Source of the DNA: Botrimarina mediterranea
Lineage (GTDB): Bacteria > Planctomycetota > Planctomycetia > Pirellulales > Lacipirellulaceae
Length of the DNA stretch: 64,000 nucleotides
Assembly: GCF_007753265.1 (NCBI RefSeq)
Contig: NZ_CP036349.1
Location: 3,629,363-3,693,362, forward strand
Direction of reading: 5' to 3'
This document shows, piece after piece, positions 1 to 64,000 of the stretch. The notes under the pieces were generated by a model. It searched no databases. It worked only from the letters and a program-made list of their open reading frames with translations, and was not told the origin of the DNA. The position numbers and the translations under genes were made by a program. Numbering within the stretch: the stretch's first letter is position 1; every line of letters begins with the position of its first letter.

Positions 1-168
1 CGTGGCCTGAGCGACGCGGTGTCCTTCCGCACTCTCTTTGAGCAGGCGAATGGCCTCGCACTCGACGAAGCGCTCCTGAGGGCAGCGCCCGAACCCACGG
101 CGTCCGCGTTGATGATGTTTTCACTCCTGACACTCAGCCTCAACTCCTTCCGTACTCGTGATGATTGA
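1..168 (+). CDS. C-terminal fragment of a PEP-CTERM-anchored protein
   Basis: The reading frame is open from the first base to a TGA at 166-168, so this is the 3' end of a gene that starts outside the window. Its last 30 or so residues form a PEP-CTERM sorting signal: a Pro-Glu-Pro motif, a hydrophobic stretch (SALMMFSLLTLSL) and a basic end (FRTRDD). In this family the tail is recognised by an exosortase/archaeosortase-type enzyme and directs the protein to the cell surface. The body is missing, so its function is unknown. The stop overlaps the start of the next gene, which suggests translational coupling. Confidence 0.7.
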   Translation, partial: RGLSDAVSFRTLFEQANGLALDEALLRAAPEPTASALMMFSLLTLSLNSFRTRDD

Positions 169-1990
169 ACTCTTAAGGCCTTCCTGCGTCTTGATCATCG
201 CGGCGTTGTTCGCAACGTCTGCCGAAGCACACCAAGGGCCCGACCCGGTCGCGCACTGGAGTTTCAACCCCCGCAATGTCGTTGATGGCGTCGTGAAAGC
301 GTCGCTTGGTCCGGCGATCAAGCTGCCGACTGGCGCGAAGGTCGTCGCCGATGGCCCCGGCCACGCCCTCGACATGACCGGCGATGGTTCCGCGTGGGCG
401 ACCTCGGCTCCTGTCGAGTCGAAGGAGTTGCCGCGTGAGTCCCTGACGGTCGCGGCTTGGGTATCGATTGACGAAGCCGAGGCCGAAGGGGGCGTGATCG
501 GCACGGTGGGGTCCGAAGGCCAATCGGGTTGGCGCCTCGGCTACGACGACAAGGCCTTCACCTTCCGCCTCCGCACTGGTGATGGCGAGACCGTTCTCGT
601 CGGTACGAGACCTTATTCCAAAGGGCGGTGGTTCCACGTCGTCGGCGTCTACGACGGCGAGCGGGCCGAGCTCTACGTCAATGGCAAGCTCGACGCTGAG
701 GCCCGCGTCTCGGGCGGCGACCTCCAGTACGGCGACGAGACTCGCTACGTGCTCGGTTCGACCGGTGGGCCGAGCGGCGCCTCGTTGCGTGGGCGGCTGT
801 GGGAGGTAAGCGTCTACGACCTCGCCGCGCGTTCGGAGTGGGTCACGCACGCTTTCGACCACCTGAAGGGTTTGGTGAACTTACAGCGTGACGCCCGCAG
901 CGACGCGCTGACCATGGTCGTCGAGCCCTACCTGCAGTACGGCACCACCGACGGGATGACCGTCATGTGGCAGACAACGCAGCCCGGCACGTCGATCGTC
1001 TACTTCGGTGAGACCGATCAATGCGAACAGTCGGTCTCGAGCGACGACGCCGACATCCACGAGGTCCGCATCGAAGGGCTCGAGCCGGCGACGATGTACT
1101 TCTATCGCGTCGAGACGACCAACGACGCGGGCCAGAAGGTGGCGAGTGGCGTCTCCACTCTTACCACGGCTGTCCAGCCAGGGACGCCCTTCGCCTACGC
1201 CGTCATCAGCGACACGCAGTACAACCCCGTTGTTTCCGGCAAACTAAGCGAGCACGCCTGGGCGCAGCGGCCGAGCTTTGTGCTCCACTCCGGCGACCTT
1301 GTCGACACGGGCACCAACGACTCGCACTGGACGCAACACTTCTTCCCCGGCATGCAGCCGCTCATCTCGCGCGTGCCGTTCTATTCGGTGCTCGGGAATC
1401 ACGAGCAGAACGCCAGCAACTACTACGAGTATGTCTCGGTCCCGGCGCCGGAGTACTACTACGAGTTCCGCTACGGCGACGCCCACTTCTTCATGATCGA
1501 CACCAACCGCAATGTCGGGCCCGATTCGGAACAGTACCGGTGGCTCGAAGAGAAGCTCGCCAGCTCCGACGCGAAGTGGAAGTTCGCCAGCCATCATCAC
1601 CCTCCCTACTCGTCGGATGAAGACGACTACGGCAATCTCTGGAAGCAGAACAAGAGCGCCAGAGGCGACCTCCGCGCGCGGCAGCTTTCGCCGCTCTACG
1701 AGAAGTACGGCGTCGACATCGTCTGGACCGGGCACATCCACTCCTACGAGCGGACCTGGCCCGTGAAGGAAGAGGCCGCGGTCGCCAAGGACGGGCCCAT
1801 TTACATGGTGGTCGGCGGCGGCGGCGGGAACCTCGAGTCGCCCGGCCCCTACCGCCCGTTCTTTCAGAACCAGGTCCGCCGCACCCATCACTACGTGATG
1901 GTGCACATCAACGGCCCGACGCTCGAACTCCGCTCGTACGACTTGGACGACCACCTCTTCGACACGGTGCGGATCGAGAAGGCGGAGTAA
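161..1990 (+). CDS. Exported LamG / purple acid phosphatase-like metallophosphoesterase
   Basis: Predicted secreted phosphoesterase of about 609 residues. An N-terminal signal peptide ends near a SAEA site at about residue 23. It is followed by a LamG/concanavalin A-like domain (about 35-225), a purple-acid-phosphatase-type fibronectin-like domain (about 245-335) and a calcineurin-like metallophosphatase domain (about 345-560). Metal-ligand motifs are visible in order: ISDTQ near 350, HSGDLVD near 378, GNHE near 412, HHHPPY near 478 and GHIHSYER near 524. The family hydrolyses phosphomonoesters or diesters with a two-metal centre; the substrate is not evident. The LamG domain suggests binding to a glycan. 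A GTG lies directly before the chosen ATG and is an alternative start. The gene overlaps the stop of the preceding PEP-CTERM gene. Confidence 0.85.
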   Translation: MIELLRPSCVLIIAALFATSAEAHQGPDPVAHWSFNPRNVVDGVVKASLGPAIKLPTGAKVVADGPGHALDMTGDGSAWATSAPVESKELPRESLTVAAWVSIDEAEAEGGVIGTVGSEGQSGWRLGYDDKAFTFRLRTGDGETVLVGTRPYSKGRWFHVVGVYDGERAELYVNGKLDAEARVSGGDLQYGDETRYVLGSTGGPSGASLRGRLWEVSVYDLAARSEWVTHAFDHLKGLVNLQRDARSDALTMVVEPYLQYGTTDGMTVMWQTTQPGTSIVYFGETDQCEQSVSSDDADIHEVRIEGLEPATMYFYRVETTNDAGQKVASGVSTLTTAVQPGTPFAYAVISDTQYNPVVSGKLSEHAWAQRPSFVLHSGDLVDTGTNDSHWTQHFFPGMQPLISRVPFYSVLGNHEQNASNYYEYVSVPAPEYYYEFRYGDAHFFMIDTNRNVGPDSEQYRWLEEKLASSDAKWKFASHHHPPYSSDEDDYGNLWKQNKSARGDLRARQLSPLYEKYGVDIVWTGHIHSYERTWPVKEEAAVAKDGPIYMVVGGGGGNLESPGPYRPFFQNQVRRTHHYVMVHINGPTLELRSYDLDDHLFDTVRIEKAE

Positions 1991-2171
1991 GCAATGAGAA
2001 CCACCAAGACGCCAGGAGCGCCGGGGTACGCCAAGAAAAGCAAGAGATTTGTCGCATCCTGTCGATCCTGTAAACCCCGTCTAAGAATTTCTTGGCGATC
2101 CCTGAGGTTCTTGGCGGTTTCTCGAATTATCTTGCACAAAGCCTGCCCGGTCGTGCATCTTACGGGGTGTC

Positions 2172-2765
2172 ATGGCCGAGATACCCTTCCACGACCGCGT
2201 CCAACTCCTCACCGACCAGCTCGGGCTCGCCGGGGTCGAGGTGCTGGGGGGGCTGTTTGACCTCACGGCCCAGCGGCTGGTGCGGCTCGCGGTGGCGATT
2301 ACCCGAAATCAGTACGACGGCGAGGACGCCGTCCAGGCCGTCATGACGCGGATCGCCGTGCGGCCCGAACCGCTCCGCGCGGCACAGGCGCCGTGGGCGT
2401 ATCTGCTGCGGATGGTGCGGAACGAGGCCCTGCTCATCGCCCGCAAGAAGAAACGCTGGATCACGACGACGCACTCGATCACCGACCTGGTGACCCGCCG
2501 CCGTGTCGATGAGCTTGAGCAAGAGGACACCCACCGGGCGGTGTGGACGGCTCTGCGGTCGCTGCCGGCGGCTCAGGCGGAGGTCGTGGTGCTCAAGACT
2601 TGGGAGGGAATGACCTTCGCCCAGATCGCCGAGGTCCTTGAAGAGTCGCCCAATACGGTCGCCAGCCGTTATCAGTACGGTCTGCAGAAGCTTGCCGACC
2701 GACTCAAGAAGGCGGCGGCCGAGGCGATGGAAGACCGACCTCTTAACTTGGGGGGTCGGCGATGA
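2172..2765 (+). CDS. ECF-type RNA polymerase sigma factor (sigma-70 family)
   Basis: A 197-residue sigma factor with only the two core regions. Region 2 lies at about residues 25-95 and carries a DAVQAVM segment resembling the DA(E)D(L/V)xQ motif of region 2.2. Region 4 lies at about 125-190, with the helix-turn-helix around MTFAQIAEVLEESPNTVASR. It directs RNA polymerase to a specific promoter set. The stop overlaps the next gene (ATGA), whose product has one membrane segment and may be its regulator. As first gene of a tight run reaching 8500, it probably controls the pilin/GspF-like operon behind it. The target promoter is not known. Confidence 0.85.
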   Translation: MAEIPFHDRVQLLTDQLGLAGVEVLGGLFDLTAQRLVRLAVAITRNQYDGEDAVQAVMTRIAVRPEPLRAAQAPWAYLLRMVRNEALLIARKKKRWITTTHSITDLVTRRRVDELEQEDTHRAVWTALRSLPAAQAEVVVLKTWEGMTFAQIAEVLEESPNTVASRYQYGLQKLADRLKKAAAEAMEDRPLNLGGRR

Positions 2766-3220
2766 GCCCACACAACAGGCTAGACTTTGAGGGACAGGAC
2801 TTCGACGCCGCTGGCGTCGAGGCGCTTCTCCAAGCGGCCGGCGGCTACGTCGGCCCCTCGGAAGACCTGCGTCCCCGGGTGCTCGAAGAGGCCCGGCGGC
2901 TGCGGAGCGGCGAGCGCCGGCGTTGGCGGTCGTTGCTGGCCGGCGGGTCGGCGCTGGCGGCCGCTCTAGTGATCTCGGTACAAGCCTCGACGATGAGCCA
3001 ATCCCTGTCGGAGGCGACGCCCTCGCACCGTGTCGCCCGCTTCGTCGCCGCTAGCGACGCCACAAGCAAATCGACCGGCGAGGGCTTGTGGGCGCTGGTG
3101 GACGCGTTCTTCGCGGTCCGTAGCCAGCAGGCCGACGCCTTCCGTCCGAATAGCGACGCCCCCGCCGAAGAAACTTCCGAAGGCGTTGCACAAATGCCGG
3201 CGGCCGACGGCTCGATGTAG
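2762..3220 (+). CDS. Single-pass membrane protein, putative anti-sigma partner
   Basis: A 152-residue protein of unrecognised family. Residues 1-55 are acidic to basic and predicted cytoplasmic, a hydrophobic segment lies at about 57-75, and the remaining 75 residues are polar and probably periplasmic. No zinc-binding anti-sigma HxxxCxxC motif is present. Position is the main clue: it overlaps the ECF sigma gene by four bases (ATGA), the usual arrangement of a sigma/anti-sigma pair. The role as anti-sigma factor is inference. Confidence 0.6.
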   Translation: MSPHNRLDFEGQDFDAAGVEALLQAAGGYVGPSEDLRPRVLEEARRLRSGERRRWRSLLAGGSALAAALVISVQASTMSQSLSEATPSHRVARFVAASDATSKSTGEGLWALVDAFFAVRSQQADAFRPNSDAPAEETSEGVAQMPAADGSM

Positions 3221-3271
3221 TCAGAAGGCGGCCAACGGGACCGCCGATTTGGCGACCCGCACTGGCCCCCA

Positions 3272-4009
3272 ATGGACGGCAATCGTTCTCAGTCGCTAAG
3301 TGACCTCGACGAGCTGCTCGTGTCGCTCGACGAAGCGGGCGTGGCGCTCGACCTTGGCTTCGGGCCGGGGTCCTTGCGAGAGCAACTCCACCAAGGCGTC
3401 AAAACGCCCGCTCCTTATCGCCAACTCGTCGACAACTGGGAAGCCGACGACGAGATAGCGGAAAGCAGCCACCGTGTCGCCGCCCTCAAACATGCCTTGG
3501 CGCTGGCCCAAGAGCACAACGCCTACGGCGGGCGGATGGCGACCGGACTCGCCTACCCGGCGGTGGTCGCGACGCTCGCCTGCGTGATCGCCGCGGTGAT
3601 GGGCTACCAGCTGCTCCCGATCTATGAATCGACCTACGAACAACTCTACGAGCCGGTGAGCCCGGCCGTCGCCCGGCTGCAAGTCCTCCGGACTCTGACG
3701 CCCTTGTGGCTGGTGGCGGTTCCCCTCGGCATCGCCTACGGCGTCCGGTGGGCCAAGCGGAGCGACCATTCGATCCGGGCGCCACGGCGGCGCACCAAGC
3801 TCGCCGAATGGGCCGAGCGCTCCGGCAGCGAAGCGGACCGCCGAGCGGTCGCTGGACTTGAAGCGAATCAAACCCATCAACGCGCTTGGCGTCGCACGAC
3901 CTACTGGCCGCTGATTGCGTTGGTGGTTGTCGGCGGCGGCGCGACGCTGCTGCTGGGGCTCGCGCTCTTCGAGCCGATGATCGAGTTGCTCTACCGCCTC
4001 GCCAACTAA
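3272..4009 (+). CDS. Short GspF/PilC-like membrane protein (single-domain)
   Basis: A 245-residue protein with about 90 hydrophilic N-terminal residues and three hydrophobic segments (about 92-113, 143-160, 212-232). The spacing, the LAYPAVVA start of the first segment and the C-terminal FEPMIELLYRLAN tail resemble one half of a type II secretion/type IV pilus GspF/PilC platform protein, which normally has two such halves and about 400 residues. It probably sits in the inner membrane and contacts an assembly ATPase or pseudopilins. It is followed after 22 bases by a second GspF-like gene. The family call rests on topology and context more than on clear motifs. Confidence 0.6.
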   Translation: MDGNRSQSLSDLDELLVSLDEAGVALDLGFGPGSLREQLHQGVKTPAPYRQLVDNWEADDEIAESSHRVAALKHALALAQEHNAYGGRMATGLAYPAVVATLACVIAAVMGYQLLPIYESTYEQLYEPVSPAVARLQVLRTLTPLWLVAVPLGIAYGVRWAKRSDHSIRAPRRRTKLAEWAERSGSEADRRAVAGLEANQTHQRAWRRTTYWPLIALVVVGGGATLLLGLALFEPMIELLYRLAN

Positions 4010-4031
4010 ACGATCGGAACCGACCTCTTCG

Positions 4032-5132
4032 ATGCCCCGCTACCGCTACGAAGCGAACAATGACGCCGGCGCCGCTCTCCGCGGCGTGCTTACCGCCCCG
4101 AGCGTCGCCGCCGCTACGGCGCGGCTTGAGTCGCAAGGGCTGAGCGTGCGGTCGGTCGCGCTCGATGACCGGCAAATCGGCGAAGCCGAAGCGCCGTTGG
4201 CAGCGGCGGTGGATCGGCTCGTGGAAGCGCCTGACGAGCTAGCCGAACCCCTGACGGCGTACGCCGAGGAGTTCGCAACGGGACGCCGGCGCCGCGAACT
4301 TGTCTCCATCGCGGCCATGCTGCGGGAAGGAGACCGCGAAGCGGTGCTCGCCGCGGCGGGGAGCGATCCGGCGGCTTGGAGCGCGTTGCTCGCGGCAACA
4401 GCCAGCGGCGCCTCGTTGCAAAGTCAATTTGCGCGCTTCGTCGAGCGCGAAGCCACCGTTATCGAAGTGCGGCGCAGGCGACGACTTGCTTTGGCCTACC
4501 CGTTATTCATCGGCGCGCTCTGCCTCGTCTTCGTCTGGGGGCTTTCGTTGGTCGTAATGCCGACCTTCAACGCTATTTTCCGAGACTTTGGGCTCGAACT
4601 CCCGGCCTTTACCACGTTTGTGCTCGCCCTCGGGTGCTTTCTCGCTAGCGGCGGAGGGCTGTTGATTCTTGGATCGCTGTTAATTGCCGCCGTCTTGTGG
4701 GCGTTCTACCCGTGGTGGGCGCCGGGAAGTGTGCGTCGCGTCGTCGATTGGCTCGGCGGAATTCGGCGGGCGACCCGATCGCTGGTGAAGGCGCGGATCG
4801 CGGCGCACTTGGCCAACCTCCACGAAGCAGGACTGCCGGCGCCATCGAGCTTCTCGCTGCTGGACCCCAACGGCGTCGAGATGACGTCGGGCGGTAACCG
4901 AACATCAATGAGCGCCATCCGTTATGCCATGAGCGCTGATCTCCCACCCGATTCACGTACGCGGCTGCTGCGGGCCTTCGCCGCAAACTCGAACGAAGCC
5001 GCCGCCGAAGTGGAGACTTGGACGATGGGGATGGCCGGTCCGGTTTCGGTCGTCACGTTGGGGATCGTCGTCGCATTAAGCACGATCGCGCTCTTCTTGC
5101 CGCTAGTACGCCTCATCGAAGGACTCAGCTAG
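4032..5132 (+). CDS. GspF/PilC-like inner-membrane platform protein
   Basis: A 366-residue protein. The N-terminus, MPRYRYEANNDAGAALRG followed by an AAxARLESQGL segment, closely matches the start of GspF/PilC proteins. Hydrophobic segments lie at about 152-177, 196-226 and 336-360; the first ends in VVMPTFNAIFRDFGLELPAFT, the typical loop after a T2SSF domain. The first T2SSF half (residues 60-140) is degenerate. In related systems this protein is the inner-membrane platform that couples the cytoplasmic ATPase to pilus assembly. Only four bases separate it from the next GspF-like gene. Confidence 0.8.
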   Translation: MPRYRYEANNDAGAALRGVLTAPSVAAATARLESQGLSVRSVALDDRQIGEAEAPLAAAVDRLVEAPDELAEPLTAYAEEFATGRRRRELVSIAAMLREGDREAVLAAAGSDPAAWSALLAATASGASLQSQFARFVEREATVIEVRRRRRLALAYPLFIGALCLVFVWGLSLVVMPTFNAIFRDFGLELPAFTTFVLALGCFLASGGGLLILGSLLIAAVLWAFYPWWAPGSVRRVVDWLGGIRRATRSLVKARIAAHLANLHEAGLPAPSSFSLLDPNGVEMTSGGNRTSMSAIRYAMSADLPPDSRTRLLRAFAANSNEAAAEVETWTMGMAGPVSVVTLGIVVALSTIALFLPLVRLIEGLS

Positions 5133-5136
5133 CTGC

Positions 5137-6312
5137 ATGACTGCTACCTACTTCCCCACCTTTCGCAAGCTCGCCAACCGCCTCCGTACAGCGCGCTGGC
5201 CGTCCTATGCCGGCCCTAAGGGAGGCGACTGGTTCCCCACCTTCGCGCCATGGTTTATGGCGCTCTTGGGTCGGGGCGGCGTGACGCCGACGCAGCGACG
5301 GGCCCTGTTGCGATTGATTCAAGTCGCGGCTGAAGAACGGCTCGCGCTGGCGCCGCTCGTTGCCGCATGGGCTCAAGAGGAGCCGTCGTCGCAACGCATA
5401 CGACTCATCAAGCTATCGCAATCGCTCGCCGACGGGCTTTCCATCGCCGACGCCGTCGAGCGGTTCCCGGTTACGTTGAGTGACGAGGAGATTCTGCTGG
5501 TCCGCTTCGCCAGCGAGTCTGGCACGCTCGTTTCCTCACTAAAACAGTACCTCGCAATAGAGGTCGACATCGCCGCGCCGGTCCGCAGCAACCTGCGCCG
5601 CGCGAAGAACTATCTGCTGATGTTTGTGCTGATCGGGACCCCGCTCGCACTCTGGGTCTACACCTTCATCGGCCCTGCGCTGGAGCAGATCGATGACGAC
5701 TTTGGTGTGGGGGGCTCGGCGTTACGCCCTATCAACGATCTGCAGCACTTCGTGTTCGATTGGATCGTACCGTTTAGCATCGGCGCCATCGCCATCTTGA
5801 TCGCCAGCCGTTGGATGACGGGACCGTGGCGCCGCCTAGGCCGCAGTGTGGCCCCGATGCTGTTCGGATCGGTGCGTCGCTTGCGTACTGCTCACCTGCT
5901 GCAACGGCTCAGCGAAAGTTGCGCTGCGGGGAAGCCGCTGGCCGGCGCCCTCTCCACACTTGCTCGCAATCACTACGACCCGGCGTTGCGTCACAAGTTG
6001 CTCTACGCCCGCAACGAGCTGGCGCTCGGCGCCGAGCTTTGGCCGAGCTTCCACGCAGCGGGCCTGCTGACCGACAACGAAGCGCGTGCGCTCGGCGCCA
6101 GCGAGCGGCTCGACGCCAACGAGTCGTCGGGCGTAACCGTATGGACGCTCGCCACGCTTGCCGACGGTAAGCAGCGCCTCGCCATCCGCAAGCAAACCTG
6201 GTTGTCGATGGCGCTTTGGCTCGCGGTGGTGCTGCTGTTCGGCGCCTTCGTGCTCGTCCAGGCGATCGGCATGTTTACGTTCCTCAGCGATATCGTCTAC
6301 CACAACGCCTAA
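5137..6312 (+). CDS. GspF/PilC-like inner-membrane protein
   Basis: A 391-residue third member of the GspF-like series. The N-terminal 130 residues look like a T2SSF domain (TPTQRRALLRLIQ... LSQSLADGLSIADAVERFP... ESGTLVSSLKQY), followed by hydrophobic segments at about 159-180 and 208-230, a second cytoplasmic portion and a C-terminal hydrophobic segment at about 357-383. It starts four bases after the preceding stop and ends four bases before the first pilin-like gene. Three consecutive GspF-like proteins are unusual, since known type II and type IV systems use one. They might form a heteromeric platform; this is inference. Confidence 0.75.
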   Translation: MTATYFPTFRKLANRLRTARWPSYAGPKGGDWFPTFAPWFMALLGRGGVTPTQRRALLRLIQVAAEERLALAPLVAAWAQEEPSSQRIRLIKLSQSLADGLSIADAVERFPVTLSDEEILLVRFASESGTLVSSLKQYLAIEVDIAAPVRSNLRRAKNYLLMFVLIGTPLALWVYTFIGPALEQIDDDFGVGGSALRPINDLQHFVFDWIVPFSIGAIAILIASRWMTGPWRRLGRSVAPMLFGSVRRLRTAHLLQRLSESCAAGKPLAGALSTLARNHYDPALRHKLLYARNELALGAELWPSFHAAGLLTDNEARALGASERLDANESSGVTVWTLATLADGKQRLAIRKQTWLSMALWLAVVLLFGAFVLVQAIGMFTFLSDIVYHNA

Positions 6313-6316
6313 CCCC

Positions 6317-6733
6317 ATGCAGCGAATCCAAGTCAATAACACCCGCCGCGGCGTGACGCTCGTCGAGACGACGATCGCCCTCGGGCTGCTGGTCGCCCTG
6401 ATGTCGGTCATGGCTTCGCTCGCGGTTCGCAACCAGCGGGTGCTCGCCGACAACCGCGCGTACCGCCTTGCGGTGGATGAGCTGTCGAATCAGCTTGACA
6501 TGCTCACCGCGTTGCCCGCCGACGAAGCGGCGACAGCGCTCGAGGCGTTGAGCGGCGAAGAACCAGTAGGACCGGTCACCGGCGCCACGCTGCGGGGTAA
6601 GATGGCGGACGAAGACTATGGGCGCAGGCTAACCGTGACGCTCTCTTGGCCGGCCGCGATCAAGCGCCGCCCCGATGTCACGCTATCAGCATGGTCATTC
6701 GTTGAAGATGATTCCACGGAGGACCAGCTATGA
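6317..6733 (+). CDS. Prepilin-like protein with N-methylation motif
   Basis: A 138-residue type IV pilin/pseudopilin-like protein. The N-terminus has a short basic leader (NNTRRG), a prepilin peptidase site G|VTLVE with the conserved glutamate at +5, and a hydrophobic helix (TTIALGLLVALMSVMASLAV). A small polar C-terminal domain follows. I chose the ATG at 6317, just after the previous stop at 6312; the longer open frame upstream lies inside the GspF gene. The product is probably a minor pseudopilin processed by a PilD-type peptidase encoded elsewhere. It overlaps the next gene by four bases. Confidence 0.8.
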   Translation: MQRIQVNNTRRGVTLVETTIALGLLVALMSVMASLAVRNQRVLADNRAYRLAVDELSNQLDMLTALPADEAATALEALSGEEPVGPVTGATLRGKMADEDYGRRLTVTLSWPAAIKRRPDVTLSAWSFVEDDSTEDQL

Positions 6734-7221
6734 AACAACGCCGCGGCTATTCGCTGGTCGAGCTGCTGGTCGTGATGGCGGCCGCCTCGACCGTCCTCAC
6801 CCTATCGGCGATGCTCATCCACCGCACGATGCGTCTGGCGTCGCAGACGCGGTCGTTCCATGCCGAAGAGGCGACCGCTTGGCGGCTCTCCTCTCAGTTG
6901 CGTCGCGACGCTGCCGGCGCCGTGGCGATCGACCTTGAGGTGACGGGCGCCGAGTTGACCGTTGCGCTTCGCGATTCGCAAGCGAAGACGATCGTCTATC
7001 GGTTCCTCGGCGCCCAGGTGGAAAGATCACAACAACTCGAAGGGGATCGTGTAGCGCGCGATGCCTTTGTGCTGTCGAGTGTCGCTGATTGGGTCGCCGA
7101 TGAGTTCGAAGACTTGGAGGCGGTACGAATCGAAGCCATGCCGTCGCGGCTGCCGGTCCAATCGTTGGCGCCCGTCCCCGTGAGGCTCGTCGTGCGGGCC
7201 GGAGGGGAGTCAACGCCATGA
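6730..7221 (+). CDS. Prepilin-like protein, GspJ/PilW type
   Basis: A 163-residue pseudopilin-like protein. The leader is MKQRRG, followed by the cleavage site and YSLVELLVVMAAASTVLTLSA hydrophobic helix with Glu at +5. The globular part (residues 40-163) contains a RLSSQLRRDA segment of the kind seen in GspJ/PilW minor pilins. In type II-like systems this class forms part of the pseudopilus tip. ATGA overlap with both neighbours (6730 and 7218) implies co-translation. Confidence 0.8.
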   Translation: MKQRRGYSLVELLVVMAAASTVLTLSAMLIHRTMRLASQTRSFHAEEATAWRLSSQLRRDAAGAVAIDLEVTGAELTVALRDSQAKTIVYRFLGAQVERSQQLEGDRVARDAFVLSSVADWVADEFEDLEAVRIEAMPSRLPVQSLAPVPVRLVVRAGGESTP

Positions 7222-7622
7222 GACGTCACCGACAACTACGCCGTAGCGCCGCGGTGCTCGTGGCGGCCCTCGTCTGCTTGCTGATCGCGTTGTCGATCGC
7301 CACGACGATGATCGTCGAGTCGATCGCGCGTCGCGGCCAGTTGAAAATCGAACTTCACGCCCGCCAGGCCGAGTTGCTCGTCCAAGCGGGGCGGGGCAGG
7401 GCGGTGGTGCGGCTCGCCGCCAGCGCCGACTACGACGGCGAGAGCTGGGCGCCCGAACTCGGCGACGGGCTCAATGCCACCGTTGATATCTCGGTTGAGC
7501 CCGACGACGACGGCGCTATCCGCGTCACGGTCGCGACGCAGTATCCCACCGACAGCCCCCAAGCGGTCCGTCGATCGCGAGTCTTCTTGCTGACAAACGC
7601 CAACCCCTCGGCCGAGGAATGA
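7218..7622 (+). CDS. PilX/GspK-like minor pilin component
   Basis: A 134-residue protein with a basic N-terminus (MRRHRQLRRS) and a hydrophobic helix (AAVLVAALVCLLIALSIATTMIV) followed by a polar domain. It lacks the +5 glutamate, as GspK/PilX family minor pilins often do, and the leader resembles theirs. It probably acts with the two upstream pilin-like proteins in a membrane-spanning pseudopilus. It overlaps both neighbours by four bases. Assignment rests on N-terminal architecture and operon position. Confidence 0.65.
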   Translation: MRRHRQLRRSAAVLVAALVCLLIALSIATTMIVESIARRGQLKIELHARQAELLVQAGRGRAVVRLAASADYDGESWAPELGDGLNATVDISVEPDDDGAIRVTVATQYPTDSPQAVRRSRVFLLTNANPSAEE

Positions 7623-8500
7623 ACGCCATGCCAACCACGTCTCTCCCGTCGCCGCGTCGCGGCTTCACGCTCGTTGAACTGCTGGTGGTGATCGCCATCA
7701 TCGGCATCCTGGTGGCGCTGCTGCTACCGGCGGTGCAGGCCGCGCGCGAAGCGGCGCGGCGGTGCAGCTGCCAGAACAATATCACCCAACTCGGTCTCGC
7801 CGTTCACAACTACGAGTTCGCGCACGAGAAGTTACCGCCCGGGGTGATCAACCCGGAGGGGCCGATCCGTAGCGAGCCGGTTGGCCAGCACGTCGGCTGG
7901 ATTGTGCAGGTGCTGCCCTACTTCGAGGAGCTAACGGTCTACAACTTATTCGACCAAGAAGCCGGAGCGTACGCCCCAGTTAACGCCGAGTTGCGGAAGC
8001 TGCCGATCAAAGTGCTTCAGTGCCCCTCCACTTGGCACGACGTGATCGATGAAGACAAGACGGCGGCGGTCTCGGACTACGCGGGGTGCCACCATCACGA
8101 AGAGGCGCCGATCGACGAAGACAACGCGGGCCTGTTGTTTCTCAATAGTGCCGTTCGCTACGTCGATATCCTCGACGGGTCGAGCCGTACGCTGCTCCTA
8201 GCCGAGTCCGTTTCGGACCCCGCCGAGGCATTGGGTTGGCCTTCGGGGACGCGTGCTACGCTCCGCAATACAAGCAATCTCAACGTTGGTCACAAGCGGC
8301 GGTATACAGCGGCTCCGGCGGAGGAAGAACTCGAGAAGCCGTTAGCCACCTTTGTCGGAGGCTTCTCCGGACCTCATCCCGGTGTTGTGATGGCGGCGTT
8401 TGCGGACGGTTCGACAAGGTACTTGAAGCAAGACATCGCCCCGGAGGTCCTGCGTCAAATCGGCGCCCGCGCCGATGGCGAGTTGCCGAAGCCACTCTAG
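7619..8500 (+). CDS. DUF1559 prepilin-like protein (H-x9-DG)
   Basis: A 293-residue member of the DUF1559 family, which is greatly expanded in planctomycetes. The N-terminal prepilin signal has the RRG|FTLVELLVVIAIIGI core, followed by the family-typical LLPAVQAAREAARR segment. Near the C-terminus the H-x9-DG signature is present (HPGVVMAAFADG, about residues 255-266). These proteins resemble pilins/pseudopilins, but their function is unproven. This is the last gene of the overlapping series from 2172, so it could be a major subunit assembled by the GspF-like proteins. A 970-base gene-free stretch follows. Confidence 0.9.
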   Translation: MNAMPTTSLPSPRRGFTLVELLVVIAIIGILVALLLPAVQAAREAARRCSCQNNITQLGLAVHNYEFAHEKLPPGVINPEGPIRSEPVGQHVGWIVQVLPYFEELTVYNLFDQEAGAYAPVNAELRKLPIKVLQCPSTWHDVIDEDKTAAVSDYAGCHHHEEAPIDEDNAGLLFLNSAVRYVDILDGSSRTLLLAESVSDPAEALGWPSGTRATLRNTSNLNVGHKRRYTAAPAEEELEKPLATFVGGFSGPHPGVVMAAFADGSTRYLKQDIAPEVLRQIGARADGELPKPL

Positions 8501-8546
8501 AAGCCCATCACGTCGTCCCTGAAACCAATTCGAACCTACGGGCCCA

Positions 8547-8639
8547 TCTGAGCCGTGGGCGCGAGCCCTCGGTGGGCGGCGCGGACGGAGGTGACGCTCG
8601 ATTGCGCCACCCACCTAGGGCTCGCGCCCGCGGCTCAGA
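8547..8639. repeat. Long inverted repeat, 35-base arms
   Basis: Arms at 8547-8581 and 8605-8639 are complementary with three mismatches over 35 positions, with a 23-base spacer. Both arms contain a gcgcgagccct core. A transcript would fold into a very stable hairpin. There is no T-tract, so it is not a classical terminator. It may be a dispersed REP-like element of this genome or a 3'-end stabiliser for the pilin operon. Confidence 0.8.
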
Positions 8640-8965
8640 CGCACCGGTGGATAGAGACCCCATAGCATCGCTTTTAAGGGCCCTAGCAGGCACGTACAGG
8701 CCACGTTGACGTGCTTCAGCACAGAATGCCACCTCGGAGTTGGAACGCGTTAAAGGGCCCTCTGTGAGCCTTAGGCGGGGCGCCTTGTTTTACGGTCATT
8801 CCGGTCTATTTGCCGGCTTTTCGCTTGCTTTTGGCCACAGGACTCTGATGTGCTGAGCTTGCGACAGACCGTCCGTAGTACACGCGCTCCGTGTTACAAA
8901 ATGCTGGCGAGCCGGAAGCTCACGGGCGTTTTGCAGCTCTTATAGCGTACTTCATATTGCCGTAG

Positions 8966-9163
8966 CGTCTCGCGCAGAGACGCGGAGACGCAGAGGGTAG
9001 GCAGCGAAGACTCACGCCAAGGCGCCAAGCCGCAAAGAACGTGTTGTTGTTTGATCGTTCGCGGCTGCGCTTATTTCTCAACGACTTTGTCTTTGCGCCG
9101 TGGCGGCTTTGCGTGAGTCTTGAAGGCATCTAACTCTGCGCCTCTGCGTCTCTGCGCGAGACG
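8966..9163. repeat. Nested double inverted repeat (198 bases)
   Basis: The outer arms, 8966-8995 and 9134-9163, match as inverted repeats with two mismatches in 30. A second, inner pair lies at 9007-9038 and 9090-9121; both begin or end with the same aagactcacgc block and then match imperfectly. The outer arms are themselves built from short repeats of a cgcagagacg type. The symmetry suggests a non-autonomous mobile or REP-like element; no coding capacity is visible inside. Confidence 0.8.
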
Positions 9164-9273
9164 TCCCCACGTTGCTCCGTGGATCAGAGCGAGGCTAGAA
9201 ACGCTACGGTCAAGTGAAGCACGCTCTAATCAAAGCCTTGGCGATCAAGAGGTTGTGTCAAACGCTAGGCAAA

Positions 9274-9348
9274 GAACCGGGGGCTAAGGCCCCGCGGCTA
9301 GTAAGTCCTAGCCCGTAAGATCAGCGGGCACGCCTTAGCGTCCGGTTC
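9274..9348. repeat. Imperfect inverted repeat, 26-base arms
   Basis: Arms at 9274-9299 and 9323-9348 share the sequence gaaccgg at the outer end and gctaaggc inside, with seven mismatches in 26. It looks like a decayed or diverged palindromic intergenic element. Confidence 0.55.
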
Positions 9349-9443
9349 CTCGACTTACGAGGAAGGGTGCAAAATGCGCTCACGCTTCCAGCTTGCTGGC
9401 AACTCGCGGTTGAACCTTCGTTGGTAAGGCAGTCGATTCATGC

Positions 9444-9460
9444 GGTCCGCACAGCGGACC
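9444..9460. repeat. Short perfect hairpin beyond the sigma-54 activator stop
   Basis: Perfect 7-base arms (9444-9450 and 9454-9460) around a three-base loop, 11 bases beyond the minus-strand gene end at 9471. It could help end transcription of that gene, but there is no T-tract. Confidence 0.4.
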
Positions 9461-9470
9461 CTACGCGGTG

Positions 9471-11012
9471 CTACTCGACTGCGGTTGCGCCGTTGGTGAC
9501 GCGACTCTTCACCGTGCGGCGGTCGATTCCTAGCACGCGCGCGGCCGGTTCATAGCCGCCAACCTGCGCATGGATGTGGCGACAGTACGCGGTGAGCAGT
9601 TCGTCCGCGGTGAGCTCGCCTTGCTCGGCGAGCGCAAGCCACGCGGCGCGTGTCGTTGCGGCCTCGTGGGACGCCGGGAGGTACTCGCCGCGCACCAATA
9701 CACCGCGGACGCATTGCTCCAGTTCGCGGATGTTGCCGGGCCACTCGTAGTCGCGCGGCAGCCGCTCATCGATCCATGCGAGGACATCGGCCGCGAGCTC
9801 GTCGGCCTCGGACGACGCGGCAGCGCCAAGCAGTCTGCCGGTGAGGAAGCGCACGAGTCCAGCGATCGCCTCGGGGCGATCGAGCAGATGCTCGGCGAGC
9901 GATGGCAACTCGATACGATCCGAGCAGAGCCGGTAGTAGAGGTCTTCCCGGAAACGCCCAGCTCGCATCTCGGCGGCGAGGTCGCGATTGGTAGCGGCAA
10001 TCAACTTGCCGGCAAAGCGACGCGGCAAGGTCTCGCCAAGCCGGCTGTAGTCGCGCGACTGGGCGACTCGCAACAGCTTCACTTGGATCGCCGGATCGAC
10101 GTCGCCGATCTCGTCGAGGAACACGGCGCCGTGCTCCGGGCAGCGTTCGAGCCAGCCGACACGGTCCGCCGTCGCGCCGGTGAACGAGCCCTTGGCGTGC
10201 CCGAAGAGCTCGGACTCGACGAGCGTCGGCGACAACGCCGACAAGTTGAGCGCGATGAACGAATCGTCATCGCCGACGAACGAACCCGTCGCCGGATCGA
10301 ACGGCCTGTACTGCGCGCGGCCGATCGCCCGGGCGACGAGCTCCTTGCCGGCGCCGGAGGGACCCGTGACGAGAGTCGCCAGCTCGCGCATCCGGTCGTA
10401 AAGCAACCGCCGGTAGCGACGCAGGTCGTGCGTGAAGATCGACTGCCAGACCGCCGCGCGCAACCGCGTCGCGGGGCCCGACTCGCCGATCAGGCAGCTG
10501 TAGATGCCGTCGAAGGCGCGGCGGACTTGGTAGAGACAAGCGAAGAGGTGCTCGCTTGTCGATAGCTGGGCGCGCTGCTCTTCGCTGAGCGGTCGGTGGA
10601 GCCGTTCACGCTCGTCACGGAACGCGGCCCACGCTTTGGCGACGCGGCGGTCGTTGCGTTGGGGATAGACGAGCTCGGCGCCGATGCTCGCCACGTGGCG
10701 GTAATAGAGCGTGTAGGTGACCGCGTCGTCGTAGAGAGCCGCGTCCCGCCCGCTAAGCGACCCCTCGCACGTCTGCCGTTCAACGAGACGCTCGACCAGT
10801 TCGCTCGCCAGCGTGGTGATCGCAACAACGTTGGGGCGGTCGGTGCGGCTGGCGCTGGCGATGCGGCTCCATGAGGCAAGTGGTTCCGGCGAGTAAGCGT
10901 CGCGAAGGACGGCCTGCTCCAGCGTGATCCGCTCGGGCAAGAACGGGTTGCAGTAGGTCAGGTCGGACAGCGAACGGAGCAGGTGGTGCTCGTCATCGTT
11001 CAGACGGGACAT
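9471..11012 (-). CDS. Sigma-54-dependent transcriptional activator (AAA+)
   Basis: A 513-residue bacterial enhancer-binding protein. It has a sigma-54-interaction AAA+ domain at about residues 205-440: Walker A GPSGAGKE (217-224), the sigma-54 contact loop as GSFTGA (275-280, one residue off the usual GAFTGA), Walker B VFLDEIG (297-303) and WPGNIRELEQ near 424. A Fis-type helix-turn-helix closes the protein (about 484-507, YEPAARVLGIDRRTVKSRV). The N-terminal 200 residues are not a receiver, GAF or PAS domain that I can recognise and may be a novel sensor. I chose the ATG at 11012 because a longer start at 11075 would put the start codon in the loop of a perfect palindrome. The gene is divergent from a large membrane protein gene. 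Confidence 0.88.
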   Translation of the reverse strand: MSRLNDDEHHLLRSLSDLTYCNPFLPERITLEQAVLRDAYSPEPLASWSRIASASRTDRPNVVAITTLASELVERLVERQTCEGSLSGRDAALYDDAVTYTLYYRHVASIGAELVYPQRNDRRVAKAWAAFRDERERLHRPLSEEQRAQLSTSEHLFACLYQVRRAFDGIYSCLIGESGPATRLRAAVWQSIFTHDLRRYRRLLYDRMRELATLVTGPSGAGKELVARAIGRAQYRPFDPATGSFVGDDDSFIALNLSALSPTLVESELFGHAKGSFTGATADRVGWLERCPEHGAVFLDEIGDVDPAIQVKLLRVAQSRDYSRLGETLPRRFAGKLIAATNRDLAAEMRAGRFREDLYYRLCSDRIELPSLAEHLLDRPEAIAGLVRFLTGRLLGAAASSEADELAADVLAWIDERLPRDYEWPGNIRELEQCVRGVLVRGEYLPASHEAATTRAAWLALAEQGELTADELLTAYCRHIHAQVGGYEPAARVLGIDRRTVKSRVTNGATAVE

Positions 11013-11055
11013 GGTTGGCAGGTTGCTGAGGTCTCTATTGAACGCCCACCAACAG

Positions 11056-11093
11056 TGTACATCGGGCGCCATCATTTTGGCGCCCGATGTACA
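11056..11093. promoter_or_regulatory. Perfect palindrome, probable operator or attenuator
   Basis: Two perfect 15-base arms (11056-11070 and 11079-11093) around an 8-base A/T-rich loop (atcatttt). Each arm is tgtacatcgggcgcc or its complement. It lies 43 bases before the sigma-54 activator start and about 160 bases before the divergent membrane protein gene. The position and perfect symmetry suit a dimeric regulator site or an RNA hairpin in the 5' leader. Binding by the adjacent activator is inference. Confidence 0.65.
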
Positions 11094-11252
11094 GCCTCGC
11101 TCAAAGTCGCGTGTCGCCGGAGAGACGGAAATTGTCGCAAACTACTGTCGGGTAAAGACATACGCATCGCTAACGCCATTGGCGCCGGCGTTGCGTATGG
11201 GGCGGTCGCTGTTCCCGACGACCGTTTTTCTCCCTCCGTAAGGACCGACGCC

Positions 11253-13694
11253 ATGATGGATGCCGACACACCGCCCGCCGCCAGCGAGACGGGCGCCTCT
11301 ACGAGTTTGGTGCAGACGCTTCTCGACCCCCGCAGCCTCCAGGCCCTGATGCTTGGCGGCGGGGGGCTGCTGACCCTCGGCCTCGTCCTGTGGCTGACGG
11401 TGATCGGCGTCTTCGACAATCCACTCCACGCCGCCGTCGGGCTGGGTGTGGCGAACTTCTCCCTCTTGGGCGTGGGTGCGTGGCTCGCCGCCCGCACCCG
11501 CTACCGTCTCGCCGGCCGCGCAACGGCGATGCTTGCCTGCTTGCTCTTGCCGCTCAATCTATGGTTCTACGACGCCCAAGGTCTCGTGACGCTCGCAGGC
11601 GGCGGCAACCTCTGGGTCCCCGCCCTAATTTGCTGCGTCGTCTACGCCGGCGTCGCGCGACTCTTGAAAGATTCGCTTTTCGTCTACGCGTTCGCCGCCG
11701 GCGTCGCGATGACAGGCCTAGTGTTCTTGGCCGATGGCGATGTCGCTCGCTTCTGGGAAGTCCTAGCGCCGAGCACGCTGCTGGTGTCTCTGGGCGTCGC
11801 CTGCATCCATGCCGAGCGACTGTTCCCAAACGCCAGCGAGCCCGACGAACCCTTCAGTCGGCAGGACTTCGGCCTAGCGTTCTTCCGCGCCGGCCACGCG
11901 CTACTCGCCAGCGGACTTGGTCTGCTGCTCGTTGGTCGCATCGCAGGACGGTTCTATGAGACGCTGTTCGCGGACCTTGGCTGGTTCGTGCAGCCCGACG
12001 TGGCGACAGTCGCCAGCGTGAAGCTCGCAGCGCTCGGCGTCGCGCTGGTGGGCGCCTATGCTTACGCCTACAGCCGCTGGTCGCGTACCGGGCAGGGCCG
12101 CTACACGCTGCTGTCCGCGCTCGCGCTATCGTGGAGTGGCGCCATCGGCGTCGACTTGGCTGGCATCGTGATCACCGAGGTGATGGTCGCCGGCGTGCTC
12201 GGCGTCGTTGCGTTGGCTTGCCAACTGGCGCTGAACGGTCGGCGTCATGAAAGCAGCGAAGAAGCCGCGACCGAAGCCGATGTCACTCAATTGCTCGATG
12301 GCACGGCGCGTGTCGCCGGCGCGGCGGGCTTGGCGCTCGCTCTTGCCCAGTTGGTGCGGGCGGCGTGGTTGGGCAGCTTCGGTCCGCTCGCCTTCACGCT
12401 CGATTGGGGCTACGCGGCGGCCGCAGGGCTCGTTGCAGTCTCGACGGTGCTGCAAGCGATGCGGTCCACCCAGGCGCTGCGTTGGATGCCGGTTGGCCTC
12501 GCAGGCGCAGCGTCGGTTGCGGGACTCGTGGCCGCCGGCGCGACGGGTCTACCAATCGCGTGGGTGCTCTCCGCCGCGACCCTCGCCCCGCTGACGATGG
12601 GCGTCGCCACGCTGCTGCGACGTGACGAGGAAAGCACCGCACTGGGGCGTGGCGTCGAAGCGAGCGTGCTGTTCGTCGGCGGCTTAATCGCGCCGTTCGC
12701 GCTCTTCGAGACGGGGCTCGCGACCATCCTCGGCACGGGCGGCGTCACCGTCGCGTTGGCGTTTGTCGCTTGTCAGCAGAAACGCTACACAACGGTCTTC
12801 CTTGCAACGCTCGCTGCCGTTGCGACTGCTTCGCAAGCGGTGGTGGTCTACGACCTCGACGCTTGCTTGCCGCTCTTGGCGGTTAGCGTTGTCGCAACGA
12901 CATTAATCTTCCTCGAGAAGTTTGGCACGCCGGTGCGGCTGGCCGGTCCGGCGCGGGTGGCGATGGTGGTCGCCGGCGTCGCCGGCGTGTTGCTGGCGGG
13001 CAACCGGTTGCTTGGCGACGACGCCACTTGGCCGCTGCTGGGGACCGTCGCCGCTCAAGCGGTCATGACAGCCCTGGCGGTCGCGCTCACGCGGCGTGAA
13101 GAGGGCCGCAGCCCGCTCGTGGCGCTCGGGTTGGTGCAGGTCGCCGCGTCGGCTTTGCTGCTCAACACGATGTCGCAACTGGAGTTCATCCAGCGGATCG
13201 AACTGCTCGCCACCGCAGTGGGCGTCGTGCTTGTGACGACGGGACTCATTGGCTGGCGGCGCGAGGCCGGCGAAACGCTGGCCGAGGACTCGGCCACCGA
13301 CGTCAATCTGTGGCTTGGCAGCTTCCTGGCGGCGGTACCGATGACGCTTGGCCTGATCGTCGCCCGATTCCTCGGCGGCGCGACGGCGTGGGTCGCATTG
13401 CACGACGTGGGCGTCCTCGCCATCGGATTGGGGCTCGTCGGGACGGGCGTGCTTTGCCGCCTGCGGGCCCCGACGCTCGCCGGCGCCGGGATGCTGATGG
13501 TGTATCTGACGAGTCTGGTGACGCTGCTGCATCTGCCCGATCAGTTGCAGAATGTTGCGGTCTACCTGATGGCCGGCGGCGGCGTGTTGTTCGGCGCCGC
13601 GGTGCTGCTGAGCGTGTACCGCGACCGGCTGCTGGCCATCCCTTCGCGGATCCGCGAAGGGGAGGGCGTCTTCGCGGTGCTCAAGTGGAGGTGA
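11253..13694 (+). CDS. Large polytopic membrane protein of unknown function
   Basis: An 813-residue protein made almost entirely of hydrophobic segments, roughly twenty or more, rich in Ala, Leu, Val and Gly, with short loops. A 50-residue soluble N-terminus and a basic C-terminus (YRDRLLAIPSRIREGEG) frame the membrane part. No transporter or enzyme motif is recognisable. The start at 11253 has an aagga ribosome-binding site about eight bases upstream; the open frame to its left is non-coding leader. It is divergent from the sigma-54 activator and is followed by a strong terminator, so it is probably a single-gene transcript. Confidence 0.75.
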   Translation: MMDADTPPAASETGASTSLVQTLLDPRSLQALMLGGGGLLTLGLVLWLTVIGVFDNPLHAAVGLGVANFSLLGVGAWLAARTRYRLAGRATAMLACLLLPLNLWFYDAQGLVTLAGGGNLWVPALICCVVYAGVARLLKDSLFVYAFAAGVAMTGLVFLADGDVARFWEVLAPSTLLVSLGVACIHAERLFPNASEPDEPFSRQDFGLAFFRAGHALLASGLGLLLVGRIAGRFYETLFADLGWFVQPDVATVASVKLAALGVALVGAYAYAYSRWSRTGQGRYTLLSALALSWSGAIGVDLAGIVITEVMVAGVLGVVALACQLALNGRRHESSEEAATEADVTQLLDGTARVAGAAGLALALAQLVRAAWLGSFGPLAFTLDWGYAAAAGLVAVSTVLQAMRSTQALRWMPVGLAGAASVAGLVAAGATGLPIAWVLSAATLAPLTMGVATLLRRDEESTALGRGVEASVLFVGGLIAPFALFETGLATILGTGGVTVALAFVACQQKRYTTVFLATLAAVATASQAVVVYDLDACLPLLAVSVVATTLIFLEKFGTPVRLAGPARVAMVVAGVAGVLLAGNRLLGDDATWPLLGTVAAQAVMTALAVALTRREEGRSPLVALGLVQVAASALLLNTMSQLEFIQRIELLATAVGVVLVTTGLIGWRREAGETLAEDSATDVNLWLGSFLAAVPMTLGLIVARFLGGATAWVALHDVGVLAIGLGLVGTGVLCRLRAPTLAGAGMLMVYLTSLVTLLHLPDQLQNVAVYLMAGGGVLFGAAVLLSVYRDRLLAIPSRIREGEGVFAVLKWR

Positions 13695-13735
13695 TTGAAA
13701 GCGAGCGTCGGTAGGTCGTCGGGACCCGTGACGCG

Positions 13736-13771
13736 CCGCCCGCACGGTGAAAACCGTGCGGGCGGTTTTTC
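13736..13771 (+). terminator. Rho-independent terminator
   Basis: A perfect 13-base stem (13736-13748 with 13753-13765) with a GAAA loop, followed directly by TTTTT. It lies 41 bases after the stop of the polytopic membrane protein gene. Confidence 0.93.
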
Positions 13772-14391
13772 ATTTTATAGGCATCTGGTTCGGCAGATTA
13801 CTCTCAATGACCAAAGGGCCTACTCCGGACATCGGCGCCTTCTCGGCACATGAGGTGCAGATTTGACGATGACATGAATTGCGACGCTCTTGACGGTAAT
13901 GACCCGCTGCCGATGCGGGCGAATGCCCACTAGGGATCCTGCCCCGAGTGGCAATAGCAATAAATAGGGCTGAGGCGCCCGATTTTGAGGCAGTTCCAGC
14001 GCGAGGTTGCCTGTGATGCGTGCCAAACTGCGTCCAAAAGTCCGATAATCCGGGCCGCTCACGCCTATCCGCAGACTCATTGTGAATAACCTCTTCATGA
14101 TTCGTCCCACAGCGTTGCTCTCGTTGGACGCGTGTCTATGCTGCAATTTACGTCTTAACGACGAAGAGTCCCGACGTTATCGCTCCGGCCAGCCCCCGCC
14201 AGCGAAGCGCGCCGTGTAAGGCATCGTCGCGCCGAGCCATCCACCCGCCACGACTAACTTCCCGTCTTGCGGATGAACTCCATGTGTGAGCATTCGAACA
14301 CGGATGAAGGCGGCGCCCCGCTACGGGGAATTCGATTGCAGGAAGGTGATATCGATGTTTCGCCGGCGTCCTCGAGTCGGAGGCAGCGGCG
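13772..14391. other. Intergenic region before the polysaccharide cluster
   Basis: About 620 bases without a convincing gene. A 108-codon minus-strand open frame (13820-14146) has no recognisable motif and unconvincing composition. The 3' end carries a cggaggc ribosome-binding site for the gene at 14392, so the cluster promoter presumably lies here; I could not assign -35/-10 or -24/-12 boxes. Confidence 0.5.
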
Positions 14392-17196
14392 ATGATCTGG
14401 ATCCCTTTGATCGGCGCGGTGGCGGCGTGCGCCGTATCACTATCGCTAACCGCCTACGTGATCTCTGTCTCGCACCGACTTCGACTCTATGACCAGCCCG
14501 ACCACCGCAAGGTACATCGCCAAGCGACCCCGCGTCTTGGTGGCGTAGGGATCATCGGCGCCGCACTGTTAGTGGGCGTGCCCCTGTTCGCCTGCTTGGT
14601 GGATCCCTCGACTGAAGGGGGGTGGGTTGAGTTGAAGCACTACTCGGCCCTCGCTATTGGGGCCTTGTTCGTCTTTGTTATGGGCGTGCTAGACGATCTT
14701 TGGGAAGTCTCATCACGGCTTAAGCTGATCACCTTGCTGGCGGCGTCGTGCGTGTTCTGCGCCTCGGGCGCCGGGCTTGGTGAGGTGGTCTATGACTTCC
14801 AAGCCGCCATCCGCTTTCCGTGGCTGTCGTGGATCCTCACGGCGGCTTGGATCACCGGTATGGCTGTTGCGTTCAACTTCATCGATGGGCTCGACGGACT
14901 ATCGGGCGGGTTGGCGTTGATGGCGTTTGGGGTGCTGGCCTACTTTCAGCTCGACGCCCACCACTATGCCGCGGCCGTTGCGCCCTTGGTGATGGCGGGG
15001 GCGATAGCCGGTTTCCTCCATTTCAACCGACCGCCGGCGCGTACCTTCATGGGCGATGGCGGGAGTCTCACCATCGGTTATCTGATCGGCGCGATGACAA
15101 TTGCCGCTAACGCCGAGCCAAGACCAGGCACGATGCGTGCGATGGTTGTTCCGAGCCTGGCGATGAGCGTCGCGCTCGTCGATACCGCTCTCACGCTGTT
15201 TCGCCGGAGGTACGAACAGCGCCGCTCATTGTTCACCGCTGAGCGAGGCCACATCCATCACCGACTGCTAGATCGTGGTCTACACCCACGCCAAGCCGTG
15301 CTGTTGATCCATGCCGTGTCAGCCATGGCCGTCGCTATCGGGGTCTGCTCGCTGCCGCTCGTGGGATGGTCGACCCTCGGTGGGCTGGCGCTGGTGGTTC
15401 CTCTGCTGTGGGGGCTGTTCCACGCGGCTGGCTCGGTGCGGACGACACAGATGATCTCCGCAATCCGCAGCAAACGAGAGATTGACCGTGACTCTCGACG
15501 TCACCGCAACGCCTGCGAAGCCTTACAGCTCGAGTTCGATAGCGCCAAGACCTTCAGCGAGTGGTGGCAGACCGTTTGCGACGCCGCCGAGCAACTGCGC
15601 TTCGCCCGCATTGAAATGCCGATTGCCAAGGCCATGAACGGCGAACCAATGACCTTCCGATGGGTGAACGCCGAAGGCGACGGCGAGATGGAGGATGTCG
15701 GTCGGTCGATCGACGCCAAGCTTCCTATTTGCACCGACGCGGAAGTGACCAACTTTGCTGAAGTTCGAGTGCCGGTCGGCTCCTCACTAGAATCGGCCAG
15801 CGAGCGTCTGGCGCTCTTCTCACGGCTGATGTCCGACAGTGGCTGCGCTGCGCTTCGCCGAATCCAGCGTATGGAAGAGCCTCCATGCCACGCAATCGCG
15901 GCGCAGCCCCGCGGTGAGTTCAGCGACCTACGTGTGGCAGTCGTCCATGACTTTTTCTACACCTACGCCGGCGCCGAACGTGTCGTCGAACAAATCATCC
16001 GTGTCGTTCCACAATGCGATGTCTTCGGGCTATTCGATTTTGTTCCCGACGAGAGCCGTGGCTTTCTCTGTAGCAAGCCTGTGAGCACGACGTTCCTGCA
16101 GCGAATGCCTTTGGCTCGGACCAAGCACCGGGCGTACCTGCCGTTGATGCCGCTCGCTATCGAGCAGCTCGACGTTTCGGACTACGACCTCGTGATTTCC
16201 AGCTCGTACTTGGCCGCTAAAGGGGTGATCACCGGGCCCGACCAGACGCACGTTTGCTATTGTCACAGTCCCGCGCGGTACGCCTGGGACTTGCAGCACC
16301 AGTACCTCCGCGAAGCCGGTCTTGGCTTCGGCCCCCAAGGGATTCTCGCACGGACCATCCTCCATTACTTGCGAAACTGGGACGTACGGACGGCGCTCGG
16401 CGTCGACCATTTCTTGGCGAACAGTCGATTCGTCGCCCGCCGCATTAGTAAGTTCTACCGACGTGAAGCGGTGGTGATCCACCCACCGGTGGATGTCGAT
16501 ACATTTGTTCCCTCCGTCGATGTTCGCGACGATTATTATCTCACCGCCAGCCGACTTGTCGGCTACAAGAAGATCGACGTCATTATCGAGGCGTTCAATC
16601 GCACCCCCGACCGTAGGCTGATCGTCATCGGCGACGGCCCCGAGCGACGGCGACTCGAACGCTTGGCAGGATCAAACGTTGTCCTCCGCGGTCAGCTTGG
16701 TAAGGCGTCGCTTGTTCGTCACTTGCAACGGGCGCGGGCCTTTGTGTTTGCTGCGGAAGAAGACTTCGGGATCGCCCCGGTCGAGGCTATGGCGTGCGGC
16801 ACGCCGGTGATCGCGTTTCGCAAGGGCGGCGTCACCGAGTCGCTCGAAGAAGGTAAGGCCGGGATATTCTATGACGAGCAATCCGCCGACTCGCTACTGG
16901 AAGCAATCGAGCGATTCGAGTCCCAGGGGCCTCTCAACGAGATTGATCGGATCGCGACGCGTCGCAGAGCGGAACAATTCTCGAACGACGCCTTTGTTGA
17001 GCATCTCACTTCTTTCCTTAGAGAAGTGACTGGCAACGGTCATCGTCGCGCCGGCGCCTCTCGCCGCCTTGAAGACCGTCTCCCGCGAGCGATCGAGAGC
17101 CGCCATTGCTCGACGGAAGACGTCGGCCAGACTTTGCCAGAAGCTCCAGGCGAGCTGCCGCCCATCGATGACGTATTCCCAGGGACGGATCAGTAG
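14392..17196 (+). CDS. Fusion: WecA-type phosphosugar transferase + GT4 glycosyltransferase
   Basis: A 934-residue protein joining two enzymes. Residues 1-345 are a polytopic polyprenyl-phosphate GlcNAc-1-phosphate transferase of the WecA/MraY class: DHRKVH and TPRLGG (37-51), VLDD (99-102), NFIDGLDGL (162-170), GDGGS (221-225) and HIHH (287-290). Residues 360-500 form a soluble domain I cannot name. Residues 512-890 are a GT-B glycosyltransferase of family GT4, with an N-terminal VVHDFFYTYAGAERV and a C-terminal YKKIDVIIEAF, EDFGIAPVEAMACGTPVI donor site. The first part would attach a sugar-phosphate to undecaprenyl phosphate; the second would add the next sugar. WecA homologues are normally about 350 residues, so this is a clear fusion. 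A cggaggc site precedes the ATG. Confidence 0.9.
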   Translation: MIWIPLIGAVAACAVSLSLTAYVISVSHRLRLYDQPDHRKVHRQATPRLGGVGIIGAALLVGVPLFACLVDPSTEGGWVELKHYSALAIGALFVFVMGVLDDLWEVSSRLKLITLLAASCVFCASGAGLGEVVYDFQAAIRFPWLSWILTAAWITGMAVAFNFIDGLDGLSGGLALMAFGVLAYFQLDAHHYAAAVAPLVMAGAIAGFLHFNRPPARTFMGDGGSLTIGYLIGAMTIAANAEPRPGTMRAMVVPSLAMSVALVDTALTLFRRRYEQRRSLFTAERGHIHHRLLDRGLHPRQAVLLIHAVSAMAVAIGVCSLPLVGWSTLGGLALVVPLLWGLFHAAGSVRTTQMISAIRSKREIDRDSRRHRNACEALQLEFDSAKTFSEWWQTVCDAAEQLRFARIEMPIAKAMNGEPMTFRWVNAEGDGEMEDVGRSIDAKLPICTDAEVTNFAEVRVPVGSSLESASERLALFSRLMSDSGCAALRRIQRMEEPPCHAIAAQPRGEFSDLRVAVVHDFFYTYAGAERVVEQIIRVVPQCDVFGLFDFVPDESRGFLCSKPVSTTFLQRMPLARTKHRAYLPLMPLAIEQLDVSDYDLVISSSYLAAKGVITGPDQTHVCYCHSPARYAWDLQHQYLREAGLGFGPQGILARTILHYLRNWDVRTALGVDHFLANSRFVARRISKFYRREAVVIHPPVDVDTFVPSVDVRDDYYLTASRLVGYKKIDVIIEAFNRTPDRRLIVIGDGPERRRLERLAGSNVVLRGQLGKASLVRHLQRARAFVFAAEEDFGIAPVEAMACGTPVIAFRKGGVTESLEEGKAGIFYDEQSADSLLEAIERFESQGPLNEIDRIATRRRAEQFSNDAFVEHLTSFLREVTGNGHRRAGASRRLEDRLPRAIESRHCSTEDVGQTLPEAPGELPPIDDVFPGTDQ

Positions 17197-17245
17197 GCCG
17201 TCGCGGGTCTTTAGAAGCCCTGACTAACAATCTTCGAAGTAGAAC

Positions 17246-18184
17246 GTGAGTACCGCAACGCCGCCGAGCGTCCAACCCGCCGCCGCGATTTCCCATCTCG
17301 AATGCGAGACAGGCCATGCTGCGCCTCAGCCGGCTCCTTTGTCCGCCGGCGTCCGCTACCTGCGTCCCTCGAAAGGTTGGCGCGCCATCGACGTCGTCGA
17401 GCTGTGGCGCTTCCGCGAGTTGTTCTGGATCTTCGCACTCCGTGACATCAAGGTCCGCTACAAGCAGACGGTCATCGGCGCCGCGTGGGCGCTGGTCCAG
17501 CCGATCGCTTTCACGGTGCTAGGGGTTTTTGTCTTCGGACGCGCAGCCGACCTCGGAACCGACGGCGTCGTGCCAGTCTTCCTGTTCTTCCTTGTGAGCC
17601 AACTCCCGTGGATGCTGTTTAACACGGGCCTGCAATCCAGCAGCATGTCTCTGGTCAGCGCACAGAACATGCTCAAGAAGATCTACTTCCCACGACTTGT
17701 GCTCCCAGTCAGCGCCGCGATGGTTTCGTTGGTTGACTTAGCTGTGCAGTTCATCTTGGTAGCTTTGGTGATCTTGGCGCTGCCGCTGCTGCATGGCGGC
17801 GCCGCATTGACGCCGCCTCCGCAGGTGGTGCTGCTTCCGGTAGCGATAGTGTGGGCCTTCCTGGCGGCGCTGTCGGTCGGCCTGCCGCTCGCGGCGCTCA
17901 ATGTCGAGTTTCGCGATGTCCGTTATGTGATACCGTTCATCACTCAATTTGCGATCTTCGCGGCCCCTGTCTTTTGGCCGGCAAGCCGTCTGCCAGACGG
18001 ATGGCGCGAAGTCTACGGGCTGCTACCCGTCGCCGCGCCGATCGAGTTCTTCCGTTGGTGCGTCCTCGACACACCAGCACACCCCGGTATGTGGGCCGTC
18101 GGCGCCATCAGCACCTTCGTCTGCCTGGGAGTGGGGCTGGCATACTTCGCGAGAATGGAGGACCGGTTCGCCGATGTCGTCTGA
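17246..18184 (+). CDS. ABC-2 type polysaccharide export permease
   Basis: A 312-residue inner-membrane permease of the Wzm/TagG class. After about 50 polar residues comes the family-typical LFWIFALRDIKVRYKQTVIGAAWALVQP (written here in part; about 58-85) and six hydrophobic segments. It pairs with the ATPase encoded by the next gene, which it overlaps by 11 bases. Together they would move a polyprenyl-linked glycan across the inner membrane. The start is a GTG at 17246; no better ATG exists before the conserved region. Confidence 0.88.
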   Translation: MSTATPPSVQPAAAISHLECETGHAAPQPAPLSAGVRYLRPSKGWRAIDVVELWRFRELFWIFALRDIKVRYKQTVIGAAWALVQPIAFTVLGVFVFGRAADLGTDGVVPVFLFFLVSQLPWMLFNTGLQSSSMSLVSAQNMLKKIYFPRLVLPVSAAMVSLVDLAVQFILVALVILALPLLHGGAALTPPPQVVLLPVAIVWAFLAALSVGLPLAALNVEFRDVRYVIPFITQFAIFAAPVFWPASRLPDGWREVYGLLPVAAPIEFFRWCVLDTPAHPGMWAVGAISTFVCLGVGLAYFARMEDRFADVV

Positions 18185-19466
18185 CCTCGCCATCCGCTTC
18201 GAAGGCGTGGGTAAGGAGTACCACGTCGGCGCCGCCAGCACTGGCGGTCGCTTCAGCTATCAGTCGCTCGGCGAGCGACTGACCGGGGCGCTTCGCAACC
18301 CGCTGCGAGCCGCCGCCGGCGCGTTGCGTCGTCCCGATCAGGACAGTTTTTGGGCCCTCAAGAACGTGTCGTTCGACGTGCGCCGCGGCGATGTGGTCGG
18401 CGTCATCGGTCGTAACGGCGCCGGAAAGAGCACGCTGCTCAAGATCCTGTCGCAGATAACCCGCCCCACCGAGGGCCAGATCGAGGTCCGCGGCCGAGTC
18501 GGGTCGCTGCTCGAGGTCGGCACCGGGTTTCATCCCGAGCTGACGGGGCAAGAGAATATTTTCCTCAACGGCGCGATCCTCGGGATGACGCAACGCGAGG
18601 TGCGGGCCAAGTTTGATGAGATCGTGGCGTTCAGCGAGGTCGAACGGTTCCTCGCCACCCCAGTGAAGCATTACAGCTCTGGGATGTACACGCGGCTAGC
18701 CTTCGCGGTGGCCGCCCACCTCGACCCGGAGATCCTAGTGGTCGACGAGGTGCTGTCGGTGGGCGACGCGGCGTTTCAGAAGAAATGCTTGGGAAAAATG
18801 CAGGACGTAGCGTCGAGCGGCCGGACGGTGCTGTTCGTAAGCCATAACATGGCGGCAGTGAAACAGCTCTGCACCCAAGGAGTCGTTCTCGAGAGAGGCG
18901 CCGTCGCCCTAAGTTCTAGTTCGGCTGATGCGATCGACTGGTACCGAAGAATGAGCGAACTGCCCGACCAGGGCGAACGATTCGTCCAAATCGAAAGCAG
19001 CGACGCCACCGCATGCATTGAGAGCGTGCAAATTTCTGATGGCGACGGCCGTGCGATCTGCCAGACCGGTGAATCGGCGGTTATCTCGATTCGATGTGAA
19101 CTGCGTAAGAGATTACTCGATCCAGGATTCGTTGTCTCAATCGCAACCTTGGAAGGGATCGAACTCTTGCGCCTTTCCAACCAGCCTATCTCGGGAGTCG
19201 CATGCCCCTTCAATCAGGGGCACGTAAATGTTGAGCTGCGACTACCGATGCTCGCTCTGACGGCGGGCATGTACCGCCTCTCCGTTGGAGTAACGATGCC
19301 GAATCTAGGTTTCGTGATTCCTCCCACCGAGGCGTTCACGTTCGAAGTCCATGACAGCAACTACTATCAGAGCGGCACGCGACTCGACCAATCGAAAGGT
19401 TACTTACTAGCGAACCATCGGTGGGCGTTCGACCAGCCAGGGGAGGCGTTGGTAGCCGATGACTAA
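18174..19466 (+). CDS. ABC polysaccharide exporter ATPase with Wzt-like C-terminal domain
   Basis: A 430-residue ATP-binding protein. Walker A is GRNGAGKS (79-86), the signature is a short YSSGM (167-171) and Walker B ILVVDE (187-192), followed by the H-loop SHN. The nucleotide-binding domain ends near 250. Residues 275-430 form an extra beta-rich domain like the carbohydrate-binding C-terminal domain of Wzt, which in known systems recognises the finished glycan end. I took the ATG at 18174, which overlaps the permease stop; the longer frame upstream lies within the permease gene. A ggagg lies 12 bases upstream. Confidence 0.9.
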   Translation: MSSDLAIRFEGVGKEYHVGAASTGGRFSYQSLGERLTGALRNPLRAAAGALRRPDQDSFWALKNVSFDVRRGDVVGVIGRNGAGKSTLLKILSQITRPTEGQIEVRGRVGSLLEVGTGFHPELTGQENIFLNGAILGMTQREVRAKFDEIVAFSEVERFLATPVKHYSSGMYTRLAFAVAAHLDPEILVVDEVLSVGDAAFQKKCLGKMQDVASSGRTVLFVSHNMAAVKQLCTQGVVLERGAVALSSSSADAIDWYRRMSELPDQGERFVQIESSDATACIESVQISDGDGRAICQTGESAVISIRCELRKRLLDPGFVVSIATLEGIELLRLSNQPISGVACPFNQGHVNVELRLPMLALTAGMYRLSVGVTMPNLGFVIPPTEAFTFEVHDSNYYQSGTRLDQSKGYLLANHRWAFDQPGEALVADD

Positions 19467-20409
19467 CCTCTACTCTGTCGAATCAGCAACGACACTTCCA
19501 ATCGTGCTATGCCATCCAGCCTGCTCGGGCGGCTCGCTAATCTATCGCCACTTGGTTGCTGCGACGGGTTGTGTCTCGGTGCACGAAGTTGGCCATCACT
19601 GGCTGCCGCGCCCCGAGGACTTTCGGCCACTCGACCCAGAAAGCCAGCTGACTAGCATGGGGAAACTAAGTCCCGAGGATTTTGCCGAGATCTACTGGAC
19701 TCGAATGTTAAACGCGAGCGTCATCGCCAAGCGATCGGCGAGCCGACTGCTTGTCCGAGAACACACCCATCAATACTACTTCGACGACTCCGAACCTACT
19801 GGGGCGGATATCAGCTGGCTCCGACATGAGTACCAACGCAGGACAGGAGCGATTCCGCCAACTGTCGTGTCGTATCGCGACCCAGTCGACTGCTGGCTAG
19901 GAATGAAGGCGAGCTTTCCCGATACCGTATCGTACGACTTCAACGCCTACTGTGATCGGTACTTGCAATGGATTCTGCCCGCAATTGAATCTGCTCGTGA
20001 AAGTCGCCATTTAGTTTACCTAATCAAGTACGAAGACTTCTGCGAATCTTCAACAAATCTGATCCTTCAATGCGCATCGGCGTTGAGAGTTCGTGCAGGT
20101 TCTACCTACCAACCTGCTACGGTTTCATCCTCCGGAAACTCCGGGAGACGCAACGACTCCCGAGTCTCCCGCCGACCTCGCAGACCTTACACCCTCAGGC
20201 TCGTCTCTGAAGCGCTCGCGAGCGATTCGTATGCGAAACTTTGCAGCCTTCTTGACTACCGACATCTGGCGGATGAACCGAAGCTCCAGCCGGGACTTCA
20301 CAGCCTCGTGCGTACTGGAGCCAGTGCATTCCGTACGCTGTCCGAAGGCGCATTAAGTATCACCAAAGCATCAACCAGAGTGCTTCAGCGCACCGCAAAT
20401 ATGCCTTAG
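19459..20409 (+). CDS. Sulfotransferase-like protein
   Basis: A 316-residue protein with the layout of PAPS-dependent sulfotransferases: an early LCHPACSGGSLIYRHL loop (about 17-32) matching the 5'-phosphosulfate loop, SYRDPVDCWLGM (about 137-148) matching the 3'-phosphate-binding region, KYEDFC near 195 and SSSGNSGRRNDS near 224. It would sulfate a sugar of the exported glycan. The 5'-loop is not a textbook RSGTT/K form, so the catalytic assignment is cautious. It overlaps the ATPase gene by eight bases. Confidence 0.65.
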   Translation: MTNLYSVESATTLPIVLCHPACSGGSLIYRHLVAATGCVSVHEVGHHWLPRPEDFRPLDPESQLTSMGKLSPEDFAEIYWTRMLNASVIAKRSASRLLVREHTHQYYFDDSEPTGADISWLRHEYQRRTGAIPPTVVSYRDPVDCWLGMKASFPDTVSYDFNAYCDRYLQWILPAIESARESRHLVYLIKYEDFCESSTNLILQCASALRVRAGSTYQPATVSSSGNSGRRNDSRVSRRPRRPYTLRLVSEALASDSYAKLCSLLDYRHLADEPKLQPGLHSLVRTGASAFRTLSEGALSITKASTRVLQRTANMP

Positions 20410-20538
20410 GCCCCTAGGGTTCGACCCTCGAATGGCGGACGTAAGTAGAATCATTCGTTGAATACGCACCGCCTTTTACCAGCGTTCTACCAAGAGACCT
20501 CCGGTCACCGTCAAAGACCATCGACTTCAGAAATCGAT

Positions 20539-21405
20539 ATGCAGTCGCTAGAGCCAACAGCCTTGCTTGGAACTACGAACGCTGGTGATACGGCGGCCAT
20601 GCCCTACGACAACCTGTCGTGGCCGAAGATCTCTGTGGTCACACCTTCCTACAACCAGGGCGAATTCCTCGAGGCCACGATCCGTTCGGTCCTCGATCAA
20701 GACTATCCCGGTCTCGAACATCTCGTCGTTGATGGCGGCAGCAACGACGGCAGCCGCGCGATACTCGAACGCCACACCCATGACCTCGCCTTCTGGTGTT
20801 CCGAACCCGACAACGGGCAGGCCGATGCGCTCTCCAAAGGGTTCGACCGAGCGACCGGGGACGTGTTGGGTTGGCTTTGCAGCGACGACCGCCTTAGACC
20901 AGGCGCCCTCGAAACGGTGGGGCGGATCTTTCGTGACGAGCCCGACACACACGTCCTAGTGGGACACGTGGATTTTGTTGACCCATCTGGGAAGCTTGTC
21001 TATGCGGCCAAAGGGCGTGACTCGACGCTGCTCGACGTAGCTTCGTATTGGAAGGGGTATCACCTCCACCAGCCCGCGGTTTTCTGGAGACGGGGCATCT
21101 ATGAATCCGCCGGACGCATCCGGAAGAACTTGTACTACACGATGGACTTCGAACTCTGGCTTCGATTGGCTGAACTAACCTCATTCCGACTTGTTGATCA
21201 GGTTTTGGCAGAGGCAACGGTCCATGCTGAAGCCAAGAACGGAGTCACTTTTGTTCCTTACCGTCGTCATCAGTTGATCGATGTGATGCGTCGCTACGGC
21301 CAACCTTTCTCGACGAGGCATTGGTCGGTTCGAATTGCCTTGTACCGACACTTGGCCATCGAGCCCGTAAGAATGCTCCTCGGTCGCAAGCCTTTGTATC
21401 TCTAG
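20539..21405 (+). CDS. Family 2 glycosyltransferase
   Basis: A 288-residue GT-A fold glycosyltransferase. ISVVTPSYNQGEFLEATIRS opens the nucleotide-binding half (31-50), with VVDGGSNDGS (63-72), EPDNGQADALSKG (89-101) and the metal-binding SDD near 116. This type commonly transfers a hexose or acetamido sugar during glycan assembly. I prefer the ATG at 20539; a TTG at 20458 and an ATG at 20599 are also in frame. It is the first of four consecutive GT2 genes. Confidence 0.87.
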   Translation: MQSLEPTALLGTTNAGDTAAMPYDNLSWPKISVVTPSYNQGEFLEATIRSVLDQDYPGLEHLVVDGGSNDGSRAILERHTHDLAFWCSEPDNGQADALSKGFDRATGDVLGWLCSDDRLRPGALETVGRIFRDEPDTHVLVGHVDFVDPSGKLVYAAKGRDSTLLDVASYWKGYHLHQPAVFWRRGIYESAGRIRKNLYYTMDFELWLRLAELTSFRLVDQVLAEATVHAEAKNGVTFVPYRRHQLIDVMRRYGQPFSTRHWSVRIALYRHLAIEPVRMLLGRKPLYL

Positions 21406-21419
21406 ACACCCTTCCTATT

Positions 21420-22445
21420 GTGCCACCCGCCATCAGCCTCATCGTCTGCACCGACGGCGCCAGAGTCCCTACGGAACTCCTGGAAGCCCTCGCACGGCAA
21501 GTCGGATTACCGGAGGCTGGAGTTGAGCTACTACTCATCTACAGCGGTCACCGACGCGTCGTTCGTGAGATCAGCACAGCGGCGGAGCAGAAATTGCACA
21601 GAAACTGGACCGTCGTCAATCTCTGCAGCCCAAAGCCGGGCAAGGCGCGGGCTATCAATCTGGGGTTGGAACGTAGCCGTGCCGATATTCTGGCCTGGAC
21701 AGACGACGACATAACCCCCGAGCCCGAATGGCTGGCGACGCTCTGTAGGCCACTGCTATTGCCACACGATCACCCAGAAGCTTCGGACATCACCGGCGGC
21801 GTTGTCACGATCGCGACGCACCTCGAGCAGTATTGGTTTACCGAGCGTCATCGACTTCGACTCGCTGAGACTCTTTCAGAGAAGCGCCAAGGATTTGTCG
21901 GCGCCAATCTCGCCTTCCGGCGATCCGTTCTCAAGCACGTTCCGTGTTTTGACGAGGAACTCGGACCTGGCGCGTTGGGGTTTCAAGAGGAGACGCTTTT
22001 TGTTCGACAACTTGAAGTCGCTGACGCACGAGGCTGCTTTGTGACTGACGCCAGAGTGGTCCACTGCTTCGACCCCATTAGGCTTACCCGGCCCTCACTC
22101 CTACAGTCGGCGGAGAAGACCGGACGATCGACTGCCTATGTCACCAGACACTGGGAGCATGAGAAACCAACCTTCCTCTGGCTTAGGCTCCTTCGAAAGA
22201 GGTTGCAGCTTGTGTGGTGGCGCCTGCGTAACAGGACAGGTCGAGATGATGAGTCTGAGGGGGCAGACGACAAAGAGCTCGACCTCTATCAGATAGCAGT
22301 TTTCTACAAGTCTCTAATCAACGAATGGCGCCGCCCCGCCAACTATTCACGACATGGCTTGGAGCGAATCGAGTTGATTCCTGAGCAAGCCGCCAGTGTT
22401 GATAGTCCGGTTATTCGATCGGCTAGAACCCCGAGTGCTAGCTGA
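21420..22445 (+). CDS. Family 2 glycosyltransferase
   Basis: A 341-residue GT-A glycosyltransferase. It begins with ISLIVCTDGARVPTELLEAL, has KPGKARAINLGLERS and the metal site AWTDDDITP, and the later GFQEETLF motif near the acceptor site. The likely start is the GTG at 21420, 14 bases after the preceding stop; a longer frame upstream lies inside the previous gene. The acceptor and donor sugars cannot be read from sequence. Next gene starts four bases after the stop. Confidence 0.82.
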   Translation: MPPAISLIVCTDGARVPTELLEALARQVGLPEAGVELLLIYSGHRRVVREISTAAEQKLHRNWTVVNLCSPKPGKARAINLGLERSRADILAWTDDDITPEPEWLATLCRPLLLPHDHPEASDITGGVVTIATHLEQYWFTERHRLRLAETLSEKRQGFVGANLAFRRSVLKHVPCFDEELGPGALGFQEETLFVRQLEVADARGCFVTDARVVHCFDPIRLTRPSLLQSAEKTGRSTAYVTRHWEHEKPTFLWLRLLRKRLQLVWWRLRNRTGRDDESEGADDKELDLYQIAVFYKSLINEWRRPANYSRHGLERIELIPEQAASVDSPVIRSARTPSAS

Positions 22446-22449
22446 ATCC

Positions 22450-23397
22450 ATGAGCCTCATTTCAATATGCATACCGACCTACAAGCGCGCTCAACTCTTA
22501 GTTGAGGCAGTCGAGTCATGCTTGCAGCAAGATTATCGCCCAATAGAGATCCTCGTCGGCGACGACTCACCACAACCGGCGGGACGACAGGATGTCGAGA
22601 TGCTCTGCGCCGCCGCTTCCGTTCCGCTGGAGTACCTTCATCATTCCCCCGGGCTTGGCCAGGCTGGGAATGTCAATTCTTTACTCAATGCAGCGAAGGG
22701 CCATCGACTTCTGCTTTTGCACGACGACGACCGTTTACTCCCTGGAGCTCTCTCGACCCTCTCCGACTGTTTCAAGCGCCACCCTGAGATCGTAGCCGCC
22801 TACGGCCGTCAAAGACTCATCCAAGATGACGGAACCGACCTCGGCGATAGGGCGGCGGAGTCCTTGAATCAGAGTTTTCGGAAAAGTCTTACGCACGCTG
22901 GACTCCAGACCGACTCGGTTGAAGCCGCGCTTCAAAGACAATTCCCCAACAACGCGTATCTCGTTGCGACCGATAAGGCGAAGGCGATTGGATTCCGTGA
23001 AAAGACGGAGGTTGGCGATGCCTGCGATACGGACTTCGGCGTACGCCTCGCAATAGCGAATCCAGGACCAAGGTTCTACCTGACGGCTACCTATACTGCG
23101 GAGTATCGAATCACTCGCATGGCCATCTCGCGAACTTCGAAATCGACAGCCGACTACTATCGGTTCCTTCTGCGCCTGGAAGTTCCGGAGGCCTCGGAGC
23201 AGACCAAGCAAACGGTACTGACTCATATCGCTGCGAATGCAGCCGGGCAGCTGGCTCGGCAAGGCGCCCGGCAGGAAGCGATGAGCGTTTACTTATCACG
23301 TTGGTACGGCTGGAGGCGTCGATTGAGTCCGCGGGGCCTTTCCCATCTAGCCCGAATACTCTTACCGATACACGACTCAATGAACCCTCGTCATTGA
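22450..23397 (+). CDS. Family 2 glycosyltransferase
   Basis: A 315-residue GT-A protein beginning MSLISICIPTYKRAQLLVEA, followed by EILVGDDSP, GLGQAGNVNSLLNAA and the metal site LLHDDDRLLPGAL (about 94-106). The C-terminal third is less conserved. It starts at the ATG at 22450. It continues the glycosyltransferase series and probably adds one residue of the repeat unit. Confidence 0.83.
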   Translation: MSLISICIPTYKRAQLLVEAVESCLQQDYRPIEILVGDDSPQPAGRQDVEMLCAAASVPLEYLHHSPGLGQAGNVNSLLNAAKGHRLLLLHDDDRLLPGALSTLSDCFKRHPEIVAAYGRQRLIQDDGTDLGDRAAESLNQSFRKSLTHAGLQTDSVEAALQRQFPNNAYLVATDKAKAIGFREKTEVGDACDTDFGVRLAIANPGPRFYLTATYTAEYRITRMAISRTSKSTADYYRFLLRLEVPEASEQTKQTVLTHIAANAAGQLARQGARQEAMSVYLSRWYGWRRRLSPRGLSHLARILLPIHDSMNPRH

Positions 23398-23468
23398 GTC
23401 GCCTACCTCTTACCTCTGATCATCAAACGCGTTACTTGCGCGGGTTCCAGATAGTCGTTCAGGTTGCG

Positions 23469-24449
23469 TTGAGCATTTCGAGTTGCACAATTTCTGTCGT
23501 GGTCCCCACGTACCGTCGGCCCGATATGCTCGTCGGATGCCTCAGGGCGTTGAGCGCGCAGACATTGCCGCCGCTTGAGGTGTTCGTCTGCTATCGCGAT
23601 GGTGATGGCCAGACCGAGCGCGCCCTCCTATCCCTCGGTGAAAAAGAACTGTCGCTTGTTCATCGGATGGTGCTGGGAAGTAGCGACAACTTCGCGGCAG
23701 GACTCCGTGCCGGGATCGCTGCTAGTAGCGGTGACCTCGTCGCGTTAACCGACGATGACTCGGAAGCTCCGCCGGACTGGCTGGAACGGATTACGGGCTA
23801 CTTCCGTGACGCCTCGGTAGCCGGCGTTGGCGGCCGCGATGTTCTCCCCAGCGAAACCGTGTTGGCAGAAGTCGTCGGTCGCATCCAATGGTTCGGACGA
23901 AGGATCGGCAACCACCATGCCGGCGTAGGCGGCATGCGTGACGTCGATTTCCTCAAAGGCGTTAATTGCTGCTTCCGAGGCGACCTGCTGCGGGAAATTG
24001 GGGTCGATCGCCGACTGAAAGGGTCCGGAACTGTTATCCACACGGAGCTCTCCATTTGCCTGCCGATGCGGCGGTCGGGATGGCGTCTGATATACGATCC
24101 GCAGCTATCCGTGACGCATCACATCGCGCAGCGTCAGGACGGCGACAACAACCACCGCGGGGAATTCAACACCAGCGGATTTGGAGATACAACGCATAAC
24201 GAAACACTGATGGTGCTTGAGCACCTAAGTCCCCTCGGACGGATCGCATTCGCGTGTTGGAGTTTCCTGATCGGCACAGCCTTCACGCCGGGTTTACTCC
24301 ATTGCCTTCGGTCAGTCGCAACCGGGGGAGAGCCGGCTACACAGGCGGTGCGCCGCTGGTGGGCCACGCGCTCCGGACGGTTTGCGGGTTTGAGAACCTA
24401 TCTTTTATTGCCGCGTCCCACGCAATTAGTCGCGAAGAGGCGCCCATGA
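23469..24449 (+). CDS. Family 2 glycosyltransferase
   Basis: A roughly 326-residue GT-A protein with ISVVVPTYRRPDMLVGCLRAL, ALTDDDSEAPPDWLE (metal site) and FLKGVNCCFRGDLL. The start is uncertain: the open frame begins inside the previous gene, no ATG precedes the conserved strand, and I chose a TTG at 23469. The C-terminus contains a hydrophobic helix (about 260-285), so it may be membrane-associated. The stop overlaps the next ATG (ATGA). Confidence 0.78.
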   Translation: MSISSCTISVVVPTYRRPDMLVGCLRALSAQTLPPLEVFVCYRDGDGQTERALLSLGEKELSLVHRMVLGSSDNFAAGLRAGIAASSGDLVALTDDDSEAPPDWLERITGYFRDASVAGVGGRDVLPSETVLAEVVGRIQWFGRRIGNHHAGVGGMRDVDFLKGVNCCFRGDLLREIGVDRRLKGSGTVIHTELSICLPMRRSGWRLIYDPQLSVTHHIAQRQDGDNNHRGEFNTSGFGDTTHNETLMVLEHLSPLGRIAFACWSFLIGTAFTPGLLHCLRSVATGGEPATQAVRRWWATRSGRFAGLRTYLLLPRPTQLVAKRRP

Positions 24450-25966
24450 GTAACGTCTACCCCGCACCGGTGATCAGGCATCGACGCGTGAAGAAGACTT
24501 CGACGGCTGAGATCAACGCACGTAATCGTTACGCCGTTCTGTGCTTGATCATCAACTTCGGCGTGCTGGCGTTGTGCGCAAAGATGGGGGCGCTCCGCCT
24601 GCCAGATCTGGTCGTCACGATCCCGACACTCTTGGGCGCGTTCACACTAGCGATGCGGGACAGCAAGCGGCTTGGTACGTACGTCATCTGCGTCTGGATG
24701 CTGTCTCGATTCGTCCGCCGTTTGATCGACTGGCAGTTGGGAGGCTTTGAGTCACTCACCGTGCTCAGCCTGCTCCCGATGATGACATCGCTTACGCTTA
24801 TCATTCCCACGATTCCGCGGCTGCACCGACTGCCCAACCGAGTGGCGCAAGCCTTACTTCTACTCATCGCCCCGACGATGGTCGGAGCCATCATTGGGGT
24901 CGTTTCGTACGGTAGCGCGGCGATCGTCGATACCGGGGGCTGGCTGTTGCCTCTCCTATTTGTCCCCTACTTCGCCGTGAAGCCGACACCGCTCGCTGAT
25001 CGCCTTGCCACGTTGCATGATGTTGTTGCGCTCGCCGCCGTTGTCGCCGCGTACGGCTGGTTTCAATTCGTTTTTCTACCGCCTTGGGACGCGATGTGGC
25101 TGCGAGAGTCCGGCATGACGAGTAGTATGGGCCTAGCCGAGACGATGAGCGTCCGCGTGTGGGGAACACTGAGCTCGACGGGCCCCGCCGCCGCTTTCTG
25201 GGCAGCGGCCCTAGGGCTGCTGTTGTGCGGCGTCCGCCCCGCCCCCGCAAGAGGAGTGGTGCACTGCCTACTGATTGGAAGCGCGCTGCTCTTGTCACGC
25301 GTCCGCGTCTGCTGGTTGTCGCCCCTCGTTGGCTTGATCACTTACGGCGTTCTCCGCGGAAAAAGGGGCGTTGGGGAAGCCATGGGCATTGGGGTGTTGA
25401 TTACGGTCGTCGTGGGGGTGGCGACTATGCTGCCGGGCGGCGACCTCGTCTCCGAACGGTTGCAATCTTTCTGCAACCTCGATCGAGACAACAGTCTACG
25501 CGCCCGCCTGCGCATCGCATCGGACTTGATGGAATCGATTGCTGAGCATCCGTTCGGTCAGGGGATAGGTTATACGTCGGCGAATAAGCTCAACGGCGGA
25601 GGAGGGAAGGTGACCGGTTTGGACAACGGAATCGGGGCGGTCATCTATTCGCTAGGCCTCCCCGGCGCCATGCTTTGGTTCGTCGGCCTTGCTAGTCTCG
25701 TGGCGGCTATGCGCGCCAAGGTCAAGCAATCGACGGGCGCCTGTCGCCGGATCGCTGTGGCGAGCCTGGTCCAGCTGTCGATGTCATTTGCTTCGCTCGC
25801 ATCGGCGTTCTTTCTGGCTGGTGAGATGGGGATCGTCACTTGGCTGACAGCGGGGTTGGCGTTAGCGCCAACTTCCGAGACAGGGGCCAAACCGATAACG
25901 GCAAATGGCCCTGCCTCGCTGGCCTTCACTACAGGGGACAGACCTCATGGTCCAGAATTGGCTTAA
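24446..25966 (+). CDS. O-antigen ligase / Wzy-like polymerase membrane protein
   Basis: A 506-residue polytopic protein with about eleven hydrophobic segments. A large loop between later segments carries the segment RLRIASDLMESIAEHPFGQGIGYTS (in part; about 352-376), which corresponds to the O-antigen ligase/Wzy_C region containing a conserved HPxxGxG-like motif. Such proteins polymerise repeat units or ligate glycan to a lipid carrier on the periplasmic side. It starts at the ATG at 24446 with a gaagagg site upstream and is coupled to the preceding GT2 gene. Confidence 0.8.
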   Translation: MSNVYPAPVIRHRRVKKTSTAEINARNRYAVLCLIINFGVLALCAKMGALRLPDLVVTIPTLLGAFTLAMRDSKRLGTYVICVWMLSRFVRRLIDWQLGGFESLTVLSLLPMMTSLTLIIPTIPRLHRLPNRVAQALLLLIAPTMVGAIIGVVSYGSAAIVDTGGWLLPLLFVPYFAVKPTPLADRLATLHDVVALAAVVAAYGWFQFVFLPPWDAMWLRESGMTSSMGLAETMSVRVWGTLSSTGPAAAFWAAALGLLLCGVRPAPARGVVHCLLIGSALLLSRVRVCWLSPLVGLITYGVLRGKRGVGEAMGIGVLITVVVGVATMLPGGDLVSERLQSFCNLDRDNSLRARLRIASDLMESIAEHPFGQGIGYTSANKLNGGGGKVTGLDNGIGAVIYSLGLPGAMLWFVGLASLVAAMRAKVKQSTGACRRIAVASLVQLSMSFASLASAFFLAGEMGIVTWLTAGLALAPTSETGAKPITANGPASLAFTTGDRPHGPELA

Positions 25967-26209
25967 GCAGCAGGTGAGGTGTGTGCTGCTGCCACCGAGC
26001 CCACGTCCGGCATGCCTATTAGGAGGAGAGCTCCGCAATTGGGAATGCAGTCTGAACATCGACACACGGGTGTGGCGGAGGTTACGCATGATCGCTCCTG
26101 GATTAGCCAACAGCGGTTGCGCGTCCCGAGTCGCCGAGGCCTCACCCCACAGGCGACACCCCTCAGGGCAATACCCAGCTAACTTCAGAGCACCCATTCA
26201 CGACTAGCA

Positions 26210-26704
26210 GTGGACACGTTAGCCTCCAGTCCTATCCTGATGATGTCCGAGTCAACAACGGCTGCGCTTGCCTGGCGACTAAGTACCCGGTTATACGCGA
26301 AGGGTTGGCGCCTACCTGCCAAGCTTGCGAAGGCCTTCAATTTTATTTGCTTTCGCGCTTTGCTACCTCCAGAGGCTAAGATTGGAACTGGTCTGATACT
26401 CAAGCATTACGGTCTCGGGGTGGTGATCCACCCTAATGTTGAGATCGGAGATAGAGTCACGATCTATCACCAAGTAGCCATCGCGGGAGAAACCTGGATC
26501 GGTTCGGAACATCGAATTTTGATCGGTGATGATGTCGTCATTGGCGTTGGCGCTAAAATCGTACCTCGACCCGACCGCGGTCTGAGAATCGGCTCTCGTT
26601 CAATTATCGGCGCCGGCGCCGTCGTAACCAAAGACGTGCCTGATGACTGCACCGCCATCGGTGTGCCAGCGCGATCTCGATCTCGAATCAAGATGAGAGC
26701 ATGA
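26210..26704 (+). CDS. Hexapeptide-repeat acyltransferase (serine acetyltransferase-like)
   Basis: A 164-residue left-handed beta-helix transferase. The second half shows the hexapeptide pattern: GTGLILKHYGLGVVIHPNVEIGD, VTIYHQVAIAGE, VVIGVGAKIVP and IIGAGAVVTKDVPDDCTAIGVPAR. It resembles the CysE/WcaB group. In a polysaccharide cluster it most likely O- or N-acetylates a sugar with acetyl-CoA; a role in cysteine synthesis is less likely because the usual CysE N-terminal domain is short. The GTG start at 26210 is tentative (ATG at 26240 is possible). ATGA overlap with the next gene. Confidence 0.82.
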   Translation: MDTLASSPILMMSESTTAALAWRLSTRLYAKGWRLPAKLAKAFNFICFRALLPPEAKIGTGLILKHYGLGVVIHPNVEIGDRVTIYHQVAIAGETWIGSEHRILIGDDVVIGVGAKIVPRPDRGLRIGSRSIIGAGAVVTKDVPDDCTAIGVPARSRSRIKMRA

Positions 26705-27903
26705 AAGTAGCTCTCTTAAGTCACACGTTCCTCTCCACCGACGGCCAGGGGAAGGTCAACGCCAAGGTTGCCGAACACCTTCTCCGGCGTGGGCACGCCG
26801 TAACGCTGATCTCAGCGGACCGACAGGGCGATGTCGAAGGGCTTGAGGGTGCGTCGCACATCACCGTCTCGCCTGCGAAAGCGCCGACTCGACTGCTGCG
26901 ACACTTATTGTTCGGAAAGCGCTCGGCCGACACGATTCAACGCCTCCGTAGCGAGCATGACTTGATTGTCGCCAATGGCGGGATCAGCATGGCGTCGTCG
27001 GACGTGAACCTCTGCCACTTCGTGCACGCCAGCTGGATAAAGTCGGCGCAACATCCGGCCCGTGCGTCCAGGCGACGCCCGTGGAGTTGGTACCAGTATG
27101 CCTATTCGTGGCAGGCGCGCCGCTGGGAAGCCGACGCCTACCGGCGGGCGCGCCGGATCGTAGCGGTCTCCGGCCTTGTTAAGGAACAGTTGGTGAAGGA
27201 TGTCGGCGTTGAAGCTGCGAAGGTGGTTGTCGTCGAGAACGGCCTCGACCCCGGACCTTCAGAGAAATGCAGTATTACCCGAGAGCACGCGCGGAAAGTG
27301 TTTGATGTCGATGACGACGCATTCGTCGTCTTCTTCGCCGGCGAATTGAAGACTCCTCGAAAAAACTTCGACGTTCTTCTTCGTGCGCTTCCGACTCTGC
27401 CGCCGCAGGTGGTTCTTGTCGCGGCAGGTGCGTATGACGGAGGACCGTATCCGACGATGGCCGCCCGCCTCATGGTCCGAGATCGGGTGCGATTCCTGGG
27501 ATTCCGTCGTGACGTCAATTCGCTTTTCCCTGGTGGCGATGCGTTCGCCCTGCTATCGCATTACGACCCGTTTGGGCTAGTGCTCACCGAAGCAATGTCG
27601 GTTGGTCTCCCCATCGTCACATCGGCAACCTGCGGTGCTTGCGCGGCGGTGCGTCGCCACGATGCTGGCATCGTACTGGAGAACCCTACCGATACCACAG
27701 CCACCGCCAACGCGATACGGCTGCTACTTGGAGATCGTTCGATGCGACGGCGGATGGGTGCGGGTGGGCGAGCAGCCGCTCAGGAACTCGCTTGGCCAAG
27801 AGTTGGTGAGCGGTATGAAGCGATTCTTATAGAAGTCGCGTCGGAAGTCGCCGCTGGATCACCCGCCAGTTCGAGTCAAAGCGGAAGAGATTCGTGTGTC
27901 TGA
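26701..27903 (+). CDS. Family 4 glycosyltransferase
   Basis: A 400-residue GT-B glycosyltransferase. N-terminal MKVALLSHTFLSTDGQGKVN forms the glycine-rich acceptor loop; the C-terminal donor half has ELKTPRKNFDVLLRAL, VRFLGFRRDVNSLFPGGDAF and HYDPFGLVLTEAMSVGLPIV with the EX7E glutamate pattern. It overlaps the acyltransferase gene by four bases and the next GT4 gene by eight. The transferred sugar is unknown. Confidence 0.88.
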   Translation: MKVALLSHTFLSTDGQGKVNAKVAEHLLRRGHAVTLISADRQGDVEGLEGASHITVSPAKAPTRLLRHLLFGKRSADTIQRLRSEHDLIVANGGISMASSDVNLCHFVHASWIKSAQHPARASRRRPWSWYQYAYSWQARRWEADAYRRARRIVAVSGLVKEQLVKDVGVEAAKVVVVENGLDPGPSEKCSITREHARKVFDVDDDAFVVFFAGELKTPRKNFDVLLRALPTLPPQVVLVAAGAYDGGPYPTMAARLMVRDRVRFLGFRRDVNSLFPGGDAFALLSHYDPFGLVLTEAMSVGLPIVTSATCGACAAVRRHDAGIVLENPTDTTATANAIRLLLGDRSMRRRMGAGGRAAAQELAWPRVGERYEAILIEVASEVAAGSPASSSQSGRDSCV

Positions 27904-29050
27904 TACCATCCCGACTCGAATCGTCTCTATCGGCGCCGAGTGGCTTAACGTCCGTACCGGCGGACTCAACCGCTATGCGGAAGGGGTCTCCCGCGCGCTT
28001 GCGGCCGAGGGCGTCGCGCAACGATGGTTGGTGACAGGGACAGAAGACCTGACCCCGAGCGAGTTGGTTCAAGTTCACGCCGTCGCGTCACCCGACGACG
28101 GCGTGATCACCCGCCTTCGCGCCATGTGGCGGGAGCGTTCAATTATCGAGGGCGCCGACTTGGTCACGTCGCACTTAGCGCTCTACGCGTACCCCTTGCG
28201 TGGGCGCCTGAAGTATCTACCCCATGTCGTTCATTTCCATGGTCCCTGGGCCGACGAGTCTCACGTCGAGAAGAAGGTCGGTCTCAATGTGCGGGTCAAG
28301 CGTCATATTGAACACGCGGTGTACGCGACGGGCGACCGCTTCATCACGCTTTCGCAGGCGTTCGCCAACGTACTCTTCCATCGCTACGATGTGAATCCTG
28401 AACGAGTGCGGGTGATCCCGGGTGGCGTCGATATCGATCACTTCGAAACCGGGCTCTCAAGGCGAGACGCGCGGCGAAGCTTACGATGGGAACTCGATCG
28501 GCCAATCGTGCTTTGCGTTCGCCGGCTCGTTCACCGCATGGGGCTTGAACAACTCATCGAAGCAATGGCTGAGGTCCGCCGGAGTCGCCCCGACGCCCAG
28601 TTGATGATCGCTGGCAAAGGCCCCTTATCGCCGGCGCTGGCCGACATCGTCACTGAATCCGGCCTTGCCGATACGGTGCGTCTGCTGGGTTTCGTCCCCG
28701 ACGACGCGCTGCCGACGGTGTACCGCGCTGCGGACCTCTCGATCGTGCCAAGCCAGTCGCTAGAAGGCTTCGGGCTGATCATTCCTGAATCGTTGGCAGC
28801 GGGAACCCCCGCGCTCGTCACTCCCGTCGGGGGCATGCCGGAGATCGTTCGTGACCTAGACTCGAACCTCATCCTCCCAGGCTCGACCGTCGGCGATATC
28901 CGTGACGGGTTGCTGAACGCGCTGAACGGCCTGGAGAGCCTACCGAGTACAGCCGCTTGCCAAGCTTATGCTCAAGAACGGTTCAGCTGGCCGGCGATCG
29001 CCAAACGCGTCCTCAGCGTCTACACCGAGGCGATGGAGGCATACAACTGA
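27896..29050 (+). CDS. Family 4 glycosyltransferase
   Basis: A 384-residue GT-B protein starting at GTG. The N-terminal half contains RTGGLNRYAEGVSRAL and VVHFHGPWADESH; the donor half has VRRLVHRMGLEQLIEAM, LLGFVPDDALPTVYRAADLSI and SLEGFGLIIPESLAAGTPAL. The eight-base overlap with the previous gene and the one-base gap to the next indicate a single transcript. Confidence 0.88.
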   Translation: MSDTIPTRIVSIGAEWLNVRTGGLNRYAEGVSRALAAEGVAQRWLVTGTEDLTPSELVQVHAVASPDDGVITRLRAMWRERSIIEGADLVTSHLALYAYPLRGRLKYLPHVVHFHGPWADESHVEKKVGLNVRVKRHIEHAVYATGDRFITLSQAFANVLFHRYDVNPERVRVIPGGVDIDHFETGLSRRDARRSLRWELDRPIVLCVRRLVHRMGLEQLIEAMAEVRRSRPDAQLMIAGKGPLSPALADIVTESGLADTVRLLGFVPDDALPTVYRAADLSIVPSQSLEGFGLIIPESLAAGTPALVTPVGGMPEIVRDLDSNLILPGSTVGDIRDGLLNALNGLESLPSTAACQAYAQERFSWPAIAKRVLSVYTEAMEAYN

Positions 29051-29051
29051 G

Positions 29052-30248
29052 ATGACGGCGCCCAGTGTTCTCTTCATTGATCAAAGCGGTCAGCTAGGCG
29101 GAGCCGAGCTCTCGCTATTTGACGTCGTCCGCACTCGGCTCGATGCCGGCGCTAAGCGTGACACGGTTGCCCTCTTTACCGAGGGCCCCTTTGCTGATCA
29201 ACTCCGCTCCGCCGGCGTGCGGGTTGAAGTACTACAAGAAGATCTCAAAGTTCAGAAGAACGCGGGCCTCACACGGCACCTGGCGGCGGCGCCGAACGCA
29301 TTGAAGCTTGCGTTGAGATTAAGAAATTTGGCGACGCAACACGAGGTCATCTACGCCAATACACAACGCGCAGCCGTCATCGGCGGAGTGGCCGCCAAAT
29401 GGGCTCGGAAGCCCTTCCTGTGGCATCTGCGAGACATGCTCGACGCCAGTCACTTCAGCCGGGCCAACCGCCGGATTGCAGTGCTCACTTCCAACGCGTG
29501 CGCGAGGACAGTGATCGCTAATTCGAAGGCCACCGCCAACGCCTACCGCCGCGCCGGCGGAAAATGCCCCACAAGAATTGTCTACAACGGCATCGATGCT
29601 GTTCCTTTCGATAAAGTTACCGTCGAGGAAGCGAACGCCGTCAGGCGATCATTTGCAGTCGGTGAAGATACGCCACTCATCGGCGTATTCGGACGGATCA
29701 CCGAATGGAAGGGGCACCGCATCTTACTCGAAGCGATTCAATGCGACGAACTCGGCCGCGTACAAGTAGTCGTCGTTGGCGATGCACTGTTCACGGATGC
29801 CGATCGACGACTTGCCCATGAACTGATCTCCCTCACAAGGCGCGATGCACTCGCCGGTCGAGTACACTGGCTTGGCCATCGAAACGACGTGCCGACGCTC
29901 ATGAAGGGTTGTGACGCCATCGTTCACTGCTCGACTCAGCCGGAGCCTTTTGGACGCGTTATCCTAGAAGGTCAGCTCGCGGGTAGGCCGGTGATTGCCG
30001 CGGCGGCAGGTGGCGCTCTGGAAATCATCGAAGACGGCGTGAACGGACTCTTGACTCCCCCCGGTGATGTTCAATCGCTCTCAGCTGCGATTCAACGACT
30101 ATTATCCGATAGAGAGCTGACAAGTTCGCTCGTCGCAGCGGGGTCACGAACGGCTCGCAGTCGATTTACGTTAGCATCGTACGTCACAGCCGTAGAGGAC
30201 GTCATTAACGCTGCCGTTATAGACAATAATTCTTGCCGGACGGGCTAG
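29052..30248 (+). CDS. Family 4 glycosyltransferase
   Basis: A 398-residue GT-B protein. It opens with SVLFIDQSGQLGGAELSLFD (GGAE acceptor loop), and the donor half shows GVFGRITEWKGHRILLEAI, HWLGHRNDVPTLMKGCDAIV and EPFGRVILEGQLAGRPVIAA. I used the ATG at 29052; the longer frame upstream overlaps the previous gene. It is the last glycosyltransferase of the cluster, 116 bases before the GH16 gene. Confidence 0.88.
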   Translation: MTAPSVLFIDQSGQLGGAELSLFDVVRTRLDAGAKRDTVALFTEGPFADQLRSAGVRVEVLQEDLKVQKNAGLTRHLAAAPNALKLALRLRNLATQHEVIYANTQRAAVIGGVAAKWARKPFLWHLRDMLDASHFSRANRRIAVLTSNACARTVIANSKATANAYRRAGGKCPTRIVYNGIDAVPFDKVTVEEANAVRRSFAVGEDTPLIGVFGRITEWKGHRILLEAIQCDELGRVQVVVVGDALFTDADRRLAHELISLTRRDALAGRVHWLGHRNDVPTLMKGCDAIVHCSTQPEPFGRVILEGQLAGRPVIAAAAGGALEIIEDGVNGLLTPPGDVQSLSAAIQRLLSDRELTSSLVAAGSRTARSRFTLASYVTAVEDVINAAVIDNNSCRTG

Positions 30249-30363
30249 ATCGAATAAGCACCGCGGTCCACCCGTGAGCTGCCTTCTACGCTACACTAGG
30301 GGATTGCCAAACCAACTTTCCGCGACGGTTTTACCTACCGCTCTGTCGGGGACTGAAGTGCCA

Positions 30364-31311
30364 ATGAACATTGGATCGATCCCGCTCGGCATTGTCGCTT
30401 TTGCCGTGTGCCAAGCATTGACGGCCGGCGCCGCGCATGCGGACTGGCCCACCGAAGCCGACCCGCCACCCCCCATCGAGCAAGGCGGCTACGAGCTGGT
30501 GTGGGCGGACGAGTTCGACAAAGATGGCGTCCCCAACCCGGCCAACTGGGACTACGAGCACGGCTTCGTCCGCAACAACGAGTTGCAATGGTACCAGCCG
30601 CAAAACGCCATGGTCGATAATGGGCTCTTGACCATTCAGGCCGTCCGCGAGCGCCGTGCCAATCCCGACTACCACGTAGGGAGCCGGTCGTGGGCCACGC
30701 AACGAAAGTCTGCCGAGTACACGTCCGCCTCCGTAATAACTCAAGGCAAACGCGAGTGGCTCTACGGCCGGTTCGTGATGCGAGCCAAGATCCCGACCGC
30801 GCCCGGTATGTGGCCGGCGTTTTGGACCCTCGGCGACGGCAGTTGGCCACGCTGCGGTGAGATCGACGTGATGGAGTACTACCGCGGCATGGTACTCGCC
30901 AACGCGGCCTGGCAAGGCGAAGACCGGCTGGTCGCCTGGGACGCTGTTCGCGTGCCGATCGATCAACTCGGCGACGCCAGTTGGTCCGATGAGTTCCACT
31001 TATGGCGGGTGGACTGGACTGCGGCGAGGATCGATATCTACGTTGACGACCGATTGATCAACAGCATTGACTCCACGGTGGCGGACGGCGGCGGCCACGA
31101 AGGCAAAAACCCTTTCCGGCAGCCTCACTACCTCCTTGTCAACCTAGCCGTTGGTGGTCAAAACGGCGGCGACCCCTCAGGCGTCGAGATGCCCGCAAAG
31201 TACGTCATCGACTTCATTCGTGTCTATCAGCGACAAGACGACGGCGTCATTCCGAAATCCTCACATCGTCAGTCACTATCACCTACGGAAGTCGCGGCTC
31301 GGGCCGACTAG
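30364..31311 (+). CDS. Secreted GH16 family glycoside hydrolase
   Basis: A 315-residue enzyme. A signal peptide (about 1-26, ending AHA) is followed by a GH16 beta-jellyroll. The catalytic ExDxxE motif is seen as GEIDVMEY with Glu166, Asp168 and Glu171; other typical blocks are ELVWADEFDKDG, YGRFVMRAKIP, MWPAFWTLG and HLWRVDWTAARIDIYVDD. GH16 members cleave beta-1,3/1,4-glucans, laminarin, agarose or carrageenan. At the end of an export cluster it may trim the cell's own polymer, as the ExoK-type enzymes do; degradation of algal glucan is the alternative. The upstream in-frame ATG at 30274 is less likely. Confidence 0.88.
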   Translation: MNIGSIPLGIVAFAVCQALTAGAAHADWPTEADPPPPIEQGGYELVWADEFDKDGVPNPANWDYEHGFVRNNELQWYQPQNAMVDNGLLTIQAVRERRANPDYHVGSRSWATQRKSAEYTSASVITQGKREWLYGRFVMRAKIPTAPGMWPAFWTLGDGSWPRCGEIDVMEYYRGMVLANAAWQGEDRLVAWDAVRVPIDQLGDASWSDEFHLWRVDWTAARIDIYVDDRLINSIDSTVADGGGHEGKNPFRQPHYLLVNLAVGGQNGGDPSGVEMPAKYVIDFIRVYQRQDDGVIPKSSHRQSLSPTEVAARAD

Positions 31312-31408
31312 ACTCCGCAACGCAAGTAGCATCTCAATCACGTCCTGTCGTCTGCGGCTTCGCTGACCAACTACGCGCCGCAGCTGTTGCAATGACTGCC
31401 TAACGCCG

Positions 31409-34400
31409 TCACGCCTCTGTCTCTGTCTTCTTGTGGAAGGGCTGAAAATACCAGCGGTTCGCAGCGCGAACCGCCTTCATGGCGTCGTTGGCTGACACGA
31501 GCGCTGTCGGCACAAGGAAGAGCGACACCAGCGTTGCGAACATGACGCCGAAGGCCAACGATACCGCCATTGGGATCAAGAACTGGGCTTGCAAGGACTT
31601 ATCGATCATCAACGGCACCAAGCCGATAAAGGTGGTGACCGAGGTCAACAGGATGGGGCGAAACCGACGAGCGCCCGAGAGCAGAGCGGCCTCTTCGATT
31701 GAAGACCCCTCCTCGCGGCGACGATTGACGTAGTCGATCATCACGAGGGTATCGTTCACCGCGACCCCCGCTAGAGCGAGGATGCCAAACACAGATAAGT
31801 ACGACGGAGTGATCCCCATGAAGAGGTGCCCGAGCAAGGCGCCAATGATCGCAAAGGGCACCGCGAGCATCACAAAAAAGGGTTGGCTCATCGAATTGAG
31901 CGCGATCGCCAGCAGGCCGTACAAACAGAAGCACAACAGCAGCGATCCCAGGATTGTCGTCTTCTGAGCGTCGTCAGCTTCAGCGACGTACCCGACGTAC
32001 TCGAATGCCAGTCCGTTGGCGGCACACAGTTCGGTTATGCGTGGATTGATCTCCCTGGCGATGCCGAGGACATCGACGGTCTCGTCGGCCGGTTGAGCGC
32101 CGATGCGGAGAATTTCCGAGCCATCTTTTCTCTGGACCGAAGAGGGGGCTTTGGTAAAGGCCACTTCGGCGACCGTCGAAAGCGGGACGTTCGCCCCGAG
32201 AGGGGTTCGGATCCGCATGCGATCCAGAGTGTAGAGGGACTCGCGCTGCTCGCGAGGCAGCCGCACCATGACGCGGATATCGTCGATCCCGCGCTGCACT
32301 CGCTGGGCCTCTTCGCCAAAGAATGCTTGGCGAATCTGCTGAGCTAGAAGCTGCTGGGTAAGCCCCAACTCGGCAGCGAGCGGCTTCAGCTTCAGCTCGA
32401 GCTCGTCTTGACCGTAGTTGATGTTGGCCCACGTCGAGGCAAAGCCGGCGTATTCCTGCAATAGGGACCGAATCTGACGCGCAACATCCGCCTTCTCAGG
32501 CGACATCGGGCCGCGGAGCTCGATATTGAGGTTTTCGCCGTCGAAGTCCTGCTCGTTGCGCACCCCCGAGTCTGAACGCACTCGAAATTCGGTGGCCTCG
32601 GGGATCGGTCCAACCAGCTCGGTCCATCGCGTGACCAGCTCGCTGTTCTTCGGCCCCGGCTCGGTACGATCCGTAGGGGACATCACCTCAAACGAAATCA
32701 CGCCGCGTGACTTATCGAAATCGCGGTGTATCCGAGCGGCTCCGATAAGCTTTGAGACGTTCAAGACGAGCGACTTACCTGTTCCTGGATCGACGTACTC
32801 TTCCTGCATCTCCAGCAGGGCGTCCTCGATCCGATCCAGATAACGAACGGTCACCTCCAACGGCGTGTCGTCAGGCATGTCAAGCTCGGCGGAGATTCTC
32901 TGCCCATCGACTGCTGGGTAGGCGATGAACTCCATCCGCCCACTCAGGCAATAAGCGGTCATAAGCAGGGCGCCCACAGCAAACAAAGCCAACACCGATG
33001 CCCGGTAGTGCATCGCGACCCTAAGCACCGGCACGTAGACCTTATCGACAAACATCTCAAGTCCGTTGGCGATGGAGGCCTGGAAGCGTGAGAAAGTGTT
33101 GTCGCGGGGCGCGGCTCGCAGATGCTTGAGATGCGCGGGGAGGATCAGCTTGGATTCAATGAGCGAGAAGAGCAGCACCGGCGCAACGATCGGCGGTACT
33201 TGAGACGCAAAGTCCCCCCAACTCCCGTCGAAGAACACTAGCGGCAAGAACGCGACGATTGTCGTCAGCACGCCGAAGGTCACCGGCACCGCCACCTCAT
33301 GCGCGCCATCGACGGCCGCGTCGAGCGGGGGTACGCCGGCTCTCAACTTCATATAGATATTCTCGCCGGTGACGATGGCGTCGTCGACCACGACACCGAC
33401 GACGATGATGAACCCGAACAAGCTCATCACGTTCGCGGTTAGACCGAAGAACGGCATCGTCAGTACGCCGCCGGCAACGGCGACGGGAATCCCGAGAACG
33501 ATCCAGAACGCCAGCATCGGTCGCAGGAACAGACCCAGGAGAAGCATGACAAGCACTCCGCCTTGAACGAGCGAACCGACGAGCGTGCTCAGACGGCCTC
33601 GGATCGAAACCGATTCGTCGTCCCAAATGAAGAGATCGATCCCCTCGGGAAAACGGGCCCGGGACTTGCGGACGTACTCGTGAACCTGGTCCGAAATGTC
33701 GATAGCGCTCTCGTTGCCGGTGCGTAACACCTCGACGAAGAGCGCCGGTTTACCGTTGAACTCGACCGATTTCTCGCCCTCCTCGAATCCGTCGGTTACA
33801 GTCGCGACGTCACCGAGCAGCACATCGGCGCCGTTGGCTGCACGGATGGGAAGGCGGTTGAAGTCCCGCTCACTATAAGCCTGACCCCGGGTGCGGACGA
33901 TGAAGGTGCCACTAGCGCTGTCGATCGAACCCGCGGGCAGATCGATCGAGAATTGCCGAATCGCATCGGCGAGCTCTTGAAAGCTCAGCCCGTACGAAAC
34001 GAGTTTCTCTAGGTCAACTTCGACGCTAATTTCGTACCGACGGTCTCCCTGTACTTGGGCGCGGCTGACGCCTGGAAGAGCGATTACGTCCTCCTGCACA
34101 CGCCGCGCAACTTCGCGGAGTTCGCGTTGACTAAGGTCTCCGGTGACCGCAATGCTGAGGACCTCCCACCAATTGGAAGAGTCCGGGATCATTACGCGGG
34201 GACGTTCGGTTTCGTCCGGAAACGTCGTGATCGTATCGATTCGCGCGACGACATCGTCCATCAGCGCCCGCAGGTCGGCGCCGGGCTCGGCGTTCAAAAA
34301 GAGTCGCGCCTCGCCCTGACGGCCCTCTGAGATGATCTCTCGGATGCCCTTAACCCCTTCGAGCGCCTCTTCCATTGGGATCAAGATGGCCCGCTCGATA

Positions 34401-34570
34401 TCCTTGGCGGTGCCGCCGCGGTACACCATGTCGACCATGACCATCTCGAAATTGCGAGCCGGAGAGACCTCCAGGGGCACATGGAACATCGCCACGTAGA
34501 CGCCCGCGACGACGATCGCGAGCATCAAGAAGTTAGCGGCTATGCCATTGACGGCGAACCAGCGAATCAT
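31409..34570 (-). CDS. RND family efflux transporter, inner-membrane pump
   Basis: A 1053-residue AcrB/MexB-type protein. It has the first transmembrane helix at the N-terminus (FAVNGIAANFLMLAIVVAGVYVAM), two large periplasmic loops and the helix-4 motif GVVVDDAIVTGENIY with the proton-relay aspartates. A matching second-half segment reads GVAVNDTLVMIDYVNRRREEG. In the family it exports drugs, metals or lipids using the proton gradient; the substrate is not predictable here. It lies nine bases downstream of the adaptor gene, so they form an operon. Sequence near IEEAALLSGARRFRPILLTSVTTF is typical of the HAE-1 group. Confidence 0.93.
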   Translation of the reverse strand: MIRWFAVNGIAANFLMLAIVVAGVYVAMFHVPLEVSPARNFEMVMVDMVYRGGTAKDIERAILIPMEEALEGVKGIREIISEGRQGEARLFLNAEPGADLRALMDDVVARIDTITTFPDETERPRVMIPDSSNWWEVLSIAVTGDLSQRELREVARRVQEDVIALPGVSRAQVQGDRRYEISVEVDLEKLVSYGLSFQELADAIRQFSIDLPAGSIDSASGTFIVRTRGQAYSERDFNRLPIRAANGADVLLGDVATVTDGFEEGEKSVEFNGKPALFVEVLRTGNESAIDISDQVHEYVRKSRARFPEGIDLFIWDDESVSIRGRLSTLVGSLVQGGVLVMLLLGLFLRPMLAFWIVLGIPVAVAGGVLTMPFFGLTANVMSLFGFIIVVGVVVDDAIVTGENIYMKLRAGVPPLDAAVDGAHEVAVPVTFGVLTTIVAFLPLVFFDGSWGDFASQVPPIVAPVLLFSLIESKLILPAHLKHLRAAPRDNTFSRFQASIANGLEMFVDKVYVPVLRVAMHYRASVLALFAVGALLMTAYCLSGRMEFIAYPAVDGQRISAELDMPDDTPLEVTVRYLDRIEDALLEMQEEYVDPGTGKSLVLNVSKLIGAARIHRDFDKSRGVISFEVMSPTDRTEPGPKNSELVTRWTELVGPIPEATEFRVRSDSGVRNEQDFDGENLNIELRGPMSPEKADVARQIRSLLQEYAGFASTWANINYGQDELELKLKPLAAELGLTQQLLAQQIRQAFFGEEAQRVQRGIDDIRVMVRLPREQRESLYTLDRMRIRTPLGANVPLSTVAEVAFTKAPSSVQRKDGSEILRIGAQPADETVDVLGIAREINPRITELCAANGLAFEYVGYVAEADDAQKTTILGSLLLCFCLYGLLAIALNSMSQPFFVMLAVPFAIIGALLGHLFMGITPSYLSVFGILALAGVAVNDTLVMIDYVNRRREEGSSIEEAALLSGARRFRPILLTSVTTFIGLVPLMIDKSLQAQFLIPMAVSLAFGVMFATLVSLFLVPTALVSANDAMKAVRAANRWYFQPFHKKTETEA

Positions 34571-34579
34571 TGGCCTACG

Positions 34580-35878
34580 TCAGTTGGCGACGCCCGAGTC
34601 GGCGTCTTCGGTCTTAGCGTCGGCAATCGCTGTGCCCGACTGCGCATCAGGAATAATATCGACCTTGGCCCCTTTGGGAGTGAAGGCCATCGGTGTGGTG
34701 GCGATCCACGTGTTATGCGGCAATGACGAACTCGCCACCACCACATGGTCGGCGTCGGACCAGATTGCGCTAACGCTCAGCGGTAGCAGCGTCTGGTCGG
34801 ATTGGTTGACGAGCACGACTTTGTCTAACTCGCGCACCGCGCCTCGTGGAAGAGCGATCACGTCACGCAACACACGGCCTTCGATCGACGCCAACACGGG
34901 CTGCCCGATCCGAATCGCCGGGCGGCCCGACTCACGCCCGAAAGGGTCATCGATACGAGCGATGGCGAAGAGGTCCCGAGAGCTTTCGTCGAGGACGCCC
35001 TCGGTCCGCACAATCTCCGCTTCCCACGCCGTATCGTTTTCGCTGTTGATGGCGTCACGCAGTTCGACTCTCAGCGGCGGGTCGTCTGCGAACTCCGGCA
35101 ATTCAAGGTACTGCCGCTGTTCGCTTGAGATAGGGAGCCGCACCTCGGCGAACTCAACCGCGAAGACCTCCCCCAGCGGCGAGCTTGGGTTGGCAAGTTG
35201 CCCAAGTCCGATCTGCTTCGCTTGAACCCGACCGTCGAAGGGAGCGACGACTCGCGTCCGTTGGAGGTTGAGCGAAGCTTGGGCAAGCCGGGTCTTTGCC
35301 AGCTCAACATCCGCCTCGGCTTGCTCACGCGTTGCCGAGGCCTCGTAGACTTCCGCGCGAGACACCGCGTTGGACTCGACCAGCCGGAGCTTCCGCTCTT
35401 CGACGAGGGTCGCCAGCTTGAGGGCCGACTTCGCGGCCGCCAGTTCCGACTCGGCGATCGAGAGGGCCGTTTCGTAGTCCCGGCGGTCGATTTCCACCAA
35501 GACGTCACCAGCCTTGAAGTACGCGCCCACCTCGAAGGAAGGGCTCACCTTGACGATCGTTCCCGCTACCTCAGCCGAAAGCACCACCCGATTGACCGAC
35601 TGCACGACTGCATTCGTCTTTATGATGACGGGGTAATCTTCAACGACGAGGTTCTCGACCTTGGTCCGGAGCGTTAATGCGGCGGGAGCCTGCGCCGGCT
35701 TCTGCTCGATCTCGACTGCAAGTGTCGTAAACCCGTACCAGCCCAAGGCCAAGATGGCGATCGGAAGCGCAGAGCGCAAGGCAATGCCCAAGGGCCCGGC
35801 AGCCCGCTGAGCGGCTGTCGGTGCGGAGGATTTCGCAATCGGCTGGGGAGCGGCCGTCATCAACTGATAGTGTCGCAT
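34580..35878 (-). CDS. RND efflux periplasmic adaptor (membrane fusion protein)
   Basis: A 432-residue adaptor. A membrane anchor lies at about 33-53. The biotinyl-lipoyl-like half (VVLSAEVAGTIVKVSPSFEVGAYFKAGDVLVEID) leads into an alpha-hairpin (about 130-205, AESELAAAKSALKLA... REQAEADVELAKTRLAQASL) and the partner lipoyl half (RVVAPFDGRVQAKQIGLGQ). The C-terminal beta domains follow. It bridges the pump to the divergent outer-membrane factor. A second in-frame ATG at codon 7 is a possible start. Confidence 0.92.
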   Translation of the reverse strand: MRHYQLMTAAPQPIAKSSAPTAAQRAAGPLGIALRSALPIAILALGWYGFTTLAVEIEQKPAQAPAALTLRTKVENLVVEDYPVIIKTNAVVQSVNRVVLSAEVAGTIVKVSPSFEVGAYFKAGDVLVEIDRRDYETALSIAESELAAAKSALKLATLVEERKLRLVESNAVSRAEVYEASATREQAEADVELAKTRLAQASLNLQRTRVVAPFDGRVQAKQIGLGQLANPSSPLGEVFAVEFAEVRLPISSEQRQYLELPEFADDPPLRVELRDAINSENDTAWEAEIVRTEGVLDESSRDLFAIARIDDPFGRESGRPAIRIGQPVLASIEGRVLRDVIALPRGAVRELDKVVLVNQSDQTLLPLSVSAIWSDADHVVVASSSLPHNTWIATTPMAFTPKGAKVDIIPDAQSGTAIADAKTEDADSGVAN

Positions 35879-36204
35879 GCGGGTTAGCCTGGAGAGCCCC
35901 TCATTATAGCTATCCCCGTGGGCATTGACCGCCCCTTTTAGCCACCCCGGCGTGTCGCTTGTGGTTTAGCTCACCAGACAGCGAGATTCGTCGCTTGCTT
36001 AAGGCAGGGAGCAGCCGAGTAGGGCAGGGGGCTCCGCAGCAGCCCCGTCCGCCCAGTGAAACCTTACCGGTCGCAGTGGTTCTGCCGATCCGCTGGCGCC
36101 GATCGGTGAAGCTTTTCCGGCTCGCACGGGCAGGTTGTCCGACCGGCGCCGAAAGCAACGAAAACTCTGATGCTGACGAGAGTTCTCGATTTGCAGGGCG
36201 GGAC
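35879..36204. other. Divergent intergenic region between adaptor and outer-membrane factor genes
   Basis: About 326 bases that should contain promoters for both efflux transcripts. A plus-strand frame runs through it into the outer-membrane factor, but its translation looks non-coding before 36205. I recognised no operator palindrome or regulator gene. Confidence 0.45.
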
Positions 36205-37821
36205 ATGCGACCAAGATCACGACCAAGCCGCTGTCTAATAACCCTGCGAGCCGATTCGCGCTGGTTAGCGGGCCTCGCCTTGCTTGGGGTGGTTGCGCTC
36301 ACCCCGGGTTGCCGGAGTCCGAGGGAATGGGTCGCCAATGGTTTCAAGGTGGGTCCCAACTACTGCCCGCCAACGGCGCCGGTCGCCCAGGACTGGATCG
36401 ACGCCAACGACAGGCGGGTGTTGAAGGACCCCGTCGATCACGTCGTCTGGTGGTCGTCCTTCAACGACCCGGTCCTCAACGAGCTCGTGCTTCAGGCCTA
36501 CGGCCAGAACCTCACCGTCCGCGAAGCCGGCGCCCGAATCATGGAGGCACGGGCGCTGCGGGCGATCGCCGTGGGGAGTTTCTTCCCTCAGCAGCAAGAC
36601 TTCTCGGCATCCTACACGCATAACCTCTCAACGGGGTCGGGCTTCGACAGGCACTTCAGCACCTGGCGTGGGTCATTCAGCCTCGCCTGGGAGATTGACT
36701 TCTGGGGCCGCTACCGTCGGGCCATTGAGGCGGCCGACGCCGACCTCGACGCCTCGGTCTTCGACTACGGCGACGTCGTTGTCACACTCGTCGCGGACGT
36801 GGCGGCGACTTACATCGATATTCGCACGCTACAAGCGCGCCTCGAACTCGTTCAGCAGAACGTTCTCAATCAGCAGAAGACCTACGACACCATCCAGACT
36901 CGCTTCAACGGCGGAGAAGCCAGCGACATCGACGTCCAGCAGGCCAAATCCAGCCTGGCGCAAACGAAGGCGCTTGCGCCGCAAGTCGAGAGCGCACTAC
37001 GGCAAGCACAGAATCAACTCTGCGTCCTTTTGGGCATGCCCCCCGAGGACCTCACGACAATGCTTGGCGAAGGCGAAATCCCGGCGGTCGAACCCGAGAT
37101 CGCCCTAGGCGTTCCCGCGGCGACGCTGTTGCAACGCCCCGACGTTCGCCGCGCCGAACGCAATCTCGCAACACAAAGCGCGTTGATCGGCGTCGCCGAG
37201 GCGGACTTGTACCCTCAGATCACGCTGGTTGGAACCGTCGGCCGCAGCGCGAACCAGTTTGCGGATGTCTTCCGCAGCGGCGCCGGATTCGGTTCGATTG
37301 GACCCAGCCTGAATTGGAACATCCTCAACTACGGCCGTATCGTTAACGGTATTCGCGTTCAAGACGCCCGGTTCCAGCAACTCTTGGCCAACTACAGACA
37401 GACGGTCTTGCTGGCGAACCTGGAAGCGGAAAATGCGATCGTCGATTTCTTGAAGTCGCAACAGCGCTTCGAGCTTCAACTCGAAGCGGCACAAGCCGCC
37501 GGTAAGACCAACGAGCTCATCAACTTGCAGCTCGATGAAGGTGAAGTTGATATCAATCGTGTGATCACTGTCCAGGACTCGAAGACGCGACAAGAGGAGA
37601 ACGCCGCCGTTGCGAAAGGGCAGGTCGCGCAGGCCTATATCGCGATCTACCGTTCGCTGGGCGGAGGGTGGCCGTCCCCCTATCTCGCACGGGGACTTAC
37701 CCCTCCGGTCGAAGCTGCTGAGGCAATCCAGGCCGCCGAGGAAGAGATCGCCGCCCCGCCCGCCATCGAGCCGCTGCCGATCGAGGAGGCCCTACAACTG
37801 CCGGAAGAAGTAGAGCGCTAG
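36205..37821 (+). CDS. Outer-membrane efflux factor (TolC/OprM/NodT type lipoprotein)
   Basis: A 538-residue outer-membrane channel protein. The N-terminus carries a lipoprotein signal with the lipobox ALTPGC (Cys36). Two OEP repeats follow, with long helices (for example QARLELVQQNVLNQQKTYDTI) and the family segments SSFNDPVLNELVLQA, SLAWEIDFWGRYRRAIEAA and LLQRPDVRRAERNLA. It would form the exit duct of the RND system divergently encoded at 31409-35878. A proline/glutamate-rich tail (PAIEPLPIEEALQLPEEVE) is unusual. I prefer the ATG at 36205, just before the signal peptide. Confidence 0.9.
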   Translation: MRPRSRPSRCLITLRADSRWLAGLALLGVVALTPGCRSPREWVANGFKVGPNYCPPTAPVAQDWIDANDRRVLKDPVDHVVWWSSFNDPVLNELVLQAYGQNLTVREAGARIMEARALRAIAVGSFFPQQQDFSASYTHNLSTGSGFDRHFSTWRGSFSLAWEIDFWGRYRRAIEAADADLDASVFDYGDVVVTLVADVAATYIDIRTLQARLELVQQNVLNQQKTYDTIQTRFNGGEASDIDVQQAKSSLAQTKALAPQVESALRQAQNQLCVLLGMPPEDLTTMLGEGEIPAVEPEIALGVPAATLLQRPDVRRAERNLATQSALIGVAEADLYPQITLVGTVGRSANQFADVFRSGAGFGSIGPSLNWNILNYGRIVNGIRVQDARFQQLLANYRQTVLLANLEAENAIVDFLKSQQRFELQLEAAQAAGKTNELINLQLDEGEVDINRVITVQDSKTRQEENAAVAKGQVAQAYIAIYRSLGGGWPSPYLARGLTPPVEAAEAIQAAEEEIAAPPAIEPLPIEEALQLPEEVER

Positions 37822-37933
37822 ATTAGAATCGACCAGAACCGTGATTCCCAGGAGGGTCGCGTCTCCCTAGTCGTTCCGCGCCAGGGCGCCGTAGGCTGGC
37901 GACGATTACAAGACCTCTTTGGAACCTCACCGA

Positions 37934-38773
37934 ATGGCCGCTAAGCGCATTGGCTTCGTCGATGACAACCTCGACAACTTCCACGCAAACACCTACCTGT
38001 CGGCGCTACGAGGCCCGCTCGTCCACCGCGGTTGGGAGATTGTCGGCGCCACGGCGCTTCAGGCTGAGAAGGGCACAGCCTGGGCTACCAAGAATGGGAT
38101 CCCTCATTACGACACAATCGCTGACCTGGCGTCAGCCGTTGATGCCATCGCGATCTTGGCGCCTTCGACCCCAGAGACGCACGAGGCGCTGGCAGAACAG
38201 GTCTTGCCCCACGGCAAGCCGACTTTCATCGATAAGACTTTCGCGCCCGACCTAGCGGCGGCGGAACGAATTTTTGCACTAGCTGACTCCAATCGCGTCG
38301 CGGTTCAATCGACCTCGGCATTGCGAACGACGGCAATTCAAGCGCAGCTTGAGAAGCTCGAAGGTCCGCTGGTGAACCTTGGCGTGTGGGCCGGCGGCGC
38401 GTCTCTTGCCGAGTACGGCGTCCATCCGGTCGAGATTGTTGTCAGTTGCCTCGGGCCCGAAGCCGAGCGGCTTACCGTCGCCGGCGCCGAGCTTCACCCC
38501 ACCCTCGTCATCGAGTACAGCCGTGGCCGCGTGGCGACGATCGACTTCAATGCCGCCGAGTACGCGCCGTTTGTCGCGATGCTTACGACCGATCGTTGGT
38601 CGCGGCATGTGGTAGTGGATGACCAACGACTCTTTGTCGATGCGGCGGCGGCGATCCTCGACTTCTTCGAGGCCGGTCAACCGCTCGTTCCGCGTGGCGA
38701 GACCCTCGCTGTCATGCGAATTCTGGAGGCAGTGAAAAGCCCCGCGGCTCGCCATGGATGGGTTACCGTCTGA
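37934..38773 (+). CDS. Gfo/Idh/MocA-like oxidoreductase, atypical
   Basis: A 279-residue protein with a Rossmann-type N-terminus (RIGFVDDNLDNFH; AIAILAPSTPETHEALAEQVLPHGKPTFIDKTFAPDLAAAE in several blocks). The usual EKP motif of Gfo/Idh/MocA enzymes appears as DKTF, so the catalytic lysine may be kept but its context is changed, and the dinucleotide loop lacks a standard GxGxxG. The C-terminal domain is short. It probably acts on a sugar derivative, alone or as a non-catalytic partner of the next oxidoreductase. Start at ATG 37934. Confidence 0.7.
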   Translation: MAAKRIGFVDDNLDNFHANTYLSALRGPLVHRGWEIVGATALQAEKGTAWATKNGIPHYDTIADLASAVDAIAILAPSTPETHEALAEQVLPHGKPTFIDKTFAPDLAAAERIFALADSNRVAVQSTSALRTTAIQAQLEKLEGPLVNLGVWAGGASLAEYGVHPVEIVVSCLGPEAERLTVAGAELHPTLVIEYSRGRVATIDFNAAEYAPFVAMLTTDRWSRHVVVDDQRLFVDAAAAILDFFEAGQPLVPRGETLAVMRILEAVKSPAARHGWVTV

Positions 38774-38905
38774 ACCCGTCTCGAGAGACGGCTGCGCAAG
38801 CCGCCCCGTTGCGTTCGTGCGTTCAGCGAACCACATTAGCATAGGCCAGGACTGCTCGCCCTTAGCCGAGGAGCCGCCGACTGGCAGAACAAGGGAGCTG
38901 ACGAC

Positions 38906-39964
38906 ATGCGATTAGGAATACTTGGGGCAGGAGCCGTCGGCGCAAAGCATGCCGCCGCTGCGGCCATCGCAGGGGTTGAGCTGGGTCGCGTCGTTGATCG
39001 CAATGTCGATCGCGCCGCGGTAATCGCCGGCGAATTTGGCGCCACAGCGAGCGACGATCCACGCACTTTGTGGGACGACGCATCGATCGACGCGGTTGTC
39101 ATCGGCGTACCGAATTGCTTCCACCGTCCATTGGCGCTCGAAGCGATGCGAGCGGGCAAGGACGTGTTACTCGAAAAGCCGATGGCTCTCACCGCCACCG
39201 AATGCGACGATCTCTGTGAAGCCGCCGAAGGGTTGGGACGAGTCCTGCAGGTCGGTTACGCCCACCGTTTCACAGCCGTCGGCGCCGGCGCCAAGGGGCT
39301 CGTCGAGACAGGCGTGCTAGGCGAGGTCTATCACGCCAAGGCTCACCTCCATCTCCGACGCGGCGTTCCCGGCCTCGGTGGTTGGTTCACGACCAAAGCG
39401 ATGTCCGGCGGCGGCGCTCTGCTTGATTTGGGGGTTCACCTTGTTGACCTCGGGCTCCACCTCCTTGGGCAACCAACCGCCGTCGCCGTCAGCGGCAAGG
39501 CGTACGCCAAGTTCGGCGTGAAAATGCGCGATTACATCTACGAATCGATGTGGGCAGGCCCCCCAAACTACGAGGGCGTTTGCGACGTGGATGATCACGC
39601 CACCGCCTTAGTAACCTTTGATTCCGGCGCGACCCTCGATCTGCAAATTGCTTGGGCATGTAACCTACCGGCAGGAACGACGCCCGACTCACTAGTTGCA
39701 CTTCTCGGTGACCGCGGCGGGCTGACTTTCGAGCTCTTCGGCGACCACCTCGTCCTCCGAACAGAGGTCGCGGGCCGCAACGCCGACGCAAAAATCCCCC
39801 TCCCTCTAGCCGACCAGATGGCGCTCCAGATGGCCGACTTTGTCGAAGCAGTGAGTTCTCGCACCCATGGCGTGGGCGCGACCCCCGCCGAAGGACGCAA
39901 GGTTCAAGCAATTATTGATGGGATCTACAAGTCGAGCGACGCCAATGCTCCCGTGACGCTCTAG
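38906..39964 (+). CDS. Gfo/Idh/MocA family NAD(P)-dependent oxidoreductase
   Basis: A 352-residue sugar-type dehydrogenase. The dinucleotide site is LGILGAGAVGAKHAAA (3-18) and the EKP motif is present as LLEKPMALTATECDDL (about 89-104). The C-terminal alpha/beta domain carries the expected HxxD-like segment (LDLGVHLVDLGLHLLG). Such enzymes oxidise or reduce sugars, inositols or amino sugars. A gggag site lies before the ATG. Twenty bases separate it from the symporter gene, so uptake and oxidation are probably linked. Confidence 0.87.
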   Translation: MRLGILGAGAVGAKHAAAAAIAGVELGRVVDRNVDRAAVIAGEFGATASDDPRTLWDDASIDAVVIGVPNCFHRPLALEAMRAGKDVLLEKPMALTATECDDLCEAAEGLGRVLQVGYAHRFTAVGAGAKGLVETGVLGEVYHAKAHLHLRRGVPGLGGWFTTKAMSGGGALLDLGVHLVDLGLHLLGQPTAVAVSGKAYAKFGVKMRDYIYESMWAGPPNYEGVCDVDDHATALVTFDSGATLDLQIAWACNLPAGTTPDSLVALLGDRGGLTFELFGDHLVLRTEVAGRNADAKIPLPLADQMALQMADFVEAVSSRTHGVGATPAEGRKVQAIIDGIYKSSDANAPVTL

Positions 39965-39984
39965 CGAAAACCCCCTGTAGGCGA

Positions 39985-41898
39985 TTGGTCCTTCCTGCGC
40001 CACTCATTGCCGCGGCTGACCTGAGCGACCAAGTCGTCGTGGCAGTCTACTTACTAGCGAGCCTCGCTCTAGGAATCGCCTCGAGCGGCTGGTTGCGTAG
40101 AAAATCGTCCACCAACCTCGGTCAGCCCCAGACCGATAGGGACTCCGAGGAGGACTACTTCCTAGCAGGGCGGCGAATGCCCGGCTGGGCCAATGGCATT
40201 TCTTACGCCGCGACCGCCCTCAACGCCGACGTCGGCCCGACCTACTGCGGATTCGCGGTTGTGGTAGGGCTACCGATCGCCTTCTTCTACCTTCCCCGCT
40301 TCGCGCTGGCGTGGATGATCGCTGCGATGCTTTTCGCCGCCCGCTGGCGGCAGCTGGGCGTCCGCACGGGTCCCGAGTTCTACGCTCTTCGCTTCGGCGG
40401 CGCACGGACACGCTTTGTTCGGGTCTACTCGTCGCTCTTCGCGGTGCTCGTGAACATGGCCCCATGGATCGGAGCCGGCCTTCTAGGGGTCCACAAGATC
40501 TTCGGCCCCGCTTTTGGCGTTGAGGACAAAGCCGTCACGCTATCGATCGTGCTGCCGGTGCTGTTGGTCTATGTCTGGATCGGCGGATTCGCCGGGGTTG
40601 TCGTGACCGACGTGATGCAGACTCTCGTTATCATTGGCTCGAGTCTTATGCTCGCTGCCGCGGTGCTCTGGGAGCACGGGGGACCCGGTGGCCTCGCCGA
40701 GGCGATCACAACGTCGATGCCAGAACAGTCGGCCGAGGTGCTCTCAACTTGGCCCGTATGGGGGCACCGAGTATTGGGGCCTTTGGTGGTCATGGCGTGG
40801 CTCGTTGTGCCAACCGTCGGCCGTGGCGGGTCCGTCGATCTCGAAGGACAGCGGCTCTTTTCGTGCCGCAGTGACCGCGATGCAGCATTGATGAACGTTT
40901 GGGCGATGATCGGCCTCTTCGTGATGCTACTGCTGCTGACGTTGCCGGCGCTGGGCTTACTCGTCAATCACCCCGAGCTCTACCAGGCCGAGCCTTCTGA
41001 ACGAGAGAAGGCCTACGCAATGCTCCTGGACGAGTATCTCCCAGCCGGGCTCTTCGGCGTTGCGCTAGCAGCGCTACTCGCCAGCGTGATGTCGACAATC
41101 TCCAGTCACCTCAGCTACGGCTCGCAGACGTTGGTAAACGATGTGGCGAGGCAAGTCATACCCACAGCTTCCTGGTTGGCCCCGGGCTCGGCGGGGGCAG
41201 TGTGGACCGGACGGCTGCTGATGCTTGTCATCCTCGGCGTTGGTGTTGCAGTCACCTACAACGCCGAATCCCTTATTGGCATCGCAATCGTGTTGGCCGG
41301 CATGTACGGCGCTACGGCCACGGTCTACTGGGGGCAGTGGTGGTGGTGGCGTGTTAACTTCTGGAGTTGGCTCACCGCTATGGTCGGTGGCCCCTTGGTC
41401 TATGTCGCCTTAGGTGGGCTCACGATCGGTCCGATTGAGTTCATTGGGATCCTCGGCGCCTTACCCGCCTGGGCTGCTGCGCGTGGCGGCAGCGAGTCGG
41501 CCGCCCAAGGGATGGACATGCTCCAGGCCGCCCTAGGCATGGCCGTCACGCTCGTCGCTTGGGTCGTCGTCACGCTCGTCACGCGTCCCGAACCGATCGA
41601 AGTACTCAAGGCGTTCTACCGCCGTGCGCAGCCGATGGGCGCCTGGGGCCCTGTGCGGCAGGCGTGCCTCAATGACGATCCCGCGTGGCAAGCCCCGCGC
41701 GGAGGATTGCTTGTGCAGGGCTTCGCCACGGCTGCCTTCGGGGCAATTTCCGCCTCCAGCGGAGTACTGGCGGCGTCGGTCGCGTTTGTCGGCCGTTGGA
41801 GCGAGGCGGCAATCTACGCTGCTATCTCGGTGGCGTTTGGGGTTATCTTTACCCGGTTGTTCAACCGCATGATGAACCGCTTGGACGCCGACGCTTGA
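39985..41898 (+). CDS. Sodium:solute symporter family transporter
   Basis: A 637-residue membrane protein with about 14 hydrophobic segments. Family features are EEDYFLAGRRMPGWANGISYAATALNAD after the first helix, GGFAGVVVTDVMQTLVIIG, and ASVMSTISSHLSYGSQTLVNDV in the helix that holds sodium ligands. Members take up sugars, sialic acid, amino acids or carboxylates. The start is a TTG at 39985 with no better upstream ATG. Context suggests a sugar or sugar acid. The last 120 residues extend beyond the core with further helices. Confidence 0.9.
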   Translation: MVLPAPLIAAADLSDQVVVAVYLLASLALGIASSGWLRRKSSTNLGQPQTDRDSEEDYFLAGRRMPGWANGISYAATALNADVGPTYCGFAVVVGLPIAFFYLPRFALAWMIAAMLFAARWRQLGVRTGPEFYALRFGGARTRFVRVYSSLFAVLVNMAPWIGAGLLGVHKIFGPAFGVEDKAVTLSIVLPVLLVYVWIGGFAGVVVTDVMQTLVIIGSSLMLAAAVLWEHGGPGGLAEAITTSMPEQSAEVLSTWPVWGHRVLGPLVVMAWLVVPTVGRGGSVDLEGQRLFSCRSDRDAALMNVWAMIGLFVMLLLLTLPALGLLVNHPELYQAEPSEREKAYAMLLDEYLPAGLFGVALAALLASVMSTISSHLSYGSQTLVNDVARQVIPTASWLAPGSAGAVWTGRLLMLVILGVGVAVTYNAESLIGIAIVLAGMYGATATVYWGQWWWWRVNFWSWLTAMVGGPLVYVALGGLTIGPIEFIGILGALPAWAAARGGSESAAQGMDMLQAALGMAVTLVAWVVVTLVTRPEPIEVLKAFYRRAQPMGAWGPVRQACLNDDPAWQAPRGGLLVQGFATAAFGAISASSGVLAASVAFVGRWSEAAIYAAISVAFGVIFTRLFNRMMNRLDADA

Positions 41899-41928
41899 TC
41901 GCTGATTCCCGGCTCTTCTCTGGCGGCG

Positions 41929-43077
41929 TCAATCGACGTAGATCGTGTCGAACACCTCGGCGTGCTGACGCAGACCCTCGTAATAGAAAAAGACCTCGCC
42001 ACCAAATCCCAGCTCACGATTCGTTTCGATCATTGCGCGTAAATGCGGGCTCGGCAGGTCGTAACCGGCGGCGAGTGATATGAGCACTCCGGGGTAGACC
42101 TTTGGCAAGACTTCTGCGGGGACTTGTGCCTTAACCGAACCGAGCGTCGCACGGTAATCGTCGAGCTGGCGACGGTAGACCTGGGGACAGAACTCATCGC
42201 CCCAACCCTCACGCGCCCACCGCGGCCAGTCCTGGAGGTACTGATTTCGACTCCACGGCCAGACACTTGGCGCCCATGATACGCAAACGTCGGGCTCCAG
42301 CGTCTTAAGCTCTAGGTAAGTTTGCTTAACGAATTCGCTGAGCTTGTCCGCTCGCCATTGCGTCCATACGGGGTCGGCAAAGTCATCCGGCGGAGCAGCG
42401 CCACTGTGCTCATGCCGGTAGATCGCAACCGTCTTCGGGTCGTAGCCCGCCGTATTTGGGCACGCCGGCAGGCGATCATCTCCTTGCACGCCATCGACGG
42501 CGTAGTTGCTTACGACCTCCTTGAGCATCTCGAGCAGGAAGTCCTGCACATCTGGGTCGAAGGCGTTCATCCACTGGAAGCCATTGCGGCTGACAAGGTC
42601 TCCCTCGCGGTCGAGAGCCCGCCACTCAGGCCGATCACGCAGCACTCGACCCCCGTCGGGCTCTTGGTAGCTGGCGGCGAAGCCAAACTCAAACCAAGCC
42701 ACGACGCGGATCTCCTCGGCATGGGCTAACTCAACCAGTTCCTTCAGCGGGTCGAACCCTCGCAGCTGAGGGTCCATAGCTACCCCGAACTCCCGCTCCA
42801 TCAGTGCGCTGTGGTAAAGCGTGTAACCACGATTCCATACGACAGGGTAGATCGTGTTTATGCCCACCGCTTTACAACGGGCAATAACCTGCTCAAGCCC
42901 CGCGCGAGTCATCATCGCATCGCTGCCCACATTCGTCAGCCACACGCCTCGCACTGGCGACGTGGCGCCCGTCGTTGTAGCTAAGACGCCACCAATAAGG
43001 CAAGCAAGATACGGCGCGATGTGGATCAAGATACTCGGCTCCTTAACCCGTCGGTCTTCTGCACTGGCAACCGGCAA
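41929..43077 (-). CDS. GHL10-type glycoside hydrolase-like protein
   Basis: A secreted protein of about 382 residues (366 if it starts at the TTG at 43029, which has an AAGGAG nine bases upstream). A signal peptide (SILIHIAPYLACLIGGVLATT) leads into a TIM-barrel-like domain of the glycosyl hydrolase-like 10 (DUF187/GHL10) family: RGVWLTNVGSD, VGINTIYPVVWNRGYT, VVAWFEFGF, YAVDGVQGDDRLP with the acidic barrel residues, and CVSWAPSVWPWS. Family members are thought to cleave polysaccharides or peptidoglycan-related glycans. It begins at or just before the stop of the upstream paralogue. Confidence 0.85.
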   Translation of the reverse strand: MPVASAEDRRVKEPSILIHIAPYLACLIGGVLATTTGATSPVRGVWLTNVGSDAMMTRAGLEQVIARCKAVGINTIYPVVWNRGYTLYHSALMEREFGVAMDPQLRGFDPLKELVELAHAEEIRVVAWFEFGFAASYQEPDGGRVLRDRPEWRALDREGDLVSRNGFQWMNAFDPDVQDFLLEMLKEVVSNYAVDGVQGDDRLPACPNTAGYDPKTVAIYRHEHSGAAPPDDFADPVWTQWRADKLSEFVKQTYLELKTLEPDVCVSWAPSVWPWSRNQYLQDWPRWAREGWGDEFCPQVYRRQLDDYRATLGSVKAQVPAEVLPKVYPGVLISLAAGYDLPSPHLRAMIETNRELGFGGEVFFYYEGLRQHAEVFDTIYVD

Positions 43078-44701
43078 GTAGTGTTAACAGCAATGTGATC
43101 GAGGAGGGTTCGGGAACTGTCGTCGAGCTCGGCGGCTCAAAAGCGTAACTCCCAGACCACAAGTCGTAGCCCATCGCGTTGACAATACCGTCGCCGTTCC
43201 CGTCGGCGCGGAGGTCAGCCGTCGAGAGCAAGGAGTCTCGCCAAACCGTGTTGTCGGCGGCGTTTACCAAGCCATCTCCATTGTAGTCTGCCGGTTCGAT
43301 GGGTCGGCGATCCGAGAGAAGTTCGACCCGCGAAGCGCCCGGAACGGTCAGGTCTCGGACCCCGGCAGGAAAATAGCCGTCCGAAAGCTCGCGCCAGACG
43401 CCACCGACCTGGGCGACCAGACGATACCCTTGTCCTTTCGGGATGTCGAATCGCCACCGGTTGGAGCCTCGTGACGTTCCCAGAACCGGGGCGAGGCGAT
43501 GGTCGGCTGCGAACTGCGGACTGAGGGCACGGCCCTGGCCCGCGACATCGTAGAACGCGGTGAGCTGAGTGCGATAATCGTCGCGGACCGCTTTGCTGTA
43601 GAAGATCGCATGGCCTCCCGCGCCAACCTCACGCGAACGGATGATCATCTGCTCAAGGTCGGCGATCGGTGTGTTTGAACCGGAGCCGTTACCCCGCAGC
43701 CCCACAACTAACTCGCCTCGTTGGGATGACGAGAACTGACTTACTTGACCGGTGAGAGTTGTGTTGAATGACGTGTAATTGTCGCGGTAGACTTGTACGG
43801 CGTACTCGTCGAACAAGCCCGCGTCCTGCCACTGCGGCCATTCAGCGTTGAAGTTCACGTCAGAGAAGTTCGTCACCGAGGGACTCACTGACAGCAGGAG
43901 GTCGAGCCTTTTGGCTGAGATTGCTGAGGTCAGCTCCTCGGCAAAGAGTGTCACTTTTCTTTGCCGCCATTCCCGGAACTGGGTGTCGTTGACGCTCGAG
44001 GGAAGCGAGCGACCTGTCTCTTGCAGATAGATCGCCGCCGTAGTGCTGTCCCAGCCGAACTCACGTGGCCAAGCGAGCCGATCGTCGAATTGCACGCCGT
44101 CGAAGTCGTAACGTTCGATCGCTTCCAGCGTGATGTCGATCATGAAATGCCGCACTTCGGCGACTGCAGGGTTCATCCATGCGAACCCGTTTGAACTATT
44201 GGCGAACTTCCCCGCTTGGTCTCGCAAGAGCCATCCGTTGTCACGCATCGCTTGCCCAAGGGGCGTGACGGGATACCCTCCGGCGCCGACAAACTCGGCA
44301 GCCAAGCCGTATTCAAATCAGCCGAAGTAGTGAAGCTGATTGCGGTGTGCTTGGATGAGTGTCTCTTGCACCAAGTCACGCGACGACCCAAGGTAGGTCG
44401 CGCGGTCGGCGCCGCCTGTCAGAGTCGCCAGAGTCTGTGAAGGAAAGTTTGTGTACCCGTTCTTCCACGTTTCAACGTAGACCGTGTTTAGCCCAACATC
44501 GCGCAGGTCAGACATCACATCTGCCGTGCTAACGCCCGTCCGTATATGGTCGGGACCTGTCGTGGTCAGCCAAGTACCCCGCACCTCGGGCGCTGCGGCT
44601 AGACAGGGCGCAGGAGCGAGGATTCCCATCACGAAGAACGGCAGCAGGCACGAAGTCTGGATAGATATCATACGAAGAGTGCCTCGGAGGGTTGTTCCCA
44701 C
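43043..44701 (-). pseudogene. GHL10-type hydrolase with dockerin repeats and PEP-CTERM, interrupted by TGA
   Basis: One reading frame of 553 codons that is intact except for a single in-frame TGA at 44318-44320. Before it lies a signal peptide and RGTWLTTTGPD... VGLNTVYVETWKNGYTNFP; after it the GHL10 barrel continues (FEYGLAAEF, YDFDGVQFDDRLAWP). The downstream paralogue has Trp at the matching position (WFEFGFAA), so TGA replaces TGG. The C-terminus carries two calcium-type dockerin-like repeats (DYNGDGLVNAADNTVWRDS; DGNGDGIVNAMGYDLWSG) and a PEP-CTERM tail (VPEPSSITLLLTLL, basic end). It could be a recent pseudogene, a sequencing error or a readthrough case. Confidence 0.85.
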
Positions 44702-44754
44702 TCTGTACCGTATTCACGGCGACCCGTCCGTCAACGATGTGGGAGAGCAGGCGT

Positions 44755-45846
44755 CTATCGCGCCTCGCCGTGACTAATTCCCCAAACCGTCGACGAACCA
44801 GCGCAACGTGCCGCATCGCACCCCGTTGTTTCCGGGGTCGAGACAGGTAGTCCTCTCAAGTAGCGGATCCCCAACCAAGCGAAGGCTTCGGCATGTAGTG
44901 TCTCGGGATTGAGCCCTCGATCACTGACGTTTCGAACTTCCTCAAATACGCCAGCAAGCCGTGTGAGGATCAACGGGTGTCGGCTGCCCGGCCCGGTCAC
45001 CCACGCAAGCCGCGGCCGATCGGGGAGTTGTCGGACGGCGAGTCGAACCGCGTCGGCTATCACCGCACAAATGGTTGCGGCGCCATCCTGGGGGTTGAGC
45101 CCCGAAACATCGATGCGTTCGAAGTCGGCCCGCGACGGCGTACGTGGCAGCGGACGAGAGAAAAAGGGGCTTGCCAGGGCGTATTCGACACATGCCTCAT
45201 CGACAAGCCCCGCTGACGAGACGCAGCCGTCGCGGTCGTGCGGCGCGTCGGCGACTTCCTGCACCCACTCTTCTAAGAGTTCGAGCCCCGGGCCCACGTC
45301 GCCGGCGATGATCTCATTCTGCTGACTGAGCCACGTGACGCTGGTCACGTCGCCAATATGGATCATCAGCGCCGGACGCGGCTCCCGCGCCATCAGCGCC
45401 CAGTAGAACAACGCCTCCATCGGCGCGCCCTGGCCTCCACGGGCAATATCGTACCGCCGAAAGTCGGAAACGACCGGCAAGCCCGTCATCGCCGAGAGCC
45501 GCCACGGGTTTCCGATTTGTAGCATGAGCCCTTCGTGCGGCGCCCACCGCAGCGTGTGACCGTCGAGTCCAATAACAGCCGCCTGCGCGGCCTCAGAGGG
45601 GTGAGCCTCACGCAACATCTCGACGGCAGTTGCGTAATGATCCGTCAACGCACGTTCGAGCCGTAAAATCTCGGTCGTAGGGAGGTCGTTCTGTGTCGCC
45701 TCGAGCAGTCCCCAACGGAGCGACTCATCGCAAAGGGCCCTTACGCCACCGATCGATTCGACTTCATCACGGCCATCGCTACGTATCAGGGCGCCTTCAA
45801 CGGCGTCCCCGGTGACGGTCGAAACCAGGCCGATGGCGTAACGCAT
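44755..45846 (-). CDS. AnmK-like protein (anhydro-N-acetylmuramic acid kinase family), divergent
   Basis: A 363-residue member of the AnmK family. The best-kept block is TGLPVVSDFRRYDIARGGQGAPMEALFY (in two parts, about 125-152), matching the active-site region with the aspartate before GGQGAP, and the ending AFAWLGIRYL is typical. However the N-terminal MSGTSxDGxD ATP motif is replaced by LVSTVTGDAVEGAL and the LNxGGxAN motif by MIHIGDVTSVT. AnmK phosphorylates anhydroMurNAc from wall recycling; here activity is uncertain. The start is close to the divergent regulator gene. Confidence 0.75.
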   Translation of the reverse strand: MRYAIGLVSTVTGDAVEGALIRSDGRDEVESIGGVRALCDESLRWGLLEATQNDLPTTEILRLERALTDHYATAVEMLREAHPSEAAQAAVIGLDGHTLRWAPHEGLMLQIGNPWRLSAMTGLPVVSDFRRYDIARGGQGAPMEALFYWALMAREPRPALMIHIGDVTSVTWLSQQNEIIAGDVGPGLELLEEWVQEVADAPHDRDGCVSSAGLVDEACVEYALASPFFSRPLPRTPSRADFERIDVSGLNPQDGAATICAVIADAVRLAVRQLPDRPRLAWVTGPGSRHPLILTRLAGVFEEVRNVSDRGLNPETLHAEAFAWLGIRYLRGLPVSTPETTGCDAARCAGSSTVWGISHGEAR

Positions 45847-45982
45847 GACGGGGCGTTCCGTGAAGACATGGGAGCCGCATCAAGGATTCGCGGCAGAGAG
45901 ACCGTACCAGCCGCGACGCCCGCCGCCTATCCTCTCGATACGCTGCCTTTCATGGCCGTTAACTCGTTCGTCGAGCGCCGTC

Positions 45983-47137
45983 GTGCACATTCCTGAAGTC
46001 GCCGTCCTCGTTGAGACCGACACCAGTTGGGGCCGCAACGTCCTCCGCGGCGTTGCGAGCTACGCCCAACAATTCGGGCCTTGGAATCTGCTGGTCGAGT
46101 CGCACGAGGGGGCCCCCAATTGGCCGCTCCCCGACTCGTTACGAGTGGATGGGGTCATTGCCCGTGTCGCGACACCGCTCATTTTGCGGCAGCTCGTTGC
46201 GCGAAAGGCGCCAGTCATTGATGTCGGAGACCTGTTCGTAGACGACCCTCGGGTCGATTCGGTAGTCACCGACTTTGTGGCCTGGGCGAGGCTCGCACTA
46301 GACCACTTTCGCGCCAAAGGGTTTGAGGACTTTGCACTGTACGCTCCGCCCAGCCGCGACTACGCCAAACGCCGGGGCGATTCATTCGTCGCCGCTGTCG
46401 AGGCCGCTGGCCTGCACTGCGTGCAGTACCGGCCCGGCTATCGAGTCGGTCGAGAAGTGAGCCGCGACGAGCATCGACGTCGTGTCGGTCGTTGGGTCGA
46501 ACAGCTTCCTTCGCCCGTAGCGGTGCTGGCGATTGACGCCAAACGCGGCAAGGACCTCGCCGAAGTGTCTGCTGCGCAGGGCCTCTCGGTCCCCGATCAG
46601 GTCGCGATCCTTGCTGGGGATGCAGACGAACTCGCTTGCGAGATCTGCTCGCCCCCCCTGTCGAGCATCGATGTCGCCAGCCGACGCATCGGCTACGAAG
46701 CCGCGGCGCAACTAGCAGCTCGGCTGAGCGGCGGCGCGCCACGTGAGGCCCCACTGCTGATCGCCCCCGATCGTGTCATCGCACGCCAATCGACCGACCT
46801 TCTGGCCGTAGACGACCCTGCGGTAGTTCAAGCTCTCCGTTACATGCAAACGCACGCGTACAGCGGCGTTACCGTCGAGGACGTTCTCGCCCAAGTGCCG
46901 GTCGCTCGGCGGCAGCTCGAACGCCAGTTCAAGAAACGCCTCGGGCGACTCCCGGCAGAGGAGCTGCGCCGATTGCGGCTTGAACGCGGCCGGCAACTAC
47001 TCGTTGAGTCGGAACTCTCGATCGAAGGAGTCGCGGAGGCTAGTGGCTATGCCGGGGCCACCCAGTTTGGCGCGGCCTTCCGGAAGGCGTACGGGGTGAC
47101 GCCATTGTCCTACCGTCGCCGGATGGGCAAAGGCTAG
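45983..47137 (+). CDS. XylR-type AraC family transcriptional regulator
   Basis: A 384-residue regulator. The N-terminal two-thirds resembles a LacI/periplasmic-binding-protein sensor (VAVLVETDTSWGRNVLRGVASYAQQF; VDGVIARVAT; DDPRVDSVVTDF; GLSVPDQVAILAGDADELAC; PPLSSIDVASRRIGYEAA). Residues about 285-380 are an AraC DNA-binding domain with two helix-turn-helix units (GVTVEDVLAQVPVARRQLER; SIEGVAEASGYAGATQFGAAFRKAYG). This is the architecture of XylR. It probably senses a sugar and controls the adjacent uptake/hydrolase genes. The GTG start at 45983 is chosen because the sequence upstream, back to 45845, looks non-coding. Confidence 0.87.
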   Translation: MHIPEVAVLVETDTSWGRNVLRGVASYAQQFGPWNLLVESHEGAPNWPLPDSLRVDGVIARVATPLILRQLVARKAPVIDVGDLFVDDPRVDSVVTDFVAWARLALDHFRAKGFEDFALYAPPSRDYAKRRGDSFVAAVEAAGLHCVQYRPGYRVGREVSRDEHRRRVGRWVEQLPSPVAVLAIDAKRGKDLAEVSAAQGLSVPDQVAILAGDADELACEICSPPLSSIDVASRRIGYEAAAQLAARLSGGAPREAPLLIAPDRVIARQSTDLLAVDDPAVVQALRYMQTHAYSGVTVEDVLAQVPVARRQLERQFKKRLGRLPAEELRRLRLERGRQLLVESELSIEGVAEASGYAGATQFGAAFRKAYGVTPLSYRRRMGKG

Positions 47138-47321
47138 TTTGATTGGGATGGCTCCGACGATCACACAGCCACCTGTCGCATGCGATGGAAAAAATACCGC
47201 ACCTGCGTTACCGGCGATCCTCTAGCGCGGTTACTTTGGATTGTGCAGTTGCTCGCCTTGCGACGGCGGGTGTGTCCTTCTTGTCTGTTGCTCAGCCTGT
47301 TCCCCATCACGAGGACGCCTA

Positions 47322-48386
47322 ATGATCCGCACCTTGAAACTTTGTTCTGTCGCCCTGCTAGCGATGTCGCACTCCCCAGCCCTCACCAGCGCCGCGACGT
47401 TCCAACTCGTCACGCAACTTGACGCCGCCGCCCTTGGCGTTGGAGTGCCAGGCTCTGTCGCCGCCCACGGTGACACACTGTATGTGGCCAGCCTTTTTGC
47501 CGGATCGATCAGTCGGATCACCGACCCCCTCGGAACACCTACCGTCGCAAGTACCTTTGGTCCTGCACTTGCTGGGAACGGCCGGGTGAGCCTTAGCACC
47601 GACGGAGTTACCCTTGTTGCCGCGTCGAACAACGCTGGCGTCAACGATGTCGTCGAGTCGTATGTCTTCGGGACTGATGCACTGAACTTCACCGCCGGTC
47701 CTGCCGTTTACGGCCGCGGACGGTTTGACGGCGCTGCGGTGGACCCAAACACGGGTAACATTTTCGTGACCGGTTTCGGTTCGGGTCTGCCGTTGGTGCT
47801 CAATCCGACCACGGGCGTCGACGCAGGCATGTCGCCGACCAACCTGTTTGTCTCAGAAACTGGCACCGGTTTCCGTGATCTCGATTTCGACAGCGCTACG
47901 GGCGACATCTACCTTCGCGCGGTCAACGGCGTAGCGGTCGGCAAGCGTAATGGCTTTGACGACTTCGTAAAACTGGACAACACGACCGCCGGTGTGCAGG
48001 CAATCGCCTTCGGCGCCACGGTTGGTGACGGCTTCAACTCGGCGATCAATGTTGAGTACGTCCCGTCGAGTTTAGGCGCGCCCTCCGTCGCGATATTCAA
48101 CCGCCGCGACGCAGTCGATTCCTTTGCCGACCAAGTCCGCGTTTACGACGCAAACACCGTTAATGGAGTCGTACCGGCGACGTTCGTCACCCAGTCAGGC
48201 GCGCCCTTTACGACCACCGCGGCCGATAGCGGCATCTACGACTTCAGCTACGACCCAGTGAATTCACTGCTGTACGTCAGCGACTTCTCGGCGAGTCAGA
48301 TCCACGTGTTCCGCTACGTCCCCGAACCGAGTACGGCATTGCTGCTCGCCCCCGCGCTGTCTGGGCTGTTGAAGCGTCGGCGTTGA
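47322..48386 (+). CDS. PEP-CTERM-anchored beta-propeller-like protein
   Basis: A 354-residue exported protein. A signal peptide (about 1-24) is followed by repeating blade-like segments (GSVAAHGDTLYVASLFAGSI; GRVSLSTDGVTLVAASNN; GTGFRDLDFDSATGDIYLRA; GIYDFSYDPVNSLLYVSDF), which suggest a beta-propeller. The C-terminus is a PEP-CTERM signal (VPEPSTALLLAPALSGLLKRRR in part). No catalytic site is recognisable. The next gene encodes a paralogue. I use the ATG at 47322. Confidence 0.83.
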   Translation: MIRTLKLCSVALLAMSHSPALTSAATFQLVTQLDAAALGVGVPGSVAAHGDTLYVASLFAGSISRITDPLGTPTVASTFGPALAGNGRVSLSTDGVTLVAASNNAGVNDVVESYVFGTDALNFTAGPAVYGRGRFDGAAVDPNTGNIFVTGFGSGLPLVLNPTTGVDAGMSPTNLFVSETGTGFRDLDFDSATGDIYLRAVNGVAVGKRNGFDDFVKLDNTTAGVQAIAFGATVGDGFNSAINVEYVPSSLGAPSVAIFNRRDAVDSFADQVRVYDANTVNGVVPATFVTQSGAPFTTTAADSGIYDFSYDPVNSLLYVSDFSASQIHVFRYVPEPSTALLLAPALSGLLKRRR

Positions 48387-48393
48387 TCCGAGT

Positions 48394-48428
48394 GGGAGGG
48401 GCCGTTTGCGCAAGCGTCGGCCCCTCCC
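48394..48428 (+). terminator. Hairpin terminator between the PEP-CTERM paralogues
   Basis: A perfect 10-base stem (48394-48403 with 48419-48428), eight bases after the stop of the first PEP-CTERM gene, followed only by TT. It could terminate or attenuate transcription, or protect the 3' end. Confidence 0.6.
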
Positions 48429-48479
48429 TTCTGCTTCGCTTCCCGCACCGTTGACCTCTGCAACTACACGAGTCTCGCT

Positions 48480-49838
48480 ATGACCCGATCGCTTCTTACT
48501 CGATCCGCTGCCGTCGCATTGGTAGTAGCCTCGGCGATCCCGTCCATCGCACAGGTCACTCTGCAACTACGTAGCACTCTCGATGCCTTCACGTTAGGCA
48601 CGGGGAACCCCGGGTCCGTCGCTGCTTACGGAGACTCTCTCTTCGTCGGCAGCCTTTTTTCGGCTGGGACAATCACGCGTATCGATAATCCGCTCACTTC
48701 GCCCGTGAATGCCGGGACGCTTTCGGGGACGCTCGTGTTGGGAGGGAACGGCTACGTATCTCTCGATACTGATGGGACCACACTTGTCGCGGCCAGCAAC
48801 AACAGTGGCGTCAACGACCTCGTTCAGGTCTTCGACTTCGCCACTGGATCGCTCCGCTACGAAGCCAATCCGGGGGGCCTCCCCGGGCCAGGACCCGGCC
48901 CCTCGCTCTCACGGATCGACGGCGCGGCCATCGACCCCATCACCGGCAACGTCTGGTTGACCGGTTTTGGTGGTGGGCTCCCAACGGTTCTGAGTGCCGA
49001 CACGCTCACCAGCGCGAGCGACAACCCGTCCACTCTCTTTGCTGGGTCCCCGACAGGGACCGGCTTCCGAGACATCGACTTCGATTCCGAGACGGGTGAT
49101 CTCTACCTCCGCGCTACCAACGGCGTACTCGGCGGGCAGAGGCTGGAGGGGTCCGTTGACGATTTCACGACGCTGAACTCATTGGGCGCCACAGCGGGTT
49201 TCTCTCAGATCGCCGGCGGCGACTTTGCCACGCTGCAAGACTCGAATCGGTCTGCCTTGAACATCGAATTCCTCCCGGCGTCGTTCACAGGGACCGAAGC
49301 GGTGTTTATCACCAATACTAGAGTTTCAGCGCCGACACTCGCTTCCTTCGACAGCCAAGTGCTCGCCTTCGACGCCGACGCCGGCTTCGACGGGGAGACG
49401 CCATTCAGCCTCGATCCGGCCGGTGTCCCGGTCTCATTGACGTTTCTCAACTCGGACGGCGTGACACCCTTTACCACCGCCGGATCGACTGACGGCATCT
49501 ACGACTTTAGCTTCGATCCAGTCAACGAAGTGCTCTACATCGCCGACCATTCTAACGGCGCGATCTACGCCTTCAGCAGGCCATTCGAAGTCGAGCCACT
49601 TGTGGGCGACTACAACGGGGACGGCGCCGTAAACGCTGCTGACTACACAGTCTGGCGCGACGGCGGCCCCTTGCAAAACGAGACGGTGAGCCCTGGCGTT
49701 GTGGATGCGGAAGACTACGCCGCGTGGGCCGACAACTACGGTGCGACCTCGTCTGCGATCAGCGTTGCGGTCCCAGAACCCAATGCCCTGGCGTTGTTTG
49801 CCTTGGCGGCGGCCGTAGGGGTGGCGCGTCGCTGTTAG
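48480..49838 (+). CDS. PEP-CTERM beta-propeller-like protein with dockerin-like repeats
   Basis: A 452-residue paralogue of the preceding protein, sharing VAASNNSGVNDLVQ, GTGFRDIDFDSETGDLYLRATNGV and DGIYDFSFDPVNEVLYIADHS. Between the propeller and the PEP-CTERM tail it has an added calcium-type dockerin-like region (GDYNGDGAVNAADYTVWRDG; DAEDYAAWADNYG). The tail is VPEPNALALFALAAAVGVARRC. Signal peptide at about 1-24. In planctomycetes such dockerin/PEP-CTERM modules are frequent in large exported proteins; a binding partner is not evident here. Confidence 0.85.
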   Translation: MTRSLLTRSAAVALVVASAIPSIAQVTLQLRSTLDAFTLGTGNPGSVAAYGDSLFVGSLFSAGTITRIDNPLTSPVNAGTLSGTLVLGGNGYVSLDTDGTTLVAASNNSGVNDLVQVFDFATGSLRYEANPGGLPGPGPGPSLSRIDGAAIDPITGNVWLTGFGGGLPTVLSADTLTSASDNPSTLFAGSPTGTGFRDIDFDSETGDLYLRATNGVLGGQRLEGSVDDFTTLNSLGATAGFSQIAGGDFATLQDSNRSALNIEFLPASFTGTEAVFITNTRVSAPTLASFDSQVLAFDADAGFDGETPFSLDPAGVPVSLTFLNSDGVTPFTTAGSTDGIYDFSFDPVNEVLYIADHSNGAIYAFSRPFEVEPLVGDYNGDGAVNAADYTVWRDGGPLQNETVSPGVVDAEDYAAWADNYGATSSAISVAVPEPNALALFALAAAVGVARRC

Positions 49839-49909
49839 TCGTCGTTTCAGGGATTCACCTCTCTCACCGACAGGCACGACGCCTTGCTGGGACAAATCGG
49901 AGGCAACGG

Positions 49910-51019
49910 ATGACAGCGGTAGGGCGTCAGGCTTTTACTCTCGTCGAGCTGCTAGTGGTGATCGCCATCATCGGCATTCTCGTCGCGCTCTTGCTCCCTG
50001 CGGTGCAGGCGGCGCGCGAAGCCGCTCGGCGCACCCAATGCACGAGTCAGCTTAAGAACATCGCACTGGGGTGTATCAACCACCACGACACGGCTGGGCA
50101 GTTCCCAACCGGCGGCATCCGATCGTTCCCTCAGATCGAGGCCTATTCCGAGGGTGGCAAGCCCTTCGGCGCCTCCGATCAGGGCCTTGGCTGGGCCTTT
50201 CAGATCCTCCCATTCCTTGAGGAGGGAGCGGTCTACGGGATCAACTCAACCGACCAACTCCGTAACACTCCCGTTGCGATCTACAACTGTCCGTCACGCC
50301 GTGGGGTAACTCAGGCGGTCGACGCCAACAGCGGCGCTGTGACCGGCTACGTTAGCGATTACGCAGCCGTTAACGCCATCCCTGCGCGCGGTCAAGCATC
50401 AGAGCTTGGCGTCGATTTCGACGCCGACATCCTCAATCACAATAGCGGTAGCTCGTGGTGCAACACGGGACGCTACTTTTGGGGATTCAACGCCGCATGG
50501 TCGTCGCCCGGTGTCGGAACGCCCCCGCCGAACCGATCCGTGAAATCCCAGTATAACGGCGTCATCATCCAAAGCGGCCTGTTCCGTAGCGCGTTTGGTG
50601 GGGGATTCGCATCTCTCGAAATGAAACACGAGCCTCGCGTTACCTTTGCAAAAGTCACCGATGGAACAAGCAAGACCGCTATGATCGCCGAAAAGCGGGT
50701 GGATGCAACGCGGTATCAGCAGAGTTCGTGGTATGACGACCGCGGCTGGTCGGATGGCTGGGACCCCGACACGGTGAGGTCCTCGGTTTGTCCTCCGACA
50801 CCCGACAGCGAGCTCGACGTCAGCCTGCGAGGTTGCCAGGGAAACGCCACGCCGTCAAGCACTTGCCCACAGGCGGGCATGGCGATGGGCGCCGCTCACC
50901 CCGCCGGGCTTAATTGCGCTTACGCAGATGGGTCAGTCCACTTCTTGAACTACGACGTCGATTTCGAGCAGTACATCAATCTGTTCAATCGCCGTGACGG
51001 AGAGGCCGGTTCGCTTTGA
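49910..51019 (+). CDS. DUF1559 prepilin-like protein (H-x9-DG)
   Basis: A 369-residue DUF1559 protein. The prepilin signal is MTAVGRQA|FTLVELLVV, followed by AIIGILVALLLPAVQAAREAARR. The C-terminal H-x9-DG motif is HPAGLNCAYADG. A ggagg site lies seven bases before the ATG at 49910; the longer upstream frame covers the previous gene. It is not part of an obvious pilus operon; it is coupled to an oxidoreductase gene by a TTGA overlap. Confidence 0.9.
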   Translation: MTAVGRQAFTLVELLVVIAIIGILVALLLPAVQAAREAARRTQCTSQLKNIALGCINHHDTAGQFPTGGIRSFPQIEAYSEGGKPFGASDQGLGWAFQILPFLEEGAVYGINSTDQLRNTPVAIYNCPSRRGVTQAVDANSGAVTGYVSDYAAVNAIPARGQASELGVDFDADILNHNSGSSWCNTGRYFWGFNAAWSSPGVGTPPPNRSVKSQYNGVIIQSGLFRSAFGGGFASLEMKHEPRVTFAKVTDGTSKTAMIAEKRVDATRYQQSSWYDDRGWSDGWDPDTVRSSVCPPTPDSELDVSLRGCQGNATPSSTCPQAGMAMGAAHPAGLNCAYADGSVHFLNYDVDFEQYINLFNRRDGEAGSL

Positions 51020-52698
51020 AGCGTCTTCTCCTCACACTGTTGGTCGCGTTGGCGACCTCGACCTGTGATGCGGCGTCTGGCGAACGCCCGTCGATACTCC
51101 GCTTTGATGTTGTAATTGCGGGTGGCTCCACCGCGGCTCTCGCCGCGGCCTTCGCCGCTGCGGAGGAGGGCGCGTCCGTCGCCCTTGTCGAGCCCACCGA
51201 CTGGATTGGCGGTCAGCTTACTTCGTCCGGCGTACCCGCTATCGACGAGGCATGGCACAAAGTTGTCGCCGACGATGGGAAGCTCTTACTTGATGTCGCG
51301 CGAGTCGCACGTGACCCGCGCAACATGACGCCATTCTTCCGTGACGCCCTCGCGGCAATCGGCAATCCCGGCGGGGGCTGGGTGAGTCGCTACTGCTTCG
51401 AGCCGAAGGAACTGCTAGACGCCTTCCTCGTGCCTCGGGAGCACGAACTCGCCCCACGGCTGTCTATCTTTCGTGATACGGTCGTCAAGCGAGCCGAGAC
51501 TAACGGTCGCCGTATTACGGCGCTTGAGGCCATCCGCCGCACCCCGCGTCTCAACGTCGATAGCTACGACCGACTCCCTTCTCAGGAGATCGAGGATTGG
51601 TACTCGCCCGACGACTCGCGGCGGTTCACTAAAGAGACACTTCGGCTCGAAGGCAGTGTGTTCATCGACGCGAGCGAGTGGGGGGAGTTGCTCGCCCTGT
51701 CGGACGCTCCCTACCTGCAAGGCGCTGAGGTCTCCGAGGACTCACTCGACGGCAACGATACACTAGGCCAATCAACGGTCTACTGCTTTGTTCAGAGGAT
51801 GCATGCAAAGCCGGTCGCCATGCACCCCCAATTCAGGACCGTCGAGGGTCTTGGCTTTGGCGACTACTGCAACCGACCCGACGCTTGGCAGAAGATATGG
51901 ACCTACCGGCGGGTACTCGGTGACGGCTCATCGGCTGCGCCAGGGCAGCTCTCGCTGCAAAACTGGGGCTACAGCCTGCGGCACAACGAAGGCGGCAACG
52001 ACTTCCCCTTTGGGTATCTGTTCCTTTCGAAAGAAGAGACAGCGGCTCAGCGCGATGACTGGTGCGGCGGCGTGGCTATCAACGTTCTCGCCGCCGCCGA
52101 GCGAAGAGCGTTTGCATGGCACGATTGGTTCCGCCGTGCCGCTCCCGAACCGTTGGACCCCGACCAGTTTACGCTTGACGGCGCCTGCCTAGGCACGCGG
52201 CATGGTCTTGCGAAGCTGCCCTACGTCCGCGATACCCGTCGATCGATCGGGGCAGGGGGGTTCGTGCTCAAGCTCAGCGACCTGGTCGGCCAGATTGACG
52301 AACACGATCTCGTAAGCCGAACCGGAACCGTCTTTCCTGATCGGGTAGCCCTGGGTGCTTACCCGGCCGACATCCATCCGCTGGTCGGATACGAGTACCC
52401 GCCGCACGTGCTTGAGAACCACCCTACGCTGCCGTTCTACTTGCCGCTGCGTTCCCTTACCAACGATGGCTTCGACAACTTATTGGTCGCCGGCAAGACC
52501 ATGGCGCAGACTTTCCTAGCCAATAGCGCAACCCGATTGCACCCGATCGAGTGGTCAAGCGGCACGGCCTGCGGCGTCGTGGCGGCCCATATCGCCCAAA
52601 ACAACCTGACGACAATCGAAGTTTTGGACGACTACGAGAGACTACGAATGAAGATATCCCGACGTACACCGGTCGATTGGACGCTGCCGAATCGCTAG
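51016..52698 (+). CDS. Exported FAD-dependent oxidoreductase
   Basis: A 560-residue flavoprotein. A short N-terminal signal (KRLLLTLLVALATSTCDA) precedes an FAD-binding Rossmann segment FDVVIAGGSTAALAAAFAAAEEG with VALVEPTDWIGGQ, the pattern of the FAD_oxidored family. Further blocks are VFIDASEWGELLALSDAPYLQGAE and NLLVAGKTMAQTFLANSATRLHP near the C-terminus. The substrate is unknown; planctomycetes carry many of these near sugar and sulfatase genes. The start is a TTG overlapping the preceding TGA (TTGA). Signal peptide and flavin domain together suggest periplasmic action. Confidence 0.85.
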   Translation: MKRLLLTLLVALATSTCDAASGERPSILRFDVVIAGGSTAALAAAFAAAEEGASVALVEPTDWIGGQLTSSGVPAIDEAWHKVVADDGKLLLDVARVARDPRNMTPFFRDALAAIGNPGGGWVSRYCFEPKELLDAFLVPREHELAPRLSIFRDTVVKRAETNGRRITALEAIRRTPRLNVDSYDRLPSQEIEDWYSPDDSRRFTKETLRLEGSVFIDASEWGELLALSDAPYLQGAEVSEDSLDGNDTLGQSTVYCFVQRMHAKPVAMHPQFRTVEGLGFGDYCNRPDAWQKIWTYRRVLGDGSSAAPGQLSLQNWGYSLRHNEGGNDFPFGYLFLSKEETAAQRDDWCGGVAINVLAAAERRAFAWHDWFRRAAPEPLDPDQFTLDGACLGTRHGLAKLPYVRDTRRSIGAGGFVLKLSDLVGQIDEHDLVSRTGTVFPDRVALGAYPADIHPLVGYEYPPHVLENHPTLPFYLPLRSLTNDGFDNLLVAGKTMAQTFLANSATRLHPIEWSSGTACGVVAAHIAQNNLTTIEVLDDYERLRMKISRRTPVDWTLPNR

Positions 52699-52724
52699 CG
52701 CCGCCGTGGCACGTCGCCGAGCGT

Positions 52725-54701
52725 CTAAGCCAAAGCCAGCATCCCGCCGACGTCAACGATCAAGCCGATGTGCCCGTCGGGTAGCACCGCGCCGCCGGCG
52801 ACACCGGGCACTTCGCCGACGATCTCGCCGAGCGACTTGATGACGACCTGCTGCTGGCCGATCACCTCGTCGACCAACACCCCAGCGAGGTTGTCGCCTT
52901 CCTCGACGACAATGATGATTCCTTGCTTATCCGTTGCCGTCTCGTCGAAATCGGTGTCGAAGGACCTGTGCACCCCGAACAAATCGTGCGACGAGTGCAG
53001 GGTCAACGTCCGCCCACGCACCAGCATCACTTGGCCGCCCGTGGGCGTGGTCTGGATGTTCACCGCCGACGGATGGAGTTGCTCGCGGATGGCGAGCGTC
53101 GGGAAGATATAACGCTGGCCGGCGATCTTGGCGATGATGCCGTCGATGATCGCCAGCGTCAGCGGCAGCGTGAGCGTGATCTTGGTCCCTTCGCCCTTCT
53201 TGGTCTGGATTGACACACTGCCGCGGAGGGCTTCGACGTTGCGGATGACAACGTCCATCCCCACACCCCGGCCCGAGACGTCCGTCAGCTGCGCCGCCGT
53301 TGAGAACCCGGGGTGGAAGATCAGGCGGTTGATCTGATCCGGCGTCAGCGACGCGTCCGGCGCCACGAGTCCTTGCTCAACGGCCTTCTTGAGAATCCGC
53401 TCGTGGTCGAGGCCGCGGCCGTCGTCGCAAACCTCGATGTGGATGCACCCGCCACGGTGGAACGCGCGGAGCGTCACTGTCGCCGCCTCTTCCTTACCGG
53501 CCGCGACGCGGTCGGCGCCCGAAGCCTCGACGCCGTGATCGACGGCGTTACGGACGATGTGCAACAGCGGGTCGGCGACTTGATCCAAGACGCTCTTGTC
53601 GAGTTCGGTCTCTCCCCCTTCGGTGACGAAGCGGACCGGCTTGTCGAGCTTCTTAGAGAGGTCGCGTACCAAGCGGGCCATCTTCTGGAACAGACCCTGG
53701 ATGGGCATCATCCGCAGCGAGAGACTCAACTCCTGCAGTTCGCGGGTGATCTTGTTGAGCTGCATGGTGTTCTCGTTCGAGTGGCCGTTCTTAACGGCGC
53801 CCGCCGCCACCATCGACTCGGCGATCACCAACTCGCCGATCAAGTTGATGAGACTATCGAGCCGGTCGCGATCGACACGCACCGTCTCGCCAGCAGCGGC
53901 GGCTGTCGCGGTGCGGCCGGCCGGCTCCGCACTGGCGGCGTTCGCCTCGACCACTCGCTCGGCGATCTGCTTGCCGGAACGGATCGACTCGACTGCCGCG
54001 CGGAGGTCGTTCTGCAACGAAGCCGCTTCGGGGCTCATCTGCAGGTTGCCGTCTTCGGGCGTCAGTTCCGCCGCGGCGTCGACTTGCGACTTCAACACGT
54101 CGATCGAGCGGAGCGACAGGTCCATCGCCTCGCCTTGCAGCGAGGCCTTCCCTTGACGGGCCAAGTCGAGCAGCGTCTCGGCTTCGTGGGCGACACGGCC
54201 GATCGCGACCAACCCACAGAAGCCAGCGCCACCCTTGAGCGTGTGGAAGGCGCGAAAGACGGCGTCGAGGTCGTCCTTCGCCGAAGGGTTCTCTTCGAGC
54301 TTCAGCAGGCAGGGTTCGGCGGCCTCGAGGTGCTCACGCGACTCTTGAACGAAGGCCGAGAGCAACGAGTAATCGACTTCGGGCAGTTCTTCTGCGACAG
54401 GATCGCAGGTCGATTCTTCGTCGAACGTCCCCTCGGCCTCGGCGAGGAGTTGCTCGAAACGAGCGAGGGCTGTTTCGAGATACTCGGCAAGAGAATCGCC
54501 GCTTTCTTCTGTTGACCCCCGTTCGGTAACGGTCGCCGCCGCTTCGGCAACGAGGTTCGCCGCTTCGTCACAAGAGTCGATGTCGCCGGCGAGTGTTCCT
54601 AGCTCCGACGCCATGAATGCGGCGGTAGAGCCTTGGCCCGAACGTACAAGATTGAGCAAGCCTCGTAGGCGGCCATTGGCTTCTTCGGCGGCGGTGAGCA
54701 T
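52725..54701 (-). CDS. cheA: Chemotaxis histidine kinase CheA
   Basis: A 658-residue kinase. Residues 1-95 form an extra helical region; the Hpt domain (about 108-210) has the phosphorylated histidine in AFHTLKGGAGF (His153). No P2 response-regulator-binding domain is apparent. The dimerisation domain (VRVDRDRLDSLINLIGELVIAESM) is followed by the HATPase domain: HIVRNAVDHGVE, CDDGRGLDHERI and VSGRGVGMDVV. A CheW-like domain ends the protein. It autophosphorylates in response to receptor state and passes phosphate to CheY and CheB. I used the ATG at 54701; a start at 54779 would add 26 residues. It is divergent from the remaining che genes. Confidence 0.94.
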   Translation of the reverse strand: MLTAAEEANGRLRGLLNLVRSGQGSTAAFMASELGTLAGDIDSCDEAANLVAEAAATVTERGSTEESGDSLAEYLETALARFEQLLAEAEGTFDEESTCDPVAEELPEVDYSLLSAFVQESREHLEAAEPCLLKLEENPSAKDDLDAVFRAFHTLKGGAGFCGLVAIGRVAHEAETLLDLARQGKASLQGEAMDLSLRSIDVLKSQVDAAAELTPEDGNLQMSPEAASLQNDLRAAVESIRSGKQIAERVVEANAASAEPAGRTATAAAAGETVRVDRDRLDSLINLIGELVIAESMVAAGAVKNGHSNENTMQLNKITRELQELSLSLRMMPIQGLFQKMARLVRDLSKKLDKPVRFVTEGGETELDKSVLDQVADPLLHIVRNAVDHGVEASGADRVAAGKEEAATVTLRAFHRGGCIHIEVCDDGRGLDHERILKKAVEQGLVAPDASLTPDQINRLIFHPGFSTAAQLTDVSGRGVGMDVVIRNVEALRGSVSIQTKKGEGTKITLTLPLTLAIIDGIIAKIAGQRYIFPTLAIREQLHPSAVNIQTTPTGGQVMLVRGRTLTLHSSHDLFGVHRSFDTDFDETATDKQGIIIVVEEGDNLAGVLVDEVIGQQQVVIKSLGEIVGEVPGVAGGAVLPDGHIGLIVDVGGMLALA

Positions 54702-55441
54702 GACGGTGAGTGACTCCGTGGAATGCGGCCGTTGCAGCGGGGCCGCCTGGTTGTTTGTGTAAGCTTCACCTACCAACAAACCCCATCAAGGCGGAGTGTG
54801 GACGTGACCCATGACGGACCACATGGCGGTTCAGGCGACAGAAACTTAGGTGGCGTTAGCGTGCGCGCAGGTCGTTAAGCGGCCAAAATCAATTGCGGAA
54901 ATCACGTCGGCGGCTTCGAACGCAGTCCGCTCGCATCGGTATCGCACGGCTGTGCTGCTCGTAGCAACGCATAAGCATGCACTCGAGCGACGGCGTTTTG
55001 TGGGCACAGCAAGATGAAGGCCTGCTTCTCAACGCCTGATCGATAAGCGTTCGTCACGTTGCTCATGCCTGCGCAAAGAGGTCACGGTCTCTTCATGCAG
55101 ACTTATTCAAGTTGTTATTGCGCCACGATCTCAACACGCAACCGCATCGCTTCGTTATTCAACGCGTCGCTGCTGCTCGGCGTTCGCACACCGAACGAAA
55201 GGTCGGCCCGATGCAACCGCGTCGCCGCGATTTGCGGAAATCCCGTCGGTTTGCCGCCGAACAGCAACTTAGCTTTGCCGGACTTCCTTCACATAGAGAG
55301 CATCAATTGACGTGCGTAACGCCAAGCTGCTCCCTGCGTAATCAGCGACCCACTTCGCTCTCGTAAGGCGAGGTTCGCACGATTGCTGAGAGAGGCCTTG
55401 TGCCTCCCCCCATCGACTCGCCTATCAACAGCAGAGGAACC
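54702..55441. other. Divergent intergenic region between cheA and cheW
   Basis: About 740 bases without a credible gene. A partly conserved direct repeat, ttgcggaaatc followed by cgtcgg one base later, occurs at 54893-54910 and 55232-55249. It should contain promoters for both chemotaxis transcripts. I found no clear sigma-28 or sigma-54 promoter. Confidence 0.5.
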
Positions 55442-55945
55442 ATGGAAACCGCGACCGCAGAACGGCCGGTTGAGACGCAGCCCCCGTTGGGCGGCGACAA
55501 CCGCCAGTACCTGACCTTCAAGCTCGATTGCGAAGAGTACGGGATCGAGATCCTGCGTGTGCAGGAGATCAAGGGCTACGACCACCTGACGCCCGTCCCC
55601 AGCACGCCGCACTACATGAAGGGCGTGATGAACCTCCGCGGGACCGTGGTCCCGATCATCGAGCTGCGGGCGCGCTTCGGCATGCCCGAGCGTGAGGTCG
55701 ATCAGTTCACCGTGATCATCGTGGTGAATGTCGGCTCGCGCGTCGTCGGCCTTCTGGTTGACACCGTGTCGGACGTCCTCGACATACCCACCGATGCGAT
55801 CTGCGACACACCCGACCTCGCGTCCGGCATTGAAGAGCAGTACCTCACCGGCATGGGCAAAGTCAACGACAAGCTCGTGATGCTGCTCGACCTTTCGAAG
55901 CTCATCGGCGCCGAAGCCGAGGTGCTCGAAGAGATCGCCGCTTAA
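55442..55945 (+). CDS. cheW: Chemotaxis coupling protein CheW
   Basis: A 167-residue CheW-domain protein. Typical segments are [66 protein letters not shown] and [18 protein letters not shown]. It links the MCP receptor to CheA. An agagga site lies before the ATG at 55442. It heads the series cheW, mcp, cheR, cheB, cheX, cheY. Confidence 0.94.
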
Positions 55946-56027
55946 AGCATTCAACACGTCATTCAATAGGTCGCGACAGCGGCCCCACACCCAATCCTTC
56001 CAGCTGATTCAAACGAGGAAACCAAGA

Positions 56028-57638
56028 ATGATTTCGAAAATGTCTGTCAAAGCGAAGCTGTTGCTCGCTTTTACCATCGTCGCCGCTGCCGGTGGCGCCC
56101 AGGGCTGGTTCGCCATGAACCAGATGGGCCAGATCCAAGATTCGATGGGGAATCTCTACAACCGCGAGCTGGTCGGCCTCTCGAACATTAAGGAAGCCAA
56201 CACCAGCCTGATCAAGATCGGCCGCGCCGTGCGGAACTCGATCATTGAGACGGATATGGATAAGCTCAAGGAAGTGGGCGCCAGCTACGACTCAATCGTC
56301 GCGGGCTTCCAAGAGCAGTTCGCTTCTGCCAGCGAGCAGTTCTACACAGAGAAGGGTCGGCAAACCATCTCGTCGGTGGAGCGAATCATCCCCGAGTACC
56401 TCACGGCCACCCGGACCGTGATCGACCTCGCTCTTCAAAACAAGAACGAAGAAGCCGCCGCGGGTGTGGCCAAGATGCGCGGGCTAGCGGATCAACTCGA
56501 TAACGTCTTCACAGAACTGTCGGAGACTAAGACGGCTGTCGCTGAGCAGTCCTTCCAGGCTAGCCAGGCTCTTTACCAGCGTGCGTCGATGCTGGTGATC
56601 GGCGTGATCATCGCCACGGTCGCCGCCGCTCTGGCCCTTGGCTGGTACATCGCTCGCTGGATCGCAACCGCTCTGCTGGAAGTCGATCAGATCGCCCAGA
56701 TCGTGCTCGTCGCTTCGCAACAGCTCTCCGGCGCCGCCGAGGACCTGTCCGCCGGCGCCCAGGAGTCGGCTTCAAGTCTCGAAGAGACCGCTTCGAGTCT
56801 TGAGGAGATCACCGCGACGGTGCGTCAGAACGCCGACAACGCCGACGAGGCCAACCAGGTCTCCAACGCCAGCCGCCAGACCGCCGAGAAGGGTGGCCAG
56901 GTCGTTGGTGAGTGCGTCACCGCGATGAGCGAGATCAACCACGCTTCGAAGAAGATCGCTGCGATCATCACCACGATCGACGAGATCGCCTTCCAGACGA
57001 ACCTGCTGGCCCTCAACGCAGCGGTCGAAGCCGCCCGTGCCGGCGAGCAGGGCCGCGGCTTCGCGGTCGTCGCCGGTGAGGTCCGCAACTTGGCCCAGCG
57101 CAGCGCCGCTTCGGCCAAGGAGATCAAGGACTTGATTCAAGACTCGGTCGGCAAGGTCGAGAAGGGGACCGATCTGGTGAACAAGTCGGGCTCGACGCTC
57201 GAGGAGATCGTCAACTCGGTCAAGAAGGTTACCGACATCGTCGGCGAAATCGCCGCCGCGTCGCGTGAGCAATCGACCGGCATCGAGCAGGTGAACGTCG
57301 CTGTGACGCAGCTCGACCAGGTGACGCAGACCAACGCCGCTCAGACCGAAGAGCTGTCAGCCACGTCGGTGTCGCTGACGGATCAGGCTGAAACCCTGCA
57401 ACGTGTCGTCGCTCAGTTTAATCTGACGAACGATTCGCACCATCAAGCGGTGAAGCCATCGCGTACCGGGGCGTCCCGCATCAAGGCGGCCCACGTCGCT
57501 CCGAGGTCGTCGAAGCCTTCGGCGCCTGCTCGGACCGCGAAGCCGACGAAGTCGTCGAAGCCCGCCCCGACTCCGTCGTACGACGAAGAGCCGGTGCTGG
57601 TCGGCGCCGGCGCCGACGGCGGCTTCGAGGAGTTCTGA
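56028..57638 (+). CDS. Methyl-accepting chemotaxis protein
   Basis: A 536-residue receptor. Transmembrane helices lie at about 9-28 and 187-208; between them is a helical periplasmic domain of the four-helix-bundle type. A short HAMP-like segment is followed by a signalling domain with the conserved tip [26 protein letters not shown] (in part; 319-345). Glutamine/glutamate pairs in flanking helices ([12 protein letters not shown]) are candidate methylation sites. The C-terminus has a long Lys/Ser/Pro linker ([20 protein letters not shown]... [10 protein letters not shown]) ending GGFEEF. This tail could tether CheR or CheB, but no NWETF-type pentapeptide is present. Confidence 0.92.
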
Positions 57639-57668
57639 TTGTTGAACGCTAACGCCAGCTAGACGAAG

Positions 57669-57701
57669 CCAGGGGCGCCGGCTACGAGCCGACGCCCCTG
57701 G
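57669..57701 (+). terminator. Strong hairpin after the MCP gene
   Basis: Nine-base outer stem (57669-57677 with 57693-57701) continued after a single C·A mismatch by a five-base inner stem (57679-57683 with 57687-57691) and a three-base loop. No T-tract follows. It may attenuate readthrough into cheR or protect the upstream mRNA. Confidence 0.5.
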
Positions 57702-57749
57702 CCAGTTGGCGACTCTGAATCAAATCCCCCCGCAAGAGATGCAACTCAA

Positions 57750-58625
57750 GTGATCGCCACCATGTGCGGCCGCCCCACCAACTCTGCTATCGTCCCGACG
57801 GAAGAAGAGTTCGTCCCGCTCCGCGACCTGATCTACGATACCAGCGGTATCTACCTCTCCGACTCAAAGCGGACCCTTGTTGCGTCGCGTCTGGCGCGGC
57901 GGGTCCGTCAGCTCGGGCTCCCAAACCTCTGGGAGTACTACCAACACGTCAGGTACAGCGACCCCGATGGCGTCGAGCTGCAGCACCTGATCAACGCGAT
58001 CTCTACCAACAAGACGCACTTCTTCCGCGAGCCGCACCACTTCGATTTCTTGATGCAGAAGATGCTGCCGGAAATCAGCGAGCGTGCGAATCGCGGCGGC
58101 AGGCGGCGGCTCAGGATCTGGTGCGGCGCCGCCTCGACGGGGCAGGAGCCGTACACGATCGCGATGTGCATCGCCCACCACTTCGGCAAGGCGCTGGCTT
58201 CTTGGGATGTCGAGGTGCTCTCAACCGACATCAACACCAAGGTGCTCGACGAGGCCCGGCACGGCGTCTACGAATCGACGCTGTTGAAGGAGATTCCGCT
58301 CGAGTACCACAAGTCCTATCTGCTGCGCGGGACCGGCGACTTCGCGGGTTGCTTCGCGGTCAAACCGTTCGTGCGCAAGCTGGTGCGTTTCGAGCGTTTC
58401 AATCTCACCGAAGACACCATGCCGACCGGCATCGACTTCGACGCTGTGTTCATCCGCAATGTGATGATCTACTTCGACGCCGAAACGCAAGCTAGGGTTT
58501 TACGAACCGTTTCTTCGGCGTGCAAAGTGGGAGGTTATGTCTTCCTCGGGCACGCCGAGAGTAACCACACATCCGCCAACACACGCTTCGTCCCGTTGGG
58601 CAACACCGTGTTCTGCAAAAAATAA
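57750..58625 (+). CDS. cheR: Chemotaxis protein methyltransferase CheR
   Basis: A 291-residue SAM-dependent methyltransferase that methylates receptor glutamates. The N-terminal helical domain (FVPLRDLIYDTSGIYLSDSKRTLVASRL; SDPDGVELQHLINAISTNKTHFFREPHHFDFL) is followed by the SAM site LRIWCGAASTGQEPYTIAM (121-139), STDINTKVLDEARHGVY and VFIRNVMIYFD. The start is a GTG at 57750. The gene directly precedes cheB. Confidence 0.94.
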   Translation: MIATMCGRPTNSAIVPTEEEFVPLRDLIYDTSGIYLSDSKRTLVASRLARRVRQLGLPNLWEYYQHVRYSDPDGVELQHLINAISTNKTHFFREPHHFDFLMQKMLPEISERANRGGRRRLRIWCGAASTGQEPYTIAMCIAHHFGKALASWDVEVLSTDINTKVLDEARHGVYESTLLKEIPLEYHKSYLLRGTGDFAGCFAVKPFVRKLVRFERFNLTEDTMPTGIDFDAVFIRNVMIYFDAETQARVLRTVSSACKVGGYVFLGHAESNHTSANTRFVPLGNTVFCKK

Positions 58626-58653
58626 CGCCGCGACTCTGCGGGAGTGAATCGAA

Positions 58654-59721
58654 GTGCCACAGAAAACCAGAGTGCTCATCTGCGACGACTCGGCGCTGAT
58701 GCGGCAGGTCCTCACCAAGCTGCTCGGCGAGGACCCCGAGCTCGAGGTTGTCGGCGCCGCCTCCGACCCGGAGAAGGCGTGGCAGATGATCCAACGGCTC
58801 GCCCCCGACGTGATGACGCTTGACGTCGAGATGCCGAAGATGGACGGCGTCACCTTCCTCGAGAAACTAATGGCCCACCGCCCGATGCCTGTCGTGATGG
58901 TCTCGTCGCTCACCGAGCGCGGCGCCGACGTGACGATGCGCGCCCTCGAGGCGGGAGCAGTTGACTTCGTTTCGAAGCCGGCCATGGACGTCGCCGCTCG
59001 CACGGCGGTCCTTGGCCGCGAGATCCGCGAAAAGGTGAAGGCCGCCGCCACCGCACGCATCCGCGGCCGGCGTCCGGCAAGGCCGTCGGCGCCGCGTCCT
59101 CGGCCGTCGGGTCTGGGGTTCTCGGCGACGCACAAGGTGATCGCGATTGGCGCCTCGACCGGGGGCACCGAGGCGCTGATGGAGGTGCTCACCGACATGC
59201 CCGCCGACTCGCCGGGCATCGTCATCGTGCAACACATGCCGGTCGGATTCACGGCGTCCTTCGCCGAGCGTCTCAACGGCGCTTGCGCGATCAACGTCCG
59301 CGAAGCCCGGAACGGCGACCGCGTCCAGCAGGGCCGCGCGCTCTTGGCCCCGGGCGATCAGCACATGAAGCTCCAACGGAGCGGCGCCACGATGTCCGTG
59401 ACGCTCCACTCGACGCCGCCCGTTAACCGGTTCCGGCCCTCGGTCGATGTGCTGTTCCACTCCGTCGCCCAGCAGATGGGGAACAACGCCGTCGGCGTGA
59501 TCCTTACCGGCATGGGTCGCGACGGCGCCAGCGGCTTGGTCGCCATGCGGAACGCCGGGGCGCACACCATCGCCCAGGACGAGGCCACGTGCGTCGTCTA
59601 CGGCATGCCGCGGGCCGCGTTCGAGGCAGGCGGCGCCGAGCGCGTGCTCCCGCTCGACAAGATATCTCGCGGCATCCTCCATGCCCTGCCGGGTTCACGG
59701 CCCACCGCGTTGACACGTTAA
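58654..59721 (+). CDS. cheB: Chemotaxis response regulator protein-glutamate methylesterase CheB
   Basis: A 355-residue protein with a receiver domain (RVLICDDSALMRQVL; phospho-acceptor Asp57 in TLDVEMPKMDG; Lys108 in VSKPA) and a C-terminal methylesterase domain. The catalytic triad is visible as GASTGGT (Ser168), VQHMPVGFT (His194) and GMGRDGASG (Asp290). It removes receptor methyl groups when phosphorylated by CheA. The linker between domains (about 128-158) is unusually Arg/Pro-rich. GTG start. Confidence 0.95.
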   Translation: MPQKTRVLICDDSALMRQVLTKLLGEDPELEVVGAASDPEKAWQMIQRLAPDVMTLDVEMPKMDGVTFLEKLMAHRPMPVVMVSSLTERGADVTMRALEAGAVDFVSKPAMDVAARTAVLGREIREKVKAAATARIRGRRPARPSAPRPRPSGLGFSATHKVIAIGASTGGTEALMEVLTDMPADSPGIVIVQHMPVGFTASFAERLNGACAINVREARNGDRVQQGRALLAPGDQHMKLQRSGATMSVTLHSTPPVNRFRPSVDVLFHSVAQQMGNNAVGVILTGMGRDGASGLVAMRNAGAHTIAQDEATCVVYGMPRAAFEAGGAERVLPLDKISRGILHALPGSRPTALTR

Positions 59722-59769
59722 CCCGACAAGACCTCCGGTCACTCCCCCCATTAAACCCAGAGACACACC

Positions 59770-60261
59770 ATGTCTACCACGGCCCCGGTTGACGCCGAGC
59801 TCGCGACCAAGGTGATGAACCCGGTCCTGTCCGCGGTTGCCGACACCTTCCAAACCATGATCGGCGTAAACCCGGTCCGCACGTCGCTCACGCTCCGCGA
59901 ACCGAACACACCACTGTACGAGCTGTCGGCGGTGATCGGCATTTCGGGCGTCGTGAAGGGGTCGATCGTGCTCAGCTTCGCCGAATCAACGGCGATCAAA
60001 GCAGTCGGGACGATCCTCGGCATGGACATCAACAAGGTCGACGAGATGGTCGTCGATGGCGTCGGCGAGCTGGCCAACATGGTTGGCGGTAGCGCCAAGG
60101 ACCGCCTCAAAATGGGCCTCAACCTGGGTCTGCCCAACGTGATCCGCGGGCGAGAGTACTCGGTTGAGTTTCCAGTGCTCTCGACACCGATGCGGGTTGG
60201 CTACGACTCGGAGATCGGCCCGTTTTTGATCGAGTTTGGCTTCGTTAAGCCGTCGTTTTGA
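59770..60261 (+). CDS. cheX: Chemotaxis phosphatase CheX
   Basis: A 163-residue CheC/CheX-family protein. A single active-site motif ExxN is present in DGVGELANMVGG (Glu100, Asn103); CheC proteins have two such motifs, so this fits CheX. Such proteins dephosphorylate CheY-P and help end the signal. It lies between cheB and cheY, the partner it would act on. Confidence 0.88.
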   Translation: MSTTAPVDAELATKVMNPVLSAVADTFQTMIGVNPVRTSLTLREPNTPLYELSAVIGISGVVKGSIVLSFAESTAIKAVGTILGMDINKVDEMVVDGVGELANMVGGSAKDRLKMGLNLGLPNVIRGREYSVEFPVLSTPMRVGYDSEIGPFLIEFGFVKPSF

Positions 60262-60319
60262 TCTGCTACCAATCCTGCCCTCGCAAATTCACTCCACTCT
60301 TGTGATCTGAGACCCGGCC

Positions 60320-60685
60320 ATGAAAGTTTTAATTGTTGACGACTCGGCGATGCTCCGTACCGTGGTAAAGAAGGCGGTCGCCTCGATGGGTGTCGAGAAC
60401 ATCGTCGAGGCCGGCGACGGCGTCGAAGCGCTGAAGGCTCTGGAAGCCGGCGACGTCGATCTGATCTTCAGCGACTGGAACATGCCGAATATGAGCGGCC
60501 TGGAGTTCCTCAAGGAGACCCGAGCTAAGCACGGCGCTGTCCCGTTTATCATGGCCACGACCGAAGGCTCGAAAGAGAAGGTCATGGAAGCGATCGCCAA
60601 CGGCGTAAGCGACTACATGGTCAAGCCGTTCACGCAGGTGATGATCGTCGAAAAAGTCGGCAAATGGTGCCCTGCAGCGGTCTAG
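60320..60685 (+). CDS. cheY: Chemotaxis response regulator CheY
   Basis: A 121-residue stand-alone receiver domain. The acidic pocket is VDDSAM (Asp7, Asp8), the phospho-acceptor Asp52 in SDWNMPNMSG, the switch Thr80 or Thr81 in IMATTEG and Lys102 in MVKPF. No output domain is attached. In flagellated cells it controls the motor; no flagellar genes are in the window. A 180-base spacer with no feature follows. Confidence 0.93.
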   Translation: MKVLIVDDSAMLRTVVKKAVASMGVENIVEAGDGVEALKALEAGDVDLIFSDWNMPNMSGLEFLKETRAKHGAVPFIMATTEGSKEKVMEAIANGVSDYMVKPFTQVMIVEKVGKWCPAAV

Positions 60686-60868
60686 AGGAATACAACGTCG
60701 ATCGCACGCCTCCATGACGAGCCAACCATAACGATGCGACATCGTCGCTCAGAGTCATGTCGGGCCAGTGATTCAGACGGCCAATGACACACTCCGTAGC
60801 GGCAGACTGTCGGACGATGTATCGCACAACAAGTAGCAGAGGCGATTACTTCACGACTGACGGCTCCC

Positions 60869-61813
60869 TCATTGCCTGCCAGGGAAAGCCATTGAAATGA
60901 TCTCTTCCGGGAGTCTTGGCGTGGCCCCCGGACGAGAGGCGACAAAGGCGCCAAGAGTATTTGCTAACCGTAGAGTCTGCTCGGTCGGCCATTCGAGTAG
61001 GGCGCCTGTCAGCAGACCCGCACAACAAGCGTCTCCGGCGCCGACGGTGTCAGCATTTGGTTCTGCGGCAGCAGTAACACTTGGCGTTTCGCCCTCAAAC
61101 CAGCCTTCGGGCGTCGCCATAGCCACGCCGTTTGCTCCTCGCGTCACAGCTACCCACTCGAGCCCGTACTCGGAACGGATCGCTTCTGCGTTTGCGGCGA
61201 GGCTGCTTTCCTCCCTCGATTTGCCGCTGTATTGACCAGCGAGGATTCTAAGTTCGTCCTGGTTCACCTTGACTGCCGTGGCAAGATGAAGAGATTCGCT
61301 CAGTAACTCCGCTGAGTAGAAATCCTGACGCAGGTTAACGTCGAAGAGGCGGAGCGCTCCCTTGGCCTTTCCAAGGAATCCTTGAATGGCTTGGCGACTC
61401 GGCTCGCTTCGCTGGGCGAGCGTGCCGAAGGTGACGGCGTCACATCGTTGAGCCAATTCTTCGAACTGATGCGTCAATTCAAGCGCGTCCCAGGCAGAAT
61501 CGGGCTGGAATTTGTAGCTCGCGTCGCCATCCTCATCTAGCTGGACATCCACACGCCCTGTCGGTCGCACTGGGTCTCTTTGCACCCAATCAACCGCAAC
61601 GCCGCGTTCCTGCAGCGTTGCCAGGACCTCGTCTCCAAGAGCATCGACGCCGACGCGTGTCGCCGGAGTCGCCAGGCCGCCCTGAGGCCGTAGTACGGCG
61701 TTTGCATGGATGGCGACATTCAACGGAGCTCCGCCGAGAACGCGATTGTCAGGAAAGCAGTCGAATAGAGCCTCGCCGAGCCCGACGACCAAAGGGCCAG
61801 TAATTTGCATCAT
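60869..61813 (-). CDS. PfkB family carbohydrate kinase, probable fructokinase
   Basis: A 314-residue ribokinase-like enzyme. The N-terminal motif is VVGLGEALFDCFPDNRVLGGAPLNVA (partly quoted; 9-34) and the C-terminal signature is DTVGAGDACCAGLLTG (255-270), with catalytic Asp261. Fructokinases of this class often keep the GEALFD and GGAPxNVA segments. Its gene is divergent from a sucrose-phosphate synthase gene, so phosphorylation of fructose for sucrose turnover is the most likely role. Another ATG one codon downstream is possible. Confidence 0.85.
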   Translation of the reverse strand: MMQITGPLVVGLGEALFDCFPDNRVLGGAPLNVAIHANAVLRPQGGLATPATRVGVDALGDEVLATLQERGVAVDWVQRDPVRPTGRVDVQLDEDGDASYKFQPDSAWDALELTHQFEELAQRCDAVTFGTLAQRSEPSRQAIQGFLGKAKGALRLFDVNLRQDFYSAELLSESLHLATAVKVNQDELRILAGQYSGKSREESSLAANAEAIRSEYGLEWVAVTRGANGVAMATPEGWFEGETPSVTAAAEPNADTVGAGDACCAGLLTGALLEWPTEQTLRLANTLGAFVASRPGATPRLPEEIISMAFPGRQ

Positions 61814-61980
61814 TGGATAGACCTGCGAATCAGAAAGTGCAGCGTGGTGCGATACAACCCAGAAGGATGGTTACCGACGTTGAGAGGTAGCGGCAATCGG
61901 ATATCCTAGAGGATCAGGCCTCGCTACCACATGGTTGAGATCCGCCCAACCGGGCCGATCTCCGCTCGAAATGCTTCCAA

Positions 61981-64000
61981 ATGGCACAAATGTACCTACA
62001 GCTCATTAGCATCCACGGTCTCATCCGCCCTTGCAACATCGAGATGGGACGTGACGCGGACACCGGCGGTCAGATTCGATATGTCCTGGAGCTGGCGAAG
62101 AGCCTGAGCGAGCACCCGGAGGTCGACGCGGTCGATCTCTTTACGCGGCGCATCAAGGACAAACGTGTCGATGCCGAATACTCGGAGCCAATCCAGGATA
62201 TCGCGCCCAACTGTCGGTTAGTCCGTTTGCCATGTGGCGGAAACCGCTACCTACCGAAAGAGAAGCTTTGGCCCCATCTCGACGAATACGTCGATGCGAT
62301 GATCGCTTTCACGCGTGCCGAAGGTCGTTTGCCCGACCTGGTTCACGGGCACTATGCCGACGCTGGTTATATTGCGAAGGAGGTAGCCGCGGCGTTTGGA
62401 TCTCCCTTTGTCTTCACGGGACATTCACTAGGAAAGAGCAAGCTCGAGTACCTCCTGGAAGAGGGCTGGACTCTTGAGCAAGCGAACAAGACGCTCGCGA
62501 TCGAGGAACGCATTTCAGTCGAGCAAGACTGCCTTGGCGTGTCGGACTTGATCGTGACAAGCACCCGGCACGAGAAGTCGTCGCAGTGGGGACTCTACCC
62601 GAGCCGCACCGACGTTAACTTCAAGGTGATACCCCCGGGCACGGACCTCGACCGCTTCTTCCCTTACTACGACTACGATCTCCCCGGAGCCGCAATTGAC
62701 GAACGGTTCAAGCAAGCACGCGTGCGGATGTCGAATGAGTTAAGCCGCTTCCACTTCGAGCAGGACAAGCCACTGATCCTCGCCCTTTGTCGACCCGACC
62801 GACGTAAGAACATCGGCGCCCTGATCGAAGCATACGGTCGCAGCAATCAGTTGCGAGCCATTGCGAATCTGGTAATCCTCGCCGGGATTCGCAACAACAT
62901 CGAGGAAATGCCGGAGAACGAACGGGTCGTTCTCACCGACATGCTGCTCGCAATGGACCGTTACAATCTTTACGGGAAGATGGCGATCCCGAAGAACCAC
63001 GACTCGGAATTCGATGTCCCGGAGCTCTACCGACTCGCCGCCGCATCGGGAGGCGTCTTCGTCAATACCGCGTTCACCGAGCTGTTTGGCCTGACGGCGA
63101 TCGAGGCCTCTGCCGTTGGTCTCCCTTTCGTGCTGACCGACAATGGGGGCCCGCAAGACATCGCGGCAAATTGTGAGAGCGGGCTGCTCGTAGATGTCAA
63201 CAACCACACGGCGGTCACCAACGCTATGCTCAAGGTGCTCACCGACAAGTCCGCATGGGAGCGGATGTCGAGCAACGGCGTCAACAAGGTGCGGGAGCAC
63301 TACAGCTGGGCGACGCATGCCGACCGATTCATTGAGGAAATCACGCCGCTTATCACCGCCCGTGTGAAGGGGTCGGACGGTGAAGAGCCGCCAGCCGTGG
63401 GAAAAAGAATGGCGAGCATTGAACGACTTCTCATTACCGATATTGACAATACGCTGCTGGGCGACGACGACGCGATGCGGACGCTATGCGATGTGCTCCA
63501 CGAGCATCGCGACCGGATCGGTTTCGGCATCGCCTCGGGCCGCTCAATCGAATTGACCCGTGAGGCGCTCGCACACGCGGGCATCGAGAAGGTCGATGTC
63601 GCAATCTGTTCCGTTGGGGCCGAGATTTACTACGGGGCCGACTTCACCCCCGACCGCGGTTGGGCCAGCAAACTGCGTGCACGATGGCAGCGAGACAAGA
63701 TCGAAGACGCCCTGTCGTCGCTAAGCTTCTTGACGCTGCAGGAACGCGACTTCGCCCAACGTGAGTTTAAGATTAGCTACGACCTCGACAGCCAAGTTGA
63801 TAGGAACAGCGCCCTCCGCAAAGTCCGCGAAGTCCTGGCGACGACCAAGAGCAGCTACTCGCTGGTCTTCTCGCACGGAACGTTCCTCGACGTGCTCCCC
63901 CATCGGGCCTCCAAGGGGAAGGCGGTCAGGTACCTCGCCGACAAGTGGCGTTTAAGGATCGAAGACATAGCTACAGCAGGCGACTCCGGGAATGATCTCG
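61981..64000 (+). CDS. Sucrose-phosphate synthase with fused HAD phosphatase domain (3' truncated by window)
   Basis: The frame is open from 61981 to the window edge (673 codons visible). Residues 1-440 are a GT-B GT4 synthase: a DADTGGQIRYVLELA donor/acceptor loop (26-40), GHYADAGYIA, RPDRRKNI and the EX7E pair Glu367/Glu375 in TELFGLTAIEA. Residues 480 onward are a HAD-type sucrose-phosphatase-like domain: DIDNT (487-491), SGRS near 519 and GDSGND (667-672). Together they would make sucrose-6-phosphate from UDP-glucose and fructose-6-phosphate and may hydrolyse it. The stop lies outside the window. The upstream region is shared with the divergent fructokinase gene. Confidence 0.92.
   Translation, partial: MAQMYLQLISIHGLIRPCNIEMGRDADTGGQIRYVLELAKSLSEHPEVDAVDLFTRRIKDKRVDAEYSEPIQDIAPNCRLVRLPCGGNRYLPKEKLWPHLDEYVDAMIAFTRAEGRLPDLVHGHYADAGYIAKEVAAAFGSPFVFTGHSLGKSKLEYLLEEGWTLEQANKTLAIEERISVEQDCLGVSDLIVTSTRHEKSSQWGLYPSRTDVNFKVIPPGTDLDRFFPYYDYDLPGAAIDERFKQARVRMSNELSRFHFEQDKPLILALCRPDRRKNIGALIEAYGRSNQLRAIANLVILAGIRNNIEEMPENERVVLTDMLLAMDRYNLYGKMAIPKNHDSEFDVPELYRLAAASGGVFVNTAFTELFGLTAIEASAVGLPFVLTDNGGPQDIAANCESGLLVDVNNHTAVTNAMLKVLTDKSAWERMSSNGVNKVREHYSWATHADRFIEEITPLITARVKGSDGEEPPAVGKRMASIERLLITDIDNTLLGDDDAMRTLCDVLHEHRDRIGFGIASGRSIELTREALAHAGIEKVDVAICSVGAEIYYGADFTPDRGWASKLRARWQRDKIEDALSSLSFLTLQERDFAQREFKISYDLDSQVDRNSALRKVREVLATTKSSYSLVFSHGTFLDVLPHRASKGKAVRYLADKWRLRIEDIATAGDSGNDL

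Follow-up and report, generated by a model that had tools for sequence, protein, structure and literature searches.

The window considered here is a 64,000-nucleotide stretch of the genome of Botrimarina mediterranea strain Spa11T, a single contig of 5,871,207 bases (the accession is given as CP036349 in PMC7717034). It contains a run of genes on the minus strand, in which an AnmK-like kinase gene is followed by a GHL10 gene interrupted by a TGA codon (GHL10a) and by an intact paralogue of it (GHL10b). A divergently transcribed regulator gene adjoins the run. Coordinates are collected in Table 1.

Table 1. Features of the GHL10a locus, in positions of the window
Feature	Position	Strand	Remarks
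GHL10a, interrupted gene	43043..44671	(-)	542 codons with the TGA read through
Layout of GHL10a			Signal-peptide-like N-terminus, GHL10 domain (residues 29-318), beta-rich region, dockerin-like repeats, PEP-CTERM-like tail
In-frame TGA, codon 118 of GHL10a	44318..44320	(-)	Trp in 17 of 17 relatives examined
Part of GHL10a made under normal termination	44321..44671	(-)	117 residues, ending in predicted barrel strand 3
GHL10b, intact paralogue	41929..43029	(-)	TTG 43029 probable start, 13 nt past the GHL10a stop
AnmK-like kinase gene	44755..45846	(-)	Upstream member of the same-strand run
Divergent XylR/AraC-type regulator	45845..47137	(+)	Also next to the run in 3 of 3 further genomes examined from the genus

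The interrupted gene and its neighbours

The interruption is seen on the plus strand as TCA at 44318-44320, which is TGA on the minus strand. Between the ATG at 44671 and the stop codon ending at 43043 the frame is broken exactly once, by this TGA, as the original prediction had described for an otherwise open GHL10 frame. The 425 codons that it counted beyond the TGA are 424 sense codons and the terminal stop. The open frame beyond the TGA is not a product of chance, since intact orthologues can be aligned to it over almost its full extent, at 51-72% identity.

With the TGA read as Trp, residues 29-318 of the product match the GHL10 family (PF02638) at 168.3 bits, against a cut-off of 27.9. 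No NCBIfam model matches the product at E 0.001. The gene had also been described as carrying a dockerin and a PEP-CTERM signal. Both matches fall below the curated Pfam cut-offs (17.9 against 22.9 bits for dockerin, 13.3 against 20.7 for PEP-CTERM), but the dockerin-like repeats and the PEP motif can be discerned in the alignment of orthologues. Both features are thus weaker than had been described.

The start listed for the GHL10b open reading frame, TTG 43077, overlaps GHL10a. A second TTG, at 43029, is probably the true start; it gives a signal-like N-terminus, and AAGGAG is visible by eye upstream of it. Because GHL10b probably has its own ribosome-binding site at 43029, any polar effect of the TGA on it may be mild. 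A third GHL10 gene lies elsewhere in the genome.

The AnmK-like protein passes the Pfam AnmK cut-off but scores below each of the 14 listed NCBIfam AnmK equivalog cut-offs. Close to its N-terminus it has VSTVTGDAVEG, while the canonical AnmK motif is close to MSGTSLDG. Judging by the divergent motif and the missed NCBIfam cut-offs, its activity may differ from the canonical one.

The AnmK-GHL10-GHL10 run with its divergent XylR-type regulator is found in all three further genomes examined from the genus. At seven other loci of the family, neither AnmK nor a separate GHL10b occurs within about 1.5 kb on either side (0 of 7). When a longer flank is taken, one family locus shows an AnmK match about 1.6 kb away, together with a symporter match. 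The arrangement is kept in the genus, not across the family.

The region 41929-47137 may differ in composition from its relatives, low GC3 being common to the adjacent genes. GHL10a has a GC3 of 0.68, against 0.79-0.90 in three sister species. Low GC3 was considered as a sign of decay and rejected, since the neighbouring genes, at about 0.68-0.70, are equally low.

Relatives, selection and the age of the stop

The relatives with Trp at the TGA site comprise 11 sequences of nearly full length and 6 shorter ones. Seven of the 17 were found by six search peptides, one of which spans the Trp and so biases them towards it; the other ten are free of this bias. Four further loci from the peptide search belong to genomes already counted and were left out of the 17. 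In the 11 relatives whose codon was read, it is TGG without exception. The neighbouring paralogue (frame 41929-43077) likewise has the Trp that had been claimed for it, in VVAWFEFG. The simplest change proposed, from TGG to TGA, therefore agrees with every codon read: a conserved Trp has become TGA by one transition.

Intact orthologues over nearly the whole length occur in 10 relatives of the family and in one MAG from another collection. Identity is 61-72% in three genomes of the genus and 51-62% in seven other genomes of the family.

The GHL10 profile, run against 146 genomes of the order, gave at least 150 matches. Of the 150 listed, only GHL10a has an internal stop and 149 do not; weaker matches beyond these fall outside the count. 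Because it is the sole internal stop among these matches, the TGA looks private to this genome, and it is absent from all relatives examined. Three other rows of the orthologue search had been flagged for an internal stop (GHL10b here, and rows from genomes G034 and G002), and were set aside as matches overrunning the terminal stop. In a control with sulfatases, 23 of 23 matches had no internal stop.

A second strain of the species, K2D, is a South Pacific isolate (PMC11588811). Its genome has accession CP036350. The string “pseudogen” has no occurrence in the main texts of PMC11588811 and PMC7717034.

The aligned frame of GHL10a has no second stop and no frameshift. About 3.7% of random substitutions in this frame would create a stop, and the lack of a second one limits neutral divergence since inactivation to about 0.05 per site at most (5% level). 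When frameshifting indels are counted at an assumed rate, the bound drops to 0.018.

A codon-model branch test on 6 of the 12 aligned taxa (492 codons, stop column omitted) gave an own-branch omega of 0.021 against 0.067 for the background (2dlnL 8.41, towards stronger constraint), a rough result that supports only the absence of visible relaxation, as the species are too far apart for unsaturated synonymous sites and their lineages vary in GC3. Fixing the own-branch omega at 0.05 or 0.1 costs 3.3 or 12 log units relative to the best value, and values above about 0.04 are rejected by interpolation. For another tip (G003) the same test gave 0.106. At columns invariant elsewhere, GHL10a departs in 0 of 34 cases before the stop and in 4 of 99 after it, which is inside the range of other lineages. 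The four departures are P171A, P256L, N384S and D501G, the last of which hits the second dockerin-like repeat; they are too few to prove relaxation. Neither the branch test nor the invariant columns thus reveal relaxed selection in the GHL10a lineage.

With no relaxed selection and no second lesion, the stop is likely to be very recent. Long-standing decay is not supported, given the absence of further lesions and the outcome of the branch test. The relaxation or additional lesions that would mark a pseudogene are missing, which fits only a very recent event.

There is no sign of decay beyond the TGA, and the same picture would be seen if the stop were a sequencing error or were leaky and tolerated. 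The chief rival to a real mutation is an error of base calling or assembly, in which the true codon is TGG and GHL10a is intact. An error would be expected to show just this, a lone substitution unaccompanied by further lesions or by relaxed selection. Set against this are the single contig of the genome and the nature of the change. If the genome is a long-read assembly, its errors would mostly be indels, whereas the change here is a substitution. Moreover, 400 kb sampled elsewhere in the genome yielded a single gene with an internal stop, a transposase gene, so stray stops are not rife. On balance an error is improbable.

Decoding of the UGA codon

If the base call is right, the codon might be decoded at a low level. 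Near-cognate tRNA-Trp would then read the UGA occasionally, yielding a little full-length enzyme, possibly in a regulatory way. Trp is the residue inserted by UGA readthrough in E. coli (PMC7918605), and it matches the conserved residue at this site. Belinky et al. 2021 make the case that many in-frame stops of bacteria last for a short time, with purifying selection still acting (PMC7918605), and selection on the GHL10a frame looks intact. The intact selection along this branch, however, mostly predates the stop.

Other features of the site speak against a leaky stop. The base following the TGA is U, and a U after UGA makes a strong termination context. The RNA 3' of the TGA folds no better than shuffled sequence (z -0.89; 42 of 200 shuffles equal it), and no Rfam family reaches its gathering score in the TGA region. 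The genome has one tRNA-Trp, called by ARAGORN with the ordinary CCA anticodon. A programmed or tuned readthrough would be expected to leave the stop in relatives or some structure downstream; the stop is in no relative examined and the fold is ordinary. A leaky stop is accordingly quite unlikely. A related proposal holds that the TGA is a selected dimmer switch, with the allele shared across strains. Low readthrough by near-cognate tRNA-Trp would supply the right residue, so that a potentially self-damaging cell-wall enzyme is restrained and the protein itself is unchanged. This proposal is very unlikely.

No suppressor tRNA was found, as none of the 46 tRNAs called by ARAGORN has a TCA anticodon. 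These 46 account for all but one of 47 Rfam tRNA matches. The remaining match copies only part of tRNA-Arg(ccg), with 54 bases identical. The two loci concerned, 3505638-3505711 and 3447533-3447598 of the genome (G000), lie outside the window. The 54 bases reproduce the 3' part of the tRNA gene together with its immediate downstream bases, and they lie on the same strand as the complete gene at a distance of 58 kb, an arrangement that paired attachment sites of an integrated element would also show.

Selenocysteine insertion, or reassignment of UGA, has nothing in its favour besides the UGA itself. The SelA, SelB and tRNA-Sec of a selenoprotein-making genome are not found: none of nine SelB matches passes its cut-off, the one SelA match fails (130.5 bits against 267.9), and the only one of eight tRNA-Sec matches to pass is tRNA-Leu(taa). 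RF2 is present (475 bits against a cut-off of 370), and the relatives have Trp. The probability of this alternative is negligible. The functional readthrough suggested in the original prediction gains no positive support from these results: the stop is in no relative examined, and no suppressor tRNA, Sec system or notable RNA structure was found.

Recoding of TGA throughout the genome was also considered. The scan covered the window and evenly spaced samples that total 400 kb. Of 1239 same-frame stops flanked by open frame, 10 were coding-like on both sides, a floor, since only stops with 60 open codons on each side are detected. Eight of the nine besides GHL10a were translated; by eye seven look like ordinary gene ends, and one is an internal TGA in a transposase gene. 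The ninth, on the minus strand at window 27259, lies opposite a glycosyltransferase gene, in antisense orientation. The transposase gene lies outside the window at 3107886 (G000, plus strand), and the part downstream of its in-frame TGA is a DDE transposase domain (PF01609). It is the one further case of a stop within a gene to emerge from the 400 kb scan, and TGA at Trp codons forms no pattern in the window and the 400 kb. Frames of more than 400 codons in the sampled DNA, not all of which are genes, end in TGA in 80 of 185 cases, in TAG in 64 and in TAA in 41. Genome-wide recoding was rejected, since the scan stops look mostly like gene ends and RF2 is present.

Editing of the RNA from UGA to UGG would also be unlikely. 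The bacterial TadA editing motif is UACG, and the GAU context here does not fit it.

Predicted consequences and known cases

The explanation favoured here, with a probability of roughly 78%, is that GHL10a was lost in this strain through a nonsense mutation of very recent date. A G-to-A transition at codon 118 would have turned TGG into TGA, with the base call being correct and RF2 terminating at ordinary efficiency. GHL10a would then be either a pseudogene of young age or, within the species, a null allele that has yet to stop segregating. The very young pseudogene among the readings first offered is thus the one that agrees with a single transition at a conserved Trp, no other lesion and no visible relaxation.

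The structure predicted for read-through GHL10a from a 12-row alignment has a mean pLDDT of 83.7. It can be read as a barrel of eight strands, assigned by the author, with a beta-rich domain behind it. Strand 3 spans residues 114-120 and includes W118; the acidic pairs D196/D197 and D288/E289, both invariant, lie downstream of the TGA. By this assignment truncation would leave fewer than three of the eight barrel strands and remove strands 4-8. The stop falls inside the GHL10 domain and takes away essential parts of it, while 11 relatives keep the gene intact over nearly its whole length. Translation would halt before both acidic pairs, and beyond trace readthrough no active enzyme would be made.

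The intact enzyme would be a secreted, peptidoglycan-cutting GHL10 protein. Its loss may be partly covered by GHL10b and the third GHL10 gene, and the locus would then represent a peptidoglycan-fragment pathway with a broken middle gene. An annotator honouring the stop will lose or split GHL10a, and enzyme inventories of the strain may miscount GHL10 genes by one. If K2D shares the TGA, the locus would be a clean one for measuring UGA readthrough in a planctomycete.

The nearest protein of known structure is Cwp19 of Clostridium difficile (PDB 5oq2/5oq3). It is the only PDB sequence match at E 0.001 (phmmer E 2.6e-5) and the best fold match of read-through GHL10a (Foldseek E 1.9e-20, TM-score 0.75 by target length), with 18% identity. 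Cwp19 is a lytic transglycosylase of the GHL10 family, and 1,6-anhydroNAM ends are reported among its products (PMC6016235). Whereas GHL10a has a dockerin-like and PEP-CTERM-like tail, Cwp19 has CWB2 repeats instead. The Cwp19-like fold and the neighbouring AnmK-like gene suggest that GHL10a is a putative lytic transglycosylase.

Belinky et al. 2021 describe in-frame stops as widespread in bacteria and tending to the age of polymorphisms (PMC7918605). Their main analysis required the stop in a second genome, while that of GHL10a is known from one strain. Their cases resemble GHL10a in that one in-frame stop interrupts a gene which is otherwise whole and under purifying selection, and carbohydrate transport and metabolism is among their commonest categories (PMC7918605). 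GHL10a fits this description, and is an ordinary case, not a new kind of thing.
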